A DNA stretch of 64,000 nt from Bacteroidetes bacterium GWF2_43_63 (GTDB lineage Bacteria > Bacteroidota > Bacteroidia > Bacteroidales > DTU049), in NCBI GenBank assembly GCA_001769275.1, contig MEOQ01000014.1:1-64000 (forward strand), given 5' to 3'. Of this stretch, positions 1 through 64,000 are shown one piece after another. A program made the translations under genes and the position numbers. Position 1 is the first letter of the stretch. Each line of letters starts with the position of its first letter. The notes beneath the pieces were generated by a model. That model had not been told where the DNA came from. It saw only the letters and a list, made by a program, of their open reading frames with translations, and ran no database searches.

Positions 1-31
1 ATTCCTAAAACAATACTGACGTCCGGAGGAT

Positions 32-217
32 GTCAAACAATAATAGCATCCGGCTTTAGCCGGATGTAAAAAAGCACAAAAACAGGACCCTGACAAGGTC
101 CAATCCACCTGTTTTTAAAACACATTGTTTCAATATTTCGTTTTATTCGACCTCTCCGAGGTCGGTTTTTATTCTATCTTTTACCCGGCCAGAATGGCCG
201 GGCTATTATTGTTTGAC
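32..217. repeat. Hairpin cluster bounded by a perfect 16-bp inverted repeat
   Basis: The sequence GTCAAACAATAATAGC at 32-47 recurs as its exact reverse complement at 202-217. Each copy is joined to a strong GC-rich hairpin: 47-54 pairs with 59-66 around a TTTA loop, and CCCGGCC at 184-190 pairs with GGCCGGG at 196-202. Both hairpins lead into the same T-rich tail CTATTATTGTTTGAC, one on each strand, so they may be two outward-facing terminator-like units. Between them lie a hairpin with arms 78-86 and 108-116 and a terminator at 148-170. No gene is seen in 1-438 apart from the end of gldN at 439, and 240-385 holds nothing I recognise. Confidence 0.6.
148..175 (+). terminator. Rho-independent terminator, plus strand
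   Basis: CGACCTC (148-154) and GAGGTCG (158-164) form a 7-bp stem with a 3-base loop, followed by GTTTTTATTC. It would end a plus-strand transcript entering from outside the window, since no plus-strand gene precedes it here. Confidence 0.55.
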
Positions 218-385
218 CTGCGCTGCAGGTCAGGAAAAATCCATAGTAATCAATTACTCGTTTCTATTTGTCTCATTGAATACCTTCCTCAAAAATTTAC
301 TTAAAAACATGGGTGTCCCAGTGGCGAAGTCAGGAAAAATTGGAATGCAGCACGCCTTTGGTATGGCTGCAACTTCAATTTGGGA

Positions 386-418
386 TAAAAAAAAGCTGCC
401 CCCAAAAGAGAGCAGCTT
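386..418 (-). terminator. Rho-independent terminator of the T9SS operon
   Basis: On the minus strand AAGCTGC (418-412) pairs with GCAGCTT (399-393), followed by a run of eight T (394-387). It lies about 20 bp past the gldN stop codon and is the likely end of the porP-gldKLMN transcript. Confidence 0.8.
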
Positions 419-438
419 AATATTAAAATCGCTGAATT

Positions 439-1281
439 TTAGAATTCCCAGAGATCGTGTTCGAACACAAAGGTGTCGTTTTCAATTCTTTCACTCTCCA
501 GCAATGCGTCAAGGTTTGCAGCATATGACACGATATATCTATCGTACACATTTGTTTCCTTAATAACATAGCTACCAAAAAGGCGTTTGAAGAACCAGTC
601 ATCATAAGTCAGGCGCTGACCATCGTTGAAGCGGTTAAAAACCTCGTTTTTAACAAGCACATTGCGTGCTTCCGGAAAATAGATCCAGAAATCGGCACGA
701 GTACCTTTAAGGTTTCCTTCAAGGTCATATTCCTCGCGAAGCGGGCAAATACCAAGTATTCGGCATTCGATTACAGAACGCTGTCTGTCGAATATCCAGT
801 CCTCTTTCACGCGAAACATAGTGACAGAGGCAACGTCGAACGGAGTTGGAATAATTGTATCAGGCAACTGCTCCCCAGTAAATGGGTCGAATCGGTCCTT
901 CAAAGTGTCTATCTTGACAAGAACAGCTTTTACTTCTTCGGGCGACATCGGAGATTTGAATTCATCGTCTACAGCTCCGTAAGCAGTAATACTGTTTTCT
1001 TCAATCCCTTTGAGAATAGAACTCATGAGACTGATACGGCCGTTGGTTGGTTGAATAGGATAATAGAGTGGATGATTGATTTTCTCACGAAGATCAATGA
1101 CCCGCCAGACACGTTTTGCAAAGAAAACATCGGCTTTCCGAAGGTGCGGATACGGAACCGCAACACGGTCAGGATAGTACTCCTTGTCCCAGACTCTGTC
1201 CGGAGGAGTATCAAATACCTGAGCCAGAGATGCGAGGGTAAACCCAAGCATTACAACCACAGAGACAAACAGCGTTTTCAT
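439..1281 (-). CDS. gldN: T9SS/gliding motility protein GldN (PorN)
   Basis: GldN/PorN is a periplasmic component of the type IX secretion system and gliding apparatus. In the family it forms a large ring with the lipoprotein GldK under the outer membrane. The 280-residue product has a signal peptide of about 20 residues ending in ASLAQ, followed by the family's start (FDTPPDRVWDKEYY) and aromatic-rich blocks such as DFWIYFPEARNV and LTYDDWFFKRLFGSYV. It is the last gene of a minus-strand run porP-gldK-gldL-gldM-gldN. The gap to gldM is 10 bp and a terminator follows 20 bp past the stop. Length and gene order both match the family, so the assignment is firm. Confidence 0.95.
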   Translation of the reverse strand: MKTLFVSVVVMLGFTLASLAQVFDTPPDRVWDKEYYPDRVAVPYPHLRKADVFFAKRVWRVIDLREKINHPLYYPIQPTNGRISLMSSILKGIEENSITAYGAVDDEFKSPMSPEEVKAVLVKIDTLKDRFDPFTGEQLPDTIIPTPFDVASVTMFRVKEDWIFDRQRSVIECRILGICPLREEYDLEGNLKGTRADFWIYFPEARNVLVKNEVFNRFNDGQRLTYDDWFFKRLFGSYVIKETNVYDRYIVSYAANLDALLESERIENDTFVFEHDLWEF

Positions 1282-1291
1282 AATTCAATCT

Positions 1292-2935
1292 TTATTGAGT
1301 GATTCTAATTGTAACAGATCCGATCTGCTTATTTCCGGTTGGGCCGGCCGCAACGATGTCTTCAACCCAGAAACGGTCACCACGACGCGAATTCTGAATC
1401 ATAGTTTTCATTGGAGCACTCAGCATATAACCCTGTCCGGCCATATTGATAAGGTCACCAGCAGCATTCTTATAAACAAATTGATAAGATACGACAGTGT
1501 ACCTAAGGTCAAAATCGAAATTCTCGAGAACTGCCAACACATATGGAGATCCCAGGATTTCAGCTTTCGTGAAGTTTCCTGAAATTTTGTTGGCCACTTT
1601 TGGAATTGGTGTTGGGATAGGTTTTACACGAAATTTAGTCGATCCCATCGGACGTGAACTTCCGTCCATGTCTGCTGAAACATTGATAACAGCTTCGGCG
1701 CCACCAGTCACACGGACATTGTATTTTCCGCCACCGGTCGGGCTCATGGAACCATTTGAAATGCTCGCGCGAACTTTTTCGTTTGCAACACCAGGAACTG
1801 AAACAGTTACAGGGTTGTCAACACCAATATAAAAAACGTTCATCTTGTCTGCAGAAACAGTAGCAGAAGGCTGAGCAACAAAATATGATGCATTGAACGG
1901 GTATTTTGTTGTCACACCATTTCTGGATGTAACTTCAATAACACCACCATACTTTTGTTCGCCAATGGAACCAGCCCCCACTTTGTAAATACCAACACCA
2001 TCTTTACCTTCAATAGTGGTGACATTTCCAGCCACTTCATTAGTAATGGTATCAGCACTTGAACCAAGAAGAATCGTTGGCTGCGTTTTTGAATCATATG
2101 CAGCAACAAATATTTCCGCTTCGTATTCGCTACCAGTTAATACATAATTGCTTTTCGCAATAACCTTTGCTTCTACTTTATCAAAAGAAAATCCTTCAGC
2201 ATCAATCATAGCGTACAACTGTGCTACAACGTCAGCTTCAGCATTTCTGACTTCCAGGATGGTTTTGTTGAGAATAACAACATCGGCTGCCAAAATGGTG
2301 TGATAGAAATTGGTTACCTGCCAGCTGGCAGTACCTTCGCCAGAAACAGTAGGAAAATCTTTCTCGACTTCAAGTCCAAGATTCACATTCTTAGCGTATT
2401 TTGGTCCAAGAAGATCGGTCATCTTTTTCTTGAATGCTACGATTTTTTCCTTTAATTCTCCAACTTTCGTCCCGGCTTCGCCTTTATCAGAATCACCGAA
2501 GAAGTAGCGATGAGGTATATCATAATTGTCTTTGCCGTTTATATCAGCCAGAAAGCTTTTGCCGTCTTTAAGAGCACCTTGCTCCAATGCTTTGATTTCT
2601 TCAGGCGTTTTAGCTTCAACAAGCCCGATGATATCCCATTTCACCTGCTCAATAAAAGCGACCAGAGCGTCGGCTTCTTTCTGCACAGACAGCGCCTTAT
2701 CATAGTTTTCCTTGACTTTGCCAGGAGTCAAAGCATAGGCCTGCTTAAACATAGTGTAGTTTCCATCAACCTTCGCCTTGAAAATGCGATTGGTTTCGAC
2801 GATGCTGTCGTTCACCACTGTGAATGCCTGCAAAATATCTTTCGATACGTTGAGAGCAAGCATAGCGGTCAACACCAGATACATCATCGAAATCATTCGC
2901 TGACGCGGGGTTTCCGGACAATTCTTTGATCCCAT
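1292..2935 (-). CDS. gldM: T9SS motor protein GldM (PorM)
   Basis: GldM/PorM is an inner-membrane protein whose single N-terminal helix sits inside the GldL pentamer. Its periplasmic domains reach toward the GldK/GldN ring and pass on work powered by proton flow. The 547-residue product starts with a short polar segment (PRQRMISMMYLVLTAMLALN) that holds the family's conserved Arg (R11) just before the one membrane helix. The rest is a long periplasmic part with helical then beta-rich domains, ending in FWVEDIVAAGPTGNKQIG. The length is close to characterised GldM/PorM proteins (just over 500 residues). It lies 10 bp before gldN and 41 bp after gldL. Confidence 0.96.
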   Translation of the reverse strand: MGSKNCPETPRQRMISMMYLVLTAMLALNVSKDILQAFTVVNDSIVETNRIFKAKVDGNYTMFKQAYALTPGKVKENYDKALSVQKEADALVAFIEQVKWDIIGLVEAKTPEEIKALEQGALKDGKSFLADINGKDNYDIPHRYFFGDSDKGEAGTKVGELKEKIVAFKKKMTDLLGPKYAKNVNLGLEVEKDFPTVSGEGTASWQVTNFYHTILAADVVILNKTILEVRNAEADVVAQLYAMIDAEGFSFDKVEAKVIAKSNYVLTGSEYEAEIFVAAYDSKTQPTILLGSSADTITNEVAGNVTTIEGKDGVGIYKVGAGSIGEQKYGGVIEVTSRNGVTTKYPFNASYFVAQPSATVSADKMNVFYIGVDNPVTVSVPGVANEKVRASISNGSMSPTGGGKYNVRVTGGAEAVINVSADMDGSSRPMGSTKFRVKPIPTPIPKVANKISGNFTKAEILGSPYVLAVLENFDFDLRYTVVSYQFVYKNAAGDLINMAGQGYMLSAPMKTMIQNSRRGDRFWVEDIVAAGPTGNKQIGSVTIRITQ

Positions 2936-2976
2936 AAATTACCCTTTCTTTAAATGATTAGACAATATACCTTATA

Positions 2977-4029
2977 TTACTTGTTGAGGTTAACATTCAT
3001 TGCAGAAAGCATGTTGCCATAAACGGTGTTGAGGGCAGCAAGATTTTTCGACAGAACGTTTGCCTGATCTTTGTAAGAACTCAGAGCGCCCATTGTCTGA
3101 TTAACATTTTCGACAAAAGCACCGAGACTTTCCTGCATAGCATTGGCTTTTTCAACCTGTACATTGGCACCCTGCAGCTGCAATTCATAAACTGCATTGA
3201 GCGCTGACAGGTTTTTAGTAATACGCTGGATCTGGTCACCATAGGATTTTCCATCCACTGCACTGAAATCAATAGCTTCAGCTGATTTGGTGAGTGATTC
3301 AGCGCTCGAGGTATATTTCTGAGCGAGAGCGTGAGCAGCATTGGTAGCACCTTTAATACTATTCACATATTCTTCGGTTGCAGCAACATCAGTGTTGATT
3401 GCATTGGCAACTGCCTTGAATGAACCAGCAGTTTCGTTGGCATTGTTAGCAGCAGCTTTAACAGTTTCAACAAATTCATCATTAACACCTACAGTTTTGC
3501 TGAGTGAGTGAGCTGTTTTGTCATAAACATCTTTCAGACCTGAAACGCTTGTTGCAGCAGCACCAAGATTGGTTACAAAACCATCGGTAGCAGCAGCGGC
3601 GTCAGCAACACCTGAAAGTTTTCCAGCATTTACGCTGAGATTTTTCATTCCTTCACCAAGACTTGAAATAAGTTCAGGACCGATCTTGGCATCAGCAAGC
3701 ATTTGGTCAAGTTCCTGTGTCACAGTTTTTCCGGTAGCATCGGATTTTCTTGGCTCCCAGCCGAGTTTTTCAGCTTCTTCGGGGTGATAAATTCCCCAAA
3801 GTTCAGGATAAACAAGACTCCAGTCCGGTTCAACGTGCATTGGTTCAAAAGCAGACGCAAAGAAAATGAGAGCTTCGGTACCCATACCAATCAAAAGCAT
3901 GAGACCAGCACCAGGATAGTGCATAATTTTAAACAGAGCACCTAGGATTACAAGTGCTGCGCCCCAGCCATAAAGCTTAGACATGAAGTTTTTGTACCCT
4001 TTACTTTCAACAATTTGTTTAATACCCAT
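2977..4029 (-). CDS. gldL: T9SS motor protein GldL (PorL)
   Basis: GldL/PorL forms the inner-membrane pentameric stator of the T9SS and gliding motor. Two membrane helices lie at about residues 22-38 and 41-61. The second carries the conserved membrane glutamate, E52 in GMGTEALIFFASAFEP, which is implicated in proton flow in studied homologues. The product has 350 residues, longer than short GldL forms of roughly 215. The extra length is a Ala/Asn/Ser-rich, probably coiled-coil cytoplasmic tail with many heptad-like repeats from about residue 105 on. The tail resembles the long PorL type. The gene lies between gldK and gldM in the T9SS operon. Confidence 0.95.
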   Translation of the reverse strand: MGIKQIVESKGYKNFMSKLYGWGAALVILGALFKIMHYPGAGLMLLIGMGTEALIFFASAFEPMHVEPDWSLVYPELWGIYHPEEAEKLGWEPRKSDATGKTVTQELDQMLADAKIGPELISSLGEGMKNLSVNAGKLSGVADAAAATDGFVTNLGAAATSVSGLKDVYDKTAHSLSKTVGVNDEFVETVKAAANNANETAGSFKAVANAINTDVAATEEYVNSIKGATNAAHALAQKYTSSAESLTKSAEAIDFSAVDGKSYGDQIQRITKNLSALNAVYELQLQGANVQVEKANAMQESLGAFVENVNQTMGALSSYKDQANVLSKNLAALNTVYGNMLSAMNVNLNK

Positions 4030-4079
4030 AACCTGTTTTTTAAAAAATTTGACTTGTTGTGATTTTTGACCCTTTGATT

Positions 4080-5456
4080 TTATCTGTAAACATTTGACGA
4101 GCTTGGACCATCACCCTTCATGCGGCCCAAATAAGTCTGAACGTTTCTGAATCCAATATATGATTTACCGGTGTCCTGGAATTCGTACCAGCGTGAGCTG
4201 ACTTCCATAAAGAATCCAATGTCTTTCCATGACCCACCACGAATGACTTTTCTCTTAAGTGCTTCAGGATCAGTGTCTTTTGCTTCATAAGAATAGTCCA
4301 TATTCAAGTCATGAGCAAACTGATACGCTGATTCATCAAAAGCATTGCTTGACCATTCAGCCACATTTCCTGCCATATCGTACACCCCAAAATCGTTTGG
4401 AGCATAATGTCCAACAACCAGAGTGTGGAAGCCGCCATCATCAGGATAGTTGCCACGTAACGGTTTGTAGTTGCCAAGAAAACATCCATTGGAATTGCGG
4501 ATATACGGACCTCCCCATGGATACTTAGCAAGGTCAAGACCACCACGGGCAGCCCATTCCCATTCGCTTTCAGTTGGCAATCTGAAATCATTAACAATGG
4601 CCTGTCCAATACCTCTCAGATAGTTGTGCAGATACTGTGTTCTCCAGATGGAAAAAGCTCTGGCCTGTTTCCAGTTGACACCCACAACCGGATAATGGTC
4701 GTATGCCGGATGCCAGAAATAGTTCTGAGTCATAGGTTCATTGAACGAATAGGTGAAATCGAACACCCAACACAAAGTATCAGGATATACATTAATAATG
4801 TCGCTCTTAATGAAAACCGAGCGGTCATTATAACCCTGAGGTCTGTTGCGCAATGAAGCGGGATCTTCGCTGCTCTTGATCTGAGCGTCGGTGAGCGGAT
4901 TGCGGAAGTCTTTTCTTGCAGCTGCCTTGAAATCGATCCAGTAATACTGGAAGTTCAGTTTGCGGCTGTCGAATTCCTGGCGACGATAAAATTGCTCGTG
5001 TTCCGGCAGATACATCTGCGAAAGAATTTCGCGAACGGTTTCATCATCATCGTCATACCTCAGTTTGGTTTTCCAATCGAGGTACGGCGGATCCAAATCC
5101 TGACCATACTGGTCCTGAAGGATCAGGTACTCCTCGATTTGTTCGCCGAGTAACTGACGTGCAATGGAGTCACGTACCCAGTTAACAAACTGACGATACT
5201 CATTGTTGGTAATTTCTGTTTCGTCCATATAAAAAGCCTGGACAGACACTGTTTTGGCTGTCTGTAGCTGATTATAAGGTACGTCCTGGTCGTTCTGACC
5301 CATCACATAGCTGCCCATCGGAATGAAAAGCATGCCATACGGATCGGGTTGATACCAAGGTTCGCGATCCTGGACTCCCACCAGATTTCCGCGATCTGAG
5401 GTGTCGCAGCTGGTGATGACCAGAACAAGCAACACTAAAGCTGTCAGGTACTTCAT
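4080..5456 (-). CDS. gldK: T9SS lipoprotein GldK (PorK)
   Basis: GldK/PorK is an outer-membrane lipoprotein with an FGE-sulfatase (formylglycine-generating-enzyme-like) fold that forms the periplasmic ring with GldN. The chosen start gives a 458-residue precursor with a clean lipoprotein signal, MKYLTALVLLVLVITSC, with the lipidated Cys at residue 17. The FGE signatures are present: MGQNDQD near the N-terminus, LPTESEWEWAARGG, and the C-terminal GGSWKD...SYIGFRNV. An upstream in-frame ATG at 5480 adds eight polar residues. I prefer 5456 because a -7 box (TAAATTTG) at 5493-5486 would put the transcript start almost on the upstream ATG, and because the lipoprotein signal is more typical. Confidence 0.94.
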   Translation of the reverse strand: MKYLTALVLLVLVITSCDTSDRGNLVGVQDREPWYQPDPYGMLFIPMGSYVMGQNDQDVPYNQLQTAKTVSVQAFYMDETEITNNEYRQFVNWVRDSIARQLLGEQIEEYLILQDQYGQDLDPPYLDWKTKLRYDDDDETVREILSQMYLPEHEQFYRRQEFDSRKLNFQYYWIDFKAAARKDFRNPLTDAQIKSSEDPASLRNRPQGYNDRSVFIKSDIINVYPDTLCWVFDFTYSFNEPMTQNYFWHPAYDHYPVVGVNWKQARAFSIWRTQYLHNYLRGIGQAIVNDFRLPTESEWEWAARGGLDLAKYPWGGPYIRNSNGCFLGNYKPLRGNYPDDGGFHTLVVGHYAPNDFGVYDMAGNVAEWSSNAFDESAYQFAHDLNMDYSYEAKDTDPEALKRKVIRGGSWKDIGFFMEVSSRWYEFQDTGKSYIGFRNVQTYLGRMKGDGPSSSNVYR

Positions 5457-5485
5457 ATTTAATTGGAGGTTGGACTTCATGGGTG

Positions 5486-5493
5486 CAAATTTA
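5486..5493 (-). promoter_or_regulatory. Candidate -7 box before gldK
   Basis: The minus strand reads TAAATTTG, matching the Bacteroidota TAnnTTTG consensus. No clear TTTG -33 element is visible at the usual spacing. It could give gldKLMN a promoter independent of porP. Confidence 0.35.
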
Positions 5494-5552
5494 ATAAAAC
5501 CTATCTCTTTTTAACGCAGTTTTTATCGCTGAGGTTTCACAAACAAAACTTT

Positions 5553-6554
5553 TTAGAGGAAACGCACATTTCTGTAGCTGTCTGGGGGAATTGTTATGAC
5601 GATTTTAAAGCAATAGTTCAACATGATCTCATGACTACCGCTACTTCGTCCTCCTCCACCCATGGCAGAAGTGGTTACATCGTAGCTATAACCTATGCCC
5701 AGGGTCTCAAGACTTCTGTTTCCGGAATTAATGAAAGGCTGAGCGCCGAGCAAAATTGCAACAGCATCCTGGGTACGATAGCTCAGACCACCCCAGAACT
5801 GACTGTTATAAAACATCAGTGCGTTGATATCGAACTGGGTGCTTGCCAAATCAGATTTAATGAAAACTGAGGGTCTCAGCTCGAACTGAGGATTATTGGG
5901 CAGTTGATACTGATATCCACCAGTAAGGTAATAGTGACGTTTAAGTTGCGGGCTTCCAAGTGTGGTAACGGCAGAGGCAAGATCTGTCTGGCTTTGCATC
6001 AGCTGACTGGAAGACAAACCTGCATAGAAAACACCAGGTTTGTTGTAGTAAGCACCAAAAGAAAGGTCAAATACCATGTCACTCTCAACAGCCTGGCTGT
6101 TAATAAGAGGATCGTTATCGTGAACAGCAACAAACTGTGAAAAATCAATTTTCTTATTCAGAAAACCAGCCATGATGCCTAATCCAAGGGTTCCGCCCTT
6201 AAGAGGCATGCGGTAGGCATATCCGAACTTCACACCAATGTTATCTTCATAGCCGAGTTTATCTTTGTAAACAACCAGCCCAAGACCTCCATGGATCGGG
6301 TCAACATTGCTGTGAAGCGAAAACAACATGGTCTGTGGTGCAACGTTGTTTTCCACATTGTTTACCGTTTCGGTAAATCCCATCCATTGCTGGCGGAAGA
6401 GTGCTGTAGCACAAATGGCGTCGTGACTGCCGGCATAACCGGGATTGATGGCCATCTGATTAAACATGTTTTGAGTAAACTGAGCATCCTGCTGCGCGTT
6501 TGCCGCACCAGAAGCCAGAAATACTAAAAGCAGGAAAAGTAAATTTTTCCTCAT
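5553..6554 (-). CDS. porP: PorP/SprF family outer-membrane protein
   Basis: PorP/SprF proteins are outer-membrane beta-barrels of the T9SS; relatives in gliding bacteria help export or anchor surface adhesins. The start at 6554 gives a 333-residue precursor with a Sec signal peptide (MRKNLLFLLLVFLASGAANA) followed by the family hallmark QDAQFTQNMFNQMAINPGYAGS. Repeated short beta-strand blocks follow and the chain ends in hydrophobic residues, as in barrels. The longer reading frame to 6635 only adds residues that would bury the signal peptide. It is the first gene of the T9SS operon, 72-96 bp before gldK depending on the gldK start. Whether it serves as the core PorP or as a cargo-specific SprF cannot be told from sequence alone. 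Confidence 0.9.
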   Translation of the reverse strand: MRKNLLFLLLVFLASGAANAQQDAQFTQNMFNQMAINPGYAGSHDAICATALFRQQWMGFTETVNNVENNVAPQTMLFSLHSNVDPIHGGLGLVVYKDKLGYEDNIGVKFGYAYRMPLKGGTLGLGIMAGFLNKKIDFSQFVAVHDNDPLINSQAVESDMVFDLSFGAYYNKPGVFYAGLSSSQLMQSQTDLASAVTTLGSPQLKRHYYLTGGYQYQLPNNPQFELRPSVFIKSDLASTQFDINALMFYNSQFWGGLSYRTQDAVAILLGAQPFINSGNRSLETLGIGYSYDVTTSAMGGGGRSSGSHEIMLNYCFKIVITIPPDSYRNVRFL

Positions 6555-6657
6555 AATCAAAAGTTTAGGTTGTCTTACCTTCAAAAAGTGCATAAAGTAA
6601 CGAAGATTTTCTGATATCAGCAACATTTTGTTCATATTTTTTCAAAAGTTTTAAGGC

Positions 6658-6732
6658 TTTAATGAAAATAACTCCGATCGTTTAATGAATATTTTATACT
6701 GCAGAACTTTTTTTTAGTTTCATTTAATGAAT
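6658..6732. promoter_or_regulatory. Three TTTAATGAA direct repeats upstream of the T9SS operon
   Basis: TTTAATGAA occurs at 6658, 6681 and 6723, with the last two matching over ten bases (TTTAATGAAT), in the AT-rich leader of porP. No consensus TAnnTTTG box was found between here and the porP start. The rest of the 385-bp gap (6555-6939) shows nothing I recognise. Confidence 0.3.
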
Positions 6733-6939
6733 GTTTTTTGATTTACCTATTTAAAAGAACCGCATAAGCGACTATTGAACATCGTTTCGGATAACATTGC
6801 AGCACTAAAAGCAAATGAATGTGAATTGCATGACAATACTGTCGTGAAAGCGTTTACTGGTGCAGATTACGAATGTGTATGCCTAATCGTTTCCACATGA
6901 AGAAAAAATCAGCGATAATTTAACATACAAGACATTTTG

Positions 6940-8109
6940 CTACATAAATTTCTGAAATGTCTGCCACCATCGGTCCGGCAGAATCTCCTGCATGGCTTCT
7001 TCATAATCCCGGTAACTGCACGGCACCATATAATGTCTCTCGAATTTCGAGAATAAATTATTTGGACATGAAACTTCCATCCACCAGCGGTCACTTACAG
7101 GACTGCGATAAAACGAAATATCAGACTGTGTTTCGTGCATTGAAACTATGTACTTCATCAATGCCGATTTATTCAAATGCGGGTCGTCGCCTTTGCGGCT
7201 GGCAAAACCATCGATAAAATACCACATCATCTGGGCAGCCAGGTGAGCAGTCATGCCGTCTCTGTCGTTGGCCGGGCACAATTCATAGATTCCTACTGAT
7301 GAGAGTTTTTCGCTCAGGCCGGCATAGCGCATAATCTGACAGGCATCTTCGCCATTAAAACCATTGGGCGATGGAAATGACGATGCCGGACAATCACTGA
7401 TCCGGATAGCTGACATGTCGAAAGAAAGCAGGTCAGCATTGCGTATCAGCGGCTCCGTTTCTGTCATAGCCGATTTTGCCTGACCCAGGCGGGTGCCGTC
7501 GAAAAACAGTTTTTTCATTAAGGCAATGGCTTCCTGCTCAACCATATAGGTCTGATAGCCGAGATTGGAATAATTGAAAAGGAAATTCGGATCTCTGAAA
7601 ATTATTTTATTGAGCCATGATTCATTATGAAAAGCCTCCTCCGATTTACCAATATCAAAGCGGGAATCAACAGAAAGGATGTTGATGATCCGGCCTCTTT
7701 TCTCGTAGGCGAGATAATTAGCATAGGTGAGATCCTGACTGCCGCCCAGCATCAATGGGACAACATTCAATTTCAGTAAAATGCTGACAACCTCGCTCAC
7801 AGCCTCGTAAGTATCATCGACCGACATGCCGGTCTTCAGATTTCCAAGATCAGCTATTGCCACATTGGGAAAATGGTTCTGTAAGGCATAAAAGTAAGGT
7901 CTCACGGCGTCAGCGGCAAATGAGGAGTCACGTTCACTTTGCGAATTGCGGCTTTCCGGCACTCCAAAAATGGCGATCTGAATGTTTTCCGGATCTGGAA
8001 AGACATCACCAAGATTAAATGAAACACCTGCACCAATCTGCCCTGGCAGAAATTTTTCCGGAAACATTGAACTATCAACCGGCTCGAAATACAGCTGCAG
8101 CTCTTCCAT
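6940..8109 (-). CDS. Degenerate arginase/formimidoylglutamase-fold protein
   Basis: The 389-residue product has the layout of the ureohydrolase (arginase, agmatinase, formimidoylglutamase) superfamily, whose members hydrolyse guanidino or formimino groups with two Mn ions. The three metal-binding blocks are recognisable but eroded. The usual GGDHS reads GGSQD, the usual DAHxD reads DSRFD, and the usual SxDxDxxD reads SFDMSAIR. Three metal-binding side chains (two His and one Asp) therefore seem to be missing. A dinuclear Mn enzyme is unlikely; a non-catalytic or altered role is inferred. The gene is 3 bp from topA on the same strand and probably co-transcribed. No histidine-degradation genes are nearby, so I do not call it hutG. 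Confidence 0.75.
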   Translation of the reverse strand: MEELQLYFEPVDSSMFPEKFLPGQIGAGVSFNLGDVFPDPENIQIAIFGVPESRNSQSERDSSFAADAVRPYFYALQNHFPNVAIADLGNLKTGMSVDDTYEAVSEVVSILLKLNVVPLMLGGSQDLTYANYLAYEKRGRIINILSVDSRFDIGKSEEAFHNESWLNKIIFRDPNFLFNYSNLGYQTYMVEQEAIALMKKLFFDGTRLGQAKSAMTETEPLIRNADLLSFDMSAIRISDCPASSFPSPNGFNGEDACQIMRYAGLSEKLSSVGIYELCPANDRDGMTAHLAAQMMWYFIDGFASRKGDDPHLNKSALMKYIVSMHETQSDISFYRSPVSDRWWMEVSCPNNLFSKFERHYMVPCSYRDYEEAMQEILPDRWWQTFQKFM

Positions 8110-8112
8110 CTT

Positions 8113-10647
8113 TTATTTCGTTTTTGTTTTGGCTACGGTAGCCTTTTTTGCAGTGGTTTTCTTTGCTGTCGCTTTCTTCGCAGTAGTTTTCTTCGCTGTA
8201 GTCTTCTTTGCGGTAGTTTTCTCAGCGGTAGGATTCTCTGTAGTTGTTTTTTTCGCGGTTGTTTTCTTCGCGGTTGAAGTCGTCGCCTTCTTCTTTGTGG
8301 CAGGTTTGTCTTTTACGGCAAATTTCTTTGCTTTGGAAGCTTTGGCCGATTTTTGATTTCTGGCAGGTTTTTCCGGATGCTCTTTTACGATTTCCAGAAT
8401 TTCAGCACACGAAAGAGTATCGTATTTCCGACCTTTTCCAAGTGGATAATTTTTGCCTTTATATTTGATGTAGGGGCCAAAACGGCCTTTAACAATCTGC
8501 AATTCCGCGTCTTCTTTAAACGTCTTCAGCACACTATTGCGGTCTTTTTCCTGCTTATTGGCAACAATTTCGAGTGCGGTGGCAAGATTGACCTGAGTCG
8601 GATTTATGTCGCGCGGAATTGAATAGAATTTGCCTTCAAAGCGAACATAGGGGCCAAAACGGCCAACCGATACAACCACCTCGTTACCATCTGATTCACC
8701 CAATATTTTTGGGAAACAGAAAAGTGCCAGAGCCTCTTCGAGTGTCACTCCGTCGATAGTCTGACCTTTCAGAAGGCCAGCGAAACGTGGCTTTTCCTCA
8801 TCGGTCGATTCACCGATCTGCGCCATGGGACCAAATGGTCCGAGTTTGGTATATACGTTCTTCTTCGTTGCGGGATCAACACCAAGTAGTCGTTCTCCGT
8901 GGTATTTGCCGGTTGTTTTGTCAATGTTTATAACCTGAGGGTCAAAATCTTTGTAGAAATTGGCAATCAATACGTTCCACTTTTTCTTTCCATCGGCAAT
9001 TTCGTCGAAGTCTTTCTCAATGTTTGCAGTGAAATTGTAATCGATAATGTTTAAGAAATGTTCAATCAGGAATTTCGTGACAATGATACCAAGATCAGTT
9101 GGGAACAACTTGTTTTTCTCGCTGCCGAACTTTTCTGTTTCAACTGTTCTTTTAATAGCTCCCTTGGCCAACACCAGCGAAATATATTTCCGCTCAACCG
9201 GTTGCCGGCTTTCTTTAATCACATATTCGCGCCTTTGAATAGTAGAAATGGTCGGTGCATACGTACTCGGTCTGCCAATACCCAAATCTTCGAGCTTTTT
9301 AACCAGCGATGCTTCACTGTATCTTGGTGGTTGTTGCGAGAATCTCTGCTCTGCAACAATATTCTGAGAAGATAGTTTCTGACCTTCTTTGAGTTTTGGC
9401 AACTGGCCTTTGTCTTCGTCCGAAGCATCATCATCGCGTGATTCTTCATAGACTTTCAGAAAACCATCGAAGATAATCACTTCGCCTCTGGCAACAAAAT
9501 ACTGCTGCGCTCCGGAAATATCGATCTGAATTGAGGTCCGTTCAATTTTGGCTTCCGACATCTGCGAAGCAACTGTACGTTTCCAAATAAGCTCATACAG
9601 TTTTTTCTGAGCGGCCGGGCCTTCAATTTCGCGGTTGCTGGCATAAGTCGGACGAATTGCTTCGTGGGCTTCCTGCGCACCCTTGCTCTTGGTGGCAAAT
9701 TGTCTGGATTTGGAATATTCCGGACCAAACGATTTCTCAATTTCCTCCTTGATGGTTCCAATGGCGAGCTTCGACAGATTCACGCTATCGGTACGCATAT
9801 AGGTGATAAGTCCTGCCTCGTAAAGCTGCTGAGCAATAGTCATGGTTTGAGAAACCGAAAATCCGAGCTTGCGGGCAGCTTCCTGTTGCAGTGTTGAAGT
9901 AGTGAAAGGGGGTGCCGGATTGCGGGTGCCGGGTTTTATTTCAATCTTGCCAACTGAAAAAGCGCTGTCCTTGATTTTATCAAGAAACATCATGGACTCT
10001 CGTTCATTCTCAAAACGCTCATTGAGTTCAGCATTCAGAGAATCTTTGCCGGCTTCGAAAAGGCCATTGACGCGGAATTCAGAGGTGCTCGTAAACTGAT
10101 TGATATCATCTTCACGTTCAACAATGAGTCGAACTGCCACAGACTGAACACGGCCAGCCGACAAAGCTGGTTTCACTTTTTTCCAAAGCAATGGTGACAA
10201 TCTGTAACCGACCAGGCGGTCAAGAACCCGTCGGGCTTGTTGAGCATCGACAAGATTTACATCAAGACTTCTGGGATTCTCAATAGCTTCGAGAATAGCC
10301 GTTTTTGTGATTTCGTGAAAAACGATGCGTTTTGTTTTTTTGATGTCAAGATTCAGCGCTTCGGCGAGATGCCAAGCAATGGCTTCTCCTTCACGGTCTT
10401 CATCAGTCGCGAGCCAGGTGGTTTCGGCCTGTTTGCTAAGCTTCTTTAACTCACTGACAATCTTCTGTTTATCTGGCAAAATAATGTACAAGGGCTTAAA
10501 GCCGTTTTTTACATCAATGCTCAAATCTTCTTTTTGCAGGTCGCGGACATGGCCGTAGCTAGACAGTACCTGGAAATCTTTTCCAAGAAATTTCTCAATG
10601 GTTTTTGCTTTTGCCGGTGACTCAACGATTACTAAATTCTTCGCCAT
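8113..10647 (-). CDS. topA: DNA topoisomerase I (type IA)
   Basis: TopA relaxes negative supercoils by transient cleavage of one strand through a 5'-phosphotyrosine. The Toprim domain opens with VIVESPAKAKTIEKFLG and carries the acidic metal-binding set in ATDEDREGEAIAWHL. The catalytic Tyr lies in GLITYMRTDSVNLS (about residues 280-293). Three C-terminal glycine/aromatic repeats follow (GPFGPMAQIG, GRFGPYVRFEG, GRFGPYIKYKG), with no Cys4 zinc fingers. The last 75 or so residues are a Lys/Thr/Ala-rich tail built of KKTTAKKT-like units, resembling histone H1 or Lys-rich tails on other bacterial topoisomerases, which probably helps non-specific DNA binding. Total length is 844 residues. The pseudo-arginase gene follows 3 bp downstream. 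Confidence 0.96.
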   Translation of the reverse strand: MAKNLVIVESPAKAKTIEKFLGKDFQVLSSYGHVRDLQKEDLSIDVKNGFKPLYIILPDKQKIVSELKKLSKQAETTWLATDEDREGEAIAWHLAEALNLDIKKTKRIVFHEITKTAILEAIENPRSLDVNLVDAQQARRVLDRLVGYRLSPLLWKKVKPALSAGRVQSVAVRLIVEREDDINQFTSTSEFRVNGLFEAGKDSLNAELNERFENERESMMFLDKIKDSAFSVGKIEIKPGTRNPAPPFTTSTLQQEAARKLGFSVSQTMTIAQQLYEAGLITYMRTDSVNLSKLAIGTIKEEIEKSFGPEYSKSRQFATKSKGAQEAHEAIRPTYASNREIEGPAAQKKLYELIWKRTVASQMSEAKIERTSIQIDISGAQQYFVARGEVIIFDGFLKVYEESRDDDASDEDKGQLPKLKEGQKLSSQNIVAEQRFSQQPPRYSEASLVKKLEDLGIGRPSTYAPTISTIQRREYVIKESRQPVERKYISLVLAKGAIKRTVETEKFGSEKNKLFPTDLGIIVTKFLIEHFLNIIDYNFTANIEKDFDEIADGKKKWNVLIANFYKDFDPQVINIDKTTGKYHGERLLGVDPATKKNVYTKLGPFGPMAQIGESTDEEKPRFAGLLKGQTIDGVTLEEALALFCFPKILGESDGNEVVVSVGRFGPYVRFEGKFYSIPRDINPTQVNLATALEIVANKQEKDRNSVLKTFKEDAELQIVKGRFGPYIKYKGKNYPLGKGRKYDTLSCAEILEIVKEHPEKPARNQKSAKASKAKKFAVKDKPATKKKATTSTAKKTTAKKTTTENPTAEKTTAKKTTAKKTTAKKATAKKTTAKKATVAKTKTK

Positions 10648-10779
10648 TCTCTCAAATTTTCCGCAAATTAAATGAATAATTATGGGATATCTTCATAAAA
10701 CTTTTCAATTAATTTCCTTGTTGTCTGATTTTCAGTCCTTTGAGCCGTTACAATTAAAGGTATGAATTCTCTTTAGGGG

Positions 10780-10984
10780 TTTAGAGTCTGTCTAAAAATG
10801 ATGTCGAAGGCAAAAACAACATTCCACCGTCCGAAAGCGACGTAGGAGCTGAAGGACATGGAACCGTTGTTTTTGGCATTGTTACGACGGTTCCATGTTC
10901 CGGCATTAATGTTAATTTTCAGCTCAGATGTTTGCAGGAACGGTGGAATGTCGCAACAATTAACTATTTTAGACAGTCTCTAAA
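10780..10984. mobile_element. MITE-like structured repeat, copy A
   Basis: The 205-bp element has terminal inverted repeats (10780-10797 and 10967-10984, 17 of 18 bases matching, core GAGTCTGTCTAAAA). Inside are four alternating arms that can pair as one long nested hairpin or as two side-by-side hairpins. CAAAAACAAC at 10811-10820 matches GTTGTTTTTG at 10866-10875; 10857-10867 pairs perfectly with 10887-10897; 10874-10902 pairs imperfectly with 10935-10960. It has no ORF. The same sequence family occurs at 17692-17887. The right end lies 2 bp from the -33 element of miaB. It is probably a non-autonomous element; no transposase is in the window. Confidence 0.7.
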
Positions 10985-10986
10985 GC

Positions 10987-11016
10987 TTTGCGTAAACTTT
11001 CATATTTGTAACTTTG
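10987..11016 (+). promoter_or_regulatory. miaB promoter
   Basis: TTTG at 10987-10990, an 18-bp spacer and TAACTTTG at 11009-11016 form a near-perfect Bacteroidota -33/-7 promoter. The start codon of miaB is only 7 bp past the box, so the transcript is probably leaderless or nearly so. Confidence 0.7.
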
Positions 11017-11023
11017 CCGTGAA

Positions 11024-12352
11024 ATGAATGTAAAGAGAAAGAAATTATACATTGAGACTTACGGCTGCCAGATGAATGTGGCCGATAGCGAAGTTGTTGC
11101 ATCTATACTTAAAGATGAAGGCTACGATGTTTGCACCGATGCAGCAGGCGCCGATCTGATTCTGGTGAACACCTGCAGCATACGCGACAATGCCGAAAAG
11201 AAAGTTTTGGCACGCGGACGACAGCTGCAGGCGCTGAAGAGAAAAAATCCGAATCTGCGTGTCGGTATAATTGGATGTATGGCGGAACGATTGAATGAAA
11301 CCATATTCGAAAAACTCGCTGGGGTTGATCTTCTGGCCGGACCCGACAGTTACAAAAAACTTCCGGAGCTTCTGAAAGAAGTGGAATCGCACCAAAAAGC
11401 TTCGGATGTAATCCTGAGTACAACCGAAACCTACGAAGACATTGATCCGGAACATTTTCAGACTGGAAGCATCACCGCATTTGTTTCCATTATGCGCGGA
11501 TGCAACAATTTCTGCAGTTACTGCGTGGTCCCATACACGCGCGGACGCGAACGCAGCCGACCGGCAAGCTCAATTATGCACGAAATTAAATTATTGGCCG
11601 AACAAAATTTCAAAGAAATAACGCTGCTCGGGCAGAATGTAAACTCCTATCATGTCATTGAAGACTCAACGGAATACCGCTTCCCCGCCCTGCTTGATAA
11701 AGTTGCAAAAGAATTTCCGATGATGCGGATCCGTTTTGCCACGAGCCATCCGAAAGATTTATCGGAAGAACTGGTGAAGATAATGGCGAAAAACGACAAC
11801 ATCTGCAAATCGATGCACCTGCCCGTACAATCTGGATCCGATGCGGTTCTTCAGCGCATGAACAGAAAATACACGTCGGCAGAATATTTGAAAAAAATTG
11901 ATTTGCTTCGAAAACATATGCCCGATATTACCATCAGCACCGATGTTATTACCGGCTTTTGTGGCGAAACCGACGAAGATCACCTTGCGACGATTGAACT
12001 GATGAAAAAAGCAGATTTCTATTACGCCTACATGTTTAAGTACAGCAAACGCGATGGCACCGCTGCTGCCAAAATGCAGGACGATGTTCCGGAAGAAACC
12101 AAATCGGAAAGACTGACCGAAATAATAAAAGTACAACAGGAACTTTCGCTTCAAAACAACAAACGCGATATTGGGAAAACATTCGAAGTGCTGGTGGAAG
12201 GATGTTCTAAACGCTCAAAAAAACAAATGTTTGGCCGCACAGGGCAAAATAAAGTTGTTGTATTTGATGCTGAAAATCTGATTCCAGGCACGTTCGTGAA
12301 AACAATAATTACGGATTGTTCAACGGCGACGCTGAAAGGGAAGATTGTTTAA
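11024..12352 (+). CDS. miaB: tRNA-2-methylthio-N6-dimethylallyladenosine synthase MiaB
   Basis: MiaB is a radical-SAM methylthiotransferase that adds the 2-methylthio group to i6A37 in tRNAs reading codons that begin with U. The N-terminal UPF0004 domain has its three cluster-binding cysteines in TYGCQMN, NTCSIRD and IIGCMAE. The radical-SAM CxxxCxxC lies in RGCNNFCSYCVVPYTRGRE (about residues 158-176). A TRAM domain ends the protein. The 442-residue length is normal. The start is the first ATG after a consensus promoter, with almost no leader. The 3' end overlaps the convergent gap gene by 4 bp, leaving no room for a terminator between them. Confidence 0.96.
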   Translation: MNVKRKKLYIETYGCQMNVADSEVVASILKDEGYDVCTDAAGADLILVNTCSIRDNAEKKVLARGRQLQALKRKNPNLRVGIIGCMAERLNETIFEKLAGVDLLAGPDSYKKLPELLKEVESHQKASDVILSTTETYEDIDPEHFQTGSITAFVSIMRGCNNFCSYCVVPYTRGRERSRPASSIMHEIKLLAEQNFKEITLLGQNVNSYHVIEDSTEYRFPALLDKVAKEFPMMRIRFATSHPKDLSEELVKIMAKNDNICKSMHLPVQSGSDAVLQRMNRKYTSAEYLKKIDLLRKHMPDITISTDVITGFCGETDEDHLATIELMKKADFYYAYMFKYSKRDGTAAAKMQDDVPEETKSERLTEIIKVQQELSLQNNKRDIGKTFEVLVEGCSKRSKKQMFGRTGQNKVVVFDAENLIPGTFVKTIITDCSTATLKGKIV

Positions 12353-13356
12353 TTCTGATTTGACATCAGCGAAATCAAGTCCACCACGCGGTTTGAATAA
12401 CCATATTCATTGTCGTACCATGACAGCAATTGGACAGTGTTTCCATTCAATACTTTTGTAGCCAAAGAATCGAAGACACAGGAATTGGGATTGCCAATAA
12501 TATCGCTCGAAACAATCGGGTCCTCGCAATAGCTCACAATTCCCTTCATGTTGGTCCTGCAGCTGTATCTCACAGCCAGATTCAGCTCTGTAATAGTCAC
12601 AAGCGAGTTTAGTCTGATGACAAGCTCAGTAAGCGCTCCGTCAGGCACAGGCACGCGGGTAGCGATTCCGCTGAAGCGATCACCAAGCTCCGGCATCACT
12701 TCGAGCACACATTTGATGGCCGTTGAAGAGGTCGGAATAATATTGACGCCCGCATTGCGGCCCCGGCGCAGGTCTTTGTGCGGCGAATCGATCAGCTGCT
12801 GATTATTGGTGTACGGATGAACCGTATTCATAAATGCAGTTTCGATACCAAATTTATCATTGATTATTTTTAGCAATGGCGCAACACAATTGGCTGTGCA
12901 TGAAGCATTCGAAACTATATTGTCGTTTTTTGTCAGCAAAGTTTCATTTACTCCGATAATAATGGTTTTATCAACCGGTGACACAGCCGGACAAGTAAGT
13001 ATTACTTTTTTAGCTCCGGCATCGATGTGTTTTTGCAGCGATTCCCGGTCTTTGTTTTTGCCACTTGAATCAATGACGATTTCAACGCCCCATTTCTTCC
13101 AAGGAATTTCGGTAGGAGAAGTAACCCGGCTAACCTGAATTTCGCGCCCGCCAACGATTACTGAATTTTCGCCAGCAGAAATAGTTTCGTTCAGCATCCC
13201 AAAAACAGTATCGTATTTCATCAGATACAACAGCGAGTTTTCCGGCATCGGATCATTGATTCCGGCAATTTCGATTTCCGGATGATTTAACAGAATGCGG
13301 AAAACCATTTTCCCGATACGGCCAAAGCCGTTTATCCCCACCTTGATTTTTTTCAT
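12349..13356 (-). CDS. gap: Glyceraldehyde-3-phosphate dehydrogenase, type I
   Basis: GAPDH oxidises glyceraldehyde 3-phosphate to 1,3-bisphosphoglycerate with NAD(P) in glycolysis. The dinucleotide motif INGFGRIGKMVFR is at residues 8-20 and the catalytic Cys is in SNASCTANCVAPL near residue 150, with its His partner in the following domain. The C-terminal SWYDNEYGYSNRVVDL is canonical. One small oddity is VHPYTNNQQ where many enzymes read HSYTNDQ. The length is 335 residues. The gene faces miaB and overlaps its end by 4 bp. A good -33/-7 promoter lies about 20 bp upstream, so it appears to be a single-gene unit. Confidence 0.95.
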   Translation of the reverse strand: MKKIKVGINGFGRIGKMVFRILLNHPEIEIAGINDPMPENSLLYLMKYDTVFGMLNETISAGENSVIVGGREIQVSRVTSPTEIPWKKWGVEIVIDSSGKNKDRESLQKHIDAGAKKVILTCPAVSPVDKTIIIGVNETLLTKNDNIVSNASCTANCVAPLLKIINDKFGIETAFMNTVHPYTNNQQLIDSPHKDLRRGRNAGVNIIPTSSTAIKCVLEVMPELGDRFSGIATRVPVPDGALTELVIRLNSLVTITELNLAVRYSCRTNMKGIVSYCEDPIVSSDIIGNPNSCVFDSLATKVLNGNTVQLLSWYDNEYGYSNRVVDLISLMSNQN

Positions 13357-13375
13357 TTCAATTTCAATAACACGA

Positions 13376-13407
13376 CAAAAGTAAAGGTTTTATTTTCAAT
13401 GTTCAAA
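13376..13407 (-). promoter_or_regulatory. gap promoter
   Basis: On the minus strand TTTG (13407-13404), a 20-bp spacer and TACTTTTG (13383-13376) match the Bacteroidota promoter. The leader to the gap ATG is about 15 nt. Confidence 0.65.
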
Positions 13408-13503
13408 TACGTTTTTTTCGATACTTTGTCTTTGAAAATCGTCAATCAAACAGTAACAATAGAGATAATAAACCATGCATTGTTAAAAAATAATGCCCCC
13501 AGG

Positions 13504-13536
13504 TTTTGACATCAGTTCAATAAAACCGTTTATTTG
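13504..13536 (+). promoter_or_regulatory. phoH promoter
   Basis: TTTTG at 13504-13508, a 20-bp spacer and TTTATTTG at 13529-13536 match the -33/-7 pattern, with one mismatch in the -7 box. The phoH ATG is 18 bp further on. Confidence 0.5.
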
Positions 13537-13553
13537 TAAAAAACACAGCTGCT

Positions 13554-14882
13554 ATGGCAAAAACAACTCAAAAACAGAAAAAGATTTTCGTACTTGATAC
13601 TTCGGTAATATTGTATAATCACAGTGCTATTTTCAGCTTCGACGACAATGACGTAGCCATGCCCATTTCAGTGCTTGAGGAATTGGACACTTTCAAGAAA
13701 GGCAATGATACCAAAAATTATGAAGCTCGCGAATTTATTCGCATTCTCGATAAAATGTCGGACAATCAGCCCATCAACGACTGGATAAAAATTGAGCGTG
13801 CACGCGGCATGTTCACTGTTATCATGGACGAAACGAGCAATCCGGACGCAACCAAATTGTATCACAGCGATAAGGTTGATCATCGAATTATTAATGTGGC
13901 CATCAAGCTTTCGCAAAAATATAAAGACCGCAAAGTTATTTTGGTTTCAAAAGACATCAATCTGCGACTGAAAGCCAAAGCGCTGAATATTCTTGCCGAA
14001 GATTTCGAAACCGGCAAGGTGAAAGACGTTGAAGGTCTTTATACCGGGATGACATTGGTTGAAGGATTGACAAAAGAAACCATTGATTCTATCTATCAAA
14101 ACGGATTCTGTCTGCCTGAAGAAATAGGTGTAAAAAAACCTATTCCCAATCATTATTTCATTTTGCGAAACACGACAAATTCGGTGCTTGCTTATTTTAA
14201 TCCTATTACAGGCAACGTCGAAAAATTAGAAAAGAAAGCATCGTATCGGATCATGCCACGCAATGCTGAACAGGTTTTTGCGCTGCATGCCATCATGGCG
14301 CCCGAAATTAAATTAGTTACACTGCAGGGCGTTGCAGGTACCGGGAAAACGCTGCTGGCGCTGGCCGGAGCATTGGAACAAAAAAAATTGTATAAGCAGA
14401 TTTACCTTGCACGCCCGATTGTTCCACTCAGCAACAAAGACATTGGATTTTTGCCGGGTGACATTAAGAGCAAGCTAAACCCATATATGGAGCCACTTTT
14501 CGACAATCTGAAATTTATTAAAAATCAATTTGGCGACAAAGATGCCACCCAAATTGATGAGCTGCTTGAAAAAGAAAAATTGGTAATTACCCCATTGGCA
14601 TATATTCGCGGACGAAGTCTGAGCAACATTTGCTTTATTGTCGATGAAGCACAAAACCTCACCCCTCACGAAGTGAAAACAATTATCACACGCGCCGGAG
14701 AAGGAACCAAGATTATTTTCACCGGTGACATTCACCAGATCGACACGCCATATCTAGATTCGCAAAGTAACGGACTCAGCTATCTGATCGATAAGGTGAA
14801 GCATCACGCATTGTACGCCCATGTGAAACTCGAAAAAGGAGAACGCAGTGAGCTGGCGAATCTTGCTAACGATTTGCTGTAA
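13554..14882 (+). CDS. PhoH-family ATPase with N-terminal PIN domain (PhoH2 type)
   Basis: The 442-residue protein joins a PIN nuclease domain to a PhoH ATPase; such PhoH2 proteins are proposed RNA helicase/RNases. The PIN part (about residues 10-150) starts with FVLDTSVILYN and keeps acidic residues typical of the metal site (VLEELD, DHRIINVA, VSKDINLRLKA). The PhoH part has Walker A GVAGTGKTLLALAG near residue 258 and Walker B CFIVDEAQNLTPHEV near residue 363, followed by FTGDIHQID. The gene has its own promoter and a strong terminator right after the stop, so it is a single-gene unit. Confidence 0.93.
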   Translation: MAKTTQKQKKIFVLDTSVILYNHSAIFSFDDNDVAMPISVLEELDTFKKGNDTKNYEAREFIRILDKMSDNQPINDWIKIERARGMFTVIMDETSNPDATKLYHSDKVDHRIINVAIKLSQKYKDRKVILVSKDINLRLKAKALNILAEDFETGKVKDVEGLYTGMTLVEGLTKETIDSIYQNGFCLPEEIGVKKPIPNHYFILRNTTNSVLAYFNPITGNVEKLEKKASYRIMPRNAEQVFALHAIMAPEIKLVTLQGVAGTGKTLLALAGALEQKKLYKQIYLARPIVPLSNKDIGFLPGDIKSKLNPYMEPLFDNLKFIKNQFGDKDATQIDELLEKEKLVITPLAYIRGRSLSNICFIVDEAQNLTPHEVKTIITRAGEGTKIIFTGDIHQIDTPYLDSQSNGLSYLIDKVKHHALYAHVKLEKGERSELANLANDLL

Positions 14883-14888
14883 ATAAAA

Positions 14889-14923
14889 AGAGGCTTTCCA
14901 GAAACTGGCAGCCTCTTTTTTTT
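14889..14923 (+). terminator. Rho-independent terminator of phoH
   Basis: AGAGGCT (14889-14895) pairs with AGCCTCT (14910-14916), extended by an inner CCAG/CTGG pair, followed by eight T. It sits 7 bp past the phoH stop. The gene on the other strand ends at 14952, so the site could act from both sides. Confidence 0.85.
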
Positions 14924-14951
14924 AAGAGATAGATTGCAAATTAATGTCGTA

Positions 14952-15821
14952 TCACTTCTTCCCACCTTTGTGAGAATTGGATTGACCGGGGTTTGATTTA
15001 TGCGATCTGTTTGTTTGTGTAGCTTGATTCTGTTTAGTCCCCTGCGATTTTTGCTGAACAGGATAATTCCCGTGCGATTGAGGTGAAGGTTTTACATAGT
15101 TATTATGTTTCACCTGCGGCCTGTAGGTATGGAATTGGTTCCCGGAAAATTTCTGGCCGGGCTTATCGTTGTCCTTAATTGCATAAGGAGTGAATTTTTT
15201 GCCATTATACTTCTCCACCTCATGTTTATTGGGCCCCATGTTGTACCATGAATTATTCGCATGGCCCTTCCTGAAATTTTTTATCTCCCTGGAATTGTGA
15301 AAAACCATTCGGTTATATGAAGCATTTACATAATAGTAATTCTTATTGTTCCTTTTGCCAAAATCATGACCTTTTACATACATCCATCGGTTGTATGGTG
15401 CACGATAGTTGTTGCTGAATGTTGGCCCCATAGGCTCCCAAACGTAGTACCCGTTTGTGTTTCTCCAGTTGACCCATCCCGGGCCCCATTCGTTGCCTGG
15501 AATCCATAATGGACCGTAGTTGGCGTCGTTATACCAGCGGCCATAGTGAAACGGAGCCCAGCCCCATGGGTAATTGGAGACCCATGCCCAGCCCTCATCG
15601 GTATAGGCCCAATAACCGTTGGTAGCGTAAGGTGTAAACCCCGGTGCTACATTTGGCTTCCATACATAACCGTGATTAGGAACGGCTAGCCACGTGCCAT
15701 ATGGACTCAATTCAGTATAAAAAATCTGACTGCTTACATCGCGTTTTGCTGAGGCTTTTTGAGGATGAATCAATAAACCTAAACAAAGTATAAGCATTAG
15801 CGAAACAACTGTTGTTCTCAT
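14952..15821 (-). CDS. Secreted DUF6600-like WG/YG-rich protein
   Basis: The 289-residue protein has a Sec signal peptide ending near residue 25 (HPQKASA). It is followed by FYTELSPYGTWLAVPNHGYV and a run of tryptophan/glycine blocks (YGTW, WAYTDEGWAWVSNYPWG, WAPFHYGRWY, WIPGNEWGPGWVNWR). This layout is typical of DUF6600-type envelope proteins of unknown function. The C-terminal third, from about residue 200, is low complexity, rich in Gln, Asn, Lys and His, and basic at the end. It stands alone between the phoH terminator and pssA. The function is unknown; a periplasmic or surface location is inferred from the signal peptide. Confidence 0.8.
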   Translation of the reverse strand: MRTTVVSLMLILCLGLLIHPQKASAKRDVSSQIFYTELSPYGTWLAVPNHGYVWKPNVAPGFTPYATNGYWAYTDEGWAWVSNYPWGWAPFHYGRWYNDANYGPLWIPGNEWGPGWVNWRNTNGYYVWEPMGPTFSNNYRAPYNRWMYVKGHDFGKRNNKNYYYVNASYNRMVFHNSREIKNFRKGHANNSWYNMGPNKHEVEKYNGKKFTPYAIKDNDKPGQKFSGNQFHTYRPQVKHNNYVKPSPQSHGNYPVQQKSQGTKQNQATQTNRSHKSNPGQSNSHKGGKK

Positions 15822-15892
15822 AATTTCATTATTAGTCTGGTGAAAATATCAATTAATAAAGGTAATTCCGCTCACACATTGGCATGTTACAC

Positions 15893-15917
15893 TAATCATG
15901 AAATATGTTACATGATT
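15893..15917. promoter_or_regulatory. Short inverted repeat between the DUF6600-like gene and pssA
   Basis: AATCATG at 15893-15899 is the inverse of CATGATT at 15911-15917, with ATGTTAC repeated around it. It lies between divergent genes and might bind a regulator, but this is only a pattern. Confidence 0.25.
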
Positions 15918-15978
15918 AACAGATTGGATGATGCCCGCAACGAATGGAAAAAGTAAAACCGGGAAATCAAAAAAATCG

Positions 15979-15986
15979 TAAGTTTG
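15979..15986 (+). promoter_or_regulatory. -7 box abutting the pssA start
   Basis: TAAGTTTG matches TAnnTTTG. No -33 TTG is visible at the right spacing. The TTG start of pssA is 5 bp later. Confidence 0.35.
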
Positions 15987-15990
15987 CCGC

Positions 15991-16728
15991 TTGAAACTCA
16001 AAGCAGTAATACCAAATATTTTCACAGCCGGCAATATGTTGTCCGGTTTGAGTGCTATTGTAATTGCGCTCGGGCCCTGGTATTATATTGAATATGCGTT
16101 TTATTTCATTCTGATTGCAGCAGCGTTCGATCTTTTTGACGGAATTGTTGCACGCCTGTTAAAAGCACAATCAGCTTTCGGTAAAGAATTTGATTCGCTT
16201 TGCGATGTGGTTTCATTTGGAGTAGCGCCTGCCATCATTACCATCAGAACCATTCAGCAATATTCAGAGCCATGCAACGATCTGTGGTGCCAGCAAACAT
16301 TGCTGTTTATCGCACCCATGATTTTCGCGCTGGCTGCAGGAATCAGGCTTGCATGGTTCAATACCGACGAACGTCAGACTAAAAGTTTTCTTGGACTACC
16401 CTCGCCTGCAGCAGGAATGGCACTTGCATGCACCAGTCTGTTCTGGGCAGAATTATATGGCGAAGAAAAAGTACTGGTAATTCTAACATTCGCATCATTT
16501 ATTTTTGCAGTTCTGATGCTCCTTCCGATTCCACTGCTTTCACTTAAGCTCAACGATAAAAAAAGCATCACGCTGGCTATAGTTCTTTTACTGGTTGCTG
16601 TTCCAATGTTTATATTCCTGCAACTGGCCGCCATTGCACCATTGATAGTGGTTTATTTACTTGCCTCACCCATCATCGGATATTTCGCAAAAATGTTTTC
16701 GAAGTCTGATGACACTAATCTTTCCTGA
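15991..16728 (+). CDS. pssA: CDP-diacylglycerol-serine O-phosphatidyltransferase
   Basis: PssA makes phosphatidylserine from CDP-diacylglycerol and serine, the precursor of phosphatidylethanolamine. The CDP-alcohol phosphotransferase signature is complete: DGIVAR near residue 50, then G eight residues on and the two aspartates of FDSLCDVVSFG. The start PNIFTAGNMLSG and about seven membrane helices fit the family; length is 245 residues. The start is TTG at 15991. An in-frame stop at 15979-15981 rules out anything earlier, and the next ATG (16036) would cut off the conserved PNIFTAGN segment. A PfkB-type kinase follows 12 bp downstream and is probably co-transcribed. Confidence 0.88.
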   Translation: MKLKAVIPNIFTAGNMLSGLSAIVIALGPWYYIEYAFYFILIAAAFDLFDGIVARLLKAQSAFGKEFDSLCDVVSFGVAPAIITIRTIQQYSEPCNDLWCQQTLLFIAPMIFALAAGIRLAWFNTDERQTKSFLGLPSPAAGMALACTSLFWAELYGEEKVLVILTFASFIFAVLMLLPIPLLSLKLNDKKSITLAIVLLLVAVPMFIFLQLAAIAPLIVVYLLASPIIGYFAKMFSKSDDTNLS

Positions 16729-16740
16729 AAACTGCTCCGT

Positions 16741-17682
16741 ATGAAATTGCCTCAGAAACGTTTTATTTGCATCGGTGAAACCGTTTACGATATTTTGTTT
16801 AAAGAAGATAAGCCCATTGAAGGAACCCCTGGTGGCGCTATGCTCAATACATCCGTGTCGCTCGGACGCCTGGGCGAAAACGTAGTGCTGGTGGGCGATT
16901 ACGCAAAGGATGCCATCGGAAGACTGATCGAAAAATTCCTTGTTCGCAATCAGGTCTCGCTCGATTTCATGAAAAGCTACGACAATGGATTATCGCGCAT
17001 TGCCATTGCCGTTTTAAACGAAAACAACGATGCAGAATATTCATTTTATAAAATCAGAAAAGAAGGGCAAGCCGAATTAATTTATCCGGATCCTGATAAA
17101 AATGATCTGATTATGTTCGGAAGTTTTTACGGAATTAAGGAAGAAATTCGTGAAGGGTTGACATCCTTTCTTCATCGTTGCCGTGAATCGGAGAGCATTG
17201 TCTTATATGATCCGAACTTCAGAAAAAATCACATGAAAATCAAGGATCAGGTAATGCCCATGATACAGGAAAACATGCGTCTGGCGCACATTACCAAGGG
17301 ATCGGATGAGGATTTCAATAATATTCTTGGTACAAATGATCCGAAAATTGTGTACGATTTTGTGAAAACGCAGGGCGGACATGTACTTATTATGACAGCC
17401 AATAAATATGGGGTAACTCTTTGTACGCCTCAGATTCATAAACACTATCCGGTGAAAGATATTCCGGTAATCAGCACCATTGGAGCCGGCGACACTTTCA
17501 ATGCGGGACTGCTCTATGCATTGAGCCATACACATATTTCGCCCGCTGATCTTGAAACATTACCAGAAAAAAACTGGGACAAAATAATCCGCACCGCCAT
17601 TCAGTTTGCCGAGCATGTGTGCATGAGCTACGAAAATTATTTGTCGTGGGATTTTGCGCGCGAAGTTGAGAACGGTCACTGA
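16741..17682 (+). CDS. PfkB-family carbohydrate kinase (fructokinase-like)
   Basis: The 313-residue protein belongs to the ribokinase/PfkB family, which phosphorylates sugars or nucleosides with ATP. It opens with FICIGETVYDILF and has the glycine-rich substrate segment GGAMLNTSVSLGRLG. The anion-hole/catalytic motif STIGAGDTFNAGLLYAL lies near residue 245, with the catalytic Asp at about 252. The N-terminus looks most like fructokinases, but the substrate cannot be read from sequence. It lies 12 bp after pssA. A MITE-like repeat begins 9 bp past its stop. Confidence 0.85.
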   Translation: MKLPQKRFICIGETVYDILFKEDKPIEGTPGGAMLNTSVSLGRLGENVVLVGDYAKDAIGRLIEKFLVRNQVSLDFMKSYDNGLSRIAIAVLNENNDAEYSFYKIRKEGQAELIYPDPDKNDLIMFGSFYGIKEEIREGLTSFLHRCRESESIVLYDPNFRKNHMKIKDQVMPMIQENMRLAHITKGSDEDFNNILGTNDPKIVYDFVKTQGGHVLIMTANKYGVTLCTPQIHKHYPVKDIPVISTIGAGDTFNAGLLYALSHTHISPADLETLPEKNWDKIIRTAIQFAEHVCMSYENYLSWDFAREVENGH

Positions 17683-17691
17683 GCAATATCC

Positions 17692-17887
17692 GAGGCTGTC
17701 TCAAATCAACATCTTCTTAAAAAACAATATTCCATCGTCCGAATGCGACGTAGATGCGTGAGGATATGGAATCGTTGTTTTTTAAGCTGTTACGACGATT
17801 CCATATCCCGGCCTGAGCCAATTTGTCAAATACAAAGCAGGCCGGAATATGGAATATCGTAACGATTATTAGTTTTGAGACAGCCTC
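17692..17887. mobile_element. MITE-like structured repeat, copy B
   Basis: The 196-bp element is a sister of the one at 10780-10984. Terminal inverted repeats are GAGGCTGTCTCAAA (17692-17705) and its complement (17874-17887). The internal block shares most of its sequence with copy A, including the loop GAATGCGACGTAG. The central stem 17762-17775 / 17795-17808 pairs perfectly. Relative to copy A two base pairs have changed on both sides (C-G to T-A), which keeps the pairing. It fills the gap between the convergent PfkB-family and WG-repeat genes. There is no ORF and no clear target-site duplication. Confidence 0.7.
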
Positions 17888-17896
17888 TGTTTACTC

Positions 17897-20800
17897 CTAC
17901 CTGCTCAGCTCCCAAATTACTTTTCCGTCAAAACGGATATAGCCGGTTCTATCAAGATAATTCACTCTGTACACTCCCTGCTGCACCCGCTCAATTCGCG
18001 TGAATTGTGGCGAAACATGATATTGCCCGTATACATCTGAGAAACCATACATACCATTGGCCGTAGCAATGAAGCGGCCGCAGGAGGGCATTGAAATATC
18101 GCTCCATTTACTGAACGGATAGGAAATTCCAGTCTCGAAGTTATAAAGATAATAACCATCGCGATTCAGAATGTAGATTTTATTACCCGCATTGCGTGGC
18201 TTTACAGTGCCGGAAAAATATTCCTTTCCTGTTTTATCAACAAGTATGAAGAGACTTCCCTGCCTGATAGTCGCAAGTCCGTTCTCATCAAATGACGAAG
18301 TTGCGGTGAGACGATTGCGATACAAAATTAATTGAATATTTCCGGTAGTATCAATCACATATGTTTCATCCTTCGTAGAAACGATAGCAAGATTTTGCGC
18401 AAACGATGCGGCCTTGTTATATGGCCCCAGCAGCTTGTTTCCGGCAAGATCGTAATAATATAACCGACTTTTCTTTGTGACCAGAACTCTGTCATTGCCC
18501 ACCAGCAGCGGTCTGTCGGAATTAAATGCACAGACTTCAGTTCCATCCGAACGAATTAAAACAAAGCCGAGCCCTTTCTTTATGCTGTAATAACCGTCGC
18601 CGGCATCGGAAATTACTTTGGATTTTTTTGTTATGATTTCCCCTTCTGCGTTTACAAGTTGTGACGTTTTTCGTGAAATAATACGGTTGTTATTGGTGTC
18701 CGGCGGCGTTATACGATTGTATCTGCATTTCAATAATTCTTTTCCTGATCTGTCAATCAATCCAAATCCATTCTTGTTGAAAACAACAGCTGATCCGTTA
18801 ATAAACGGATTAGCACGGAGCCATGCGGGTTTGATAACAACAGTGCCTGATTCATCAATGTATCCGAACAAATTGCCTGGTTTCACAGGGGCCAGTCCTT
18901 CGCTGAAATCAAGTGCCTCTCTGTAAGCCGGCTCTATGAGCCATTCCCCGTCGGTGCCAATATAACCGAATCGGCCACCTTTTATTGTAACTGCAGCTTT
19001 CCCTTCGGAAAATGATGAAGCTTTCCGGAATTTATTTTCAATAACCATGTTTCCCTGCCGGTCGATATAGCCATAGCGCGAGCCCTTTTTTACCATGGCC
19101 AGATCTTCTGAAAACGGCAATACGCGCGAATATACAGTGTCGGAGATGACATGACCGGTTGAATCAATATAGTACTGCATTCTGCGGCTCACAAAAGTCA
19201 GCATGTTGCAATATCGCTGTATCTGCGACTCCAAAATGGAAGGGTAGCTGTATTTGTGCACAAACAACGGTCGTGCATTTCCAACCGGAATGTTATTCAA
19301 CCCCGGATCGAGACGGCCGGCGAGGCCTTTCTGCAGAACCAGCGAATCGGCATCCGGTGCAAAAATGAACAGCTTTTTATTTTTCATTGCCGCGATGGTG
19401 AATGCATCGACTGGCTTCAGAAAAGTTGTGAGCGGAGTGAAAGCAGCACTCACATTGCAAATGCGTTTATCGGTGCTTTTCTGTTTTTTTTCAGCAACAT
19501 AGCATGAATCGAATCTCCAGACTTTTGCATTGCCGCGCCAGGCATCGATGAACTGAACCGATGGACGGTAAGTAGCACCGGTATATGATACTGTGCGCCA
19601 GTTTCCGGCTGTATCGATGGCAACGGCGAAATTTCGGTCAGAATTATAATACGGCGTCATCGTATTGCGGTTACTCTCCAATAATTGCCGCTGAAAATGG
19701 TTGAAATAAATGAACATGAATTCACTTGGAGCTATTATTCTTGAAGTATTATGATCAATAACACCAAATCGGATGCGGCCCATGAAGGTAAGTGGCCCAA
19801 TCCTGAAGTAGCTGGTGTCACCGAAAATTCCTGTCAATGAAATATTACGGAGCTCATCCTTTTTTGCATAATCGTAGATGGGTGGTACAAAATATCGGTC
19901 ATTGACGGCATCATACAACCCGAATTTTTTCAATACCGAATCGCGCCGCCAGGCAAGCGCTATACGCGAACCGGCTGTGCCAATCAATGAAGTCACTTGC
20001 GATCCCGATACTTCTAACCTGCGATAGTTGCTGAAATTCAGCAGGGGTTCGAGTGTTGAGCCATCCCAACTAAAAAATTCCATCACCCCGCCCCGTGCGC
20101 ATTTCATGCGCGAGTTTCGCAAGGTTATTTCATCGTAACACAATTCAGTCAAAACATTTCCTCTCGAATTCATAACACCGCAAAATCCGTTGTTATAAAC
20201 CTTCCACAACCCATCAGGCATCGGGCGGATGTTAGAATAAAGCGGATCGCATATTCGGTTGCCGGCTGTGTCGAGCAGCATAAATTTTTCAAAGGATACT
20301 CCGGCTATTATTCCTCGGCCGTCAATCATGTCAAGCCGAAAATACAAATTGTCATTGATCTGTTTGAAATTTTCATCCAGCAACCTGTATCCATCCGGAT
20401 CGGTGAGTGCGACTGTCCATCGTTTACCTGTAACAGTATCCGTCATTGTGCGAAAACTTTTATAGACCGGGCCTAAAATTTCACCGCGCCCAGGTTTATA
20501 CAAACCGCGCAATCCACTCATTCCAATAACAAAGATACTATCCCGAAAATAAAAAAGTTCCTCGTATTTCTGTTCGGTCAAAGGAATTCCCTCTTTGCTC
20601 AAAAGCCAATTGTAACCCGTATTCACAATGAAATTATCATCAATCGCAGTTGAAGTAATATCGGCCTCACTCAAATCCAATTCTAGTTTTCTATCACTGT
20701 AAACCGAGTGCCATTGACGGCCTGATGCCGAATAGAGTGAGTAAAAAGGAGTGGCTCTAATTTCATTTATTCCTTCGAGAAGGAACTTTGCGCGTGCATT

Positions 20801-21454
20801 GGCGCCTAAACGAATTACCTTACCGGAAGCCGTGTGCAGAATGGCCGTACTGTCGTTGTTGCGGAGTTCAATAAGTGCGTTGGCGGTAATATAATTGTCA
20901 TATTTGTCGTCAATAACAGGTGCTCCGATTGGTGAAACAACGCCAAAATGAAAATCCCTGTTTTTGAAAATGTAAAAGCCGCGGTATTCAAGAACTTCAT
21001 CCGAAGCAATTTCAACATCAAAAGCCCCTCTGCTGTTATAAACCGCAATTGAACTTCCATTTACGCAGAAGTATTTTCCATTTCCGGCTTTTCGTATGCT
21101 TGTATATTTTAGCGGAATAATGAGTTCCCCATTTTGATCGGCCACTCCGCTCATCCCGCCCCGGGTTACAATAAAACGTTCGGACGAGATGACTACGATG
21201 TCATCGTAAAAACCGGTAATCAGAGAAGAAGTTGCAGGCGAAAAAACAGCTTTGCCGGTAGGCCCTGTTACAACATATACGTTGAAAGCCCTGTCGTGAT
21301 TTATTTCGGCAAACTGCGGCAGTAACACCACCGCTCCTGCAGTATCAATCAGGCCGTAATTCTGACTCTGCCTGACAATAAGCAACTGGCCGGATTGCTG
21401 ACAGAATCCGGCCTTGAGAAGCAAGAGTAATAAAATTGCCTGAAGAATCCTCAT
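17897..21454 (-). CDS. Giant secreted WG-repeat protein
   Basis: The start at 21454 gives a 1185-residue precursor with a signal peptide (MRILQAILLLLLLKAGFC). The upstream in-frame ATG at 21478 would overlap the preceding gene and lengthen the signal. The body is made of WG/KWG beta repeats with the pattern GxxDxxGxxVIxPxY. They are clearest at about residues 775-950 (YGYIDRQGNMVIENKF, FGYIGTDGEWLIEPAY, FGYIDESGTVVIKPAW, FGLIDRSGKELLKCRY). More divergent copies occur from residue 30 to the end. WG-repeat proteins are usually envelope or surface proteins of unknown role, and no enzymatic motif was seen. It lies 11 bp after a lipoprotein gene on the same strand and is probably co-transcribed. 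Confidence 0.85.
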   Translation of the reverse strand: MRILQAILLLLLLKAGFCQQSGQLLIVRQSQNYGLIDTAGAVVLLPQFAEINHDRAFNVYVVTGPTGKAVFSPATSSLITGFYDDIVVISSERFIVTRGGMSGVADQNGELIIPLKYTSIRKAGNGKYFCVNGSSIAVYNSRGAFDVEIASDEVLEYRGFYIFKNRDFHFGVVSPIGAPVIDDKYDNYITANALIELRNNDSTAILHTASGKVIRLGANARAKFLLEGINEIRATPFYSLYSASGRQWHSVYSDRKLELDLSEADITSTAIDDNFIVNTGYNWLLSKEGIPLTEQKYEELFYFRDSIFVIGMSGLRGLYKPGRGEILGPVYKSFRTMTDTVTGKRWTVALTDPDGYRLLDENFKQINDNLYFRLDMIDGRGIIAGVSFEKFMLLDTAGNRICDPLYSNIRPMPDGLWKVYNNGFCGVMNSRGNVLTELCYDEITLRNSRMKCARGGVMEFFSWDGSTLEPLLNFSNYRRLEVSGSQVTSLIGTAGSRIALAWRRDSVLKKFGLYDAVNDRYFVPPIYDYAKKDELRNISLTGIFGDTSYFRIGPLTFMGRIRFGVIDHNTSRIIAPSEFMFIYFNHFQRQLLESNRNTMTPYYNSDRNFAVAIDTAGNWRTVSYTGATYRPSVQFIDAWRGNAKVWRFDSCYVAEKKQKSTDKRICNVSAAFTPLTTFLKPVDAFTIAAMKNKKLFIFAPDADSLVLQKGLAGRLDPGLNNIPVGNARPLFVHKYSYPSILESQIQRYCNMLTFVSRRMQYYIDSTGHVISDTVYSRVLPFSEDLAMVKKGSRYGYIDRQGNMVIENKFRKASSFSEGKAAVTIKGGRFGYIGTDGEWLIEPAYREALDFSEGLAPVKPGNLFGYIDESGTVVIKPAWLRANPFINGSAVVFNKNGFGLIDRSGKELLKCRYNRITPPDTNNNRIISRKTSQLVNAEGEIITKKSKVISDAGDGYYSIKKGLGFVLIRSDGTEVCAFNSDRPLLVGNDRVLVTKKSRLYYYDLAGNKLLGPYNKAASFAQNLAIVSTKDETYVIDTTGNIQLILYRNRLTATSSFDENGLATIRQGSLFILVDKTGKEYFSGTVKPRNAGNKIYILNRDGYYLYNFETGISYPFSKWSDISMPSCGRFIATANGMYGFSDVYGQYHVSPQFTRIERVQQGVYRVNYLDRTGYIRFDGKVIWELSR

Positions 21455-21465
21455 GCAATGAAGAA

Positions 21466-22791
21466 TCAGACTTGACAAATCAGGCCATTCAAATCCTCAC
21501 GCGATTTTATTGGCATAGCTGTTTTCTGAAGCTCAAATTCAACAACCTCGTCTTCCTCGGCACGCAACAATACACCAACATCTTTGCCCACGTATGCCTC
21601 TCCCTGCTCATTTACAGCTACATACATCACTTTTTCACCCGTTGGCAGAAGGGTCGAATAATATGCATTTTCAGGCGTGCATTCCATGGTCACATTTCTT
21701 TCAATCAATACCTGATAAATTCTGATATCTTTATTCAATTCATTGCCATCGGCAAAGAAGCGGATTTTCAGTCTTTTCGGATTAAGAAATCTGAAAATCA
21801 GATCCCAGTTGCAGGTACCCAGCGAACTGATTTCCATGGTGCGCCGATAAACATTGCTGTATTCAATCAGACTTGCCGTCTGTTCACCCAGTTTTTGCAT
21901 ACTCTTGTCGGCCTGAGCAATCACATCGGCCTTATCTGATGGATCGACCGGAACTGGAACCACCGATGTTTTAAATGTACGCTCGGTACTTTTAAGCACA
22001 ATCACATAAGCTCCGGGCTGGCTCTCATCGCGCGAAATCTGCGTATCGGGCCAGTTTAAATCAAAGATCCACTGTTCTTTTTCGGGATCAGAATACTTTT
22101 TATTGCCGCTGAATTTCCACATGATTTCCTTCATGTCGGCCAGCTCTTTATACATGGTATAGTTCACATTAATATCAAATACAAAATCATCCACTGTGCG
22201 GACATTCTTTTTCACATTGATACTAGCGTTCTCTTCAGTTTCGATTACCGGAGGTTCCGGAGCAAGTGGTTCAGCGTCCTGAGTAGTCAGATAGCGCCAT
22301 TTACCCGCAACAGTATCGAACTGATAGAAGTTGAAGCCGGTGGTTTGATCGGCCCAGGGAGACGCCTGCGAAACGGTTACCGATTTGCCGTCGGCTATTT
22401 TCAACTTTTCGCCTTGAGGTGTTTCAGCATCGATGGTGAACATGCCGGCCGATTCAAAATAATGTGTCTCACCGGCACTGTCGTATTGCATCGGTATTCC
22501 ACTGAGAATGACTTCGGCCTGATTCATATATTCCTCATATTCCACCTGGGCTTTACCTTTATAAGGTTTGTTGTCGGCGCCAGTGAGCGAATTTGCAGGA
22601 ATAAAAATTGTACTGCCACTTTCTATTGTAAGCAGCGTGTCTTTGGTCGGGTCAATGCTGAATACATTTGTACCCATATCAACTTTTGCCACAGGAGGAG
22701 AGATTTTGCGGATCGCTGCATTCTTGTCGTTTCCGCAGGAATATGCAAATATTGATATTCCTAACAGTAAAACTAAAAACTTAGTATTCAT
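21466..22791 (-). CDS. Hypothetical lipoprotein
   Basis: The start at 22791 gives a 441-residue lipoprotein precursor with signal MNTKFLVLLLGISIFAYSC and lipidated Cys at 19. The frame continues upstream to 22848 but those residues would spoil the signal. The mature protein has an N-terminal beta-rich part with the segment GSTIFIPANSLTGADNKPYKG, which resembles domains in other Bacteroidota lipoproteins of unknown role. The rest is acidic with no motif I recognise. It is followed 11 bp later by the WG-repeat gene, which suggests a joint envelope function. Confidence 0.75.
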   Translation of the reverse strand: MNTKFLVLLLGISIFAYSCGNDKNAAIRKISPPVAKVDMGTNVFSIDPTKDTLLTIESGSTIFIPANSLTGADNKPYKGKAQVEYEEYMNQAEVILSGIPMQYDSAGETHYFESAGMFTIDAETPQGEKLKIADGKSVTVSQASPWADQTTGFNFYQFDTVAGKWRYLTTQDAEPLAPEPPVIETEENASINVKKNVRTVDDFVFDINVNYTMYKELADMKEIMWKFSGNKKYSDPEKEQWIFDLNWPDTQISRDESQPGAYVIVLKSTERTFKTSVVPVPVDPSDKADVIAQADKSMQKLGEQTASLIEYSNVYRRTMEISSLGTCNWDLIFRFLNPKRLKIRFFADGNELNKDIRIYQVLIERNVTMECTPENAYYSTLLPTGEKVMYVAVNEQGEAYVGKDVGVLLRAEEDEVVEFELQKTAMPIKSREDLNGLICQV

Positions 22792-23100
22792 AACTTCCTG
22801 GTTTATTTTTCTTGTTTGAACGGATAAAATTAAACTATTATTTTGCATTTGTCAACTATTCTTAATATTTCTTTAATATTTTAGTCTTTTTTTTACACAT
22901 TTTATTCATCTATTTGATTTTCTGCCTCTTACGTTTTAACAAAAATAGCTTTATTTAACATAGTTAAGTTCTTTTTTACATGACAAATGAATATATGACT
23001 GAAAAATAGCAAAATAGATTAGTGGCATGATTTTTAATAAGCGACGGCGAAAAAATATCGGTGAAAATAAACAACTGGTGTTTTTCATTGAATAATTACC
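22792..23100. other. AT-rich divergent intergenic region
   Basis: This gap separates the divergent lipoprotein and OmpA-family genes. It is very AT-rich. A possible minus-strand -7 box (TATTTTTG, 22947-22940) lies about 150 bp before the lipoprotein start, and a plus-strand box lies just outside at 23101. I see no other structure. Confidence 0.4.
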
Positions 23101-23108
23101 TAATTTTG
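23101..23108 (+). promoter_or_regulatory. -7 box of the OmpA-family gene
   Basis: TAATTTTG matches TAnnTTTG and lies 16 bp before the ATG. A TTTG -33 element is not evident. Confidence 0.5.
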
Positions 23109-23124
23109 TAAAAAAAGAAAAACC

Positions 23125-24429
23125 ATGAAACACTTCCTAATCTTTCTGGCTGTACTATTTGTCAGCAGTATATCATTCGCTCAAATTGACATTGGTGGAA
23201 AAATAAAAGATAAGGCTCAGGAGCGACTGGAAAACAAGACCGACAAAACGATTGATAAGGGTTTTGATAAGACCGAAGAAGGCGTGAATGGCGTTTTCAA
23301 GAAAAAAGACAAAGAGAATGACAAAGATAAAAACAAGGACGGTGAAGGTGAAGGTGGAAACGAAGGAGTTGTTGAAGACAATGAGTCTGGTGATGAAACA
23401 GAGGGTGAAGCTGCCTCGGAAAATACTGTAAAGCTTGAAAGCTACTCACAATACGACTTCATCCCCGGTGACCAGGTGCTGTTTTTCGAGGACTTTTCGC
23501 AGGATGCCATCGGCGACTTCCCGGCACTTTGGACATCAAACAGCAGTGGGGAAGTAAAAACCGTCAATATAGCTCCAGGCAAATGGTTTCATTTGAATGG
23601 GGAAGATGCTACCTATTGTTTTTCAAAAGACATCGCATTTCCTGATAATTACATTATTGAATTTGATATAATTCCGGATGCAGTCTACGGTAGAGGTATT
23701 ATGTTTACGCTCTATCAAACCGACCCCGACAATATGCACGAAATTGAAGATGCATTATATCCCGGACTATATGGATTGCATATTACCTTAGGAGCTAACG
23801 GATGGTATACTAAAGGGTATGGAGAAACTAAAGACTGGCTTGAAGGAAATGCATCAAAAAATCCTGTTGTAAAAGAAAAAGTCAATCATGTTACTATCTG
23901 GATTCAGAAGCGCCGCGTACGCATTTATCATTTGGGAGCTAAAGTCCTTGATGTACCAACCAATATTTATGCTGAAGGAAAATTCAATCGCTTCCGCTTT
24001 TTTGGATGGGATTGCAATAGTTTCCCGCTTGTCACCAATATTAAAGTTACTACAGCAGCACCCGATATGCGCAGCAAACTGCTGACTGAAGGAAAAATTA
24101 TCAGCTACGGTATTTATTTCGATAGCGGTAAAGATGTTGTAAAATCAGAGTCCCGCGGATCGTTGAACGAAATTGCCAACATCCTGAAAGAAAATCCCGA
24201 TATGCGAATTAAGGTAGTTGGTCACACCGACAGCGATGGTGATGACGCAATGAATCTCGACCTTTCAAAACGTCGCGCTGCCAACGTGAAAGAAGCGCTC
24301 GTTAAAGATTTTGCCATTGACGGGAACCGCATTGAAACAGATGGCAGCGGCGAAAGTCAGCCTATTGGCCCTAACGATTCCGTTGAAAATAAATCGAAAA
24401 ACCGCCGCGTGGAATTTCTGAAACTGTAA
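23125..24429 (+). CDS. OmpA-family protein with N-terminal jelly-roll-like domain
   Basis: The 434-residue precursor has a signal peptide ending ISFAQ (about residue 20). It is followed by a charged helix (KIKDKAQERLENKTDK) and a strongly acidic/lysine low-complexity linker (about residues 62-95). A beta-rich domain at about 115-310 (FFEDFSQDAIGDFPALW ... VNHVTIWIQKRRVRIY) resembles LamG-type sugar-binding sandwiches. The C-terminal OmpA domain (about 320-434) has the peptidoglycan-binding motif VVGHTDSDGDDAMNLDLSKR followed by ANVKEAL. Unlike classical OmpA there is no membrane barrel, so it is probably a periplasmic or outer-membrane-associated protein held to the cell wall. A lipoprotein gene follows 21 bp downstream. 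Confidence 0.85.
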   Translation: MKHFLIFLAVLFVSSISFAQIDIGGKIKDKAQERLENKTDKTIDKGFDKTEEGVNGVFKKKDKENDKDKNKDGEGEGGNEGVVEDNESGDETEGEAASENTVKLESYSQYDFIPGDQVLFFEDFSQDAIGDFPALWTSNSSGEVKTVNIAPGKWFHLNGEDATYCFSKDIAFPDNYIIEFDIIPDAVYGRGIMFTLYQTDPDNMHEIEDALYPGLYGLHITLGANGWYTKGYGETKDWLEGNASKNPVVKEKVNHVTIWIQKRRVRIYHLGAKVLDVPTNIYAEGKFNRFRFFGWDCNSFPLVTNIKVTTAAPDMRSKLLTEGKIISYGIYFDSGKDVVKSESRGSLNEIANILKENPDMRIKVVGHTDSDGDDAMNLDLSKRRAANVKEALVKDFAIDGNRIETDGSGESQPIGPNDSVENKSKNRRVEFLKL

Positions 24430-24450
24430 ACACTATTAAGACTATTAACC

Positions 24451-25077
24451 ATGAAAAAATTCAGTCCGCTGTGGATATTGCTTGCAACATTAATTGTGTT
24501 TGCAGGCTGCAAAAAAGATGAACCGGGTCCAGACGATACAACGCCAACTACCCCAACCAACAGTGTTTTCACTTTCTACAAAGCAGGCGCCACCTGGACC
24601 TACGATACTTATGACTCAGACCCAGGCAGCCCTCATATTAACCAAACATACACCATCAACAGTATCAATGCTCAGAAATATGCAAATGTAACCTGGGAAA
24701 TTGGTTGGGGTTATACAATAACTCAGGAATGGTTTGCCGACGACACCAAATTTTCGATGCTCTGTTCACAGGGTGGTGGAACAATGCTTGTGTTCTGCGA
24801 TGCAAATCCAACTGTTGGCGAAAAATGGGGTGAAGCATTCCCCGACACCGTTGGTTTTATTAATGACTCCTGCTCCATTGTTGCATTAAACGAGACAGTA
24901 ACAGTTCCCGCAGGCACTTTTACCGACTGTATAAAAATTCTTGAAACCACCGACCAGGACCCGATTTACTATAAGTATATCTGGCTGAGTCTGGCTCATG
25001 GAGTGATTAAAACCGAAGGCACTACGACCGAAGATTATCCGACTATTATTTATGAGGATTTGAGTTCACACAATTGA
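24451..25077 (+). CDS. Hypothetical lipoprotein
   Basis: The 208-residue product has a lipoprotein signal (MKKFSPLWILLATLIVFAGC, Cys 20) and a Pro/Thr/Asp-rich spacer. The following domain is a small beta-rich fold (FTFYKAGATWTYDTYD ... VPAGTFTDCIKILETT ... WLSLAHGVIKTEG). The last blocks resemble the repeated lipoprotein domains seen in many Bacteroidota proteins that end with a statement-like WLAxGVGxVK motif, whose function is unknown. It is probably co-transcribed with the OmpA-family gene 21 bp upstream and is followed by a good terminator. Confidence 0.78.
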   Translation: MKKFSPLWILLATLIVFAGCKKDEPGPDDTTPTTPTNSVFTFYKAGATWTYDTYDSDPGSPHINQTYTINSINAQKYANVTWEIGWGYTITQEWFADDTKFSMLCSQGGGTMLVFCDANPTVGEKWGEAFPDTVGFINDSCSIVALNETVTVPAGTFTDCIKILETTDQDPIYYKYIWLSLAHGVIKTEGTTTEDYPTIIYEDLSSHN

Positions 25078-25096
25078 ACCTCTGAAAATTGAATTC

Positions 25097-25125
25097 AAAA
25101 ACGCTCCCTTCCGGAGCGTTTTTTT
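25097..25125 (+). terminator. Rho-independent terminator after the lipoprotein gene
   Basis: AAAAACGCTCC (25097-25107) pairs with GGAGCGTTTTT (25113-25123) around CTTCC, and the T run continues to 25125. It ends the OmpA-family/lipoprotein unit. Confidence 0.85.
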
Positions 25126-25263
25126 GTTTACACAAATCTGTGCAAGCCCTATGGATTAACCGAATATGAAATCATGGAAACAACACTCAGGAGTTCATCT
25201 GGGTGCATGTCTTAATTAGAGCTGTCAGAAATTACGCTGAGGAAAAAACAAAACAGAATTTCG

Positions 25264-25271
25264 TACATTTG
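25264..25271 (+). promoter_or_regulatory. -7 box before the putative transferase gene
   Basis: TACATTTG matches TAnnTTTG, 20 bp before the ATG at 25292. No -33 element is obvious. Confidence 0.45.
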
Positions 25272-25291
25272 CCCGAATATAAACTGCGTTT

Positions 25292-26149
25292 ATGTATCCA
25301 AAACAACTCCAATGGTTTTACAATTCCATTGATGCTATATTCTCAATTTTCAGACTTCTGTGGCGGACTCGTTTCAAAAAAACAAAAAAAATTGAGACGA
25401 CTCATCCAAAATGTCTGATATTGGGCAATGGACCATCGTTGACTTCAGCCCTGGAAAACTCAAAGGATGTTATTGGCAATTACGACCTGATTGCAATCAA
25501 TTTTATGGGAACAACGCCCTTGTTTTCTGAGCTCAAACCATCAGTGTATATCTTATGTGATCCCGCTTTCTGGTTTGATGTCGCCGATGAAACACAAAAG
25601 AAAAAAGTATCTGATTTTTACCTCCATCTCTCCGACACAATCACCTGGAAAGTTCAATTGTATCTTCCCTGGCAAGCCAGTAAACAAAAAAATATTGCGC
25701 AAACCCTGAGTAAAAATCAGAATATCGAGCTTTGCTATTACAACAAAACAAATTTTGAAGGATTTCGTTTTCTGAAAAAATGCGTCTACCGAAAACAGCT
25801 TGGGATGCCGCGTGCACAGAATGTTTTGATTGCGGCACTGATGCTTGCCATTTATTCTTCCTACGATGAAATCTATCTGGCCGGAAGCGAAAACGACTGG
25901 CTCAAAAACTTGTGGGTAGATGACCTAAACAGGCTTCGCATTAATGATATTCATTTTTACGACCAGAAAGAAGCTTCGGAAAAAGCGCGGGTTATGCAAC
26001 TCGACCTAATCACCATGCTGGCTTATCTGTATTATATGTTCAAAGGATACAAGGAAATCCGGGCTTTTGCTGACACCACAAAAAGTAAAATCTACAATTC
26101 AACCCCCGAAACTTTCATTGACGCTTTTGAACGAAAACCCTTGTCTTAA
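25292..26149 (+). CDS. Putative Rossmann-type glycan enzyme (DUF115/GT42-like N-terminus)
   Basis: The 285-residue protein has no signal peptide. After a short basic region it shows CLILGNGPSLTSALEN (about residues 41-56), a Rossmann-like nucleotide-binding start. This segment resembles DUF115 (MptE-like) proteins and the bacterial sialyltransferases of family GT42. Later segments (KPSVYILCDPAFW, GMPRAQNVLIAALMLAIY, YDEIYLAGSENDW) also fit that broad group. Donor and acceptor are unknown. The CatB-like acetyltransferase starts 11 bp downstream, so the two probably modify the same surface glycan. Lys/Phe-rich composition suggests a lower GC content than its neighbours. Confidence 0.6.
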   Translation: MYPKQLQWFYNSIDAIFSIFRLLWRTRFKKTKKIETTHPKCLILGNGPSLTSALENSKDVIGNYDLIAINFMGTTPLFSELKPSVYILCDPAFWFDVADETQKKKVSDFYLHLSDTITWKVQLYLPWQASKQKNIAQTLSKNQNIELCYYNKTNFEGFRFLKKCVYRKQLGMPRAQNVLIAALMLAIYSSYDEIYLAGSENDWLKNLWVDDLNRLRINDIHFYDQKEASEKARVMQLDLITMLAYLYYMFKGYKEIRAFADTTKSKIYNSTPETFIDAFERKPLS

Positions 26150-26160
26150 AACAGATCCAT

Positions 26161-26814
26161 ATGCTTCATAAAATAAAAGATCTTTTTCTTACATTTTTCA
26201 AATTTATGCGATTCCGCGAAAACAATGTTTTTTTGTCCTATTGCAGAACGGGATCTAAATCGTCAAAAAAGGGAAAACACACAAAGATTGACATCCCAAG
26301 CCACGTCAGAAATGCTGATATTGGCGATTACACGTATGTTTCAATGAACTCCTGGATCAACAACACCCGAATAGGAAAGTTCTGTTCGATTGGCCCAAAT
26401 CTGTTGTGCGGCTGGGGAGTTCATCCCACGCAGGGAATCAGTACATCACCCATGTTTTATTCAACAAAAAAACAAAACGGGATCACCTTTAGTTCTACTG
26501 ACAAGATTGAAGAGCGCGCGATTATTTCGATTGGCAACGATGTTTTCATCGGCGCAAATGTGACTATTCTCGATGGAGTTTCCATTGGTGATGGAGCCAT
26601 TATTGGTGCCGGAGCCGTTGTTTCAAAAGATATCCCGCCATATGCAATCGCTGTTGGAGTACCGATTCAGATTGTAAAGTACCGGTTCAGCGAAGAACAA
26701 ATTCAACAGCTGTTGAAAATTAAATGGTGGGATTTTGAAGAGTCAAAACTTAGAGATATTGAGAGCAATTTTTTTAATGTCGATGCGTTTCTTTCGAAAA
26801 ATAAAGCTGACTGA
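26161..26814 (+). CDS. CatB-related O-acetyltransferase (left-handed beta-helix)
   Basis: The 217-residue protein belongs to the hexapeptide-repeat acyltransferases that move an acetyl group from acetyl-CoA to a sugar or similar hydroxyl. Repeats run through IGDYTYVSMNSWINNTRIG, IGNDVFIGANVTILDGVSIG and DGAIIGAGAVVSKDIP. The likely catalytic His lies in CGWGVHPTQGIS. The C-terminal YAIAVGVPIQIVKYRFSEEQ is the usual CatB/xenobiotic acetyltransferase end. In this setting it most likely O-acetylates a surface polysaccharide. It follows the putative transferase by 11 bp. Confidence 0.85.
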   Translation: MLHKIKDLFLTFFKFMRFRENNVFLSYCRTGSKSSKKGKHTKIDIPSHVRNADIGDYTYVSMNSWINNTRIGKFCSIGPNLLCGWGVHPTQGISTSPMFYSTKKQNGITFSSTDKIEERAIISIGNDVFIGANVTILDGVSIGDGAIIGAGAVVSKDIPPYAIAVGVPIQIVKYRFSEEQIQQLLKIKWWDFEESKLRDIESNFFNVDAFLSKNKAD

Positions 26815-26833
26815 TAATGCGCATCCAGTTTTT

Positions 26834-26873
26834 TGTTCATTAAATGCGCCAGATACTCTTATCTGAATGAACA
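26834..26873 (+). terminator. Hairpin after the acetyltransferase gene
   Basis: TGTTCATT (26834-26841) pairs with AATGAACA (26866-26873), with an inner AGAT/ATCT pair. No T run follows, so it may be an RNA 3'-end structure rather than a simple terminator. Confidence 0.35.
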
Positions 26874-26993
26874 GGTTTACACAATACAATGACCTGAGTA
26901 AAACCGCAGGGCCGACGCATAAAAATGTTTGTGAATGCTTCTGATTAATGCAGCTGATGCCGACTTCAAGCGTGCAATTTTATACTTTTGTAA

Positions 26994-27203
26994 CACAGAG
27001 TTTATAGGAGTACGCACAGAGTCGCACAGAGTAGATTTATTCAGGCAAAAGTCGATATCAATTACAGCAAAGTGAATTTGAAAGCGAGCTTTCAGAATTC
27101 GATATGCTGTAATTGATTAACACAACTACGTTGTGTCCTTTCCAATCGGCTTTTGTTTTTTATACTCCGTGGAACTCTGTGAAAAACTCTGGGTTACTCT
27201 GTG
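26994..27203. repeat. Nested ~210-bp palindrome with CTCTGTG motifs
   Basis: The left arm carries three CACAGAGT-type motifs (26994-27034) and a GGCAAAAGTCGA segment. The right arm is the imperfect reverse complement, from TCGGCTTTTG (27147) to three CTCTGTG/CTCTGGG motifs ending at 27203. Inside are further inverted pairs: TCAATTACAGCA (27058-27069) with TGCTGTAATTGA, TGAAAGC/GCTTTCA around 27080, and ACACAAC/GTTGTGT at 27120-27136. A 15-bp direct repeat (GACCTGAGTAAAACC) lies at 26891-26905 and again at 27306-27320. The whole gene-free stretch 26815-27389 is otherwise without ORFs. It is unrelated in sequence to the repeats at 10780 and 17692. Confidence 0.65.
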
Positions 27204-27352
27204 AACCGAGCACCAGCGGTGCGAGCTCATGAGCACCTTGCAAAAGTGATTTAATGAGCGAATAAACTACGATTCAGGATGTTTTTTAATTGGTTAAATG
27301 AGTTGGACCTGAGTAAAACCAGCGCAGTGCAATTTCTTTTGAATTAAAACCG

Positions 27353-27360
27353 TATTTTTG
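27353..27360 (+). promoter_or_regulatory. -7 box before the yfhO-like gene
   Basis: TATTTTTG matches TAnnTTTG, 29 bp before the ATG at 27390. The -33 element is unclear. Confidence 0.4.
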
Positions 27361-27389
27361 CAATCAATAACTCAGTAAACACACATCAG

Positions 27390-29861
27390 ATGGAAAAAAT
27401 CAATTTCAAAAAATGGCTGCCACACATTCTGGCCATAGCGTTGTTTATGCTATTAAGTGTCATTTACTTCTCCCCACTTGTGTTTGACAACAAAGAGTTG
27501 CCTCAGGGTGATGTTACAAGTTTTACCGGCATGGGTAAAGATCTGAGAGATCATCATGCGAAAACCGGCGAATACGCCCATTGGTCAAATGCCATGTTTG
27601 GAGGGATGCCTGCCAATTACACATATCCGGCTCCAATGCCAAATATATTCATGACGATCAGTAAGGCATTCTCATTCTACATTCCTCAATTGCACTTTGC
27701 TATTGTCTTTTTATATCTTTTGGGATTTTATATTCTGTTGATGTCAATTGGCTGTAAGCCATGGCTAAGTATTCTGGGTGCAATCGCATATGCATTTTCA
27801 TCATACAACCTGATTATAATCGAAGCCGGGCACGTCAACAAAGCGCTGGCAATGGCCACCATGGCTCCGATAATAGGTGGTATTATTATGACTTATCGGA
27901 AACAATATCTGATAGGCCTTTTAACTACGCTTGTTTTTACAGGTGTTCACATCTACTACAATCATCAGCAGATCACCTACTATCTCTTGCTGATTATTGC
28001 CATCATGTTTGTTACATATTTTATTTATGCCATAAAAGAACATGCGCTGAAACATTTTCTGAAAATTTCGGCCATGTTGATTTTCGTTGCCGGAATTGCC
28101 ATCCTGCCTTCGATGGGAAAAATGATTACCATCATGGACTACACCAAAGAAACCATGCGTGGTGGTGCAGTACTGAAAAATAATCCGTCCGGAAAGCAGG
28201 AAGGCACTGGTCTTGACATTGATTATGCCTATCAGTGGAGTTACGGAGCAGGCGAAACATGGACATTACTGATTCCGAATCTTTATGGTGGAAGTTCGAA
28301 CTACAACATCGGCACTGACTCCGAAAGCTACAAGGCACTCAAAGGAACAGGTCAGGGAAAAAACTTCACCAAATATGCGCCTGCCTATTGGGGCGCACAG
28401 CCATTTACATCGGGACCTGTGTATGCCGGTGCCATTGTTTGTTTTCTGTTTGTTCTTGGGTTAATCATTGTAAAAGGAAAAGAAAAATGGTGGCTGCTAT
28501 CGGCATCAATTCTTTCTGTCATGCTTGCCTGGGGTAAAAACCTGGAAGGGTTCAATCAGTTTATTTTCGACAATCTGCCATTGTATAATAAATTCCGAAC
28601 ACCGGCAATGGCGCTTATAATTGCAGGAGTGACCATGGCAATTCTTGCCGTATTGGCCATAAAAGAAATGATTGAACAACTAAAGGATGAAAATAAAAAG
28701 GATGCAATTCTGCGCAAACTATACATCGCGGGTGGCATTACCGGAGGGCTTACCTTAATTTTCGCATTATTTGGAGGCGGCTTGTTCAACTTCTCTGCAG
28801 CCGGTGATGAAAACTATCCGGAATGGCTGGTTGATGCACTGCGGGCTGACCGCAAAGCAATGATGGTTGCTGACGCCTGGCGCTCATTTGCTTTTATCGC
28901 GCTCGCTTTCGGCCTCATGTGGGCTTTTCTGAAATATAAATTCAGGGCAAACTTTCTTATTATTGGACTGACTGCACTGATTCTGGTTGACCTGTGGGTG
29001 GTGGATCGTCGCTTTCTGGGTTATGACAATTTTATTCCCAAGCGTAAATCCAATACCTATCAGATGACCGAAGCCGACAAAATGATTCTGGAAGATAAAG
29101 ACCCGAATTACCGGGTGCTCAATCTGGCTTCAAGCACATTCAATGAATCAAACACTTCATACTATCACAAATCGATTGGGGGCTATAGCCCAGCCAAACT
29201 CAGACGTTATCAGGATATTATTGACTATCATTTTTCGAAAAATGTCAATGTCAATGTTCTGAATATGCTCAACACCCGATATGTTATCGTTCCCAACAGA
29301 GAAACAGGCGGCACAATTGTACAGAAAAATCCGGATGCACTGGGTAATGCATGGTTTGTCGATACACTAAAATGGGTCAATAGCCCCGATGAGGAAATTG
29401 TTGCCATCACCGATTTCAATCCACAAACAACTGCCATTATCGATCAGACCTGGAAAGAAAAACTCAGTAAACCTGAGTCTTTGCAGACAACTTCTGATAG
29501 CACAGCAGCCATTGTCATGATGGATTATTCGCCCGGTGCAATCAGTTACAAAACTACCAATACGAAAGAACAGCTGGCCGTATTCTCCGAAGTTTTCTAC
29601 AAAACATGGAAAGCTACCATCGACGGCAAAGAAGTTCCTATTGTTCGTGTTAACTACATTTTACGCGGGTTGCAGGTGCCTGCAGGAAACCATGTCATTC
29701 AATTCACATGCAAAGATGAGCTTTACATAAAAGCACAAAAAATATCTTTCTGGGGATCTGTTATTGCAGGTCTGACACTGATTTCACTTATTGGACTGAT
29801 GATATGGAAATGGATTCGCAGAGATAAAAAAACAGATGAACTAAATAAATCAATTGAATAA
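27390..29861 (+). CDS. YfhO-family polytopic membrane protein
   Basis: The 823-residue protein has about twelve membrane helices and large outside loops. It matches the YfhO family, whose GT-C-like members include proteins needed for glycosylation of lipoteichoic acid in Gram-positives. The first loop has the acidic [17 protein letters not shown] that follows helix 1, as in polyprenyl-phosphate-dependent GT-C enzymes. The C-terminal soluble part holds the family's [13 protein letters not shown] and the segment [20 protein letters not shown]. The gmd start is 4 bp after its stop, so it probably helps build or transfer the fucose-containing glycan. Confidence 0.85.
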
Positions 29862-29865
29862 AATA

Positions 29866-30930
29866 ATGAAGAAGATAGCACTGATTACAGGTATTACAGG
29901 CCAGGACGGATCGTATCTGGCGGAATTTTTATTGGACAAAGGTTATGAAGTTCATGGTCTCATGCGCCGCGCATCGTATTTCAACACAGGACGCATTGAA
30001 CATCTTTATTTCGATGAATGGATTGAGGATATGAAGCATCAAAAAAAGCTCGAGCTTCATTACGGCGATCTTACTGATTCGTCATCGATCATCAGAATTA
30101 TTCAGTCGGTAAAGCCGGATGAAATCTACAATCTGGCCGCACAGTCACATGTGAAAGTTTCGTTCGAAGTTCCTGAATATACAGCAGAAACCGATGCCAT
30201 TGGAACACTTCGAATTCTGGAAGCAGTGCGCATTCTGGGGCTTGAAAAAAAGACAAAAATATATCAGGCCTCTACTTCTGAATTGTACGGAAAGGTACAG
30301 GAAGTTCCTCAATCGGAAAACACACCTTTTTATCCGCGCTCACCATACGGAGTTGCAAAACTGTACGGATTCTGGATCACAAAAAACTATCGCGAAGCAT
30401 ACAATATTTTTGCATCCAATGGTATTCTTTTCAATCATGAAAGCGAGCGTCGCGGTGAAACTTTTGTGACGCGTAAAATCACACTGGCAGCGGCCCGCAT
30501 TGCACACGGACTTCAGAAAAAACTATATCTCGGCAATCTCAATGCCTTGCGAGATTGGGGCTACGCCAAAGATTACATTGAATGCATGTGGCTCATTCTG
30601 CAGCATGATACTTCTGAAGATTTTGTAATTGCAACCGGCGAAATGCATCCGGTACGTGAATTCTGTACACTCGCTTTTGCCGAAGCCGGCATTGAATTAC
30701 GCTGGGAAGGTGAGAATGAAAATGAAAAAGGAATTGATGTGAAAACAGGAATTGTGTACGTTGAGGTTGACCCGAAATACTTTCGTCCTACCGAAGTGGA
30801 ACAATTGCTTGGCGATCCTTCAAAAGCAAAAAAACTGCTGGGCTGGAACCCCACCAAAACCTCATTCAAAGAGCTTATTCGAATCATGATGAAACATGAT
30901 CTTGAATTTGTACAAAAACATCATTTATAA
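29866..30930 (+). CDS. gmd: GDP-mannose 4,6-dehydratase
   Basis: Gmd converts GDP-D-mannose to GDP-4-keto-6-deoxy-D-mannose, the first step to GDP-L-fucose. The SDR motif [18 protein letters not shown] is at the N-terminus. The catalytic set is in [11 protein letters not shown] and [12 protein letters not shown] (Tyr and Lys of YxxxK). [19 protein letters not shown] and [18 protein letters not shown] are classic Gmd signatures. The ATG at 29866 is chosen over an earlier TTG at 29854 that overlaps the yfhO-like gene. Length is 354 residues. fcl follows 8 bp after. Confidence 0.96.
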
Positions 30931-30938
30931 AATCAGCC

Positions 30939-31862
30939 ATGGAATTTAATGAGAAAATTTATGTGGCAGGGCATACAGGACTTGTCGGTTCAGCCATTGT
31001 AAGATCGCTCCAAAATCACGGATTCAATAATATTATCAGCAGAGATATTTCTGAACTTGATCTTCGGAATCAACAAGCAGTCAATGATTTCTTTGCTTCG
31101 GAAAAACCCGTTTATGTAATTCTCGCTGCTGCCAAAGTAGGCGGCATACACGCCAACAACACCTACCCCGCTGAATTCATTTACGACAATATGATGATCG
31201 AATTCAACGTGGTTCATGCGGCTTATAAAAATCAGGTAAAAAAACTTCTGTTTCTAGGAAGTTCATGCATCTACCCAAAACTGGCTCCACAGCCCATTAG
31301 TGAGGATTCTCTTCTGACAGGCTCGCTGGAACCAACCAACGAAGCATATGCCATTGCAAAAATTTCGGGACTTGAATTGTGTAAGTTTTATCGTCGTCAG
31401 TATGGATGCGATTTTATTTCAGCCATGCCAACCAATCTCTACGGCATCAACGACAATTTCGATCTGAACACATCGCATGTACTTCCGGCCATGATCCGCA
31501 AATTTCATGAAGCTAAAATTGAAAATAAACCGGAAGTTGTTTTATGGGGCACCGGAAAACCGCTGCGCGAATTTTTATATGTAGATGATCTTGCCGACGC
31601 ATTGGTACATCTGATGCAAAATTATTCAGAAGAAATTCATGTAAACATCGGCACTGGCGAAGACCTTTCAATCAATGAACTTGCGCTGACTATAAAATCG
31701 GTTGTCGGATACGAAGGACAAATGGTGTACGACACAACAAAACCCGACGGCACCCCGCGCAAATTGCTTGATGTAAGCCGCCTCCACGCTTCTGGATGGA
31801 AACACACAACATCGTTGCGGGAAGGCATTGAAAAAGTATATCAATGGTACCTGAGCAAATAA
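30939..31862 (+). CDS. fcl: GDP-L-fucose synthase
   Basis: Fcl (WcaG) epimerises and reduces the Gmd product to GDP-L-fucose with NADPH. The N-terminal [17 protein letters not shown] binds the cofactor. Further family marks are [35 protein letters not shown] (catalytic Ser/Cys region), the [12 protein letters not shown] active-site Tyr/Lys, and [12 protein letters not shown]. Length is 307 residues. It follows gmd and precedes a GT2 gene by 1 bp, so activated fucose is made next to the likely user. Confidence 0.96.
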
Positions 31863-31863
31863 A

Positions 31864-32637
31864 ATGGCTGTAGTTTCTGTTATAACCATTACCTACAACG
31901 CAGAAAAGGTTCTTGAAAAGACCATTCAGAGCGTGCTTCAGCAAAAAAACTGCAGGATCGAATATATTCTTGTCGACGGAAGTTCAAAAGATTCAACAGT
32001 TGATATCATCCGCAAATATGAGCAGGAAGTTCAGCTAGGAAAATTTGAATGTGTCGTGCCATCTGCATTCCGTTGGATAAGCGAGCCAGACAAAGGTTTG
32101 TATGATGCCATGAACAAAGGTATGCAAATGGCCACCGGAGAATTCGTCTGGTTTATAAATGCCGGCGACAAAATATTTAATGAGCATACTGTTGAAAACA
32201 TTGCAGCTTCCTTACACTTGAAACCCGCATCGGATGTGATTTACGGACAATCGCTCATTATTGATGAAAATGATCAGCCCTTGGGCGAGCGACATAAAAT
32301 TGCTCCAGCCAATCTGAAAAAAAGACATCTTTTAAAAGGACTGGTAGTGTGCCATCAGTCAATATTGGTGCGGAAATCCGTGGCTCCATTTTATGATTTA
32401 CAATATAAGATTTCAGCTGATTACGATTGGACAAACAAAGTTCTTTCTGTCTCGGAACACAATTTATTCATCAATGATTATATTTCCCGTTTCATGATTT
32501 CAGGTCTGTCAGCGCAGCACAGAAAAAAATCATGGAAAGAACGTTTTAAGATCATGAAAAAACATTTTGGGTTATGTCGCACCCTGTGGGCTCATTTTGT
32601 AATCGCGCTCCGGTTCCCGTTCTCGAAGAAATATTAA
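31864..32637 (+). CDS. Glycosyltransferase family 2 (WcaE-like)
   Basis: The 257-residue GT-A enzyme has the start VSVITITYNAEKVLEKTIQS, the acidic segment YILVDGSSKDSTVDIIRKY and the shared GLYDAMNKGMQMATGEFVWF. Its DxD-type motif appears as NAGDKIF. This resembles WcaE/colanic-acid-type enzymes. It has no membrane helix. The position 1 bp after fcl suggests that it adds fucose or a neighbouring sugar, but the donor is not proven. Confidence 0.85.
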   Translation: MAVVSVITITYNAEKVLEKTIQSVLQQKNCRIEYILVDGSSKDSTVDIIRKYEQEVQLGKFECVVPSAFRWISEPDKGLYDAMNKGMQMATGEFVWFINAGDKIFNEHTVENIAASLHLKPASDVIYGQSLIIDENDQPLGERHKIAPANLKKRHLLKGLVVCHQSILVRKSVAPFYDLQYKISADYDWTNKVLSVSEHNLFINDYISRFMISGLSAQHRKKSWKERFKIMKKHFGLCRTLWAHFVIALRFPFSKKY

Positions 32638-32670
32638 CCCGTTTCAATTGTACCGAAACATCTGGAGTCT

Positions 32671-33678
32671 TTATTTATAAAACGAATTTCTGAAAGCTGA
32701 AAACTCGTCTTTCCGCAGTACGCAACGCTTCCAGAATGCATTGATGAAGCCGATTCCATAACCAATGAGCTGAATGAACGTGGCTGCAATGGAATAAAAA
32801 GCGATGACAAGGCTTTTGTTTTTAATCAGAGAATCAACGAATATCATCAGTACGTAAAGCGCAATTGGCGCCAGAATCCAGAAACTAAAAAATGATGCTG
32901 CTATCAATAATATCAGACCAATCGTAAATACCGATGGAAATAAATGCACAATTTTCAAGGAATCCGGATATTTTTTATACAGATTGATGCGTGCAATTCC
33001 GGAATTGTAAACCTGCTTGAAGAATTTTCTAAAATCAGTTCTGCGCTTGTGATACACCCATGCTTCGCGAATCAATACACATTTATACCCACCCTTAAAA
33101 ATGCGAATACTGAAATCAATATCTTCGCCAAAACGCATTTTTGAAAAACCACCCAGCGCAAGATATACATCCTTCTTCACACCCATATTAAAGCTTCGCG
33201 GATAAAATTTATCAAGCTTCTTCCTCCCTCCACGAATGCCTCCCGTAGTGAAGAACGATGTCATGCCATAATTGATGGCCTTCTGAATTTTTGTAAAGGA
33301 TGTATGCGCTCTGTCAGGGCCTCCGAATGCATCGACCGGAAATTCTTCAAGATATTTTCTCACAATCTCAAGATATCTTTGTGGTATTATACAGTCGGAA
33401 TCAAGAATGATGAGATACTCTCCGCTACTGCGCTCTGCTCCATAGTTTCGGGATTGTCCCGGTCCAGAATTACTTTTTGAAAAATAACTGATTACAAGAT
33501 TATCATCATACTTTTTGCAAATGTCTTCGCAAGGAACACTGGAACCATCTTCGACAATAATTACTTCAAAGTCGCGGTACGTCTGGGCTACCAGGCTTGC
33601 CAGCAGTTCATCCACTTCATCAGGCCTATTATAAACTGGTACTATTAAGGAGAAGTATGGTGTCATTTCAATTTGCAT
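32671..33678 (-). CDS. Glycosyltransferase family 2 with C-terminal membrane helices
   Basis: The 335-residue protein starts FSLIVPVYNRPDEVDELLAS, with the donor-binding VIIVEDGSS and the metal-binding LDSDCIIP. The acceptor-side FGEDIDFSIRIFKGGYK is the usual ED motif. Three hydrophobic helices fill about residues 245-320. It is the last gene of a minus-strand run tolC-hlyD-tsaB-GT2, starting 3 bp after the tsaB stop. A second Met at residue 5 is an equally good start. Confidence 0.85.
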   Translation of the reverse strand: MQIEMTPYFSLIVPVYNRPDEVDELLASLVAQTYRDFEVIIVEDGSSVPCEDICKKYDDNLVISYFSKSNSGPGQSRNYGAERSSGEYLIILDSDCIIPQRYLEIVRKYLEEFPVDAFGGPDRAHTSFTKIQKAINYGMTSFFTTGGIRGGRKKLDKFYPRSFNMGVKKDVYLALGGFSKMRFGEDIDFSIRIFKGGYKCVLIREAWVYHKRRTDFRKFFKQVYNSGIARINLYKKYPDSLKIVHLFPSVFTIGLILLIAASFFSFWILAPIALYVLMIFVDSLIKNKSLVIAFYSIAATFIQLIGYGIGFINAFWKRCVLRKDEFSAFRNSFYK

Positions 33679-33681
33679 TAA

Positions 33682-34377
33682 TTATTTCAGTCCTTTAATC
33701 ACTGGTTTTCCTGGAATGAAGTCCTTGCCGTAGTTCGGCTCAAAATATGCGGTGTTTTCGAAATCCAACTTCTGAAACTTTTCAAAAGCCAGGCTGCATG
33801 CGAAAGCTGCGCGGTGCATATTTTCATTCAGAAAAACAACATTGCTGAAAGTTGAATACAATGCTTTCAATTTTTCTGCACCAGTACCGGCAAGAAATAC
33901 TTTCCTGTCTGCAAATTCATCAAGACTTGATTCGTCCATAATCCAGGGTGTTGATGGCCTGACTTCATTTAGCGAAGCATCGTAGAATGCTGCGAATGCT
34001 TCCATACGACGCGCATCAATCAAAGGGATCAGCAAATCAGTACCTGTTGCTTTTGAAATTTCTTTCATCCCGAAAGCAGCTGAATGCAGCGACCCGACAG
34101 CGATAAGCGGAATGCCGAGTGAATGACAAATTCCTTTGCCGGTGCTTACACCTATTCGTAATCCGGTGTAGGAGCCAGGTCCCGAGCTGACAGACACCGC
34201 ACTAAGATCTGCTGGCACAACATTATTCTGCTTCAGAAGCGCATCTATCATTGGCATAAGCGTGGATGCGTGCGCCATTTCAGTTTCAGCAACAACTTCC
34301 TCCATCAGCAATCCATCGCGGCTCAGCGCCGCTGAACAGACCTGTGTGGCTGTTTCTATGTGAAGAATAAGACTCAA
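33682..34377 (-). CDS. tsaB: tRNA threonylcarbamoyladenosine biosynthesis protein TsaB
   Basis: TsaB is the non-catalytic partner of TsaD in making t6A37 of ANN-decoding tRNAs. The N-terminal LILHIETATQVCSAALSRDG and the signature VSVSSGPGSYTGLRIGVSTG are family marks. Length is 231 residues. It lies 2 bp from the hlyD-like gene upstream and 3 bp from the GT2 gene downstream, so an essential tRNA gene is embedded in an envelope operon. Confidence 0.94.
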   Translation of the reverse strand: MSLILHIETATQVCSAALSRDGLLMEEVVAETEMAHASTLMPMIDALLKQNNVVPADLSAVSVSSGPGSYTGLRIGVSTGKGICHSLGIPLIAVGSLHSAAFGMKEISKATGTDLLIPLIDARRMEAFAAFYDASLNEVRPSTPWIMDESSLDEFADRKVFLAGTGAEKLKALYSTFSNVVFLNENMHRAAFACSLAFEKFQKLDFENTAYFEPNYGKDFIPGKPVIKGLK

Positions 34378-34379
34378 TG

Positions 34380-35717
34380 TTAGTTTACTTCAAAAAGATT
34401 TTTCCGATCAACCACTTCCACTTTTTCATCTCCCTGAAGCTTTTTGGCAATGGCGCTGTAAGGTGCAACAATAACAACTTCATCCTTTTTCAGTCCTTCA
34501 AGAATCTGAATATACTCATTGTCCTGCACGCCGGTCTTCACCGTTTTGCGTTTTGCAATGCCATTTTCAATCACAAAAACAAATTCTGTGACCGCGTCCT
34601 GATCATTCTTTTTTTCTTTTTTTTCTTTATCATCTGTCACTAAAACGTCTGATTCATCGCGCGTAGTAACGGATTGCACCGGCACAGACAAAACTTGTTT
34701 AACTTTCTCGGTCTGAATTTCAACCGATGCTGACATGCCTGGTCTGAAAGGAGAATAATCTATGGCGCCTTTGGGAATCATGTCGGCATACGACGATGAA
34801 AGAATTTGAATTGTAACATCGAAGTTACTAACCTGATCAGCACTGATGCCGCTAACGTTGGCCGAATTGCCGATTTCAGTCACAATTCCTTTGAATTTTT
34901 TATTCGGATAAGCATCGACATCAACAATAGCAGTATCGCCCAGAGACAAGCGTACAACCTCATTTTCGTTCACGCTGGCCATAACTTCCATTTCTGCCAT
35001 GTCGGCAATTCGAAGAATTTCGGTTCCCGAACCAAATTGCGATGCCCCTGCAACCCGCTCCCCTACTTCAACATTGAGGGTGCTGATGGTTCCGTCGACC
35101 GGAGCAACGATGGTAGTCCGGGACAGATTTTTCGAAGCTTCACTCATGCTTGCCTGCGCACTATAGACATTGAATTTGGCCGCGTTTACTGTCTGTTTCG
35201 ACGCTTGCACTTCGGCCTTCGCTACGTCAAATTGTGCCTGGGCAGCATCGAATTCAGCATTGGAAATCACCCCCTGATCAAACAGTGTTTTATTCCGTTT
35301 ATACGAAGATTCGGTATTTAAAAACTGCGCCTCGGTCTGTGACAAACGAGCCTCAGCATTGGAAAGATTGGCTTTCTGCGAATTTACGTTGGCTGCAATC
35401 TGCTCATAGTTTGCCTGGTAAATATCAGGTTTGACGCGGGCCAGCACCTGGCCTTCCTTCACGAGGTCGCCCTCTTTTACAAGCAACTCAACTATTTCGC
35501 CCGAAACATCAGGGCTGAGTTTGACCTCGCGCACCGGTTGAATTTTCCCACTTGCAGAAACTGTTTCAATGATATCGCGGGAACTAACGTTTTCAACTGC
35601 GACCTTGATTGTCTCAACACCACCAATTACGCCAGTCTTACGCAGAATGACCAATAAAACCACAAGGCCAATAATACCCCAGATTATAATTCTTTTGTTC
35701 TGTTTTTTCAGTGCCAT
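34380..35717 (-). CDS. Efflux periplasmic adaptor (HlyD/MacA-like)
   Basis: The 445-residue membrane-fusion protein has one N-terminal helix (about residues 9-27). A beta-barrel/lipoyl half-motif follows (VREVKLSPDVSGEIVELLVK, GDLVKEGQVLARV), then a long coiled-coil hairpin at about 95-200 rich in Ala, Gln and Glu. The second lipoyl half is TTIVAPVDGTISTLNVEVG. The C-terminal part has a charged KKEKKN loop. It links an inner-membrane pump to a TolC channel. The tolC-like gene precedes it by 17 bp, but no pump gene is in the window. Confidence 0.9.
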   Translation of the reverse strand: MALKKQNKRIIIWGIIGLVVLLVILRKTGVIGGVETIKVAVENVSSRDIIETVSASGKIQPVREVKLSPDVSGEIVELLVKEGDLVKEGQVLARVKPDIYQANYEQIAANVNSQKANLSNAEARLSQTEAQFLNTESSYKRNKTLFDQGVISNAEFDAAQAQFDVAKAEVQASKQTVNAAKFNVYSAQASMSEASKNLSRTTIVAPVDGTISTLNVEVGERVAGASQFGSGTEILRIADMAEMEVMASVNENEVVRLSLGDTAIVDVDAYPNKKFKGIVTEIGNSANVSGISADQVSNFDVTIQILSSSYADMIPKGAIDYSPFRPGMSASVEIQTEKVKQVLSVPVQSVTTRDESDVLVTDDKEKKEKKNDQDAVTEFVFVIENGIAKRKTVKTGVQDNEYIQILEGLKKDEVVIVAPYSAIAKKLQGDEKVEVVDRKNLFEVN

Positions 35718-35734
35718 AGTTCTACTGATTTTTG

Positions 35735-37153
35735 TTACAACCTGATTTCTTTGCCGAGATAGTAGTCGAGAATTTTTGTGCGGAAAATGAATTCATATTT
35801 CGACTGAAGCATTTCCGATTTAGCTGTTGCAAGTTTATTTTTAGCATCGCTGTAATCAATGGGTGTTGCGAGTCCGACATTGAAACGTTGATCCATATAT
35901 GAAAACGATTCTTCGAGCGCAGCCACCTGTTTTTTCGTTGCTGCATATTTTCGGTATGCACCCGATGCATCGGCATATGCCTGTTGAATTGTTTTCTGTA
36001 AATTCAATTTCTCCTGCTCAAAATTGATGGTGGCCGATTCAATGCTGATCTTTGCCTGACGTACAGCCAGCGTAGTATTCAAGCGGCTGAATATTGGTAT
36101 CGTGAGCTGAAGCCCGACTGATTTATTGATGTTGTCGTTGATCTGATCCTGAAAGGGCGTTGTTTCATACGTGTAATCCAGCGAGGGCATCATTACATAT
36201 TCAGTCAATGATTCACTGGTAAAACCAATCGTGTCAACACCATTGACATTATAACCGGTCATACGCCTGCTGGCTCCGGAATAGCCGGTGCCTAAGGAAG
36301 CGTTGAGCGAAAGTTGCGGATATCTTCCCGCACGGGCAACACCCAGATTGCGCTCTGCAATCTGAACTCTGTATTGTGAAGCCAGCAGCCCCGGCTGATT
36401 CTTCTCAGCAAAGGCATAAACATCGGCAGGATTCATGAGCAAAAACGAACTCGTGTCAAGCGTGCTTATGTCGGGAACAGCTATCTGAAAGCCGCTCACA
36501 TCCTTAAGGTCGAGCATCTGCGCCAGCGTGAGTATGGACATTTCAAGCTGATTCTCTGCGCTTACTAACTGACTTTCTTCGGAGGCCGCCTGCGCTTCGA
36601 TTGTAAGCAAAGCGCCCTGTGAAACTGATCCGGCTGCATACATTTTTCGATTTTTGTCAACCTGTAGTTGTGTTATTTCAAGTTGACTCTCTGCATTATT
36701 GACAAGTTCCATAGCATAAAGAACCTGAAGATAAGCAGTCGCAATGGAGAGCGATATATCATCCGAAGTCTGCTGTGCATCAAGCATGGCAGCTTCTGCT
36801 TCCAGCTGGCTTTTCTTGTATGAGTTTACGAGATTGAATCCGTTGAAAATCGTAACGTTCGCTCCAATATAGAAATTATTTGAACGAACACGGTCTGTTG
36901 CAAATTCATTGGTATACATATCCACCGTGCGTCCATAGTTGTAGGTATGCGTTGCACCGGCCGATACACCGGGGAGAAATGCCGCCTTGTCACGGGTCAG
37001 CGACAGCTTTGCCAATTCGGAATTCAGCTTCTGCAAACGAATAGTGAGATTGTTTTCTCTCGCATACTGAATGCAGGATTCAAGCGTCCAGACCGTCTGT
37101 CCTTCCACTGCGATGGCAGAAAGCAGCAGAAATATCAACAAAAGTCTTTTCAT
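35735..37153 (-). CDS. TolC-like outer-membrane efflux protein
   Basis: The 472-residue protein has a signal peptide ending at about residue 19 (AIAVEGQ). The OEP-family start WTLESCIQYARENNLTIRLQ follows, and two long helical halves, as in TolC trimers that form a channel-tunnel through the outer membrane. The repeat halves begin at about residues 20 and 245. It is the first gene of the minus-strand operon that continues with the adaptor, tsaB and a GT2 gene. The -7 box at 37184-37177 supports transcription from here. Confidence 0.9.
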   Translation of the reverse strand: MKRLLLIFLLLSAIAVEGQTVWTLESCIQYARENNLTIRLQKLNSELAKLSLTRDKAAFLPGVSAGATHTYNYGRTVDMYTNEFATDRVRSNNFYIGANVTIFNGFNLVNSYKKSQLEAEAAMLDAQQTSDDISLSIATAYLQVLYAMELVNNAESQLEITQLQVDKNRKMYAAGSVSQGALLTIEAQAASEESQLVSAENQLEMSILTLAQMLDLKDVSGFQIAVPDISTLDTSSFLLMNPADVYAFAEKNQPGLLASQYRVQIAERNLGVARAGRYPQLSLNASLGTGYSGASRRMTGYNVNGVDTIGFTSESLTEYVMMPSLDYTYETTPFQDQINDNINKSVGLQLTIPIFSRLNTTLAVRQAKISIESATINFEQEKLNLQKTIQQAYADASGAYRKYAATKKQVAALEESFSYMDQRFNVGLATPIDYSDAKNKLATAKSEMLQSKYEFIFRTKILDYYLGKEIRL

Positions 37154-37176
37154 CAGTAGTTCTGTGTTAAGTGTAA

Positions 37177-37184
37177 CAAAAGTA
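37177..37184 (-). promoter_or_regulatory. -7 box of the tolC-hlyD-tsaB-GT2 operon
   Basis: The minus strand reads TACTTTTG, matching TAnnTTTG, about 24 bp before the tolC-like ATG. Confidence 0.5.
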
Positions 37185-37277
37185 CGAAATTAGGTGGTTA
37201 TTCGTGTATGTTTCAAAATAATTATACAAAATCGGGTAGAAAAGAGCCTTGCGGCATAGGGCATGCGGCATGCGGCA

Positions 37278-37765
37278 CACCCAACATTCTGTCGTCCGCA
37301 AGACATGGATTTGCAAATGGGAGCGGACACGGAATCGTTGGGTGCCAGGACTTTTCCCGCTGACGATTCCAGGTCAGCATGCTATGTGATCAGCCTAAAT
37401 TGGCTGACGCTAAAAAAATGGTAGCGAAGCCAAGCTGTTGGTCGCTGAAATCCGCTCTGCACCGACGATTTCACGTCAGCAATGCTTCGATGTAAACCTG
37501 TTCTTGCTGACGGTAGAATGTCGGGGATCACCCAACATTCTGTCGTCCGCGTGACTTTGAATTATGCAGAGGAGCGGACACGGAATCGTTGGGTGCCAGG
37601 ACTTTTCCCGCTGACGATTCCAGGTCAGCATGCTGTGATGTCAACCTTCTCTTGCTGACGCTAAAATGTCAGCAATTACCAAGCTGTTGTGGGCTGAAAT
37701 CCTCACTGCAACGACGATCCCATATCCTCGGTTCAGTCGGACGATGGGATATCGTTGGGTGATTT
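37278..37765. repeat. Tandem array of imperfect hairpins, two ~250-bp units
   Basis: CACCCAACATTCTGTCGTCCGC occurs at 37278 and 37529 (251 bp apart). Each copy is followed by AGCGGACACGGAATCGTTGG and CCCGCTGACGATTCCAGGTC. In each unit the first arm pairs with GCGGACACGGAATCGTTGGG, and GGAATCGT pairs with ACGATTCC. The array ends with a hairpin whose arms are at about 37711-37728 and 37740-37760. The cores ATTC..TCGTCCG and GGAATCGTTG...ACGATTCC are shared with the elements at 10780 and 17692, so this is a diverged relative without their terminal repeats. It fills the gap 37154-37811 together with two flanking -7 boxes. Confidence 0.65.
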
Positions 37766-37785
37766 TCATAACCACGGATTTTCAT

Positions 37786-37793
37786 TACATTTG
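37786..37793 (+). promoter_or_regulatory. -7 box of the M1 peptidase gene
   Basis: TACATTTG matches TAnnTTTG, 18 bp before the ATG. No -33 TTTG at the usual spacing; the upstream side is occupied by the hairpin array. Confidence 0.45.
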
Positions 37794-37811
37794 CTTTGCA
37801 AAAAATGAAAT

Positions 37812-40160
37812 ATGAAAACTTTCTTCATAGCGTTTCTGACGATCATCTGCTCAATTGCTGCATCAGCACAACAAAAATCGCCCGGCAGCGATAGTATTGA
37901 TGTGATCAGATATTCCATCAATATTGATACGGTTAACATTGCCGGGCAGCAGATTTACGGTTACACCGATGTGTATTTTCAACCGAAAGTGAACAATTTG
38001 CAATTCATTCCGCTCGATCTGCTGGAACTAATTGTTGACAGCGTGTTTCTCGAATCAGCACTAAACACAACATGGACCTACAACGACACGCTGCTCATGA
38101 TCCAGAGCCCGGTGCCAATGGCCATTAATGATACGCTGCATCTTAAAATTTATTATCACGGTCATCCGGTCATTGATCCCAGCGGCTGGGGTGGTTTTTA
38201 TTTCCAGAGTCCCTATGCCTACAATCTTGGGGTAGGATTCGAAGACAACCCCCACAACTACGGACGCGTCTGGTTCCCATGCATTGATGATTTCACCGAT
38301 AAGGCACTGTATGAATTGTATGTTCTGACCGATACCAATCAGATGGCCGTGTGCGGTGGAATGCTGCAGGATACAACACATCTGGAGTCTGGCGATCTGA
38401 TCGCATGGCATTGGGTAATGTCTGAGCCGGTTCCAACCTATATCGTTTCAATTGCTGTTGGGCCCTACGTTTGCGTGACTGACACCTTTGCCGGCGTCAA
38501 CGGGAATATTCCGATTGATATTTATGTTGCATCGTCTTATGTTGCCAAAGTTCCAGGCACATTTGTCAATCTCAAAAATATTCTGACAGCCTACGAAAAC
38601 CGCTTTGGGCCTTACATGTGGGAGCGCGTAGGGTATGTTGGAGTTCCATTCAATGCGGGTGCCATGGAACATGCCATGAATATTGCACTGCCCAATGCCA
38701 GCATTACAGGCAACACAGCCAACGAATCGCTATGCGCCCATGAACTTTCACACCATTGGTTCGGGGATCTGGTGACGTGTGCCACACCCGAAGAAATGTG
38801 GATAAATGAGGGCTGGGCTGTTTTTAGTGAATTTATAATGAAAGAAAGTATATACGGAGTGCCCGCTATGCAGGAATACATCCGCAATGTACACGCCTCT
38901 GTGCTTAGAACAGCTCATGTTGATGATGGTGGTTTTTATCCGGTAGGCAATGTCCCGCACAATATCACGTACGGCACAACGGTGTACGACAAAGGCGCTC
39001 TGGTGGCGCATACCCTGAGAAACTATATTGGCGATTCCTTGTTTTTTCCAGCATTGAAAGTTTATTTCGATAGTCTGAAATATGGTAATGCCAGTAATAA
39101 TCAATTGCGCGACATTCTCAGCGACGAAACAGGCATTGATCTGACCGACTTTTTCGACGCCTGGGTGCTGCGTGAAGGATTTCCGCATTTCGATGTTGAT
39201 TCCATGCATGTAGCGCCAGCCGGAGCAAATTCAACAGTGACTGTATATTTGCGTCAGAAACTCTACGGAACCACACAGTTTGCCAACAGCAACCGCGTGG
39301 AACTGACATTTATGGATTCGCTGTGGAACACACACACCGTCACCGCCAGCTTCTCGGGCCAGAGCGGCACCGATGTGTTTACGGTTCCTTTTGCTCCTTC
39401 TGTTGTAATTGTTGACATGGATGAAAAAACTGCGGATGCAATTGTCAGCTATAACAAAATCATTACTGCGCCATCCACCGCTGTATTCAACTATGCTTTC
39501 GTTGATATTGTTGTAAATAGTCTTTCAGACAGCATTTTTGTCAGAGCTGAACACCACAAGGCTGCCCCGGATCCGCTTGTTTCAAATCCTGAAATTTTCC
39601 GTCTTTCGCAAAGCCGCTATTGGCGCGTTACGGGGATGATTCCGGAAGAAACAGACTATCAGCTGAAATTCGACTATAATCGCACTAGCAACTTTTATGA
39701 CATAGAGTTACTGCCTGATAATGATTGCGTAGATTCGCTTGTGCTCGTCTATCGGCCCGGCCCGGGATTCGATTGGCAAATTTTCCCCTTCACAAAATCA
39801 GGAAACGACTACGCCGGCATGTTGACTACTGCTTATGGCCGCACAGGTGAATATGCACTAGCTGTCGGCGAACCCTTTCAAAGCGGAGTTTCTGAAAATG
39901 AGGGCACCCTGAAATTGAAATTATTTCCAAATCCATGCTCAGGCCTTCTTCAAATTGAAAATATTCCGGAAAGCTGTGCTGAACTCATCATCAGAGATTT
40001 CAACGGCAAGCTTTTGCTTAGACAATCTGTACCAAATGACGCGGCTTCAGCCAGCATCGATATTCGCAGCCTGGCTGCCGGAGAATACCTTGTCAGCTCA
40101 ATCAGCCATGATGGCAAAGTGGAGTCGTGCTCGACCTTAACGGTTATCGGTGCGAAGTAG
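37812..40160 (+). CDS. Secreted M1-family aminopeptidase with T9SS sorting domain
   Basis: The 782-residue protein is a zinc aminopeptidase of the gluzincin M1 family. It has a signal peptide ending IAASAQ (about residue 20). The aminopeptidase motif GAMEHAMN lies near residue 283. The zinc site HELSHHWFGD (about 309) has its third ligand Glu in WINEGWAVF (about 331). A possible catalytic Tyr is in TTVYDKGALV. From about residue 700 to the end is a T9SS type A sorting domain (KLFPNPCSGLLQIENI ... SLAAGEYLVSS). It should therefore cross the outer membrane through the T9SS encoded at the window's start and be released or anchored at the surface. Confidence 0.92.
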   Translation: MKTFFIAFLTIICSIAASAQQKSPGSDSIDVIRYSINIDTVNIAGQQIYGYTDVYFQPKVNNLQFIPLDLLELIVDSVFLESALNTTWTYNDTLLMIQSPVPMAINDTLHLKIYYHGHPVIDPSGWGGFYFQSPYAYNLGVGFEDNPHNYGRVWFPCIDDFTDKALYELYVLTDTNQMAVCGGMLQDTTHLESGDLIAWHWVMSEPVPTYIVSIAVGPYVCVTDTFAGVNGNIPIDIYVASSYVAKVPGTFVNLKNILTAYENRFGPYMWERVGYVGVPFNAGAMEHAMNIALPNASITGNTANESLCAHELSHHWFGDLVTCATPEEMWINEGWAVFSEFIMKESIYGVPAMQEYIRNVHASVLRTAHVDDGGFYPVGNVPHNITYGTTVYDKGALVAHTLRNYIGDSLFFPALKVYFDSLKYGNASNNQLRDILSDETGIDLTDFFDAWVLREGFPHFDVDSMHVAPAGANSTVTVYLRQKLYGTTQFANSNRVELTFMDSLWNTHTVTASFSGQSGTDVFTVPFAPSVVIVDMDEKTADAIVSYNKIITAPSTAVFNYAFVDIVVNSLSDSIFVRAEHHKAAPDPLVSNPEIFRLSQSRYWRVTGMIPEETDYQLKFDYNRTSNFYDIELLPDNDCVDSLVLVYRPGPGFDWQIFPFTKSGNDYAGMLTTAYGRTGEYALAVGEPFQSGVSENEGTLKLKLFPNPCSGLLQIENIPESCAELIIRDFNGKLLLRQSVPNDAASASIDIRSLAAGEYLVSSISHDGKVESCSTLTVIGAK

Positions 40161-40169
40161 TTGTGAGTA

Positions 40170-41060
40170 TCACTCAGCCTTTTCAGAGAAAGGTTTGAAA
40201 CCGTTTCCGACAATTTCGTTGGCATCGATGACCGTCATAAAGGCATTTGGATCAACTTGTCGGATATAATCCTGCAAAATGGCCACTTCGCGACGGTTAA
40301 CAACTGTGTAAATCATATCCTTCTCCTCACCGGAGTACATCCCTTTTGCTTTGATAAAAGTCCCGCCCCGATTAAGATCTACCAGGATTTTATTGCTGAC
40401 TTCGTCAGGCTTGTCTGTAATAATCATACAGGTCTTGTCATAGCTAACACCCTGAATTACAGCATCGACCACTTTGCCCGTGATAAAAATAACTATCCAG
40501 CTGTAGAGGGGAATCTTCCAGTCGTCGAAAGCCACCAGGCTGATCATTACAATGGCGGCATCCACTGCGATCATCAACTGTCCAATCGGAATTTTGGTGT
40601 ATTTGTTCAAAATCATGGCAATGATATCGCTTCCACCCGAGCTGGCTTTTGACTTAAAAATAAGACCGAGACCAAACCCGATGAGTAAGCCGCCAAAAAT
40701 GGCAGACAACAGCGGATCACCTTCAACCAGAGGCTCATATCCCCAGGTGAATTCAAGCAGCGAAATCCAGCCCGACAACAGAACAAATCCAACTACGGTT
40801 TTAGCTCCAAACTTTGGCCCTAGAATCTTTATTGCAATGATTGTCAACGGAATATCAATCAATATCCCCACCAATCCAATGGGGGTATTTATTAAATAAT
40901 GAAGTACAATAGCAACACCATACACCCCGCCCGGAGCCAGCTTATAAGGCGAAATAAACAGCACAAAACCCGCTGCCATAATGAATGAACCTATAATAAT
41001 CAGCAGGTAAACACGAAACCATTCCGCTGAAAGGAATTTTTCTTGAGTGATGTAAGACAT
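40170..41060 (-). CDS. YitT-family membrane protein with DUF2179
   Basis: The start at 41060 gives a 296-residue protein. Five or six membrane helices (about residues 15-200) are followed by a cytoplasmic DUF2179 domain (MIITDKPDEVSNKILVDLNRGGTFIKAKG...). Family signatures include ISPYKLAPGGVYGVAIVLHY and KASSGGSDIIAMIL. The function is unknown; export of a small molecule has been suggested for some relatives. An earlier ATG at 41078 lies inside the -7 box TAATTTTG (41083-41076), so I prefer the ATG at 41060. The stop is 10 bp from the end of the convergent M1 peptidase gene. Confidence 0.88.
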   Translation of the reverse strand: MSYITQEKFLSAEWFRVYLLIIIGSFIMAAGFVLFISPYKLAPGGVYGVAIVLHYLINTPIGLVGILIDIPLTIIAIKILGPKFGAKTVVGFVLLSGWISLLEFTWGYEPLVEGDPLLSAIFGGLLIGFGLGLIFKSKASSGGSDIIAMILNKYTKIPIGQLMIAVDAAIVMISLVAFDDWKIPLYSWIVIFITGKVVDAVIQGVSYDKTCMIITDKPDEVSNKILVDLNRGGTFIKAKGMYSGEEKDMIYTVVNRREVAILQDYIRQVDPNAFMTVIDANEIVGNGFKPFSEKAE

Positions 41061-41075
41061 GGTGGAAATTTTCCG

Positions 41076-41083
41076 CAAAATTA
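41076..41083 (-). promoter_or_regulatory. -7 box of the yitT-like gene
   Basis: The minus strand reads TAATTTTG. Its position excludes the upstream ATG at 41078 as the start if this promoter is used. Confidence 0.5.
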
Positions 41084-41197
41084 GCCCTTATATTCATGAT
41101 AGGCAACGGGTATAAATTGATTTAAGAATTTTCTCAGCCAATTCCTCTGACAATCAACATGGTTCGTATACTATTTTCCAGTTTTTTTCGTTATTAA

Positions 41198-41228
41198 TTG
41201 ACTTTCGCTTTTTGCGAATGTATCTTTG
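41198..41228 (+). promoter_or_regulatory. queA promoter
   Basis: TTG at 41198-41200, a 20-bp spacer and TATCTTTG at 41221-41228 match the Bacteroidota promoter; the queA ATG follows 21 bp later. Confidence 0.6.
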
Positions 41229-41248
41229 TAAAAAATTATTACTACTAG

Positions 41249-42298
41249 ATGAAACTATCTGACTTTAAATTTGACTTGCCGCAGGAGTTAATTGCGAATT
41301 TTCCTTCAAAAAACAGAGATGAGAGCCGCCTGATGGTTCTGGACCGGAAGACCGGAACAATTCAGCACAAAAAATTCAACGATATTCTCAAGTATTTCGG
41401 TGACGGCGACCTGATGATTATCAACAACACAAAGGTGTTTCCCGCCCGCCTGTATGGCCGGAAGGAAAAAACCGGTGCCGTTATCGAAGTGTTTTTACTT
41501 CGCGAACTTAATGCAGAATCCAAACTCTGGGATGTATTGGTTGATCCTGCCCGAAAAATCAGAATCGGCAACAAACTCTATTTCGGCGAAAACGATGAAC
41601 TCGTTGCTGAAGTTATTGACAACACAACTTCACGTGGGCGAACCCTGAGGTTTCTGACCGATATGGAACACGATAAATTCAAGGATTTACTGAAAAACAT
41701 GGGTGAACCACCCCTGCCAAAACTCATCAACCGTCCGGTTATCGAAGATGATAAAGACCGCTATCAAACAATTTATGCAAAACATGAAGGGGCTGTTGCT
41801 GCACCAACTGCAGGCCTCCACTTTTCGCGTGAGCTGATGAAACGTCTCGAAATCAAAGGCGTCGATTTTGCAGAAATTACGCTGCATGCAGGGCTGGGGA
41901 ATTTCAGAGCCATTGAGGTCGAAGACTTGTCAAAACACAAAATGGATTCTGAAGAATTTGCCATAGACGAAAGAACGGCAAATAAAGTGAATGAAATTAA
42001 AGAAAGCAAAGGCAAAATATGCGCTGTTGGAACAACTTCCATGCGCGCAATCGAATCAAGTGTTACTATAAACGGACACCTGAAACCTTTCAAGGGCTGG
42101 ACCAATAAATTCATTTTTCCGCCCTATGATTTCAGCGTTGCTGATGCAATGATTACCAACTTCCATTTGCCTATGTCATCGCTGATGATGATGGTGGCTG
42201 CATTTGCCGGTTATCCATTTCTGATTGAAGCCTACAAAGTTGCTGTAAAGGAAAAATACCAATTCTTCACCTACGGTGATGCGATGCTGATCATTTAA
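41249..42298 (+). CDS. queA: S-adenosylmethionine:tRNA ribosyltransferase-isomerase
   Basis: QueA transfers and rearranges the ribosyl part of SAM onto preQ1 in tRNA to give epoxyqueuosine at the wobble position of GUN anticodons. The 349-residue protein starts [20 protein letters not shown]. It has the family marks [48 protein letters not shown] and [12 protein letters not shown]. ispD begins on the last base of the queA stop codon, so the two are translationally coupled. No preQ1 riboswitch motif was seen in the 188-bp region upstream. Confidence 0.96.
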
Positions 42299-42975
42299 TG
42301 GCTAAACCATTTCATATCATTGTGGTGGCTGGTGGCAGCGGAAAGCGCATGAATTCTGCTATGCCTAAACAATTTTTGAAAATCAACGGGATACCTGTAA
42401 TTGCTGTTACATTCAACAGAATGAATGCAGTCATTCCGGGATGCCGTTTTACAGTTGTAATTGCTGAACGCGATCTGAAATACTGGAACGATTGCAGCAA
42501 TTACATCTCTTTTCATAGTAGCATAAACATTGCGTTTGGAGGACCTGAGCGATTTCACTCGGTCCGGAGCGGCCTGGCATTTGTCAGGAACGATGAAGTG
42601 GTTGCTATCCACGATGCCGTCAGACCCCTCTTTACTGGCGATGTCATCCGGCAAGGGTTTATGGTGGCCGAAAAATCCGGATCAGCCATTCCAGTTATTC
42701 CACTGAGTGAATCAATCCGGGAAATAAATGGGGGCCTTTCCAAATCGGCCGACCGCAGCCGTTTTCGTCTTTGTCAGACTCCTCAGTTCTTTCAGGCAAC
42801 GCTGTTGCTCGATGCCTACCGGCAATCCTACACCCAGTCATTCACCGACGACGCTTCGGTAGTTGAATCCAGCGGTTATCCCATAAGAATTATTGAAGGT
42901 AATCCGGAGAATATAAAAATTACTACGCCTGCTGACTTGAAATTTGCAGAGGCGATTTTGCCAGGTCTTACCTGA
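42298..42975 (+). CDS. ispD: 2-C-methyl-D-erythritol 4-phosphate cytidylyltransferase
   Basis: IspD joins CTP to methylerythritol phosphate in the non-mevalonate isoprenoid pathway. The nucleotide-binding loop VAGGSGKRMNSAMPKQFLKI is at residues 10-29. Other marks are HDAVRPLF (about 103-110), the LCQTPQFFQ block, the TDDASVVE block and NIKITTPADL near the end. Length is 225 residues. The ATG overlaps the queA stop by one base. The last 8 bp overlap the convergent glycosyltransferase gene. Confidence 0.95.
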   Translation: MAKPFHIIVVAGGSGKRMNSAMPKQFLKINGIPVIAVTFNRMNAVIPGCRFTVVIAERDLKYWNDCSNYISFHSSINIAFGGPERFHSVRSGLAFVRNDEVVAIHDAVRPLFTGDVIRQGFMVAEKSGSAIPVIPLSESIREINGGLSKSADRSRFRLCQTPQFFQATLLLDAYRQSYTQSFTDDASVVESSGYPIRIIEGNPENIKITTPADLKFAEAILPGLT

Positions 42976-44077
42976 TTTCTCTTCCCTTCCAGACTTTGTT
43001 TTTATGCAGCAACATTGTGATGCCGATTGTAAGTAAAAAAAACGGATACAAAAGGGGTAAGATAAAAAACGGAATAATTTTCACCGGTGCTTTCCAGCTG
43101 AATGCCGCTGAAAACAACACAAGCGCATCACCCATAATTTTCAAAGCTATACCTGGCACGATGAAAAACCGAAGGTCTGGAAAAATAAAAAATAAAACAA
43201 GCGCTGCTACCAAAGCGGCATTTGATAATGCAACCAGGGAGCCAATCAGAAACGGGAGTAACCCCGAATAACCGCGCGATTTTCCGGCCCAGCGAACACG
43301 CTGCAACACCCATGATTTAATGCTGTTGCAGGGCTTTGTAATCACTGCTGCGCCGGCATTGTTGCAGAAACCTGTTGCTTTTGTTCCGAATTTTTTTTGA
43401 ATATGCTGCAGAAAAAAAACATCATCTCCACACTTAAACCCGGCACCCACAGCCGATTTATAGAAATCTGAAAAATCGTTTTTCCAAAATATCATATTGG
43501 CGCCCGATGCCTGAAACATCAAACCCTGTTCGGCTGCACCAGCTCCAACACCAACAAGGAAGAGGGATTCAGCATATTCTGCTGCATTTCTGAATCCGGA
43601 AGATTGTGTGATTACCGGACCTGAAATAAGTTTTTTCTTGTCACTGAATTTTGAATACAAGCTTGCAGCCCAGTCACAGTCAACAATACAATCAGCATCT
43701 GTTGTAAGAATGACATCAGTATCTGCGGCCGCGATTCCTTTCATAATGGCTGCCCGCTTTCCGGTTTCATCACGACCGTTTGAAAGACCAACTACGAGCG
43801 GGTTTTCGCGAGCTAATGACTGAATTATATTTAGTGTCTCATCTTCAGAATGATCATCGACTACTATAATAGCTGCCGGTGTTATACTTTGCCGGAGTAC
43901 GGACTGAATGCAGGCTCTGATGGATTCAGCTTCGTTGCGTGCAGCAATAATAACCGTGTACTTGAACCCTTTTTTTTCAACCAATTCATTTGATCCTGCC
44001 ATGATCCCAATAGCGAAAACCGCTTCAATAAAAGAGAATAGCGCAATTACCCCAATAATTATCAATACAGCTGTCAT
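42968..44077 (-). CDS. Membrane glycosyltransferase family 2 (CrtQ/ceramide glucosyltransferase-like)
   Basis: The 369-residue protein has one N-terminal helix (about residues 2-25) and a GT-A domain (YTVIIAARNEAESIRACIQ, IIVVDDHSEDET, metal-binding LTTDADCIVD, FKCGDDVFFLQH). The acceptor motif VLQRVRWAGKSRGYSG (QxxRW type) is followed by three or four C-terminal helices. This architecture is usual for enzymes that glycosylate lipids or carotenoids. The start overlaps the end of the flippase-like gene by 4 bp (ATGA), so the two are coupled. Confidence 0.85.
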   Translation of the reverse strand: MTAVLIIIGVIALFSFIEAVFAIGIMAGSNELVEKKGFKYTVIIAARNEAESIRACIQSVLRQSITPAAIIVVDDHSEDETLNIIQSLARENPLVVGLSNGRDETGKRAAIMKGIAAADTDVILTTDADCIVDCDWAASLYSKFSDKKKLISGPVITQSSGFRNAAEYAESLFLVGVGAGAAEQGLMFQASGANMIFWKNDFSDFYKSAVGAGFKCGDDVFFLQHIQKKFGTKATGFCNNAGAAVITKPCNSIKSWVLQRVRWAGKSRGYSGLLPFLIGSLVALSNAALVAALVLFFIFPDLRFFIVPGIALKIMGDALVLFSAAFSWKAPVKIIPFFILPLLYPFFLLTIGITMLLHKNKVWKGREIR

Positions 44078-45102
44078 ACTTCTTTCTTTCTTAGAACTGA
44101 TAATTTATTGAAAAAATATAAACCGGGAAGTGCGGGTACAATGAGATTTATAAACCAAATCAGAAAAGATGCAAGAATAATTTTTGCTTCCAGCGCATAA
44201 GGAACAACCTGACCTGAAATTCCAAACCAGGAAAGAAAAAGAATTATCATCACTGAGCTCCGGGCTGGAAAATCTGTCAGAATAAATGTTGGAACAGCCG
44301 ACAAAATAAAATACATCAATGCAATCAGAAAAAAAGAATCTACCAGGGGAACATTTACTTCGAACAATGTCAAAAGCAATAGATTTTGAATGGCAAAGAC
44401 CATATATCGGACAGAGCTGATTGCCAAAATCAAAACTTTCGTACTTGAGCCAGCAGTCTTCAAAACGGAAACAATATCATGCAGCTTTTTCCACCTTTTA
44501 AAGAATACAGCAACTGTTTGTATGTTGAAAAATACAAACAGCAATAATAAAATGCCCGTCACAGATATGGCTGAAGGCAGCAATGCGAGGTTAATTCCGA
44601 AATAAGCATTCAGCTGAGGCCCAAAATAAATGATGGCCGTAAATCCGAAAATCAAAGTCATCATCAGTTGGGCCAGAGAAGTAAAAACAGCCAGGACTGA
44701 ACCCTTCCAGAATTGTGAAACAGGCAGTGAGAGCGATTTTCCGGCAAACTCGCCCACCCTGTTTGGTAAAAATAATCCGGCTGTTATTCCGGCCAGAATT
44801 CCACTGTATGCCTTTGCCAGTGTAATCTTGCTGAGCGAGCCTGAAACGATTTTCCATTTTAATGCCTCGCAAAGGAGATTTACGGGCATCAGAAAAATGA
44901 CAAGTAAAAACAAGGTGATGGAACGTGCGGATTCGAATAATAAAGAGGCAGAATACGCTAAATCCAATTTTGTAAGCCGGTCTTTCACCATATAATATAT
45001 CAGCATCAAAACCGCAGCCGTTATGACAACTGAAATTATAATATTTATAGTTTTCTTATTCAATTTATTCGCATTTCTGCGCAAAAGTAATGATTCCTTC
45101 AA
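44074..45102 (-). CDS. Flippase-like membrane protein (LPG_synthase_TM/UPF0104)
   Basis: The 342-residue protein has about eight membrane helices and the family's VNLLCEALKWKIV, SGILAGITAGLFLPNRVGEF and AVPTFILTDFPARSS segments. Relatives include the membrane domain of lysylphosphatidylglycerol synthase and AglD-like lipid handlers. It lacks the catalytic lysyl-transfer domain. The listed start is the ATG at 45102. A -7 box (TACTTTTG, 45089-45082) lies inside that frame, and a TTG at 45066 (residues NKKTINIIIS onward) would fit both the box and the family's usual start. The gene is followed by, and overlaps, the lipid-type glycosyltransferase gene. Confidence 0.8.
   Translation of the reverse strand: MKESLLLRRNANKLNKKTINIIISVVITAAVLMLIYYMVKDRLTKLDLAYSASLLFESARSITLFLLVIFLMPVNLLCEALKWKIVSGSLSKITLAKAYSGILAGITAGLFLPNRVGEFAGKSLSLPVSQFWKGSVLAVFTSLAQLMMTLIFGFTAIIYFGPQLNAYFGINLALLPSAISVTGILLLLFVFFNIQTVAVFFKRWKKLHDIVSVLKTAGSSTKVLILAISSVRYMVFAIQNLLLLTLFEVNVPLVDSFFLIALMYFILSAVPTFILTDFPARSSVMIILFLSWFGISGQVVPYALEAKIILASFLIWFINLIVPALPGLYFFNKLSVLRKKEV
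45082..45089 (-). promoter_or_regulatory. -7 box of the flippase-like gene
   Basis: The minus strand reads TACTTTTG. It argues for a TTG start at 45066 for this gene rather than the ATG at 45102. Confidence 0.45.
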
Positions 45103-45133
45103 ATCTTGAACCCGCTCCTACTGTTTTTTGTGC

Positions 45134-45141
45134 TACTTTTG
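45134..45141 (+). promoter_or_regulatory. -7 box abutting the ruvC start
   Basis: TACTTTTG ends only 3 bp before the ruvC ATG at 45145. A TTG at 45106 is 25 bp away, longer than usual. Confidence 0.5.
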
Positions 45142-45144
45142 AGT

Positions 45145-45714
45145 ATGAATTCAGAACAGCTGATTCTTGGGATCGACCCGGGGACCAATATTATGGGATA
45201 TTGCCTGTTGAAGTATGATGGGCGAAATTATTCCATTCAGGACATTGGTTGTCTGCGTTTGTCAAAATGTGAAACCCATCTCGATAAACTACGTGGAATT
45301 GTAGAATTCACTTCTCAATTTCTCAATAAATACAAGCCTCAGGTAATGGCTATTGAGGAACCTTTTTTCGGGAAGAATGTTCAATCCATGCTAAAACTGG
45401 GGCGGGCCCAGGGCTCGATAATGTCGGTTGCAATGCAGCACGGTATTGAAATCGTTGAAATCACCCCGCGTCGCGTAAAGCAGGCAATAACTGGAAAAGG
45501 CTCTGCCTCTAAGGAGCAGGTCGCCGCTATGGTCGCCCATATTACCGGATACGATATTTCGGAACTCAACACCGACGCCACCGACGCAGCTGCCATTGCA
45601 ATTTCTTATACTTTGCAGAAAATTAAAACCGGATCCCCTTCTTCATCAAGGAAGAATAAAAGCAGCTCCTGGGATCAGTTTCTGCGAGAAAATCCCAATA
45701 AGATTCTTAAATAA
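45145..45714 (+). CDS. ruvC: Crossover junction endodeoxyribonuclease RuvC
   Basis: RuvC resolves Holliday junctions with RuvAB. The 189-residue product begins MNSEQLILGIDPGTNIMGYC, with catalytic Asp in IDPGT. The others are Glu in MAIEEPFFGKNVQS, and the acidic pair in the C-terminal NTDATDAAAIAI. The frame continues upstream to 45106, but the extra residues form an unlikely hydrophobic stretch and the -7 box lies inside it, so the ATG at 45145 is used. The transcript is probably leaderless. The 3' end overlaps the convergent HIT gene by 8 bp. The Ser/Lys-rich tail after residue 160 is not needed by the fold. Confidence 0.94.
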   Translation: MNSEQLILGIDPGTNIMGYCLLKYDGRNYSIQDIGCLRLSKCETHLDKLRGIVEFTSQFLNKYKPQVMAIEEPFFGKNVQSMLKLGRAQGSIMSVAMQHGIEIVEITPRRVKQAITGKGSASKEQVAAMVAHITGYDISELNTDATDAAAIAISYTLQKIKTGSPSSSRKNKSSSWDQFLRENPNKILK

Positions 45715-46102
45715 AATTGCCGCGGATTTGTTCTGCAATCGTGTGCAATTCCTCGTTTGACAGCTTCAGCTTTTCTTTCGAGAACTCAATGTCACGCATG
45801 CCACTTATAGGCACCAGGTGAATATGCGCATGTGGAACTTCAAGTCCAATAACAGCTACACCAACCCTTTTGCCCCAACCACCTTTTTGAATGGCTTTGG
45901 ACACTTTTTGCGCAAAACCCATCAGATCTGCCAATGCCGCAGGTTCAAGATCGAAGATATGATCAACTTCAGTTTTGGGCACAACCAGTGTGTGTCCGTA
46001 ATTCAACGGACTAATATCAAGAAAGGCAATGCAGGAAGCGGTTTCCGCAACGATGTGGGCCGGAATTTCACGTGCAATAATCTTTGAAAAAACAGAAGCC
46101 AT
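45707..46102 (-). CDS. HIT-family nucleotide-binding hydrolase
   Basis: The 131-residue protein is a histidine-triad enzyme (HinT-like) that removes the nucleotide from AMP-linked substrates. It starts SVFSKIIAREIPAHIVAET and has LDISPLNYGHTLVVPKTEVD. The catalytic triad is in VPHAHIHLVPI (HxHxH). Length matches HinT. It lies 2 bp after greA on the same strand and is probably co-transcribed. Confidence 0.92.
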   Translation of the reverse strand: MASVFSKIIAREIPAHIVAETASCIAFLDISPLNYGHTLVVPKTEVDHIFDLEPAALADLMGFAQKVSKAIQKGGWGKRVGVAVIGLEVPHAHIHLVPISGMRDIEFSKEKLKLSNEELHTIAEQIRGNFI

Positions 46103-46104
46103 CG

Positions 46105-46575
46105 TTAGTTAATTTCAAGCAGTTTAATACTGATAATACCCGCAGGGACTGTAACATCAGCAGATTCTCCAACCTTTTTTCCGAGTAAAGCCTGAGCGAT
46201 TGGACTGTTTACTGACAACTTTCCGGCTTTCAGATCAGCTTCCTGATCAGGTACCAGCGTGTAAGTCATTTTCTGCTTTGTCTTTTTGTTTTCAAGAGTC
46301 ACAGTTGAAAGAATACGAACTTTTGAATTGTCAAGTTTTGACTCATCAATAATTCTGCTATTGCTGACTATTTCCTGCAAATGGGAAATCTTCAGTTCCA
46401 GCATTCCCTGCGCATCTTTTGCTGCATCATACTCAGCATTTTCCGACAAGTCACCTTTGTCGCGGGCTTCGGCAATCTGCTTCGAAATCTTTGGCCTTTC
46501 GACACTCATCAATTGATTAAGATCGGCTTTCAGCTTTTCGAGCCCTTCCTTGGTAATGTAAGTCTGCTTCGCCAT
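46105..46575 (-). CDS. greA: Transcription elongation factor GreA
   Basis: GreA rescues backtracked RNA polymerase by stimulating cleavage of the RNA 3' end. The 156-residue product begins MAKQTYITKEGLEKLKADL, with the acidic coiled-coil tip in KGDLSENAEYDAAKDAQ. The C-terminal part has YTLVPDQEADLKAGKLSVNS and SPIAQALLGKKVGE. The frame runs on to 46641 but that stretch covers a large hairpin and a -7 box and is rejected. The HIT gene follows 2 bp later. Confidence 0.95.
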   Translation of the reverse strand: MAKQTYITKEGLEKLKADLNQLMSVERPKISKQIAEARDKGDLSENAEYDAAKDAQGMLELKISHLQEIVSNSRIIDESKLDNSKVRILSTVTLENKKTKQKMTYTLVPDQEADLKAGKLSVNSPIAQALLGKKVGESADVTVPAGIISIKLLEIN

Positions 46576-46594
46576 ATCACTTTCACTTAGGTTG

Positions 46595-46637
46595 TATAAA
46601 ACGAACAAGAAGACCTTTTGAAAGGCCCTCTTGCTCG
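46595..46637 (-). terminator. Long hairpin between the PorV-like gene and greA
   Basis: The arms 46637-46621 and 46618-46602 pair over 17 positions on the minus strand with three G-U wobbles (A.C mismatches on the plus strand). A tail TTTTATA follows (46601-46595). It is 44 bp past the PorV-like stop, so it may terminate that operon. Because the greA -7 box (46646-46639) is just upstream, it could instead be the first structure of the greA mRNA. Confidence 0.6.
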
Positions 46638-46638
46638 A

Positions 46639-46646
46639 CAAAATTA
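46639..46646 (-). promoter_or_regulatory. Candidate -7 box of greA
   Basis: The minus strand reads TAATTTTG, about 63 bp before the greA ATG and directly before the hairpin at 46637-46602. Confidence 0.4.
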
Positions 46647-46680
46647 CAAATTATTTTCTAAATCGCTCTTTTCTGTGCTT

Positions 46681-47739
46681 TTACAGGTTAATTCTTGCTC
46701 CAATGCAATGTGTTCCCTGGAAAGGATTCGAAGTTCTGTAGGAATAATCCAGCGAGAATGTTGAACCTTTTTCCTTATTCAGCGGTACCTGAATGGTAAC
46801 ACCTGCCGTAGGACCAGTATAAGCCGAAGTGCGCTCATTGGAGTCGAACATACCCTTTTCATATTGCAAACCACCACGCAGCATCAGATAATCATTGAAG
46901 TTGTACTGCAGACCACCAGCGAAGAGATCTTTGCCAAATGACATTGACGTAAAACTTCCAGCCAGTGTGATGGTGTGAGCATCGTTGATTATGAAATCAT
47001 AAGCAGCACCAATGTTGAGGAGTGCAGGCAACTGGAATGAAACTGAACGCTGTTCAACAGTCATCAGGACATCTGAGTTGTTTACGTTGCCACGAAATGA
47101 CAATCCGTCACCGGTGTACTTCATTGTTGGTCCAATGTTACGCAGAGCAATACCAAAATGAATGTTTTCGTTGTCACCGGTCAGGTACTGAATACCAGCG
47201 TCAATTGCAACGCCCTGTGCGCGGTTGTCAGAAATTGATTCGGAAATCACTTTCAAAACCAGACCACCATAGATGCTGTTTGAAAACGCTTTGGCATAAG
47301 AAATACCAATATTCATGAATGATGGCTTGAATGTTCCAATGCCGCCTTCAGGAAGATCAACGGTGGTAATCATGATGTCGCCAAACCCCATGGTCATCAC
47401 TCCCAGGCCAATTACACCAGACTCACCTACTTTCTGAGTCAGACCAAATGAGTTTACACTGATTCCGGAGCCTTTCAGCCATTCGGTACGTGCAAACATC
47501 ACTTCGGTTGATTTGGTAAATGCAGTTCCGGCTACATTCAGATACATGCCTTCAAGACCACGAATGCTTGAGGTGTTAGACATGCCCCAACCCGAACTGC
47601 GGGCAAAAGGCATGATTAGAAGTTCACTTGCTCCAGCTTCACCAGCACGATCTTCGTTGCCGGCCAGCACAGGATTGACCGAAATTGTCAATACGGCGAG
47701 GAGTAATATTGCAAACAGATTTTTTACTGTATTTTTCAT
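46681..47739 (-). CDS. PorV/PorQ-family outer-membrane protein
   Basis: The 352-residue precursor has a signal peptide ending at about residue 26 (NPVLAG). The mature start AGASELLIMPFARSSGWGMS followed by GLEGMYLNVAGTAF fits the PorV/PorQ family. In that family GASxL...G leads into the barrel and a W/A-N-PAG-like motif; here the motif is the variant LNVAGTAF. About fourteen amphipathic strands follow, ending in IGARINL. PorV carries T9SS cargo from the translocon to the attachment complex. The gene lies 25 bp after the giant T9SS-sorted protein gene, so it may be dedicated to that cargo. Confidence 0.82.
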   Translation of the reverse strand: MKNTVKNLFAILLLAVLTISVNPVLAGNEDRAGEAGASELLIMPFARSSGWGMSNTSSIRGLEGMYLNVAGTAFTKSTEVMFARTEWLKGSGISVNSFGLTQKVGESGVIGLGVMTMGFGDIMITTVDLPEGGIGTFKPSFMNIGISYAKAFSNSIYGGLVLKVISESISDNRAQGVAIDAGIQYLTGDNENIHFGIALRNIGPTMKYTGDGLSFRGNVNNSDVLMTVEQRSVSFQLPALLNIGAAYDFIINDAHTITLAGSFTSMSFGKDLFAGGLQYNFNDYLMLRGGLQYEKGMFDSNERTSAYTGPTAGVTIQVPLNKEKGSTFSLDYSYRTSNPFQGTHCIGARINL

Positions 47740-47764
47740 TGCTTTCTCTCTTTAGTAGTTAACA

Positions 47765-50700
47765 TTAGAATGAATTCAGGTCAATCGGACGCAATGAACC
47801 AAACCACTTGATGGTACGTTCACCAATTCCTGGTGCATTTACATGAATCAGATACACTCCACCTGAGATTGGGATATTGGCCGAATTCTTCAGATCCCAG
47901 TCGATATAGGTATAGGAAGGATCATCACGCGTATATCTGCGAATCAAAGTACCATCTATGGTATAAATGCTAACAGTACATACTGAAGGCAGGTTGGTAA
48001 TCTTAACTCTGTTATCAAGCTGCGTTTCTTCGTATCCACTGGTTGCATAATATGGATTGGGGACAACATTAATCAGATCCAGCGCTGTTTTTGCAGTTTC
48101 AAGATCATTTTTCTTTGTCGCAATATCCGAAGTAGTGAAGCCATAGAGTGGGAAATTTTTGTTCTCCGCCGTCGTGCTTCCATAGGTTGAATAATTCGCA
48201 GCATATGGTTTTGATACCCTGATGCGAACACGTGCTTCATTGCTGAGCCATTCTTCGTCAGGCACTGATAATGGAATTGAGCACCACATTGCACTGGTAA
48301 ATACATAGCGCATTGAAGTTCCGGTACCCTCAGTTATTTTTGATGCAAGCCACTGTCCACCGTCATAAGCGGGACAATCCGTTGCATTGTTACTAATGTG
48401 ACCAAAGACATAAAGGAAATGCTTTCCACCAAAAAGAGTCTGGTTGAGGGCTTCATAAGAAGTTGTAGGATTGAACAACATATCACGGCCATTTTCGCCG
48501 ATGAGCCAGCTATCTTCACCAAAAGCTACATTCAGACGCTCACCGGTTTCAATGTTAATTGCATATCCTGGGAACCATCCCATACCGTTGGCGATGCCAT
48601 CGAAAGTTGCCTCAGGTGTGCCACTATTTCCGTTTTTATCAACGGAAGCATGTTTACGCATACCGTGTTTTTCTGCACCACCTTCAGATAGAAGAGGGTC
48701 TTCGCAAGTTTCAAGAACAGGACAACGGGTCCACTTGCTCTTGTCAGGTGTGAAAACTATATCAACACTGGCAAGATTGGCCATTTTATTTGTTGTAACA
48801 AGGAAAGGAGCTACAGAGGCAATTCCCGGGTTTTCAGGAATGTATGAAACTAGACGGAACGGAGCCCAGGTGCCACCAAGCAACTTCTCATAATACTGAC
48901 CTGCATCGAGATAAGAGCCCTGGAAAATAAAATCGTCATATTCATTATCCTCAGAATCGGTTGTACCGGAGCGGATCCAATTATATACTACTGGACCATC
49001 CATGTCAGGAATTCCACCCAACCACATACGATTTGGGTCTTCGTAGACAATATCAGCTTCAAGGAATCCATTTGTTGGATGTTCCTGATTTCCAGGAGCT
49101 TTCCCCTGAACAATGGTAACTGAAATTCCAAGGTCAACAAAAATCTGTTCAAATTTAGTTTGAATAGAATGGTCTGATGGATAGCTGGCGACAAAGTTGC
49201 CACTCATATCATATTCATCAAGAACCCATTTGGCAAGATGCATTGAATCAGCAATGGTGCTGGCGGTATCAAAGCGGAGTTGATAATTCGCTTCTTTCAC
49301 ATTCAGTGGATCAATTACTTTAATATCAACCGGTCCTTCGCCATTTTCATAAGTCGGTGTCAGAATGAAATTGTCAGCAAGAACAGCATTTCTGCTTTCC
49401 TCTGTCATTTCAAGAATTAGTCCGCCATTGCCCTGACCTTCAATACGGGTGATTTTCGGACCATCGCCATAATTGGCATTGATCATAGTTCCACTGCTTT
49501 CAGGTGCAGGAATGTGAGGAATACCAACATAGGTGTCTATGTTTTTACGACCAGCAAGATATGGTTTCTGTTGTCCATAAAGTGATGCCTGACCAGGAAT
49601 CTGGTAAGCAGGATCCTGAGAATATTTTTCATACTCGTTAAAGCCATAGGCAATAACCATGAAATAATATTTCTTATTGTTTACAAGGCGCTTGTCGCCA
49701 GTTGCGAACTGATCTTCGAGAACGCGGAACGAATGAACAATGCCTTCGTCGGCACCATCAACCTCTTCGCGGGGAACAACAGCACCCAGGTCATCAGAAA
49801 AATAGAAGTTAATCAGGCGTGATACACCGTTTTCAACATCACACTGCGCAATCAGACGAGCTTTGTCGCTGTCATAAAGATCAGTTGCGGAAACCGAAAT
49901 GTCATTAACCTGGAAAATCTGATAGCCTTCGAAACGATAGAGAGAATCATAGTGCACCGTTCCAGATGAAACAATGGAAGGATCACCTTCTTCATACTGC
50001 TCAAGATAGTTATTGCTGGTAGCAGTGTTTGTCAAAAAGAGAATAATCTCTTTATCAAGTTCCTGGATAGTGAGATCCGGAGCATCAGGGCCGTCAACTA
50101 CTTTGAAACAGTTGTCGAAAAGACGCTGGCATTTGTCATCTGTACGACGGAGCAATTCAACTGAAGCAAACGGGCCGCCAGAAGTTGCTCGTGCCCAAGG
50201 CAGACCAACTGTAATATAATTGAGTGCACCTGGTTTCAGAGTAAAAGGTCCGGCTGACTGCATAAAACGACGGTCATTAGGCTGGTTACCTGCTGTTTCT
50301 TCAGTCCATTTTTTAGGACCTGCAGGAGGAACACCACCGGTACCCCAATCACAAGGATCGGTTTCGTCGGGGAACATAAAATCACATTCAGGACCATAAG
50401 CACCAGAAGAGACGTGTGCATTTCCGCCATACATCATCTTGGTATTGTCTTTCCAAATACCACGGAGAAGATTGTAATACTCAACAGCAAAATCCGGGTC
50501 GGTCATATATTCTGGAGCTCCGGCTGTAGAATTGTTATGATATACAAAGCGACGCATACCGTAACGTTCGTCATCAATAATTCCGTTTCCAAAGTTCACA
50601 CCGTTGACGGCTTCGTTACAGTTTTCAGTTACCGTAGCGCCAGATGTATCAGTGTATTGTTTAAAGGCGCCATTATCAATGCCATCGGGGTCAATATATG

Positions 50701-51811
50701 GTCCCTGGAAAAAGTCAATACCAATGGCAGGAGGTTGATCACCATATCCAAAAGCGCCTTGTCCGTCTTCATCATACTGGTCTCCGTTATAGCAATAACC
50801 TAATCCACGAGCCACATCGCAACCAATATAGTCATCCAGTGAATAACCCAGGTCGGGGTCAGTCCAAAGCGACATATAAGTTTCCTGCAAAGTGTAAGTT
50901 GACCGGTTGATAATTTCAAAGGAGTAAAAAGTCATGTTATTGATCTCATCATTGGTAGAGAAAGCAAATGCCTGCGCACGGATTTCAAGACCAATGGAAG
51001 CTCCCTGAGTTTCTGTATGAACATTTCCTTTGTCGTTGAAAACCCACCAGATAGTCTGGTCACCTTTAAGAACCTGGTCAGCAAGTAAACCACCGGTAAC
51101 TATGCCTTCTTCGGTTTCAAGTGTTGGGTCTGGTTGGTGACAAAGACTGTTGGCAACATCATAATAAGGATAGTCACCCATGGTTGCATCGTACAACCCG
51201 TCCATGTCTGAGTCAAAAAATGGAGCCAGATACAAAGACTGTCCCTGATAAATATCTCCGTGGGCCGGATAAGTCAGAAAGTAAGCCGGAATAGAATAGT
51301 CCGGATATTCTGATGGGTTGGCTCTCCAGGCGAGGAATTCATCAACGTCTTTACGGTAAATGACATTCATTCTGTCATACTTGATACATGTTTCTGCACT
51401 AACGGCAGCTGTTCCGTCAATGGTCAACGGGCCAGGGAAAAAGTCGTTTCCAACCTGACGATACCTGTGAGCGGCCAGTTTCAGCTGACCATTAATGTCG
51501 GTACCACCAATCCACAAAGCGCCGGCAAACATCGAAGTCTTTTTTGAGCCATAAGGCACTTCATACTCGGCAACATCGGCAAGGTCCCACCACATATCAC
51601 CACCAGAGTTGATACGTGCACGGACATTGTTGATTTTTAATTCTGTGCTAACCGCTCCAGGGAGACAGGCCTCAGCAGCAGCTCTAAGTCTGATCTGAGT
51701 TCCATCCTGCTTGGATCGGCTTTCGACTACCGGTACTTTTCTGGCGTACGAGCCCATCGCCAGCCCGAGAAGACCGATAAACAATAGCGATGTGATTATA
51801 TTCTTTTTCAT
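47765..51811 (-). CDS. Giant T9SS-sorted surface protein
   Basis: The 1348-residue protein has a signal peptide (MKKNIITSLLFIGLLGLAMG) and no enzyme domain I recognise. The body is acidic and rich in Asp, Gly and Tyr, with segments like DSDMDGLYDATMGDYPYYD that recall calcium-binding type III repeats. From about residue 1245 there is a T9SS type A-like sorting domain (INVVPNPYYATSGYEETQLD ... DNRVKITNLPSVCTVSIYTI ... SGGVYLIHVNA). It is followed by an 18-residue end (ERTIKWFGSLRPIDLNSF). It lies 20 bp after the TonB-dependent receptor gene and 25 bp before the PorV-like gene. A surface-anchored partner of the receptor is inferred; the ligand is unknown. Confidence 0.85.
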   Translation of the reverse strand: MKKNIITSLLFIGLLGLAMGSYARKVPVVESRSKQDGTQIRLRAAAEACLPGAVSTELKINNVRARINSGGDMWWDLADVAEYEVPYGSKKTSMFAGALWIGGTDINGQLKLAAHRYRQVGNDFFPGPLTIDGTAAVSAETCIKYDRMNVIYRKDVDEFLAWRANPSEYPDYSIPAYFLTYPAHGDIYQGQSLYLAPFFDSDMDGLYDATMGDYPYYDVANSLCHQPDPTLETEEGIVTGGLLADQVLKGDQTIWWVFNDKGNVHTETQGASIGLEIRAQAFAFSTNDEINNMTFYSFEIINRSTYTLQETYMSLWTDPDLGYSLDDYIGCDVARGLGYCYNGDQYDEDGQGAFGYGDQPPAIGIDFFQGPYIDPDGIDNGAFKQYTDTSGATVTENCNEAVNGVNFGNGIIDDERYGMRRFVYHNNSTAGAPEYMTDPDFAVEYYNLLRGIWKDNTKMMYGGNAHVSSGAYGPECDFMFPDETDPCDWGTGGVPPAGPKKWTEETAGNQPNDRRFMQSAGPFTLKPGALNYITVGLPWARATSGGPFASVELLRRTDDKCQRLFDNCFKVVDGPDAPDLTIQELDKEIILFLTNTATSNNYLEQYEEGDPSIVSSGTVHYDSLYRFEGYQIFQVNDISVSATDLYDSDKARLIAQCDVENGVSRLINFYFSDDLGAVVPREEVDGADEGIVHSFRVLEDQFATGDKRLVNNKKYYFMVIAYGFNEYEKYSQDPAYQIPGQASLYGQQKPYLAGRKNIDTYVGIPHIPAPESSGTMINANYGDGPKITRIEGQGNGGLILEMTEESRNAVLADNFILTPTYENGEGPVDIKVIDPLNVKEANYQLRFDTASTIADSMHLAKWVLDEYDMSGNFVASYPSDHSIQTKFEQIFVDLGISVTIVQGKAPGNQEHPTNGFLEADIVYEDPNRMWLGGIPDMDGPVVYNWIRSGTTDSEDNEYDDFIFQGSYLDAGQYYEKLLGGTWAPFRLVSYIPENPGIASVAPFLVTTNKMANLASVDIVFTPDKSKWTRCPVLETCEDPLLSEGGAEKHGMRKHASVDKNGNSGTPEATFDGIANGMGWFPGYAINIETGERLNVAFGEDSWLIGENGRDMLFNPTTSYEALNQTLFGGKHFLYVFGHISNNATDCPAYDGGQWLASKITEGTGTSMRYVFTSAMWCSIPLSVPDEEWLSNEARVRIRVSKPYAANYSTYGSTTAENKNFPLYGFTTSDIATKKNDLETAKTALDLINVVPNPYYATSGYEETQLDNRVKITNLPSVCTVSIYTIDGTLIRRYTRDDPSYTYIDWDLKNSANIPISGGVYLIHVNAPGIGERTIKWFGSLRPIDLNSF

Positions 51812-51831
51812 ACTTCTATTTTTTTACTTTT

Positions 51832-54800
51832 TTAGAAACCGAAAGCAACACCAAATCTGATTCTTCTGGGCAAGCTGTAATTGTATGGGCTGTTAACAGC
51901 AAGAGAGTAAAGCGTGCGGTAAGCTTCTTCGTTAACCTGTGCTTCAATACCTGCCTGATATTCAGAGGCAGCAAGATATCCGTCATCATCAGCATTTCCG
52001 GTAGAACGATAAACATCAAGAATATTCTTACTGTTCAGAATGTTAAGAATTTCGAAGTACACATTCAGCACCATTTCTTTCTTTCCAATCTTCACGTCGA
52101 TGTCACGGTCAATACGTGAATCGATGCGGAACGACCATGGAAGACGACTTCCGTTTACCATACCCTGAAGCTGGTAATTTCCACCACTTAATATACCCGA
52201 AACTATGTTGCTTGACTTGCTGTAAGGAGTACCTGAACCACCAGTGAAAGTGAAGTTCACGCCAGTGTTCTGAAGCAGCGGCGAAACCTTAACTTTTCCG
52301 TCACCTACTTTTTTAGTAATCTTCGGACCATTGTAATTCTTGCCTGAACCGAAACGGTAGTCAAGTACAAGGGTAAATGCATGACGACGGTCGAAATCGA
52401 GCGGGTTCAATGTGCGGAGGTTCGGCTGACCGGTACGCACCAGGTTCATACCTGAGGAAGAGTTCGATCCGGTACCATCTGCAAACTGCAAGGTGTAGCT
52501 GGCTTTCATCCAGACATTGGCACTGCGGCGAAGGTCATAGGCAATGATCATACCTTTTACGGTACCAAAGTCGATGTTGTTAAAGGAATAATAATCGATC
52601 GGGTATCCGCCATAGAAACGATAGGACTGTACCAGATCGCGCATTTCGCGATAGTAAGCCGAGAATTTCAGAGCAGACTTAACACTAATCAGCTGCTGGA
52701 AGCCTAATTCGTAGTCAACCGTTTTCTCTGGTTTCAGATCAGGATTGCTGATAAATGCCTGAGCATTGGCCTGAATAAAGTAATAGTTAGTCGGGTCAAG
52801 ACGCAAACCTGAAGTTGGACGCTTCGATGTTACATCATAGTGAGCAAAGAATAAAGCTTCGTCAGAGATCGGGAATGAGAATGAAATACGCGGCATATAA
52901 GAAACCTGAGGTTTGTAATCCTTAAATGCGGCTGAAGTCGGTTTTGTCAGGGATGGATCTATCAGATAAGGAGCTATTCCGCTGGATGTTGAAATCAGGG
53001 ATGGGTCTGTAATCTGAGTTCCGAAAGCGTTATACCAAATATCACCATCGCGGTAACCAAGAATCTCATTTGGATTGTTCACATTGTCAACATAAACTGT
53101 GGCACTGCCAGGAATATTGCCTGGATGAACACCCAGATTGGTAACCTGGTCGGCAGTTTTTGCTTCATAAAATAAATACTTGTCTTCCAGGACCATCTGA
53201 TTGGCATCGAAACGGTCTACACGCAAACCAATGTTGAAGATGAGATCTTTGAAAGCAAACTTGTCCATGATGTAGCCTGCCATGTAAATAGGCTCAAAGG
53301 CACCAACTTCGCGAGTATAATTGCCATCAGCATCTTTCTTGGTGAAAAAGTCATCAAAACTAGGCTTGCTGGACAATTTCTTACCTGTGTAATCGTATCC
53401 GTAGTAAGTAACATAGGCATTACCTTCATTCAGCAATTCATCAGCTGAGAACCAATCGATGCTGAATACTGATGGATCATATGAATCAACATCAATCCAA
53501 TCTGTGTTTTCTTTGGCCAAACCGAGCGATTCGCGGAAGTTAATGTCGAATGCATACTGGCTGGCGCCATCATACAAACGGGAATATTCCACGGTATCGG
53601 TAAAAACACCATAAATATCTTCCTTGCGATAAGGATTATTTAAGTCAAGCTGCTCGATATGCGCATTTGTCAGCTGACGCATACGGGTCCAAAGCCCTAC
53701 CGGGCCAAATCCGCCATTATCACCTAATCCATAATAAGAATCGCTACGCTGTTCGTACTGGATACCAAACTGGAAAGCGTGATTTCCGATATCTGCCGAT
53801 GCATTTGCATTTACGCCGATTTGAGTGGCGTCTGACTTGTTGTATGCGTCATAAATGGTTCCAGGAGCAGCCCATAAGCTATAAATTGATTCAGGCTGCT
53901 GGCCATTCAGCAATGCTCCGGCATTCTGAATGTTAGTATAATTGGAATAATAACCGCTGTGCAAATCATATAAATCATAATACTGATTTGTATAATTTGA
54001 GGTGATGGGATTATTTGAACCTGGTTCAAAAGTTACCAGCGTATCATAAAAGTTGTTCAGCACATATACATTATATAGACCTTCTTCAGGAAGATCGGTC
54101 AGCTCATAAGATTTGGTTTTGTAGGTGTTGAATTTACCCCAATGACCATATTTGAACAGGTTATCCTTATGTGATGGATCCTGAACAAGAGAATTGTTTT
54201 TTGAGTAGTCAGCCTGGATGTTGTAAAAAACATTTTTCACAATCGACTTACTGGCAGTATCCGTGTTGAAGCGCTGGGTGAAACGGCCGAAAACGCGCCA
54301 GGTGCTATTGATCACCTGAGGATATTGATTGTAATTAAACATCGAATAGCTGTGAATGTAAGCCAGTCCGTTGTTGTAGTTGAGCGAACCACCAAAGGTA
54401 AGGTTGGTAGTGCTTGTTGTACGGACGTCAAGTTTCAGCGAAACATTGGCAGCATATGAAGGAGATTCGATTTTTGACTTGATTTTCTCAAGATTGTCCA
54501 TGGACACGAACTGCAGGTTCTGGTAAGTACCATAGCCAGTTCCGGTTTCGCGGAGCGGAAACTGTTCTACCTGAGCAAGGTAATCATCTTTCGCCTTATA
54601 AAGTCCGTCATAGAATGGTGAACCGTCTTTCTCGTAAGAAAACTCTCCTGCAAGGAAATATCCGAGCAAAGCGGTATTCTGCGTTGAATCTCTGCCCTTG
54701 AGCAGTGGTCCCTGCATATAGAGTCCAAGAAGGTTGTAATCGTAAGCATCGAGAAGTTTCGATGTTACCAATTCAGCTCCCATGCCGAAAGTACGGCTGG

Positions 54801-55479
54801 CACCCTTTGTAGTAATGTTTACAACACCACCGGTTGCATCACCGAAGTTTGCGGGCAGACCGCCGGTGATAACTGTTACCTGCTCGAGTGCAGATTTCGG
54901 AAGCGAAGATGAGCCACGCACGCGAACACCGTCGATGTACATTACTGTACCATCGGTACGACCACCGCGGATGGATCCCATTTCACCGTCAGAAGAAAAT
55001 ACACCACCCACGGTAACAGCAACCGAAGTTGCATCGCGGCCGGCCATTTTCTCGATTTCTTCCGATGTTACCGTACCTCCGGAAGAACCACCGTCCTTCT
55101 CAATGAGGGGAACTTTATAGTCAACAACCTCGAAAGTCGTCAGCGTAACTGCTGTCGACTCCATGTCAATGTCGAGGAAGGTGATTGTGCCGTCTTTCAC
55201 AACAACACCCTGAACCATCAATGGCTTGTAGCCAACATAAGTGGCTTTCACATCGTAGGTTCCCGGGTTAATCGGCTTAATAGTGTAATTTCCGTCGAAA
55301 TCGGTGGTTGATCCGCCCATTTGCTTGCCGCCGCTTTCAGCGACGATGTTAGCAAACGGGATGGGTTCTTTGGTTTCCTTATCCACCAATTTCCCTTTCA
55401 ACGTTCCGGATGACTGTGCGAGCAGCATCGAGCTCACAAACAAGGTCAATCCTAAGGCAGAGAGTAGTTTTCGAAACAT
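51832..55479 (-). CDS. TonB-dependent receptor with CarboxypepD_reg domain
   Basis: The 1215-residue receptor has a signal peptide ending at about residue 21 (SMLLAQ). A CarboxypepD_reg-like domain follows at about 26-115 (GTLKGKLVDKETKEPIPFAN ... GTYDVKATYVGYKPL). The plug (about 130-240) has SIRGGRTDGTVMYIDGVRVR and GLPANFGDATGGVVNITTKG. A large beta-barrel ends with PRRIRFGVAFGF, whose terminal Phe is typical of outer-membrane barrels. It lacks a SusD-like partner. Instead a giant T9SS cargo and a PorV-like protein follow in the same operon. The substrate is not known. Confidence 0.92.
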   Translation of the reverse strand: MFRKLLSALGLTLFVSSMLLAQSSGTLKGKLVDKETKEPIPFANIVAESGGKQMGGSTTDFDGNYTIKPINPGTYDVKATYVGYKPLMVQGVVVKDGTITFLDIDMESTAVTLTTFEVVDYKVPLIEKDGGSSGGTVTSEEIEKMAGRDATSVAVTVGGVFSSDGEMGSIRGGRTDGTVMYIDGVRVRGSSSLPKSALEQVTVITGGLPANFGDATGGVVNITTKGASRTFGMGAELVTSKLLDAYDYNLLGLYMQGPLLKGRDSTQNTALLGYFLAGEFSYEKDGSPFYDGLYKAKDDYLAQVEQFPLRETGTGYGTYQNLQFVSMDNLEKIKSKIESPSYAANVSLKLDVRTTSTTNLTFGGSLNYNNGLAYIHSYSMFNYNQYPQVINSTWRVFGRFTQRFNTDTASKSIVKNVFYNIQADYSKNNSLVQDPSHKDNLFKYGHWGKFNTYKTKSYELTDLPEEGLYNVYVLNNFYDTLVTFEPGSNNPITSNYTNQYYDLYDLHSGYYSNYTNIQNAGALLNGQQPESIYSLWAAPGTIYDAYNKSDATQIGVNANASADIGNHAFQFGIQYEQRSDSYYGLGDNGGFGPVGLWTRMRQLTNAHIEQLDLNNPYRKEDIYGVFTDTVEYSRLYDGASQYAFDINFRESLGLAKENTDWIDVDSYDPSVFSIDWFSADELLNEGNAYVTYYGYDYTGKKLSSKPSFDDFFTKKDADGNYTREVGAFEPIYMAGYIMDKFAFKDLIFNIGLRVDRFDANQMVLEDKYLFYEAKTADQVTNLGVHPGNIPGSATVYVDNVNNPNEILGYRDGDIWYNAFGTQITDPSLISTSSGIAPYLIDPSLTKPTSAAFKDYKPQVSYMPRISFSFPISDEALFFAHYDVTSKRPTSGLRLDPTNYYFIQANAQAFISNPDLKPEKTVDYELGFQQLISVKSALKFSAYYREMRDLVQSYRFYGGYPIDYYSFNNIDFGTVKGMIIAYDLRRSANVWMKASYTLQFADGTGSNSSSGMNLVRTGQPNLRTLNPLDFDRRHAFTLVLDYRFGSGKNYNGPKITKKVGDGKVKVSPLLQNTGVNFTFTGGSGTPYSKSSNIVSGILSGGNYQLQGMVNGSRLPWSFRIDSRIDRDIDVKIGKKEMVLNVYFEILNILNSKNILDVYRSTGNADDDGYLAASEYQAGIEAQVNEEAYRTLYSLAVNSPYNYSLPRRIRFGVAFGF

Positions 55480-55588
55480 ATGGGTTGGTTTATTTTTTGA
55501 AAAAGCTTTAAATTTGAGCGGGTAAAGTTATAAAGTTTTACTTTTTTAAACTGATTTTTTTTCAGATTGTCGAAAAGATTTTTCAACG

Positions 55589-56110
55589 TCAGAAATATTT
55601 AGGTTCCAAAATGGCCGAATAGATGACCGCTTTTTTCAGTTCAAAATGAGATAAAACAGGATTAGGCTGATTTTTCTTACTGTTAAAAACATCTTCTTTC
55701 ACCGGCTTGCCAGCAAGGGTGCTGTGGAGATTATCTTCAGTTGTAAGAACATCAATCGAGGAAGAGTATGGAACATATTGATCAATAGACATGTATGTTG
55801 GAGCGGTGGCTTCAATACCACCTTCTTCTACCGATGATTCAATGGAATCGATGGAATCGGAGTAACTGTTTTCAACCGTTACGGGAGCCGGAGTGTTTTG
55901 TTGCGATGTGAAATCACCCTGTGTGAACATTTCAATCAACTTGTTGATTTCGTCTGCTGTTGATGCAGGTCTGCTTGCCTGTTGGCCCGGCATCTGTGCA
56001 TTCTTACGCAACTGCTGGGCGGCTTCCTGCTGCTTCCGGGCAGTTTTTTTCATTGCTGAAATAATTATCCAGGCAACGAAGAAAATAATAAGACCTATAA
56101 ATTGTTCCAT
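55589..56110 (-). CDS. Small membrane-anchored hypothetical protein
   Basis: The 173-residue protein has one N-terminal helix (about residues 4-20, IGLIIFFVAWIIISAMK). A basic Gln/Ala-rich stretch and an acidic middle follow. It ends in LKKAVIYSAILEPKYF, a C-terminal motif I recognise from uncharacterised Bacteroidota proteins (an aliphatic KAVIYSxIL block). The orientation is probably with the tail in the cytoplasm. It lies alone between the TonB receptor gene and the LytTR gene, all on the minus strand. No function can be given. Confidence 0.7.
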   Translation of the reverse strand: MEQFIGLIIFFVAWIIISAMKKTARKQQEAAQQLRKNAQMPGQQASRPASTADEINKLIEMFTQGDFTSQQNTPAPVTVENSYSDSIDSIESSVEEGGIEATAPTYMSIDQYVPYSSSIDVLTTEDNLHSTLAGKPVKEDVFNSKKNQPNPVLSHFELKKAVIYSAILEPKYF

Positions 56111-56215
56111 GGGGAAATTGGGGTTGGTTGTGAATTTCGCAGCTTAAAAGTATATTATCGTTTCAATGACGTTTGCCGTGAATCAGAATCCGGCAAGAGA
56201 AGAAAAGTTATCGGC

Positions 56216-56956
56216 TCAGAGTTTATTGATAACATCCATCACCATCTCTTTTTTTCGTCTGGAAATGGGAATTTCGGTTCCATCCTTCATGATAATGTAA
56301 CCACCATCATTGCGGACTACTGTTTTGATGTAATCAAGATTGATCAGGTGTGATTTGTGCGGTCGAATAAAATCCTTACCTGAAAGCTGCTCTTCAATCT
56401 CTTTGAGCGTTTTGGAAACAATAATTCTTTTTCCATCTTTCAGATAAAAATTTGTATAGCAATCATCGCTTTGACAGCGGATAATATCCGATGTTTCAAC
56501 GACATGCATGCCTTCGAACGTATGCAAAACTATTTTGCGTGGCTCCGGATTCAGGTTTTCCAACAGCGTTTTATAACTGATGGTCCGATCGGGAGCTGCA
56601 ATCTTTTCGCGATGCTTTTCAACCGCCTTTTTCAGATCATCGGGCAAAATGGGTTTCAGCAAATAATCCAAAGCACTGAATTTAATGGCTTTAATGGCAT
56701 ACTGATCGAATGCGGTGGTGAAAATGACATCAAAATCAATTTCAGGCAACATTTCGAGCAAGCGAAATCCGCTGCCATCGGGCATCTGAATATCCAGGAA
56801 AACCAGATCCGGCGTGTGTTGCTTGATGGCAGTCAGCCCGGATTCAACATCCATAGCTTCGGCAATTATCTGAACGTCGGGCACATAGCGTCCCAACAGT
56901 GCTTTCAGGGTAATTCTCGATGCGTCTTCGTCATCTATTATTATGGCTCGTATCAT
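56216..56956 (-). CDS. LytTR-family response regulator
   Basis: The 246-residue regulator has a receiver domain (AIIIDDEDASRITLKALLG, with the phospho-acceptor Asp in LVFLDIQMPDGSG near residue 55). A LytTR DNA-binding domain (about 150-246) follows, with FIRPHKSHLINLDYIKTVVR and GTEIPISRRKKE. It is the regulator of the propeller kinase encoded 39 bp upstream. LytTR regulators of this kind control surface or metabolic genes; the nearby TonB/T9SS trio is a natural candidate. Confidence 0.94.
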   Translation of the reverse strand: MIRAIIIDDEDASRITLKALLGRYVPDVQIIAEAMDVESGLTAIKQHTPDLVFLDIQMPDGSGFRLLEMLPEIDFDVIFTTAFDQYAIKAIKFSALDYLLKPILPDDLKKAVEKHREKIAAPDRTISYKTLLENLNPEPRKIVLHTFEGMHVVETSDIIRCQSDDCYTNFYLKDGKRIIVSKTLKEIEEQLSGKDFIRPHKSHLINLDYIKTVVRNDGGYIIMKDGTEIPISRRKKEMVMDVINKL

Positions 56957-56973
56957 AGCTCAATAATTTTGTT

Positions 56974-56981
56974 CAAAAATA
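56974..56981 (-). promoter_or_regulatory. Candidate -7 box before the LytTR gene
   Basis: The minus strand reads TATTTTTG. TTTG at 57000-56997 lies 15 bp further upstream, somewhat short for a -33. The regulator might be made from its own promoter. Confidence 0.35.
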
Positions 56982-56995
56982 CAAGAATTTTTCGC

Positions 56996-59900
56996 TCAAA
57001 GGTCAATAAAAGGAATCACAAGTCTCACCCTCGTTCCCGAGGCGTTTCCTGCTTCGTCCTTCAGATCGGTAATTTCTACGGAAATTTTATTTTTCAGATG
57101 TTTATTCAGAATGTCCAGCCGCTCTTTGGTGATAATGATTCCCTGCGATTTCTGAATCAACCCGCTCTTTTGCTTGATTTCCATGGCTTTCTCGCGTCCT
57201 ATTCCATTGTCTTCAATCACGCAGAGAATGTAATCTTCTTCTTCCCACATCTGCACCAGCAAGCGGCATTCGCCCGTTTTTTTATTCATAAACCCATGAA
57301 TAATTGCATTCTCGATGTAGGGCTGAACAATCATAGGAGGAATCCCCATATATTCAGTATCCATACCTGATTCAACACGAATTTCATAATGAAAACGGTT
57401 GTTGAATCGCATGTTTTCCAGATCGAGATAATGCTTCAGCAGCGATATTTCCTCGGATATAGGGATGTAGGCCTCGCGGCTGGTAGAGAGAATCAGCCTC
57501 ATTAGCTGACTAAATTTTGCCAGATAATTGATGGCGTTTTCCGAATCGTTCGAAATAATGAAACTCTGAATGGAATTGAGGGAATTAAAAATAAAATGCG
57601 GATTCATTTGCAGACGCAACGCTTTCTGCTCCAGATCGAACATTTCCTTTTCAATTTTCAGCACGCGGGTTTCAACCTCATTCTGTTGTCTGACTTTTTT
57701 TACCCTTCCTCTGATAAAGAGCCAGGTAATGAGCAAAGCTGCAACAAGAAGAAGGATTCTGAAAAACCATGTTTTATAAAATGGAGGTTTGACAATAATG
57801 ACAAATGATATTCCCTTTTCATTCCAAATCCCGTCGTTGTTTGTCCCCTTAACCATAAAATGATAAGTTCCGGGTTTCACGTCGGTGTACTCAGCCGTGC
57901 GGCGCGAAGCATCGGTTCGGATCCAGTCTTTGTCGTAATTCTTTAATATATATGCATATTGATTTTTCGACGAATTGGTATAGTCAAGCGCTGCGAATGA
58001 AACTGAAAAGAAATTATTGCTGGGACCAAGAATTACCGTGTCTCCATCATCGATATAAACACCATGAGGTTTGTTGAAAACATTGAATTCGGTAATTACG
58101 AGCTGTGGTATTTTTCTGTTTATTCTGATGCTTTTCGGATTAAACAGATTGAAGCCGTTCATGCCACCGACAACAATCCGGCCGTCAGAAAGAATTTCGG
58201 CAGCTCCCCCATTGAATTCATGACTCTGAATCCCATCATTTACATCATACAGGGCAACAGTGTTCTCTTTTGCATTGAACCTTATAAGTCCCGAATTGGA
58301 AGTCAGCCATAAGAAACCAGATCGGTCCTCAACAATATCGTAAATTACATTGTCAGGAAAGCCATCTTTTTTGCCATATTGTTTGAACACTCCTGTTTTT
58401 CGGTCATATTTATTCAGACCACCCCCGAATGTGCCCACCCAGATATTGCCATCTGAATCCTCAAATGTCGACAGAATTCTGTCGTTTGAAATACTAACAG
58501 GATTTCCTTTGTCGTGGTGAAAAACATAAATCTTTCCGGTTGCCGGGTCCAGTCTGTTGAGACCGTTAAAAGTGGATATCCACACAATACCGGCCATATC
58601 GACCATAACACTGTAAATATTGTTGCTTGAAACATTCCCCTTGCTCTCATATCCGGGATACAACCAGTTCCTGCAGCGAAAATTTGTCAGATCAATGCAA
58701 CTCACTCCACCCGTACAAGCGATCCAGAGGTTGTTTTTTGAATCCGGGGCTATCTTCCATACTTCGTTGCCTGCAATGCCGTTAGGGACACCGGCCGTAA
58801 ATATTTTTCTCACCTTTCCACTCTGATCAAGCAGGTACAAACCTTTTCCGGAGGTGCCGGCCCAGATATCGCCATTTTGGGTAACCTCCAGAGAAAGGAC
58901 CGGAATATGCCCGAAATCGTTTTTTGAAAAATGCGAAAACTGCTGGTCTGCAGCGCCAAATTCAATTAACCCACCGTAAGTGCCAACCAGAAGATTGCCA
59001 TTCTGAAGCGTTTGAAAAGCCCATATAAGATTATGATTGTGATCAAACTGAGTTCCTGAAATTCTGAAATGGGGAAATTTGTAGGCAAAATCGGAAAACA
59101 TATTCAGTCCGTGCATGGTCCCAATCCAAACTTCGCCTCCCGAGGAGCCGGCCAAACTGAGAATCCCATTGTTGATCAGTCCGTAACGACTGTTGAAGTC
59201 ACTGTAAATGTGCCGGAGTTCACACGATTTTGGATAATAAATATAGACCCCGTTTTCAGGCGTTGCAATCCAAAATCTATCACGATTGTCGCATAGCAAA
59301 CGGGTTACAGGCTGAGAAATCAGTTCTTCGGGCAGACCGGTATTATCCTCACATGATATTATATATTCTTCCAACGTTTGCTTATCTATCACATAGACTC
59401 CGCAATAGGTGCCAATCCAAAGCGATTTTTCAGATTCAGCAAACGATGTAATGACAGGTGTCTCGCCAGCTCCACACGTATTAACATCAATCCGTGTAAT
59501 CTGATTTGTTTTCAGGTCCATGAGTGCAACACCATGCTGTGTGCCGATCCATAGCCGGTTCATGTCATCGATGTGCAGCGACATAATCTGATCAGAGGGA
59601 ATTGATGCTGTTTTTCGATTACTCCGCGTATATCGGGTAAATTTTTCTTCAGCTATATTAAAGCTGCACAGACCTTTGTTGGTTCCAATCCATAAATTTC
59701 CAGTCTTGTCATAAGCCAGCGCACTAATACTGTCAGAAGGGGGGCTATTGGAGTTGTAAAAACTGAAGTAATACGTTTTGAAGGTATCTGCTTTGAACTT
59801 ATAAACATTCAATCCTTTGTCAGTCCCCACCCAAAGATTTCCGCTGTTGTCCTCTGCCAGCGCATTAATAGTTTCACAACTTATTTTCCCATTTGGTTTT

Positions 59901-60151
59901 GCATAATCAGGTCTGAAAATCTGGAATTTATACCCATCGAAACGATTCAGCCCATCCCAGGTGCCAATCCAAATGAATCCGCGCGAGTCCTGAAGGACAG
60001 TCTGAACGGTGTTTTGCGACAGGCCCTTACGGAAACTGTATATTTCGGAAGAGTAGCTGTCAAATGTCATCTCGTCGCTGCTTTGTGCAGTGACAGTACA
60101 GCCCGTCCAGATGAAAGCTGCAAATAATAGATATTTCCTGAATCGTGTCAA
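56996..60151 (-). CDS. LytS-type sensor kinase with periplasmic beta-propellers
   Basis: The 1051-residue kinase has a signal peptide ending VTAQ (about residue 23). Two seven-bladed propellers follow (about 30-690), with many WIGTxxGL-type repeats (IWIGTWDGLNRFDGYKFQ, LWIGTNKGLCSF, IWVGTFGGGLNKYDR). A Y_Y_Y domain (about 700-780) comes next, then one membrane helix (about 785-805). The His_kinase domain has LQMNPHFIFNSLNSIQSF (His near residue 851) and an HATPase with IVQPYIENAIIHGF. The architecture matches sensors of extracellular or periplasmic ligands, often glycans, in Bacteroidota. The partner LytTR gene is 39 bp downstream. Confidence 0.94.
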   Translation of the reverse strand: MTRFRKYLLFAAFIWTGCTVTAQSSDEMTFDSYSSEIYSFRKGLSQNTVQTVLQDSRGFIWIGTWDGLNRFDGYKFQIFRPDYAKPNGKISCETINALAEDNSGNLWVGTDKGLNVYKFKADTFKTYYFSFYNSNSPPSDSISALAYDKTGNLWIGTNKGLCSFNIAEEKFTRYTRSNRKTASIPSDQIMSLHIDDMNRLWIGTQHGVALMDLKTNQITRIDVNTCGAGETPVITSFAESEKSLWIGTYCGVYVIDKQTLEEYIISCEDNTGLPEELISQPVTRLLCDNRDRFWIATPENGVYIYYPKSCELRHIYSDFNSRYGLINNGILSLAGSSGGEVWIGTMHGLNMFSDFAYKFPHFRISGTQFDHNHNLIWAFQTLQNGNLLVGTYGGLIEFGAADQQFSHFSKNDFGHIPVLSLEVTQNGDIWAGTSGKGLYLLDQSGKVRKIFTAGVPNGIAGNEVWKIAPDSKNNLWIACTGGVSCIDLTNFRCRNWLYPGYESKGNVSSNNIYSVMVDMAGIVWISTFNGLNRLDPATGKIYVFHHDKGNPVSISNDRILSTFEDSDGNIWVGTFGGGLNKYDRKTGVFKQYGKKDGFPDNVIYDIVEDRSGFLWLTSNSGLIRFNAKENTVALYDVNDGIQSHEFNGGAAEILSDGRIVVGGMNGFNLFNPKSIRINRKIPQLVITEFNVFNKPHGVYIDDGDTVILGPSNNFFSVSFAALDYTNSSKNQYAYILKNYDKDWIRTDASRRTAEYTDVKPGTYHFMVKGTNNDGIWNEKGISFVIIVKPPFYKTWFFRILLLVAALLITWLFIRGRVKKVRQQNEVETRVLKIEKEMFDLEQKALRLQMNPHFIFNSLNSIQSFIISNDSENAINYLAKFSQLMRLILSTSREAYIPISEEISLLKHYLDLENMRFNNRFHYEIRVESGMDTEYMGIPPMIVQPYIENAIIHGFMNKKTGECRLLVQMWEEEDYILCVIEDNGIGREKAMEIKQKSGLIQKSQGIIITKERLDILNKHLKNKISVEITDLKDEAGNASGTRVRLVIPFIDL

Positions 60152-60170
60152 GGGTTAGTTTTATGCCACA

Positions 60171-60178
60171 CAAATGTA
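60171..60178 (-). promoter_or_regulatory. -7 box of the propeller kinase gene
   Basis: The minus strand reads TACATTTG, 20 bp before the ATG at 60151. Confidence 0.5.
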
Positions 60179-60411
60179 AAAGATATTTTCATTAATGCCT
60201 ATAATGGTCAGCAAAAGGTCATTTTAAATCAGTCTGATCATTCTTCTATTCAAATTTGAGATGAGCTCATAGCAGACATTTAAAAAATCAGACTAACAAC
60301 AATTTGCATTTATTAATACAGTAATTTCATAATTATGCCCGGAACTCCGATGCTAAAAACTCATCCAACACTTAACCAACTATAGTTTTAAAGTTACGTA
60401 TGAAATAATAA

Positions 60412-60443
60412 TTTGCATATCAATTCATTTGATATTATCTTCG
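60412..60443 (+). promoter_or_regulatory. Candidate promoter of the PAS kinase gene
   Basis: TTTG at 60412-60415, a 20-bp spacer and TATCTTCG at 60436-60443 (one mismatch to TAnnTTTG) would give a leader of about 120 nt before the ATG at 60566. Confidence 0.4.
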
Positions 60444-60565
60444 TTAACTGAAAACCACCACCTGTCGAAGTCCGGCTTATTTTTACCTATTAAAACCGGC
60501 TCCCGGAAAGTGGAAAAAGATGTAAGAACAAAGATCTGCAAAGTTGTAACTAAAACAAAAAGCCA

Positions 60566-63500
60566 ATGTCAGACATGTACACTGCGGATTCAATTCAACA
60601 AATGCTGGATTCAATTTACGACGGCATAATGGTTCTTGATATAAATTCCGGCAAATATGTGTATGCGAATCAATGTGCCTGCGAATTATATGGCTGCCCG
60701 AAAGATATGGTGAAGGATCTGGATCCTGCCGATCTCAGTGTCCTGAAAGCTCCCTACGACGAAGCTGCAATAAACGCATATAGTGAAACAGCGCGCAAAG
60801 AGGGCAAATGTGTGTTTGAATGGCTTGCGAAAAAACTGGATGGGAGCCATTTCTGGGCTGAAGTTGCGCTAACCTATGCAGAGATCGATGGGAAATTTAA
60901 TTACATAGCAGTTGTCAGAGACACCTCGGCAAAAAAAGCGATTGAAACCGAAAAAAACAAAACCAATGCGCAGTTACGGGCCATCCTGGATTCTTCGCCC
61001 GATGCTCTTGCTATCATCAACAGCGATGGTGTTTTTCTGGACGGCAACAAATCGTTTCTGGAAAGATGGGACAAACAACCCGATGAAATAATCGGACACA
61101 GCGCCATCGAAATTCTGCCTAAAGATATATTTGACTCACGACTCAAAAAAATCAGGCAGGTTATAAAAACCAAAATACCTGTCAGCTTTGTCGACACTTT
61201 CAACGGTAAATGGTTTGAAATATTTATCTCCCCCGTTTTGGAGAATGATGGCAGTTCGACCAGTATAGCGATGACATCGCGCAATATTACAGACGCAAAA
61301 ACGGCCAACGACACGCTAAAAGCAGAACACGATCATCTGGTCGACGTTTTGGAATCGATGTCGGATGCATTCGTTTCGATTGATACAGACTGGTTTTACA
61401 CTTACGTCAATCAAAAGGCCGGTGAAATTTTCGGAAAAGATCCGCAATGGTTAACCGGCAAACATATATGGACTGTGTTTCCGGAAGGCGTAGGGCAACC
61501 CTTTCAAAAGAACTATGAAAAGGTCATGAAGCAACGGGTGCCTGTAAGTATGGAGGAGTATTATCCGCCTTTGGACAAATGGTTTGAAAACCGCATTTAT
61601 CCTACAGAAAACGGCATTTCAATTTTCTTTCATGATATAACGGATATTAAAAGCACAGAGTTGCAGATTAAAGAATCTGAACTACGATATAAAGCCATAT
61701 TTGAAAACACGGGAACAGCGGCTGTTATTATTGAAGAAGACACAATAATTTCATTGGCTAATTCAAAATTTGAAGAACTCTCCGGATTCACCAGAAAAGA
61801 AATTGAAAATATCAAAAGCTGGAAAGAATTTGTTGCATGGGATGATTTGGTGAAGATGGAAGAGCAACATATGCTGCGTCGGTTGAAAAATGAAGCTGCG
61901 TTGAAATCATATGAATTCAGGTTTGTCGATAGAAATGGTGTTGAAAAGTATATTCTTTTGACGGTTGATATCATCCCTGGCTCAAAAAGAAGTGTTGCGT
62001 CGCTGCTCGATATTTCTGAAATTAAAAACAATGAAATAACACTTCGTGAGTCTGAAGCAAAGTATCGTCTGTTGTTTGAGCACAACCCGCTCCCGATGCT
62101 GATTTACGAAAGAGGTACTTTGAAAATGATTTCGGTTAATGAGTCATTTCTGAAGCTCTATGGCTATACCGCTGAACAGATTTCTCAGATGCACCTTACA
62201 GATTTGTATCCGGAAAAAGATAAAAAGCCAATTACTGAGCTTGCACACAGAATTCAGGGACACGAATATGCAGGAGAATGGCGCCACCTGAAATCTGACG
62301 GAACACTGATTGACATTCTGGCCACTTCACACGACATCAGATACAATAACAGAAGTGCAAGAATTGCAGTTATTAACGACATCACCGAACGAAAAAAAAT
62401 TGAACAGGAAATTCTGCGCAGTGAAAAACAACTGAAAGAAGCTCAGCATGTGGCCAAACTCGGAAACTGGGAACATGTGCCAGCAACGAACGAGATAATT
62501 TGGTCCGACGAAATGTATTCTATTTTTGAAATCGATCCCAGTGCATCTGTTTCATTGTTTGATTCGTTCATTGAAAGAATGCATCCAGACGATAAAGAAA
62601 AAGTTGAACACGAATATTTCAAAACATTAAAAAAAATAAAGGAGAGCCATTTCGAACACCGGCTTCTGATGCCAGATGGGAGAGTGAAATATGTGTTTGT
62701 AAATTGTTTTTGTGATCCTGACAGACCTGTGACTTCAGCACACATCATAGGAACAATGCAGGATATTACCGAACGAAAAAAAATCGAACTCGAATTACAG
62801 CGAAGTCGGATGTTGCTTCGATCTATGATTGATGCTCTTCCCATGTGGCTCGCTGCTATTGATCTTGATGGCAAATATTTCATTGCAAATAAGTTTTATT
62901 CGCAAACATTCAAACTGCCGTTAGACCAGATTGAAAATCACAACTACAGCGAATTTTTTCCACCTGACTTATATCAAAGACATAAGCTGTTGGTTGATCA
63001 ATGTATTGAATCAAAAAAAGCAGTTGAGGTAACTGATCTGCTTGAATTGGAGAAAGGAATTGCGACCCACATTTATGGAGCATATACACCATTGTTTGAT
63101 GAAAATGGGAACATATTCGGACTCAGTGCTGCCGTAATGGACATCAGTAAACAAAAAGCCATTGAAGAAGAAATTATACGACTGAACCAGACTCTGGAAG
63201 AAAAGGTGGCGCAACGTACCACTGAGCTTGCAAGAAAGAACGAAGAACTCGTTGTGGAAATTTCGGAACGTGTAAAAGCAGAAGAATTAATCAAACACCA
63301 GTTGCAGGAAAAAGAAGTGTTGCTGCAGGAAATTCACCACCGGGTGAAAAACAACATGCAGGTGATCGTCAGTATTCTGAACCTGCAACTGTCTTCGGTG
63401 AGAGATGAACACACAAGACGTATTCTGCGCGACAGTCAAACGCGAATCAAAACAATGGCACTGGTGCACGAAAAGCTATACGAAACCACCGATTTCTCAA

Positions 63501-63919
63501 ATATTGATCTGATAGATTACATCAAAAATCTTTTTGAATTTCTTACTTCCATTTACAAATCACCCAACGAAAACATTCAATGTAAAATAACCGGCAAGTC
63601 CTTTAAAGTTGATATTGACACCATCATTGCGATCGGGCTTATTACAAACGAAATAGTTACGAATTCATTCAAATATGCCTTCGATCCGGGTACAATGGGA
63701 CTTATTGAAATCAAACTCACCAAAAAGGATGAAAAAAATCTGGTTTATTCCATCAAAGACAATGGAAAAGGATTGCCCGAAGGGTTTGATATACGCAACA
63801 CCAAAAGTCTGGGACTTCAACTGGTCAGCATTCTTACAGAACAAATCAACGGAACCATCGAGGTAAAAAGATCTGCGAAAGGGACTGAATTCATTATTGT
63901 TTTTCCACCGGCAGGATGA
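60566..63919 (+). CDS. Cytosolic multi-PAS sensor histidine kinase (HisKA_2 type)
   Basis: The 1117-residue kinase has no signal peptide or membrane helix. Seven PAS modules can be counted by their starts near residues 8, 138, 250, 372, 503, 625 and 752 (for example IVRLNQ-type linkers and YKAIFENTGTAAVIIEEDTI, YRLLFEHNPLPMLIYERGTL). A coiled coil (about 870-915) precedes the phospho-acceptor motif LLQEIHHRVKNNMQVIVSIL of the HisKA_2 family. The HATPase_c domain ends the protein (GLITNEIVTNSFKYAF, DNGKGLPEGF, SLGLQLVSILTEQINGT). No receiver or regulator gene is seen downstream, so its partner is unknown; it may act by soluble signals such as redox or ligand state. Confidence 0.92.
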   Translation: MSDMYTADSIQQMLDSIYDGIMVLDINSGKYVYANQCACELYGCPKDMVKDLDPADLSVLKAPYDEAAINAYSETARKEGKCVFEWLAKKLDGSHFWAEVALTYAEIDGKFNYIAVVRDTSAKKAIETEKNKTNAQLRAILDSSPDALAIINSDGVFLDGNKSFLERWDKQPDEIIGHSAIEILPKDIFDSRLKKIRQVIKTKIPVSFVDTFNGKWFEIFISPVLENDGSSTSIAMTSRNITDAKTANDTLKAEHDHLVDVLESMSDAFVSIDTDWFYTYVNQKAGEIFGKDPQWLTGKHIWTVFPEGVGQPFQKNYEKVMKQRVPVSMEEYYPPLDKWFENRIYPTENGISIFFHDITDIKSTELQIKESELRYKAIFENTGTAAVIIEEDTIISLANSKFEELSGFTRKEIENIKSWKEFVAWDDLVKMEEQHMLRRLKNEAALKSYEFRFVDRNGVEKYILLTVDIIPGSKRSVASLLDISEIKNNEITLRESEAKYRLLFEHNPLPMLIYERGTLKMISVNESFLKLYGYTAEQISQMHLTDLYPEKDKKPITELAHRIQGHEYAGEWRHLKSDGTLIDILATSHDIRYNNRSARIAVINDITERKKIEQEILRSEKQLKEAQHVAKLGNWEHVPATNEIIWSDEMYSIFEIDPSASVSLFDSFIERMHPDDKEKVEHEYFKTLKKIKESHFEHRLLMPDGRVKYVFVNCFCDPDRPVTSAHIIGTMQDITERKKIELELQRSRMLLRSMIDALPMWLAAIDLDGKYFIANKFYSQTFKLPLDQIENHNYSEFFPPDLYQRHKLLVDQCIESKKAVEVTDLLELEKGIATHIYGAYTPLFDENGNIFGLSAAVMDISKQKAIEEEIIRLNQTLEEKVAQRTTELARKNEELVVEISERVKAEELIKHQLQEKEVLLQEIHHRVKNNMQVIVSILNLQLSSVRDEHTRRILRDSQTRIKTMALVHEKLYETTDFSNIDLIDYIKNLFEFLTSIYKSPNENIQCKITGKSFKVDIDTIIAIGLITNEIVTNSFKYAFDPGTMGLIEIKLTKKDEKNLVYSIKDNGKGLPEGFDIRNTKSLGLQLVSILTEQINGTIEVKRSAKGTEFIIVFPPAG

Positions 63920-64000
63920 TCTGACAAAACGCAGGCGTGAAGGGATTCTTGAAAGAGTGAGTCCGAATTGAAATCAAGTAAGCAATATATTTTTCGGCAG

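Follow-up and report, generated by a model that had tools for sequence, protein, structure and literature searches.

Three adjacent genes on the minus strand of the window (the whole stretch of 64,000 nucleotides analysed here) are proposed, with a probability of roughly 0.58, to encode a TonB uptake complex in which the surface partner leaves the cell through the T9SS and is kept in place by a PorV-family barrel of its own, contact of this partner with the receptor as a lid being putative. That the surface partner, a giant protein, is delivered by the T9SS and has a PorV-type barrel to itself is a well-supported proposal; we infer, in addition, that the CTD of the giant is retained, that the giant contacts the receptor, and that the trio functions in uptake. 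The three genes, together with the parts of the giant discussed below, are as follows.

51832..55479, minus strand: TonB-dependent receptor, first gene of the trio; 1215 aa, with signal peptide, CarboxypepD_reg domain, plug and barrel
47765..51811, minus strand: giant surface protein; 1348 aa, with signal peptide, predicted beta-supersandwich, more beta domains, T9SS-type CTD and terminal tail
50102..51667, minus strand: giant aa 49-570, predicted beta-supersandwich; GH15/GH94/GH116-like without the catalytic helical barrel, from fold search
50771..50860, minus strand: giant aa 318-347, invariant acidic stretch (D318, D326, D327, D332, D347) in an alignment of 20 giants
47807..48094, minus strand: giant aa 1240-1335, T9SS type A-like CTD, closest to the PorZ CTD (PorZ 25 bits, TIGR04183 17.1 bits)
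47768..47806, minus strand: giant aa 1336-1348, tail; the residues past the nearly invariant K1335, finishing in F
46681..47739, minus strand: outer-membrane barrel of the PorV/PorQ family (352 aa), distinct from PorV and PorQ proper; proposed as dedicated shuttle and anchor of the giant

A first, sequence-only reading of the window had described these ORFs as one operon, and this layout was borne out, with 20 bp between receptor and giant and 25 bp between giant and PorV-like gene. Its naming of the first product as a CarboxypepD_reg/TonB receptor also held, as both domains score above their cut-offs (CarboxypepD_reg PF13620, 56.3 bits with a cut-off of 32.3; Plug PF07715, 30.8 bits with a cut-off of 23.9); a sequence search of the receptor against solved structures matched only the N-terminal domain. 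The source genome (3.98 Mb in 51 contigs) contains SprA, 22 Plug matches by profile search and five PorV-family matches. Additionally, it holds a second giant copy with no adjoining partner gene (contig C18) and a third that lacks a receptor before it and is cut at an end (contig C43).

The trio was found to be conserved throughout the phylum. A profile of the giant core (aa 200-780, threshold E<=1e-10) was searched against 198 genomes drawn evenly from the phylum, the giant serving as bait for loci and the receptor and barrel having no part in choosing them. The core is present in 101 of the 198 genomes and in 70 of 103 genera; all 101 are among the 154 genomes that contain SprA, and none of the 44 genomes without SprA yielded it. 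Partners were scored on the same strand within 400 bp, with an overlap limit of 150 bp. At the loci fetched, receptor, giant and PorV-like gene follow one another in that order on one strand in 87 of the 101 core genomes, a genome count that is phylogenetically non-independent, and 104 of the 131 giants in the phylum sample have a receptor upstream and a barrel downstream. With the full trio in 87 of 101 genomes, the arrangement is not due to chance.

The 14 core genomes lacking a full trio were considered individually. Eight are cut by the end of a contig and have the partner on the uncut side (G022, G027, G045, G104, G123, G128, G131 and G135), one has the receptor only (G136), and one has the giant in pieces between its partners (G152). 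The two loci of G179, like the locus L219, were lost to the overlap and gap limits with the partners present, leaving three genomes (G055, G120 and G124; 3/101) whose examined locus shows no partner beside the giant. A second collection, made up of 80 named loci with the closest relatives taken first and hence biased, has 67 of 82 giants in a trio and 9 of 82 with neither partner. Median gaps over the trios are 23 and 20 bp, and tandem giants occur at four loci (L041, L062, L099 and L169). At the loci fetched, 90 of the 101 core genomes carry at most one trio, and the remaining 11 carry two to four, 28 trios in all.

Members of the trio co-segregate as one unit. Across 104 trios, the correlation between protein distance matrices is 0.945 for receptor and giant, 0.904 for receptor and barrel and 0.909 for giant and barrel, and the trees of all three proteins contain one identical split of the 104 trios into 51 and 53, with support 1.0. 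Such a correlation is explicable by common descent alone; the adjacency is not. In genomes with several trios, copies within one genome are 24-56% identical at best, whereas the nearest foreign trio shares 67-100% identity across all three proteins for 16 of the 28 and 42-67% for the other 12; in 16 of 28, the three proteins agree on which trio is nearest. One genome (G003) harbors four trios that are mutually at most 45% identical, yet each matches a foreign counterpart at 77-100% identity across all three proteins. Two of these counterparts belong to a near-identical species (G008). Over both sets, the two clades comprise 118 of 171 trios (the window clade) and 53 (the sister clade). The sequence-only reading had named a lack of conservation as grounds for abandoning its proposal, and what we find is a trio that is phylum-wide and co-inherited.

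These data also bear on the possibility that the giant is an adhesin, a binding protein or a structural protein which, with the barrel as its dedicated anchor, makes up a surface module that is only co-regulated with the receptor, with no lid and no complex. Such a module would sit well with the existence of tandem giants, with the tail being kept in some giants that have no receptor or barrel (11 examined), and with type B cargos that have their own SprF barrels and are described as putative adhesins in the excerpted text of PMC12618676. However, of the three protein pairs it is receptor and giant whose distances correlate best, and two uncut single-partner loci (G136 and L141), small in number but with threshold losses excluded, keep the receptor and not the barrel, so that the giant's link to the receptor is no looser than its link to the barrel. 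We therefore regard a surface module of this kind as unlikely, and favor an uptake complex that includes the receptor.

The third gene product had been called PorV/PorQ-like, and it passes the PorV/PorQ family model NF033709 (NCBIfam) with 139.1 bits at a cut-off of 90; the same model is matched by 20 of 20 trio barrels tested at E<=0.001. The window barrel lies below the equivalog cut-offs for PorV (55.9/250), PorQ (57/220) and PorV2 (39.8/325). The PorP/SprF model TIGR03519 has no match in the window barrel and matches 2 of the 20 trio barrels weakly, the BamG model is matched weakly by only 2 of the 20, and a sequence search of the window barrel against solved structures gave nothing useful. 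When the barrel model of a relative was used for a fold search, the first match was chain F of 8gl6, a substrate-bound T9SS translocon (E 1.3e-14), followed by FadL structures; we take this chain, which goes unnamed in the matching row, to be PorV. The CTD of another giant, L074, is modelled with high confidence, and when this CTD and its PorV-like barrel were modelled as one chain by reading through the stop, the result had a pLDDT of 85.3, CTD blocks of about 84-95 and a pTM of 0.84. Reading two genes as one chain favours contact, and with about 330 of the 485 residues in the barrel, a randomly placed CTD would by our own estimate give a pTM of ~0.7.

It could be argued that the PorV-like gene encodes a channel of the FadL type, serving small hydrophobic compounds and unconnected with the giant, which would use ordinary PorV. 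The source genome does have a far better PorV-family match elsewhere (C26:73246-74319, 437 bits), probably PorV itself, and FadL structures do appear in the fold search. Yet every trio barrel tested matches the PorV/PorQ family, the T9SS translocon chain ranks first among structural matches, the barrel gene is adjacent to and co-segregates with the giant, and the joint model with the CTD is confident. A FadL-type channel is thus very improbable, and a PorV-type barrel dedicated to the giant remains the preferred assignment.

Evidence for T9SS delivery on the side of the giant comes from its C-terminus. A Pfam search with the giant found nothing at E<=1, and a sequence search against solved structures returned nothing useful. 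Taken alone, the CTD of the window giant scores 17.1 bits with TIGR04183 (type A), below the cut-off of 23, and Pfam yields nothing for it at E<=0.01. In a CTD set of 20 giants plus one control peptidase (n = 21), the PorZ CTD end was matched by 20/21 and TIGR04183 by 19/21 at E<=0.01; PorU was matched by 17/21 and the Pfam type A model by only 7/21. As the matches are family-wide and the window CTD is below cut-off, the T9SS reading holds for the family and not for the window sequence alone, and the T9SS-type CTD that had been assigned from the window sequence is upheld at the family level only. By these comparisons, the CTDs that it appears to resemble most are those of PorZ and PorU. Taken together, the barrel family, the co-occurrence with SprA, the CTD matches and the joint model lend good support to the earlier suggestion that the giant is delivered by the T9SS with its own shuttle.

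The unusual KWFGSLRPIDLNSF end of the giant, to which the first reading had drawn attention, is a real and clade-specific feature, as established by comparing CTD-end lengths and last residues over 171 trio giants. The distance from the G-x-Y motif to the end is 31-35 residues in all 118 window-clade giants and 23-24 residues in the sister clade (35/53 measurable), making the CTD end of the window clade 8-10 residues longer. Of the 118 window-clade giants, 113 have F, Y or L as their last residue, and K stands last in 40 of 53 sister-clade giants, which have the canonical CTD length. As a yardstick, 14 ordinary T9SS proteins were measured with a slightly different motif pattern: eight gave 23 residues, one gave 29, three read 14 because the pattern caught a later spot, and two were unmeasurable. 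A role of the tail as a universal signal was rejected, since the sister clade stops at the canonical length. Giants are about 1000-1700 aa long, and by a simple self-made lipobox rule 158 of the 171 trio giants have a signal segment without a lipobox, nine are lipobox-like and four have neither; the window giant, too, has a signal segment, which is hydrophobic, and lacks anything resembling a lipobox.

The predicted fold of the giant points to a relationship with sugar-active enzymes. A model of aa 30-1229, built with 54 relatives, is mostly beta, with a mean pLDDT of 86.0 and a pTM of 0.75. The best VIA-align match for aa 49-570 was 9ju0_BBB (Z 18.8, rmsd 3.1, 254 residues), and the best Foldseek E for the model was 7.5e-5. 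Model residues 20-541 match the N-terminal domains of dextran dextrinase, glucoamylase, glucodextranase, cellodextrin phosphorylase and GH116 enzymes, with Z from 18.8 to 16 and rmsd of 3.0-3.9 over about 230-270 residues, at least 37 entries having Z >=16. This GH15/GH94/GH116-type domain is known as a beta-supersandwich. The catalytic (alpha/alpha)6 barrel is absent, the model past residue 541 being predicted as beta with a few short helices; with no helical catalytic barrel after the supersandwich, the N-terminal half is read from the model as a non-catalytic, sugar-enzyme-related fold. The acidic stretch D318-D347 is, on sequence grounds, probably structural or metal-binding. Among the fold-search matches listed for the giant model, in a search that hardly probed the giant beyond model residue 726, there is no SusD chain; the case against SusD identity is made by sequence and secondary structure and not by the fold search.

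The two clades differ in their surroundings, as determined from ORFs of >=200 aa within 5.5 kb at 15 loci per clade, the sister-clade set being 15 of 16 chosen further-copy loci (L219 dropped) and the window-clade set 15 random loci from 49. Beside sister-clade trios, a T9SS tail is carried by 18 of 67 neighbours, and the 25 of 59 families listed include LacI-type sugar-binding proteins (8, of which 6 have a LacI DNA-binding domain), GHL10 (4), CBM9 (4) and ABC permease domains (4). Their neighbours also include GntR regulators and GH3, alpha-amylase, GH66, GH77, GH130 and glucoamylase-like families, and single loci show GH35 with GH53 (L230), GH16 (L229) or a whole LacI-ABC-GH130 set (L220). 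The sister clade therefore sits in glycan-utilisation loci, with the trio where SusCD would stand, and glycan uptake by sister-clade trios is well grounded by this context. At the 15 window-clade loci, the 88 neighbours are led by GWxTD (9), 2-hydroxyacid dehydrogenases (5) and lipid A acyltransferase (5), others being glycosyltransferase 9, M23 peptidase and UDP-sugar dehydrogenases, and no glycan-degrading family is among the 25 commonest of 120. Window-clade trios thus keep company with housekeeping and envelope genes instead of glycan genes, and glycan uptake by the window trio is only a guess.

Within its class, the trio has an old, fixed housekeeping place on the greA/HIT side. In the phylum sample, relatives of greA and HIT follow the trio at all six of the other loci from the same class and at none of the remaining 97 trio loci; among the named trio loci, greA follows in 58 of 67 and HIT in 57 of 67. 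The fixed site before greA and HIT, the usual limit of one trio per genome and the lipid A acyltransferase, glycosyltransferase 9, M23 peptidase, UDP-sugar dehydrogenases and GWxTD beside window-clade trios could all be taken to mean that the window-clade trio serves the envelope and not nutrition; it might, for instance, bind, recycle or display a surface polysaccharide or LPS, its TonB barrel acting in signalling or retrieval. We consider this quite unlikely, because the same three genes occur in catabolic glycan loci in the sister clade and the envelope neighbours are a minority scattered over the 15 loci.

The distribution of the giant was compared with that of SusD, counted as PF14322 at E<=0.001 (102 genomes, 97 above cut-off). 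The 154 SprA genomes divide into 51 with the giant only, 51 with SusD only, 50 with both and two with neither (G005 and G164). In the source genome, the only one in which PF07980 was counted too, there are 0 matches to PF14322 and 0 to PF07980. SusD is lacking in 38 of 57 window-clade genomes versus 13 of 44 with the sister clade only, the label being taken from the best E-value and anything weaker than 1e-30 being called sister clade only. Among 40 relatives of the window genome, all counted (31/40 are >=90% complete and <=5% contaminated), the median number of SusD matches is 0 with the giant (n = 21) and 6 without it (n = 19; Mann-Whitney p=2e-4, a value inflated by shared ancestry). Outside the family of the window, with each family represented by one genome, the medians are 1 (n = 10) and 6.5 (n = 18; p=0.018, inflated likewise); inside the window's family, the giant occurs in 11 of 12 genomes and SusD in 3 of 12.

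The suggestion that the trio acts instead of a SusC/SusD pair thus draws support from this complementary distribution and from the glycan loci of the sister clade, but the 50 genomes with both show that one does not strictly replace the other. The trio is no SusCD member, its partner failing the SusD tests, and it may nevertheless work like one. More tentatively, and at slightly less than even odds, we suggest that the trio could represent a third class of outer-membrane uptake complex, built by the T9SS and present throughout Bacteroidota, in which a TonB receptor is joined by an exported capture protein that has a PorV-family barrel as its anchor via a retained CTD. This class would predate or stand in for SusCD and would explain large-substrate uptake in T9SS lineages without detectable SusD (51/154 genomes).

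In the proposed mechanism, the giant would leave via SprA using its type A-like CTD, and its own PorV-family barrel would meet it there and pull it out. The CTD would go uncleaved and the giant would stay non-covalently on the barrel, as PorZ does on PorQ, making the barrel the membrane anchor of the giant where SusD uses lipid; the PorV-like protein may be as much anchor as shuttle. Retention is favoured because the CTDs match those of PorZ and PorU and a PorV-family barrel accompanies every trio giant. The supersandwich and the other beta domains would lie over the TonB-dependent receptor and capture or gate the substrate, the giant doing for a SusC-like receptor what SusD and surface glycan-binding proteins do. 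Substrates of sister-clade trios would be the glycans of the adjoining degradation loci, and barrel-less giants with the same kind of tail, such as the C18 copy, could use a trio barrel in trans.

Elements of this arrangement have counterparts in known systems, as these are described in the partial texts of the sources. Like SusC/SusD utilisomes, the trio has a TonB-dependent receptor with an N-terminal carboxypeptidase-regulatory domain beside the gene for a large surface protein, and in the sister clade it stands among the hydrolases and regulators of glycan loci; unlike SusD, the giant is not SusD by sequence, has no lipobox, is mostly beta and not helical, and has a T9SS-type CTD and a PorV-type barrel alongside. 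A review describes the CTDs of PorU and PorZ as not removed and as remaining on PorV and PorQ, respectively, and suggests, in the portion available, that cognate PorV-like barrels shield the CTD from cleavage (PMC10202324). The giant is similar in that its CTD is nearest that of PorZ and a PorV-family barrel is there to hold it; it differs from PorZ/PorQ, which serve the secretion machine, in being a large cargo tied to a TonB receptor, and the window barrel is under the PorQ and PorV cut-offs. In the accessible part of PMC12618676, PorV recognises all type A CTDs and cognate, adjacently encoded PorP/SprF barrels recognise type B CTDs, one shuttle being common to three orphan type B cargos in F. 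johnsoniae. The trio likewise has a dedicated barrel gene directly 3' of the cargo gene, and orphan cargos may share a barrel, whereas its CTD is type A-like, its barrel belongs to the PorV/PorQ family and a TonB receptor is added. The BamG-BamH pair of the Bacteroidota BAM, as excerpted from PMC12578637, resembles the trio in having a FadL-type barrel that grips another protein by its extracellular loops, but it belongs to barrel assembly.

Among the matches listed by a literature search, made mostly without subscription papers and without preprints, none describes the trio. If the proposed uptake complex is correct, SusC/SusD would not be the sole large-substrate importer of the phylum, a second, T9SS-dependent design being present in 101 of 198 genomes, and T9SS mutants would be uptake mutants too. 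It would also bear on the scarcity of susCD in the glycan clusters of Ignavibacteriales and its absence in Ca. Kapabacteria, as given in the excerpt of PMC10576277, and type A-like cargos with dedicated barrels would join a field in which, according to the part of PMC12618676 cited above, type A CTDs all use PorV.

Finally, the two-component pair upstream of the trio was considered as a peculiarity of the window and rejected as such, since 15 of the 170 other trio loci have a LytTR-type regulator upstream, no more than 5 kb away. All 15 of these LytTR-bearing loci belong to the window clade.

The genes that follow the trio differ among its loci. Downstream of the window's own trio stands the following pair:

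45707-46641: greA and a HIT-domain gene

In the phylum sample, all six other trio loci from the same class have relatives of both genes after the trio; among the 67 named trio loci, a collection biased to the window's close relatives, a greA relative follows in 58 and a HIT relative in 57. Outside the window's class, the window-clade trio is frequently followed by a gene for a GWxTD-domain protein, which lies directly 3' of the PorV-like gene at L048, L154, L173 and other loci. Such proteins account for 9 of the 88 neighbours across 15 window-clade loci, and lipid A acyltransferases for 5 of the same 88. At L185 and similar loci, all of one family (f23), a PpiC-type protein is encoded upstream of a sister-clade trio. 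The gene after the trio encodes a T9SS-tailed protein that matches CBM20 and DUF5689, and next comes an ORF judged by eye to be LacI-like.

Upstream of the window's trio are two-component genes:

56216-60151: LytTR response regulator and propeller-type sensor kinase

Of 170 other trio loci, 15 have a related regulator in the 5 kb upstream, 14 of them on the same strand, and 15 likewise have a related kinase. It is possible that this pair regulates the trio in part of the window's clade; since such genes are common, their proximity could also be due to chance.

Elsewhere in the window and its genome (G000) are the following features:

37812-40160 (window): M1 peptidase ending in an ordinary T9SS type A tail
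G000:C18:596-4531: further giant (L034/L035 pair)
G000:C43:93524-97207: further giant (L034/L035 pair)

The peptidase tail is an independent sign that this genome uses its T9SS. Neither of the two further giants (61-62% identical) has a receptor gene upstream. Because giant sequence runs to the end of contig C43 and from the start of contig C18, they may represent one tandem pair broken by assembly.

Broken and repeated units were also observed in other genomes. At L062 (G152), a giant in two pieces, with an in-frame TGA, sits between receptor and barrel and is adjoined by more giant sequence. At L211 (G112), the order is receptor, giant, barrel, a second giant-like ORF (946 aa) and a second barrel; cargo-barrel units thus seem to duplicate without the receptor.
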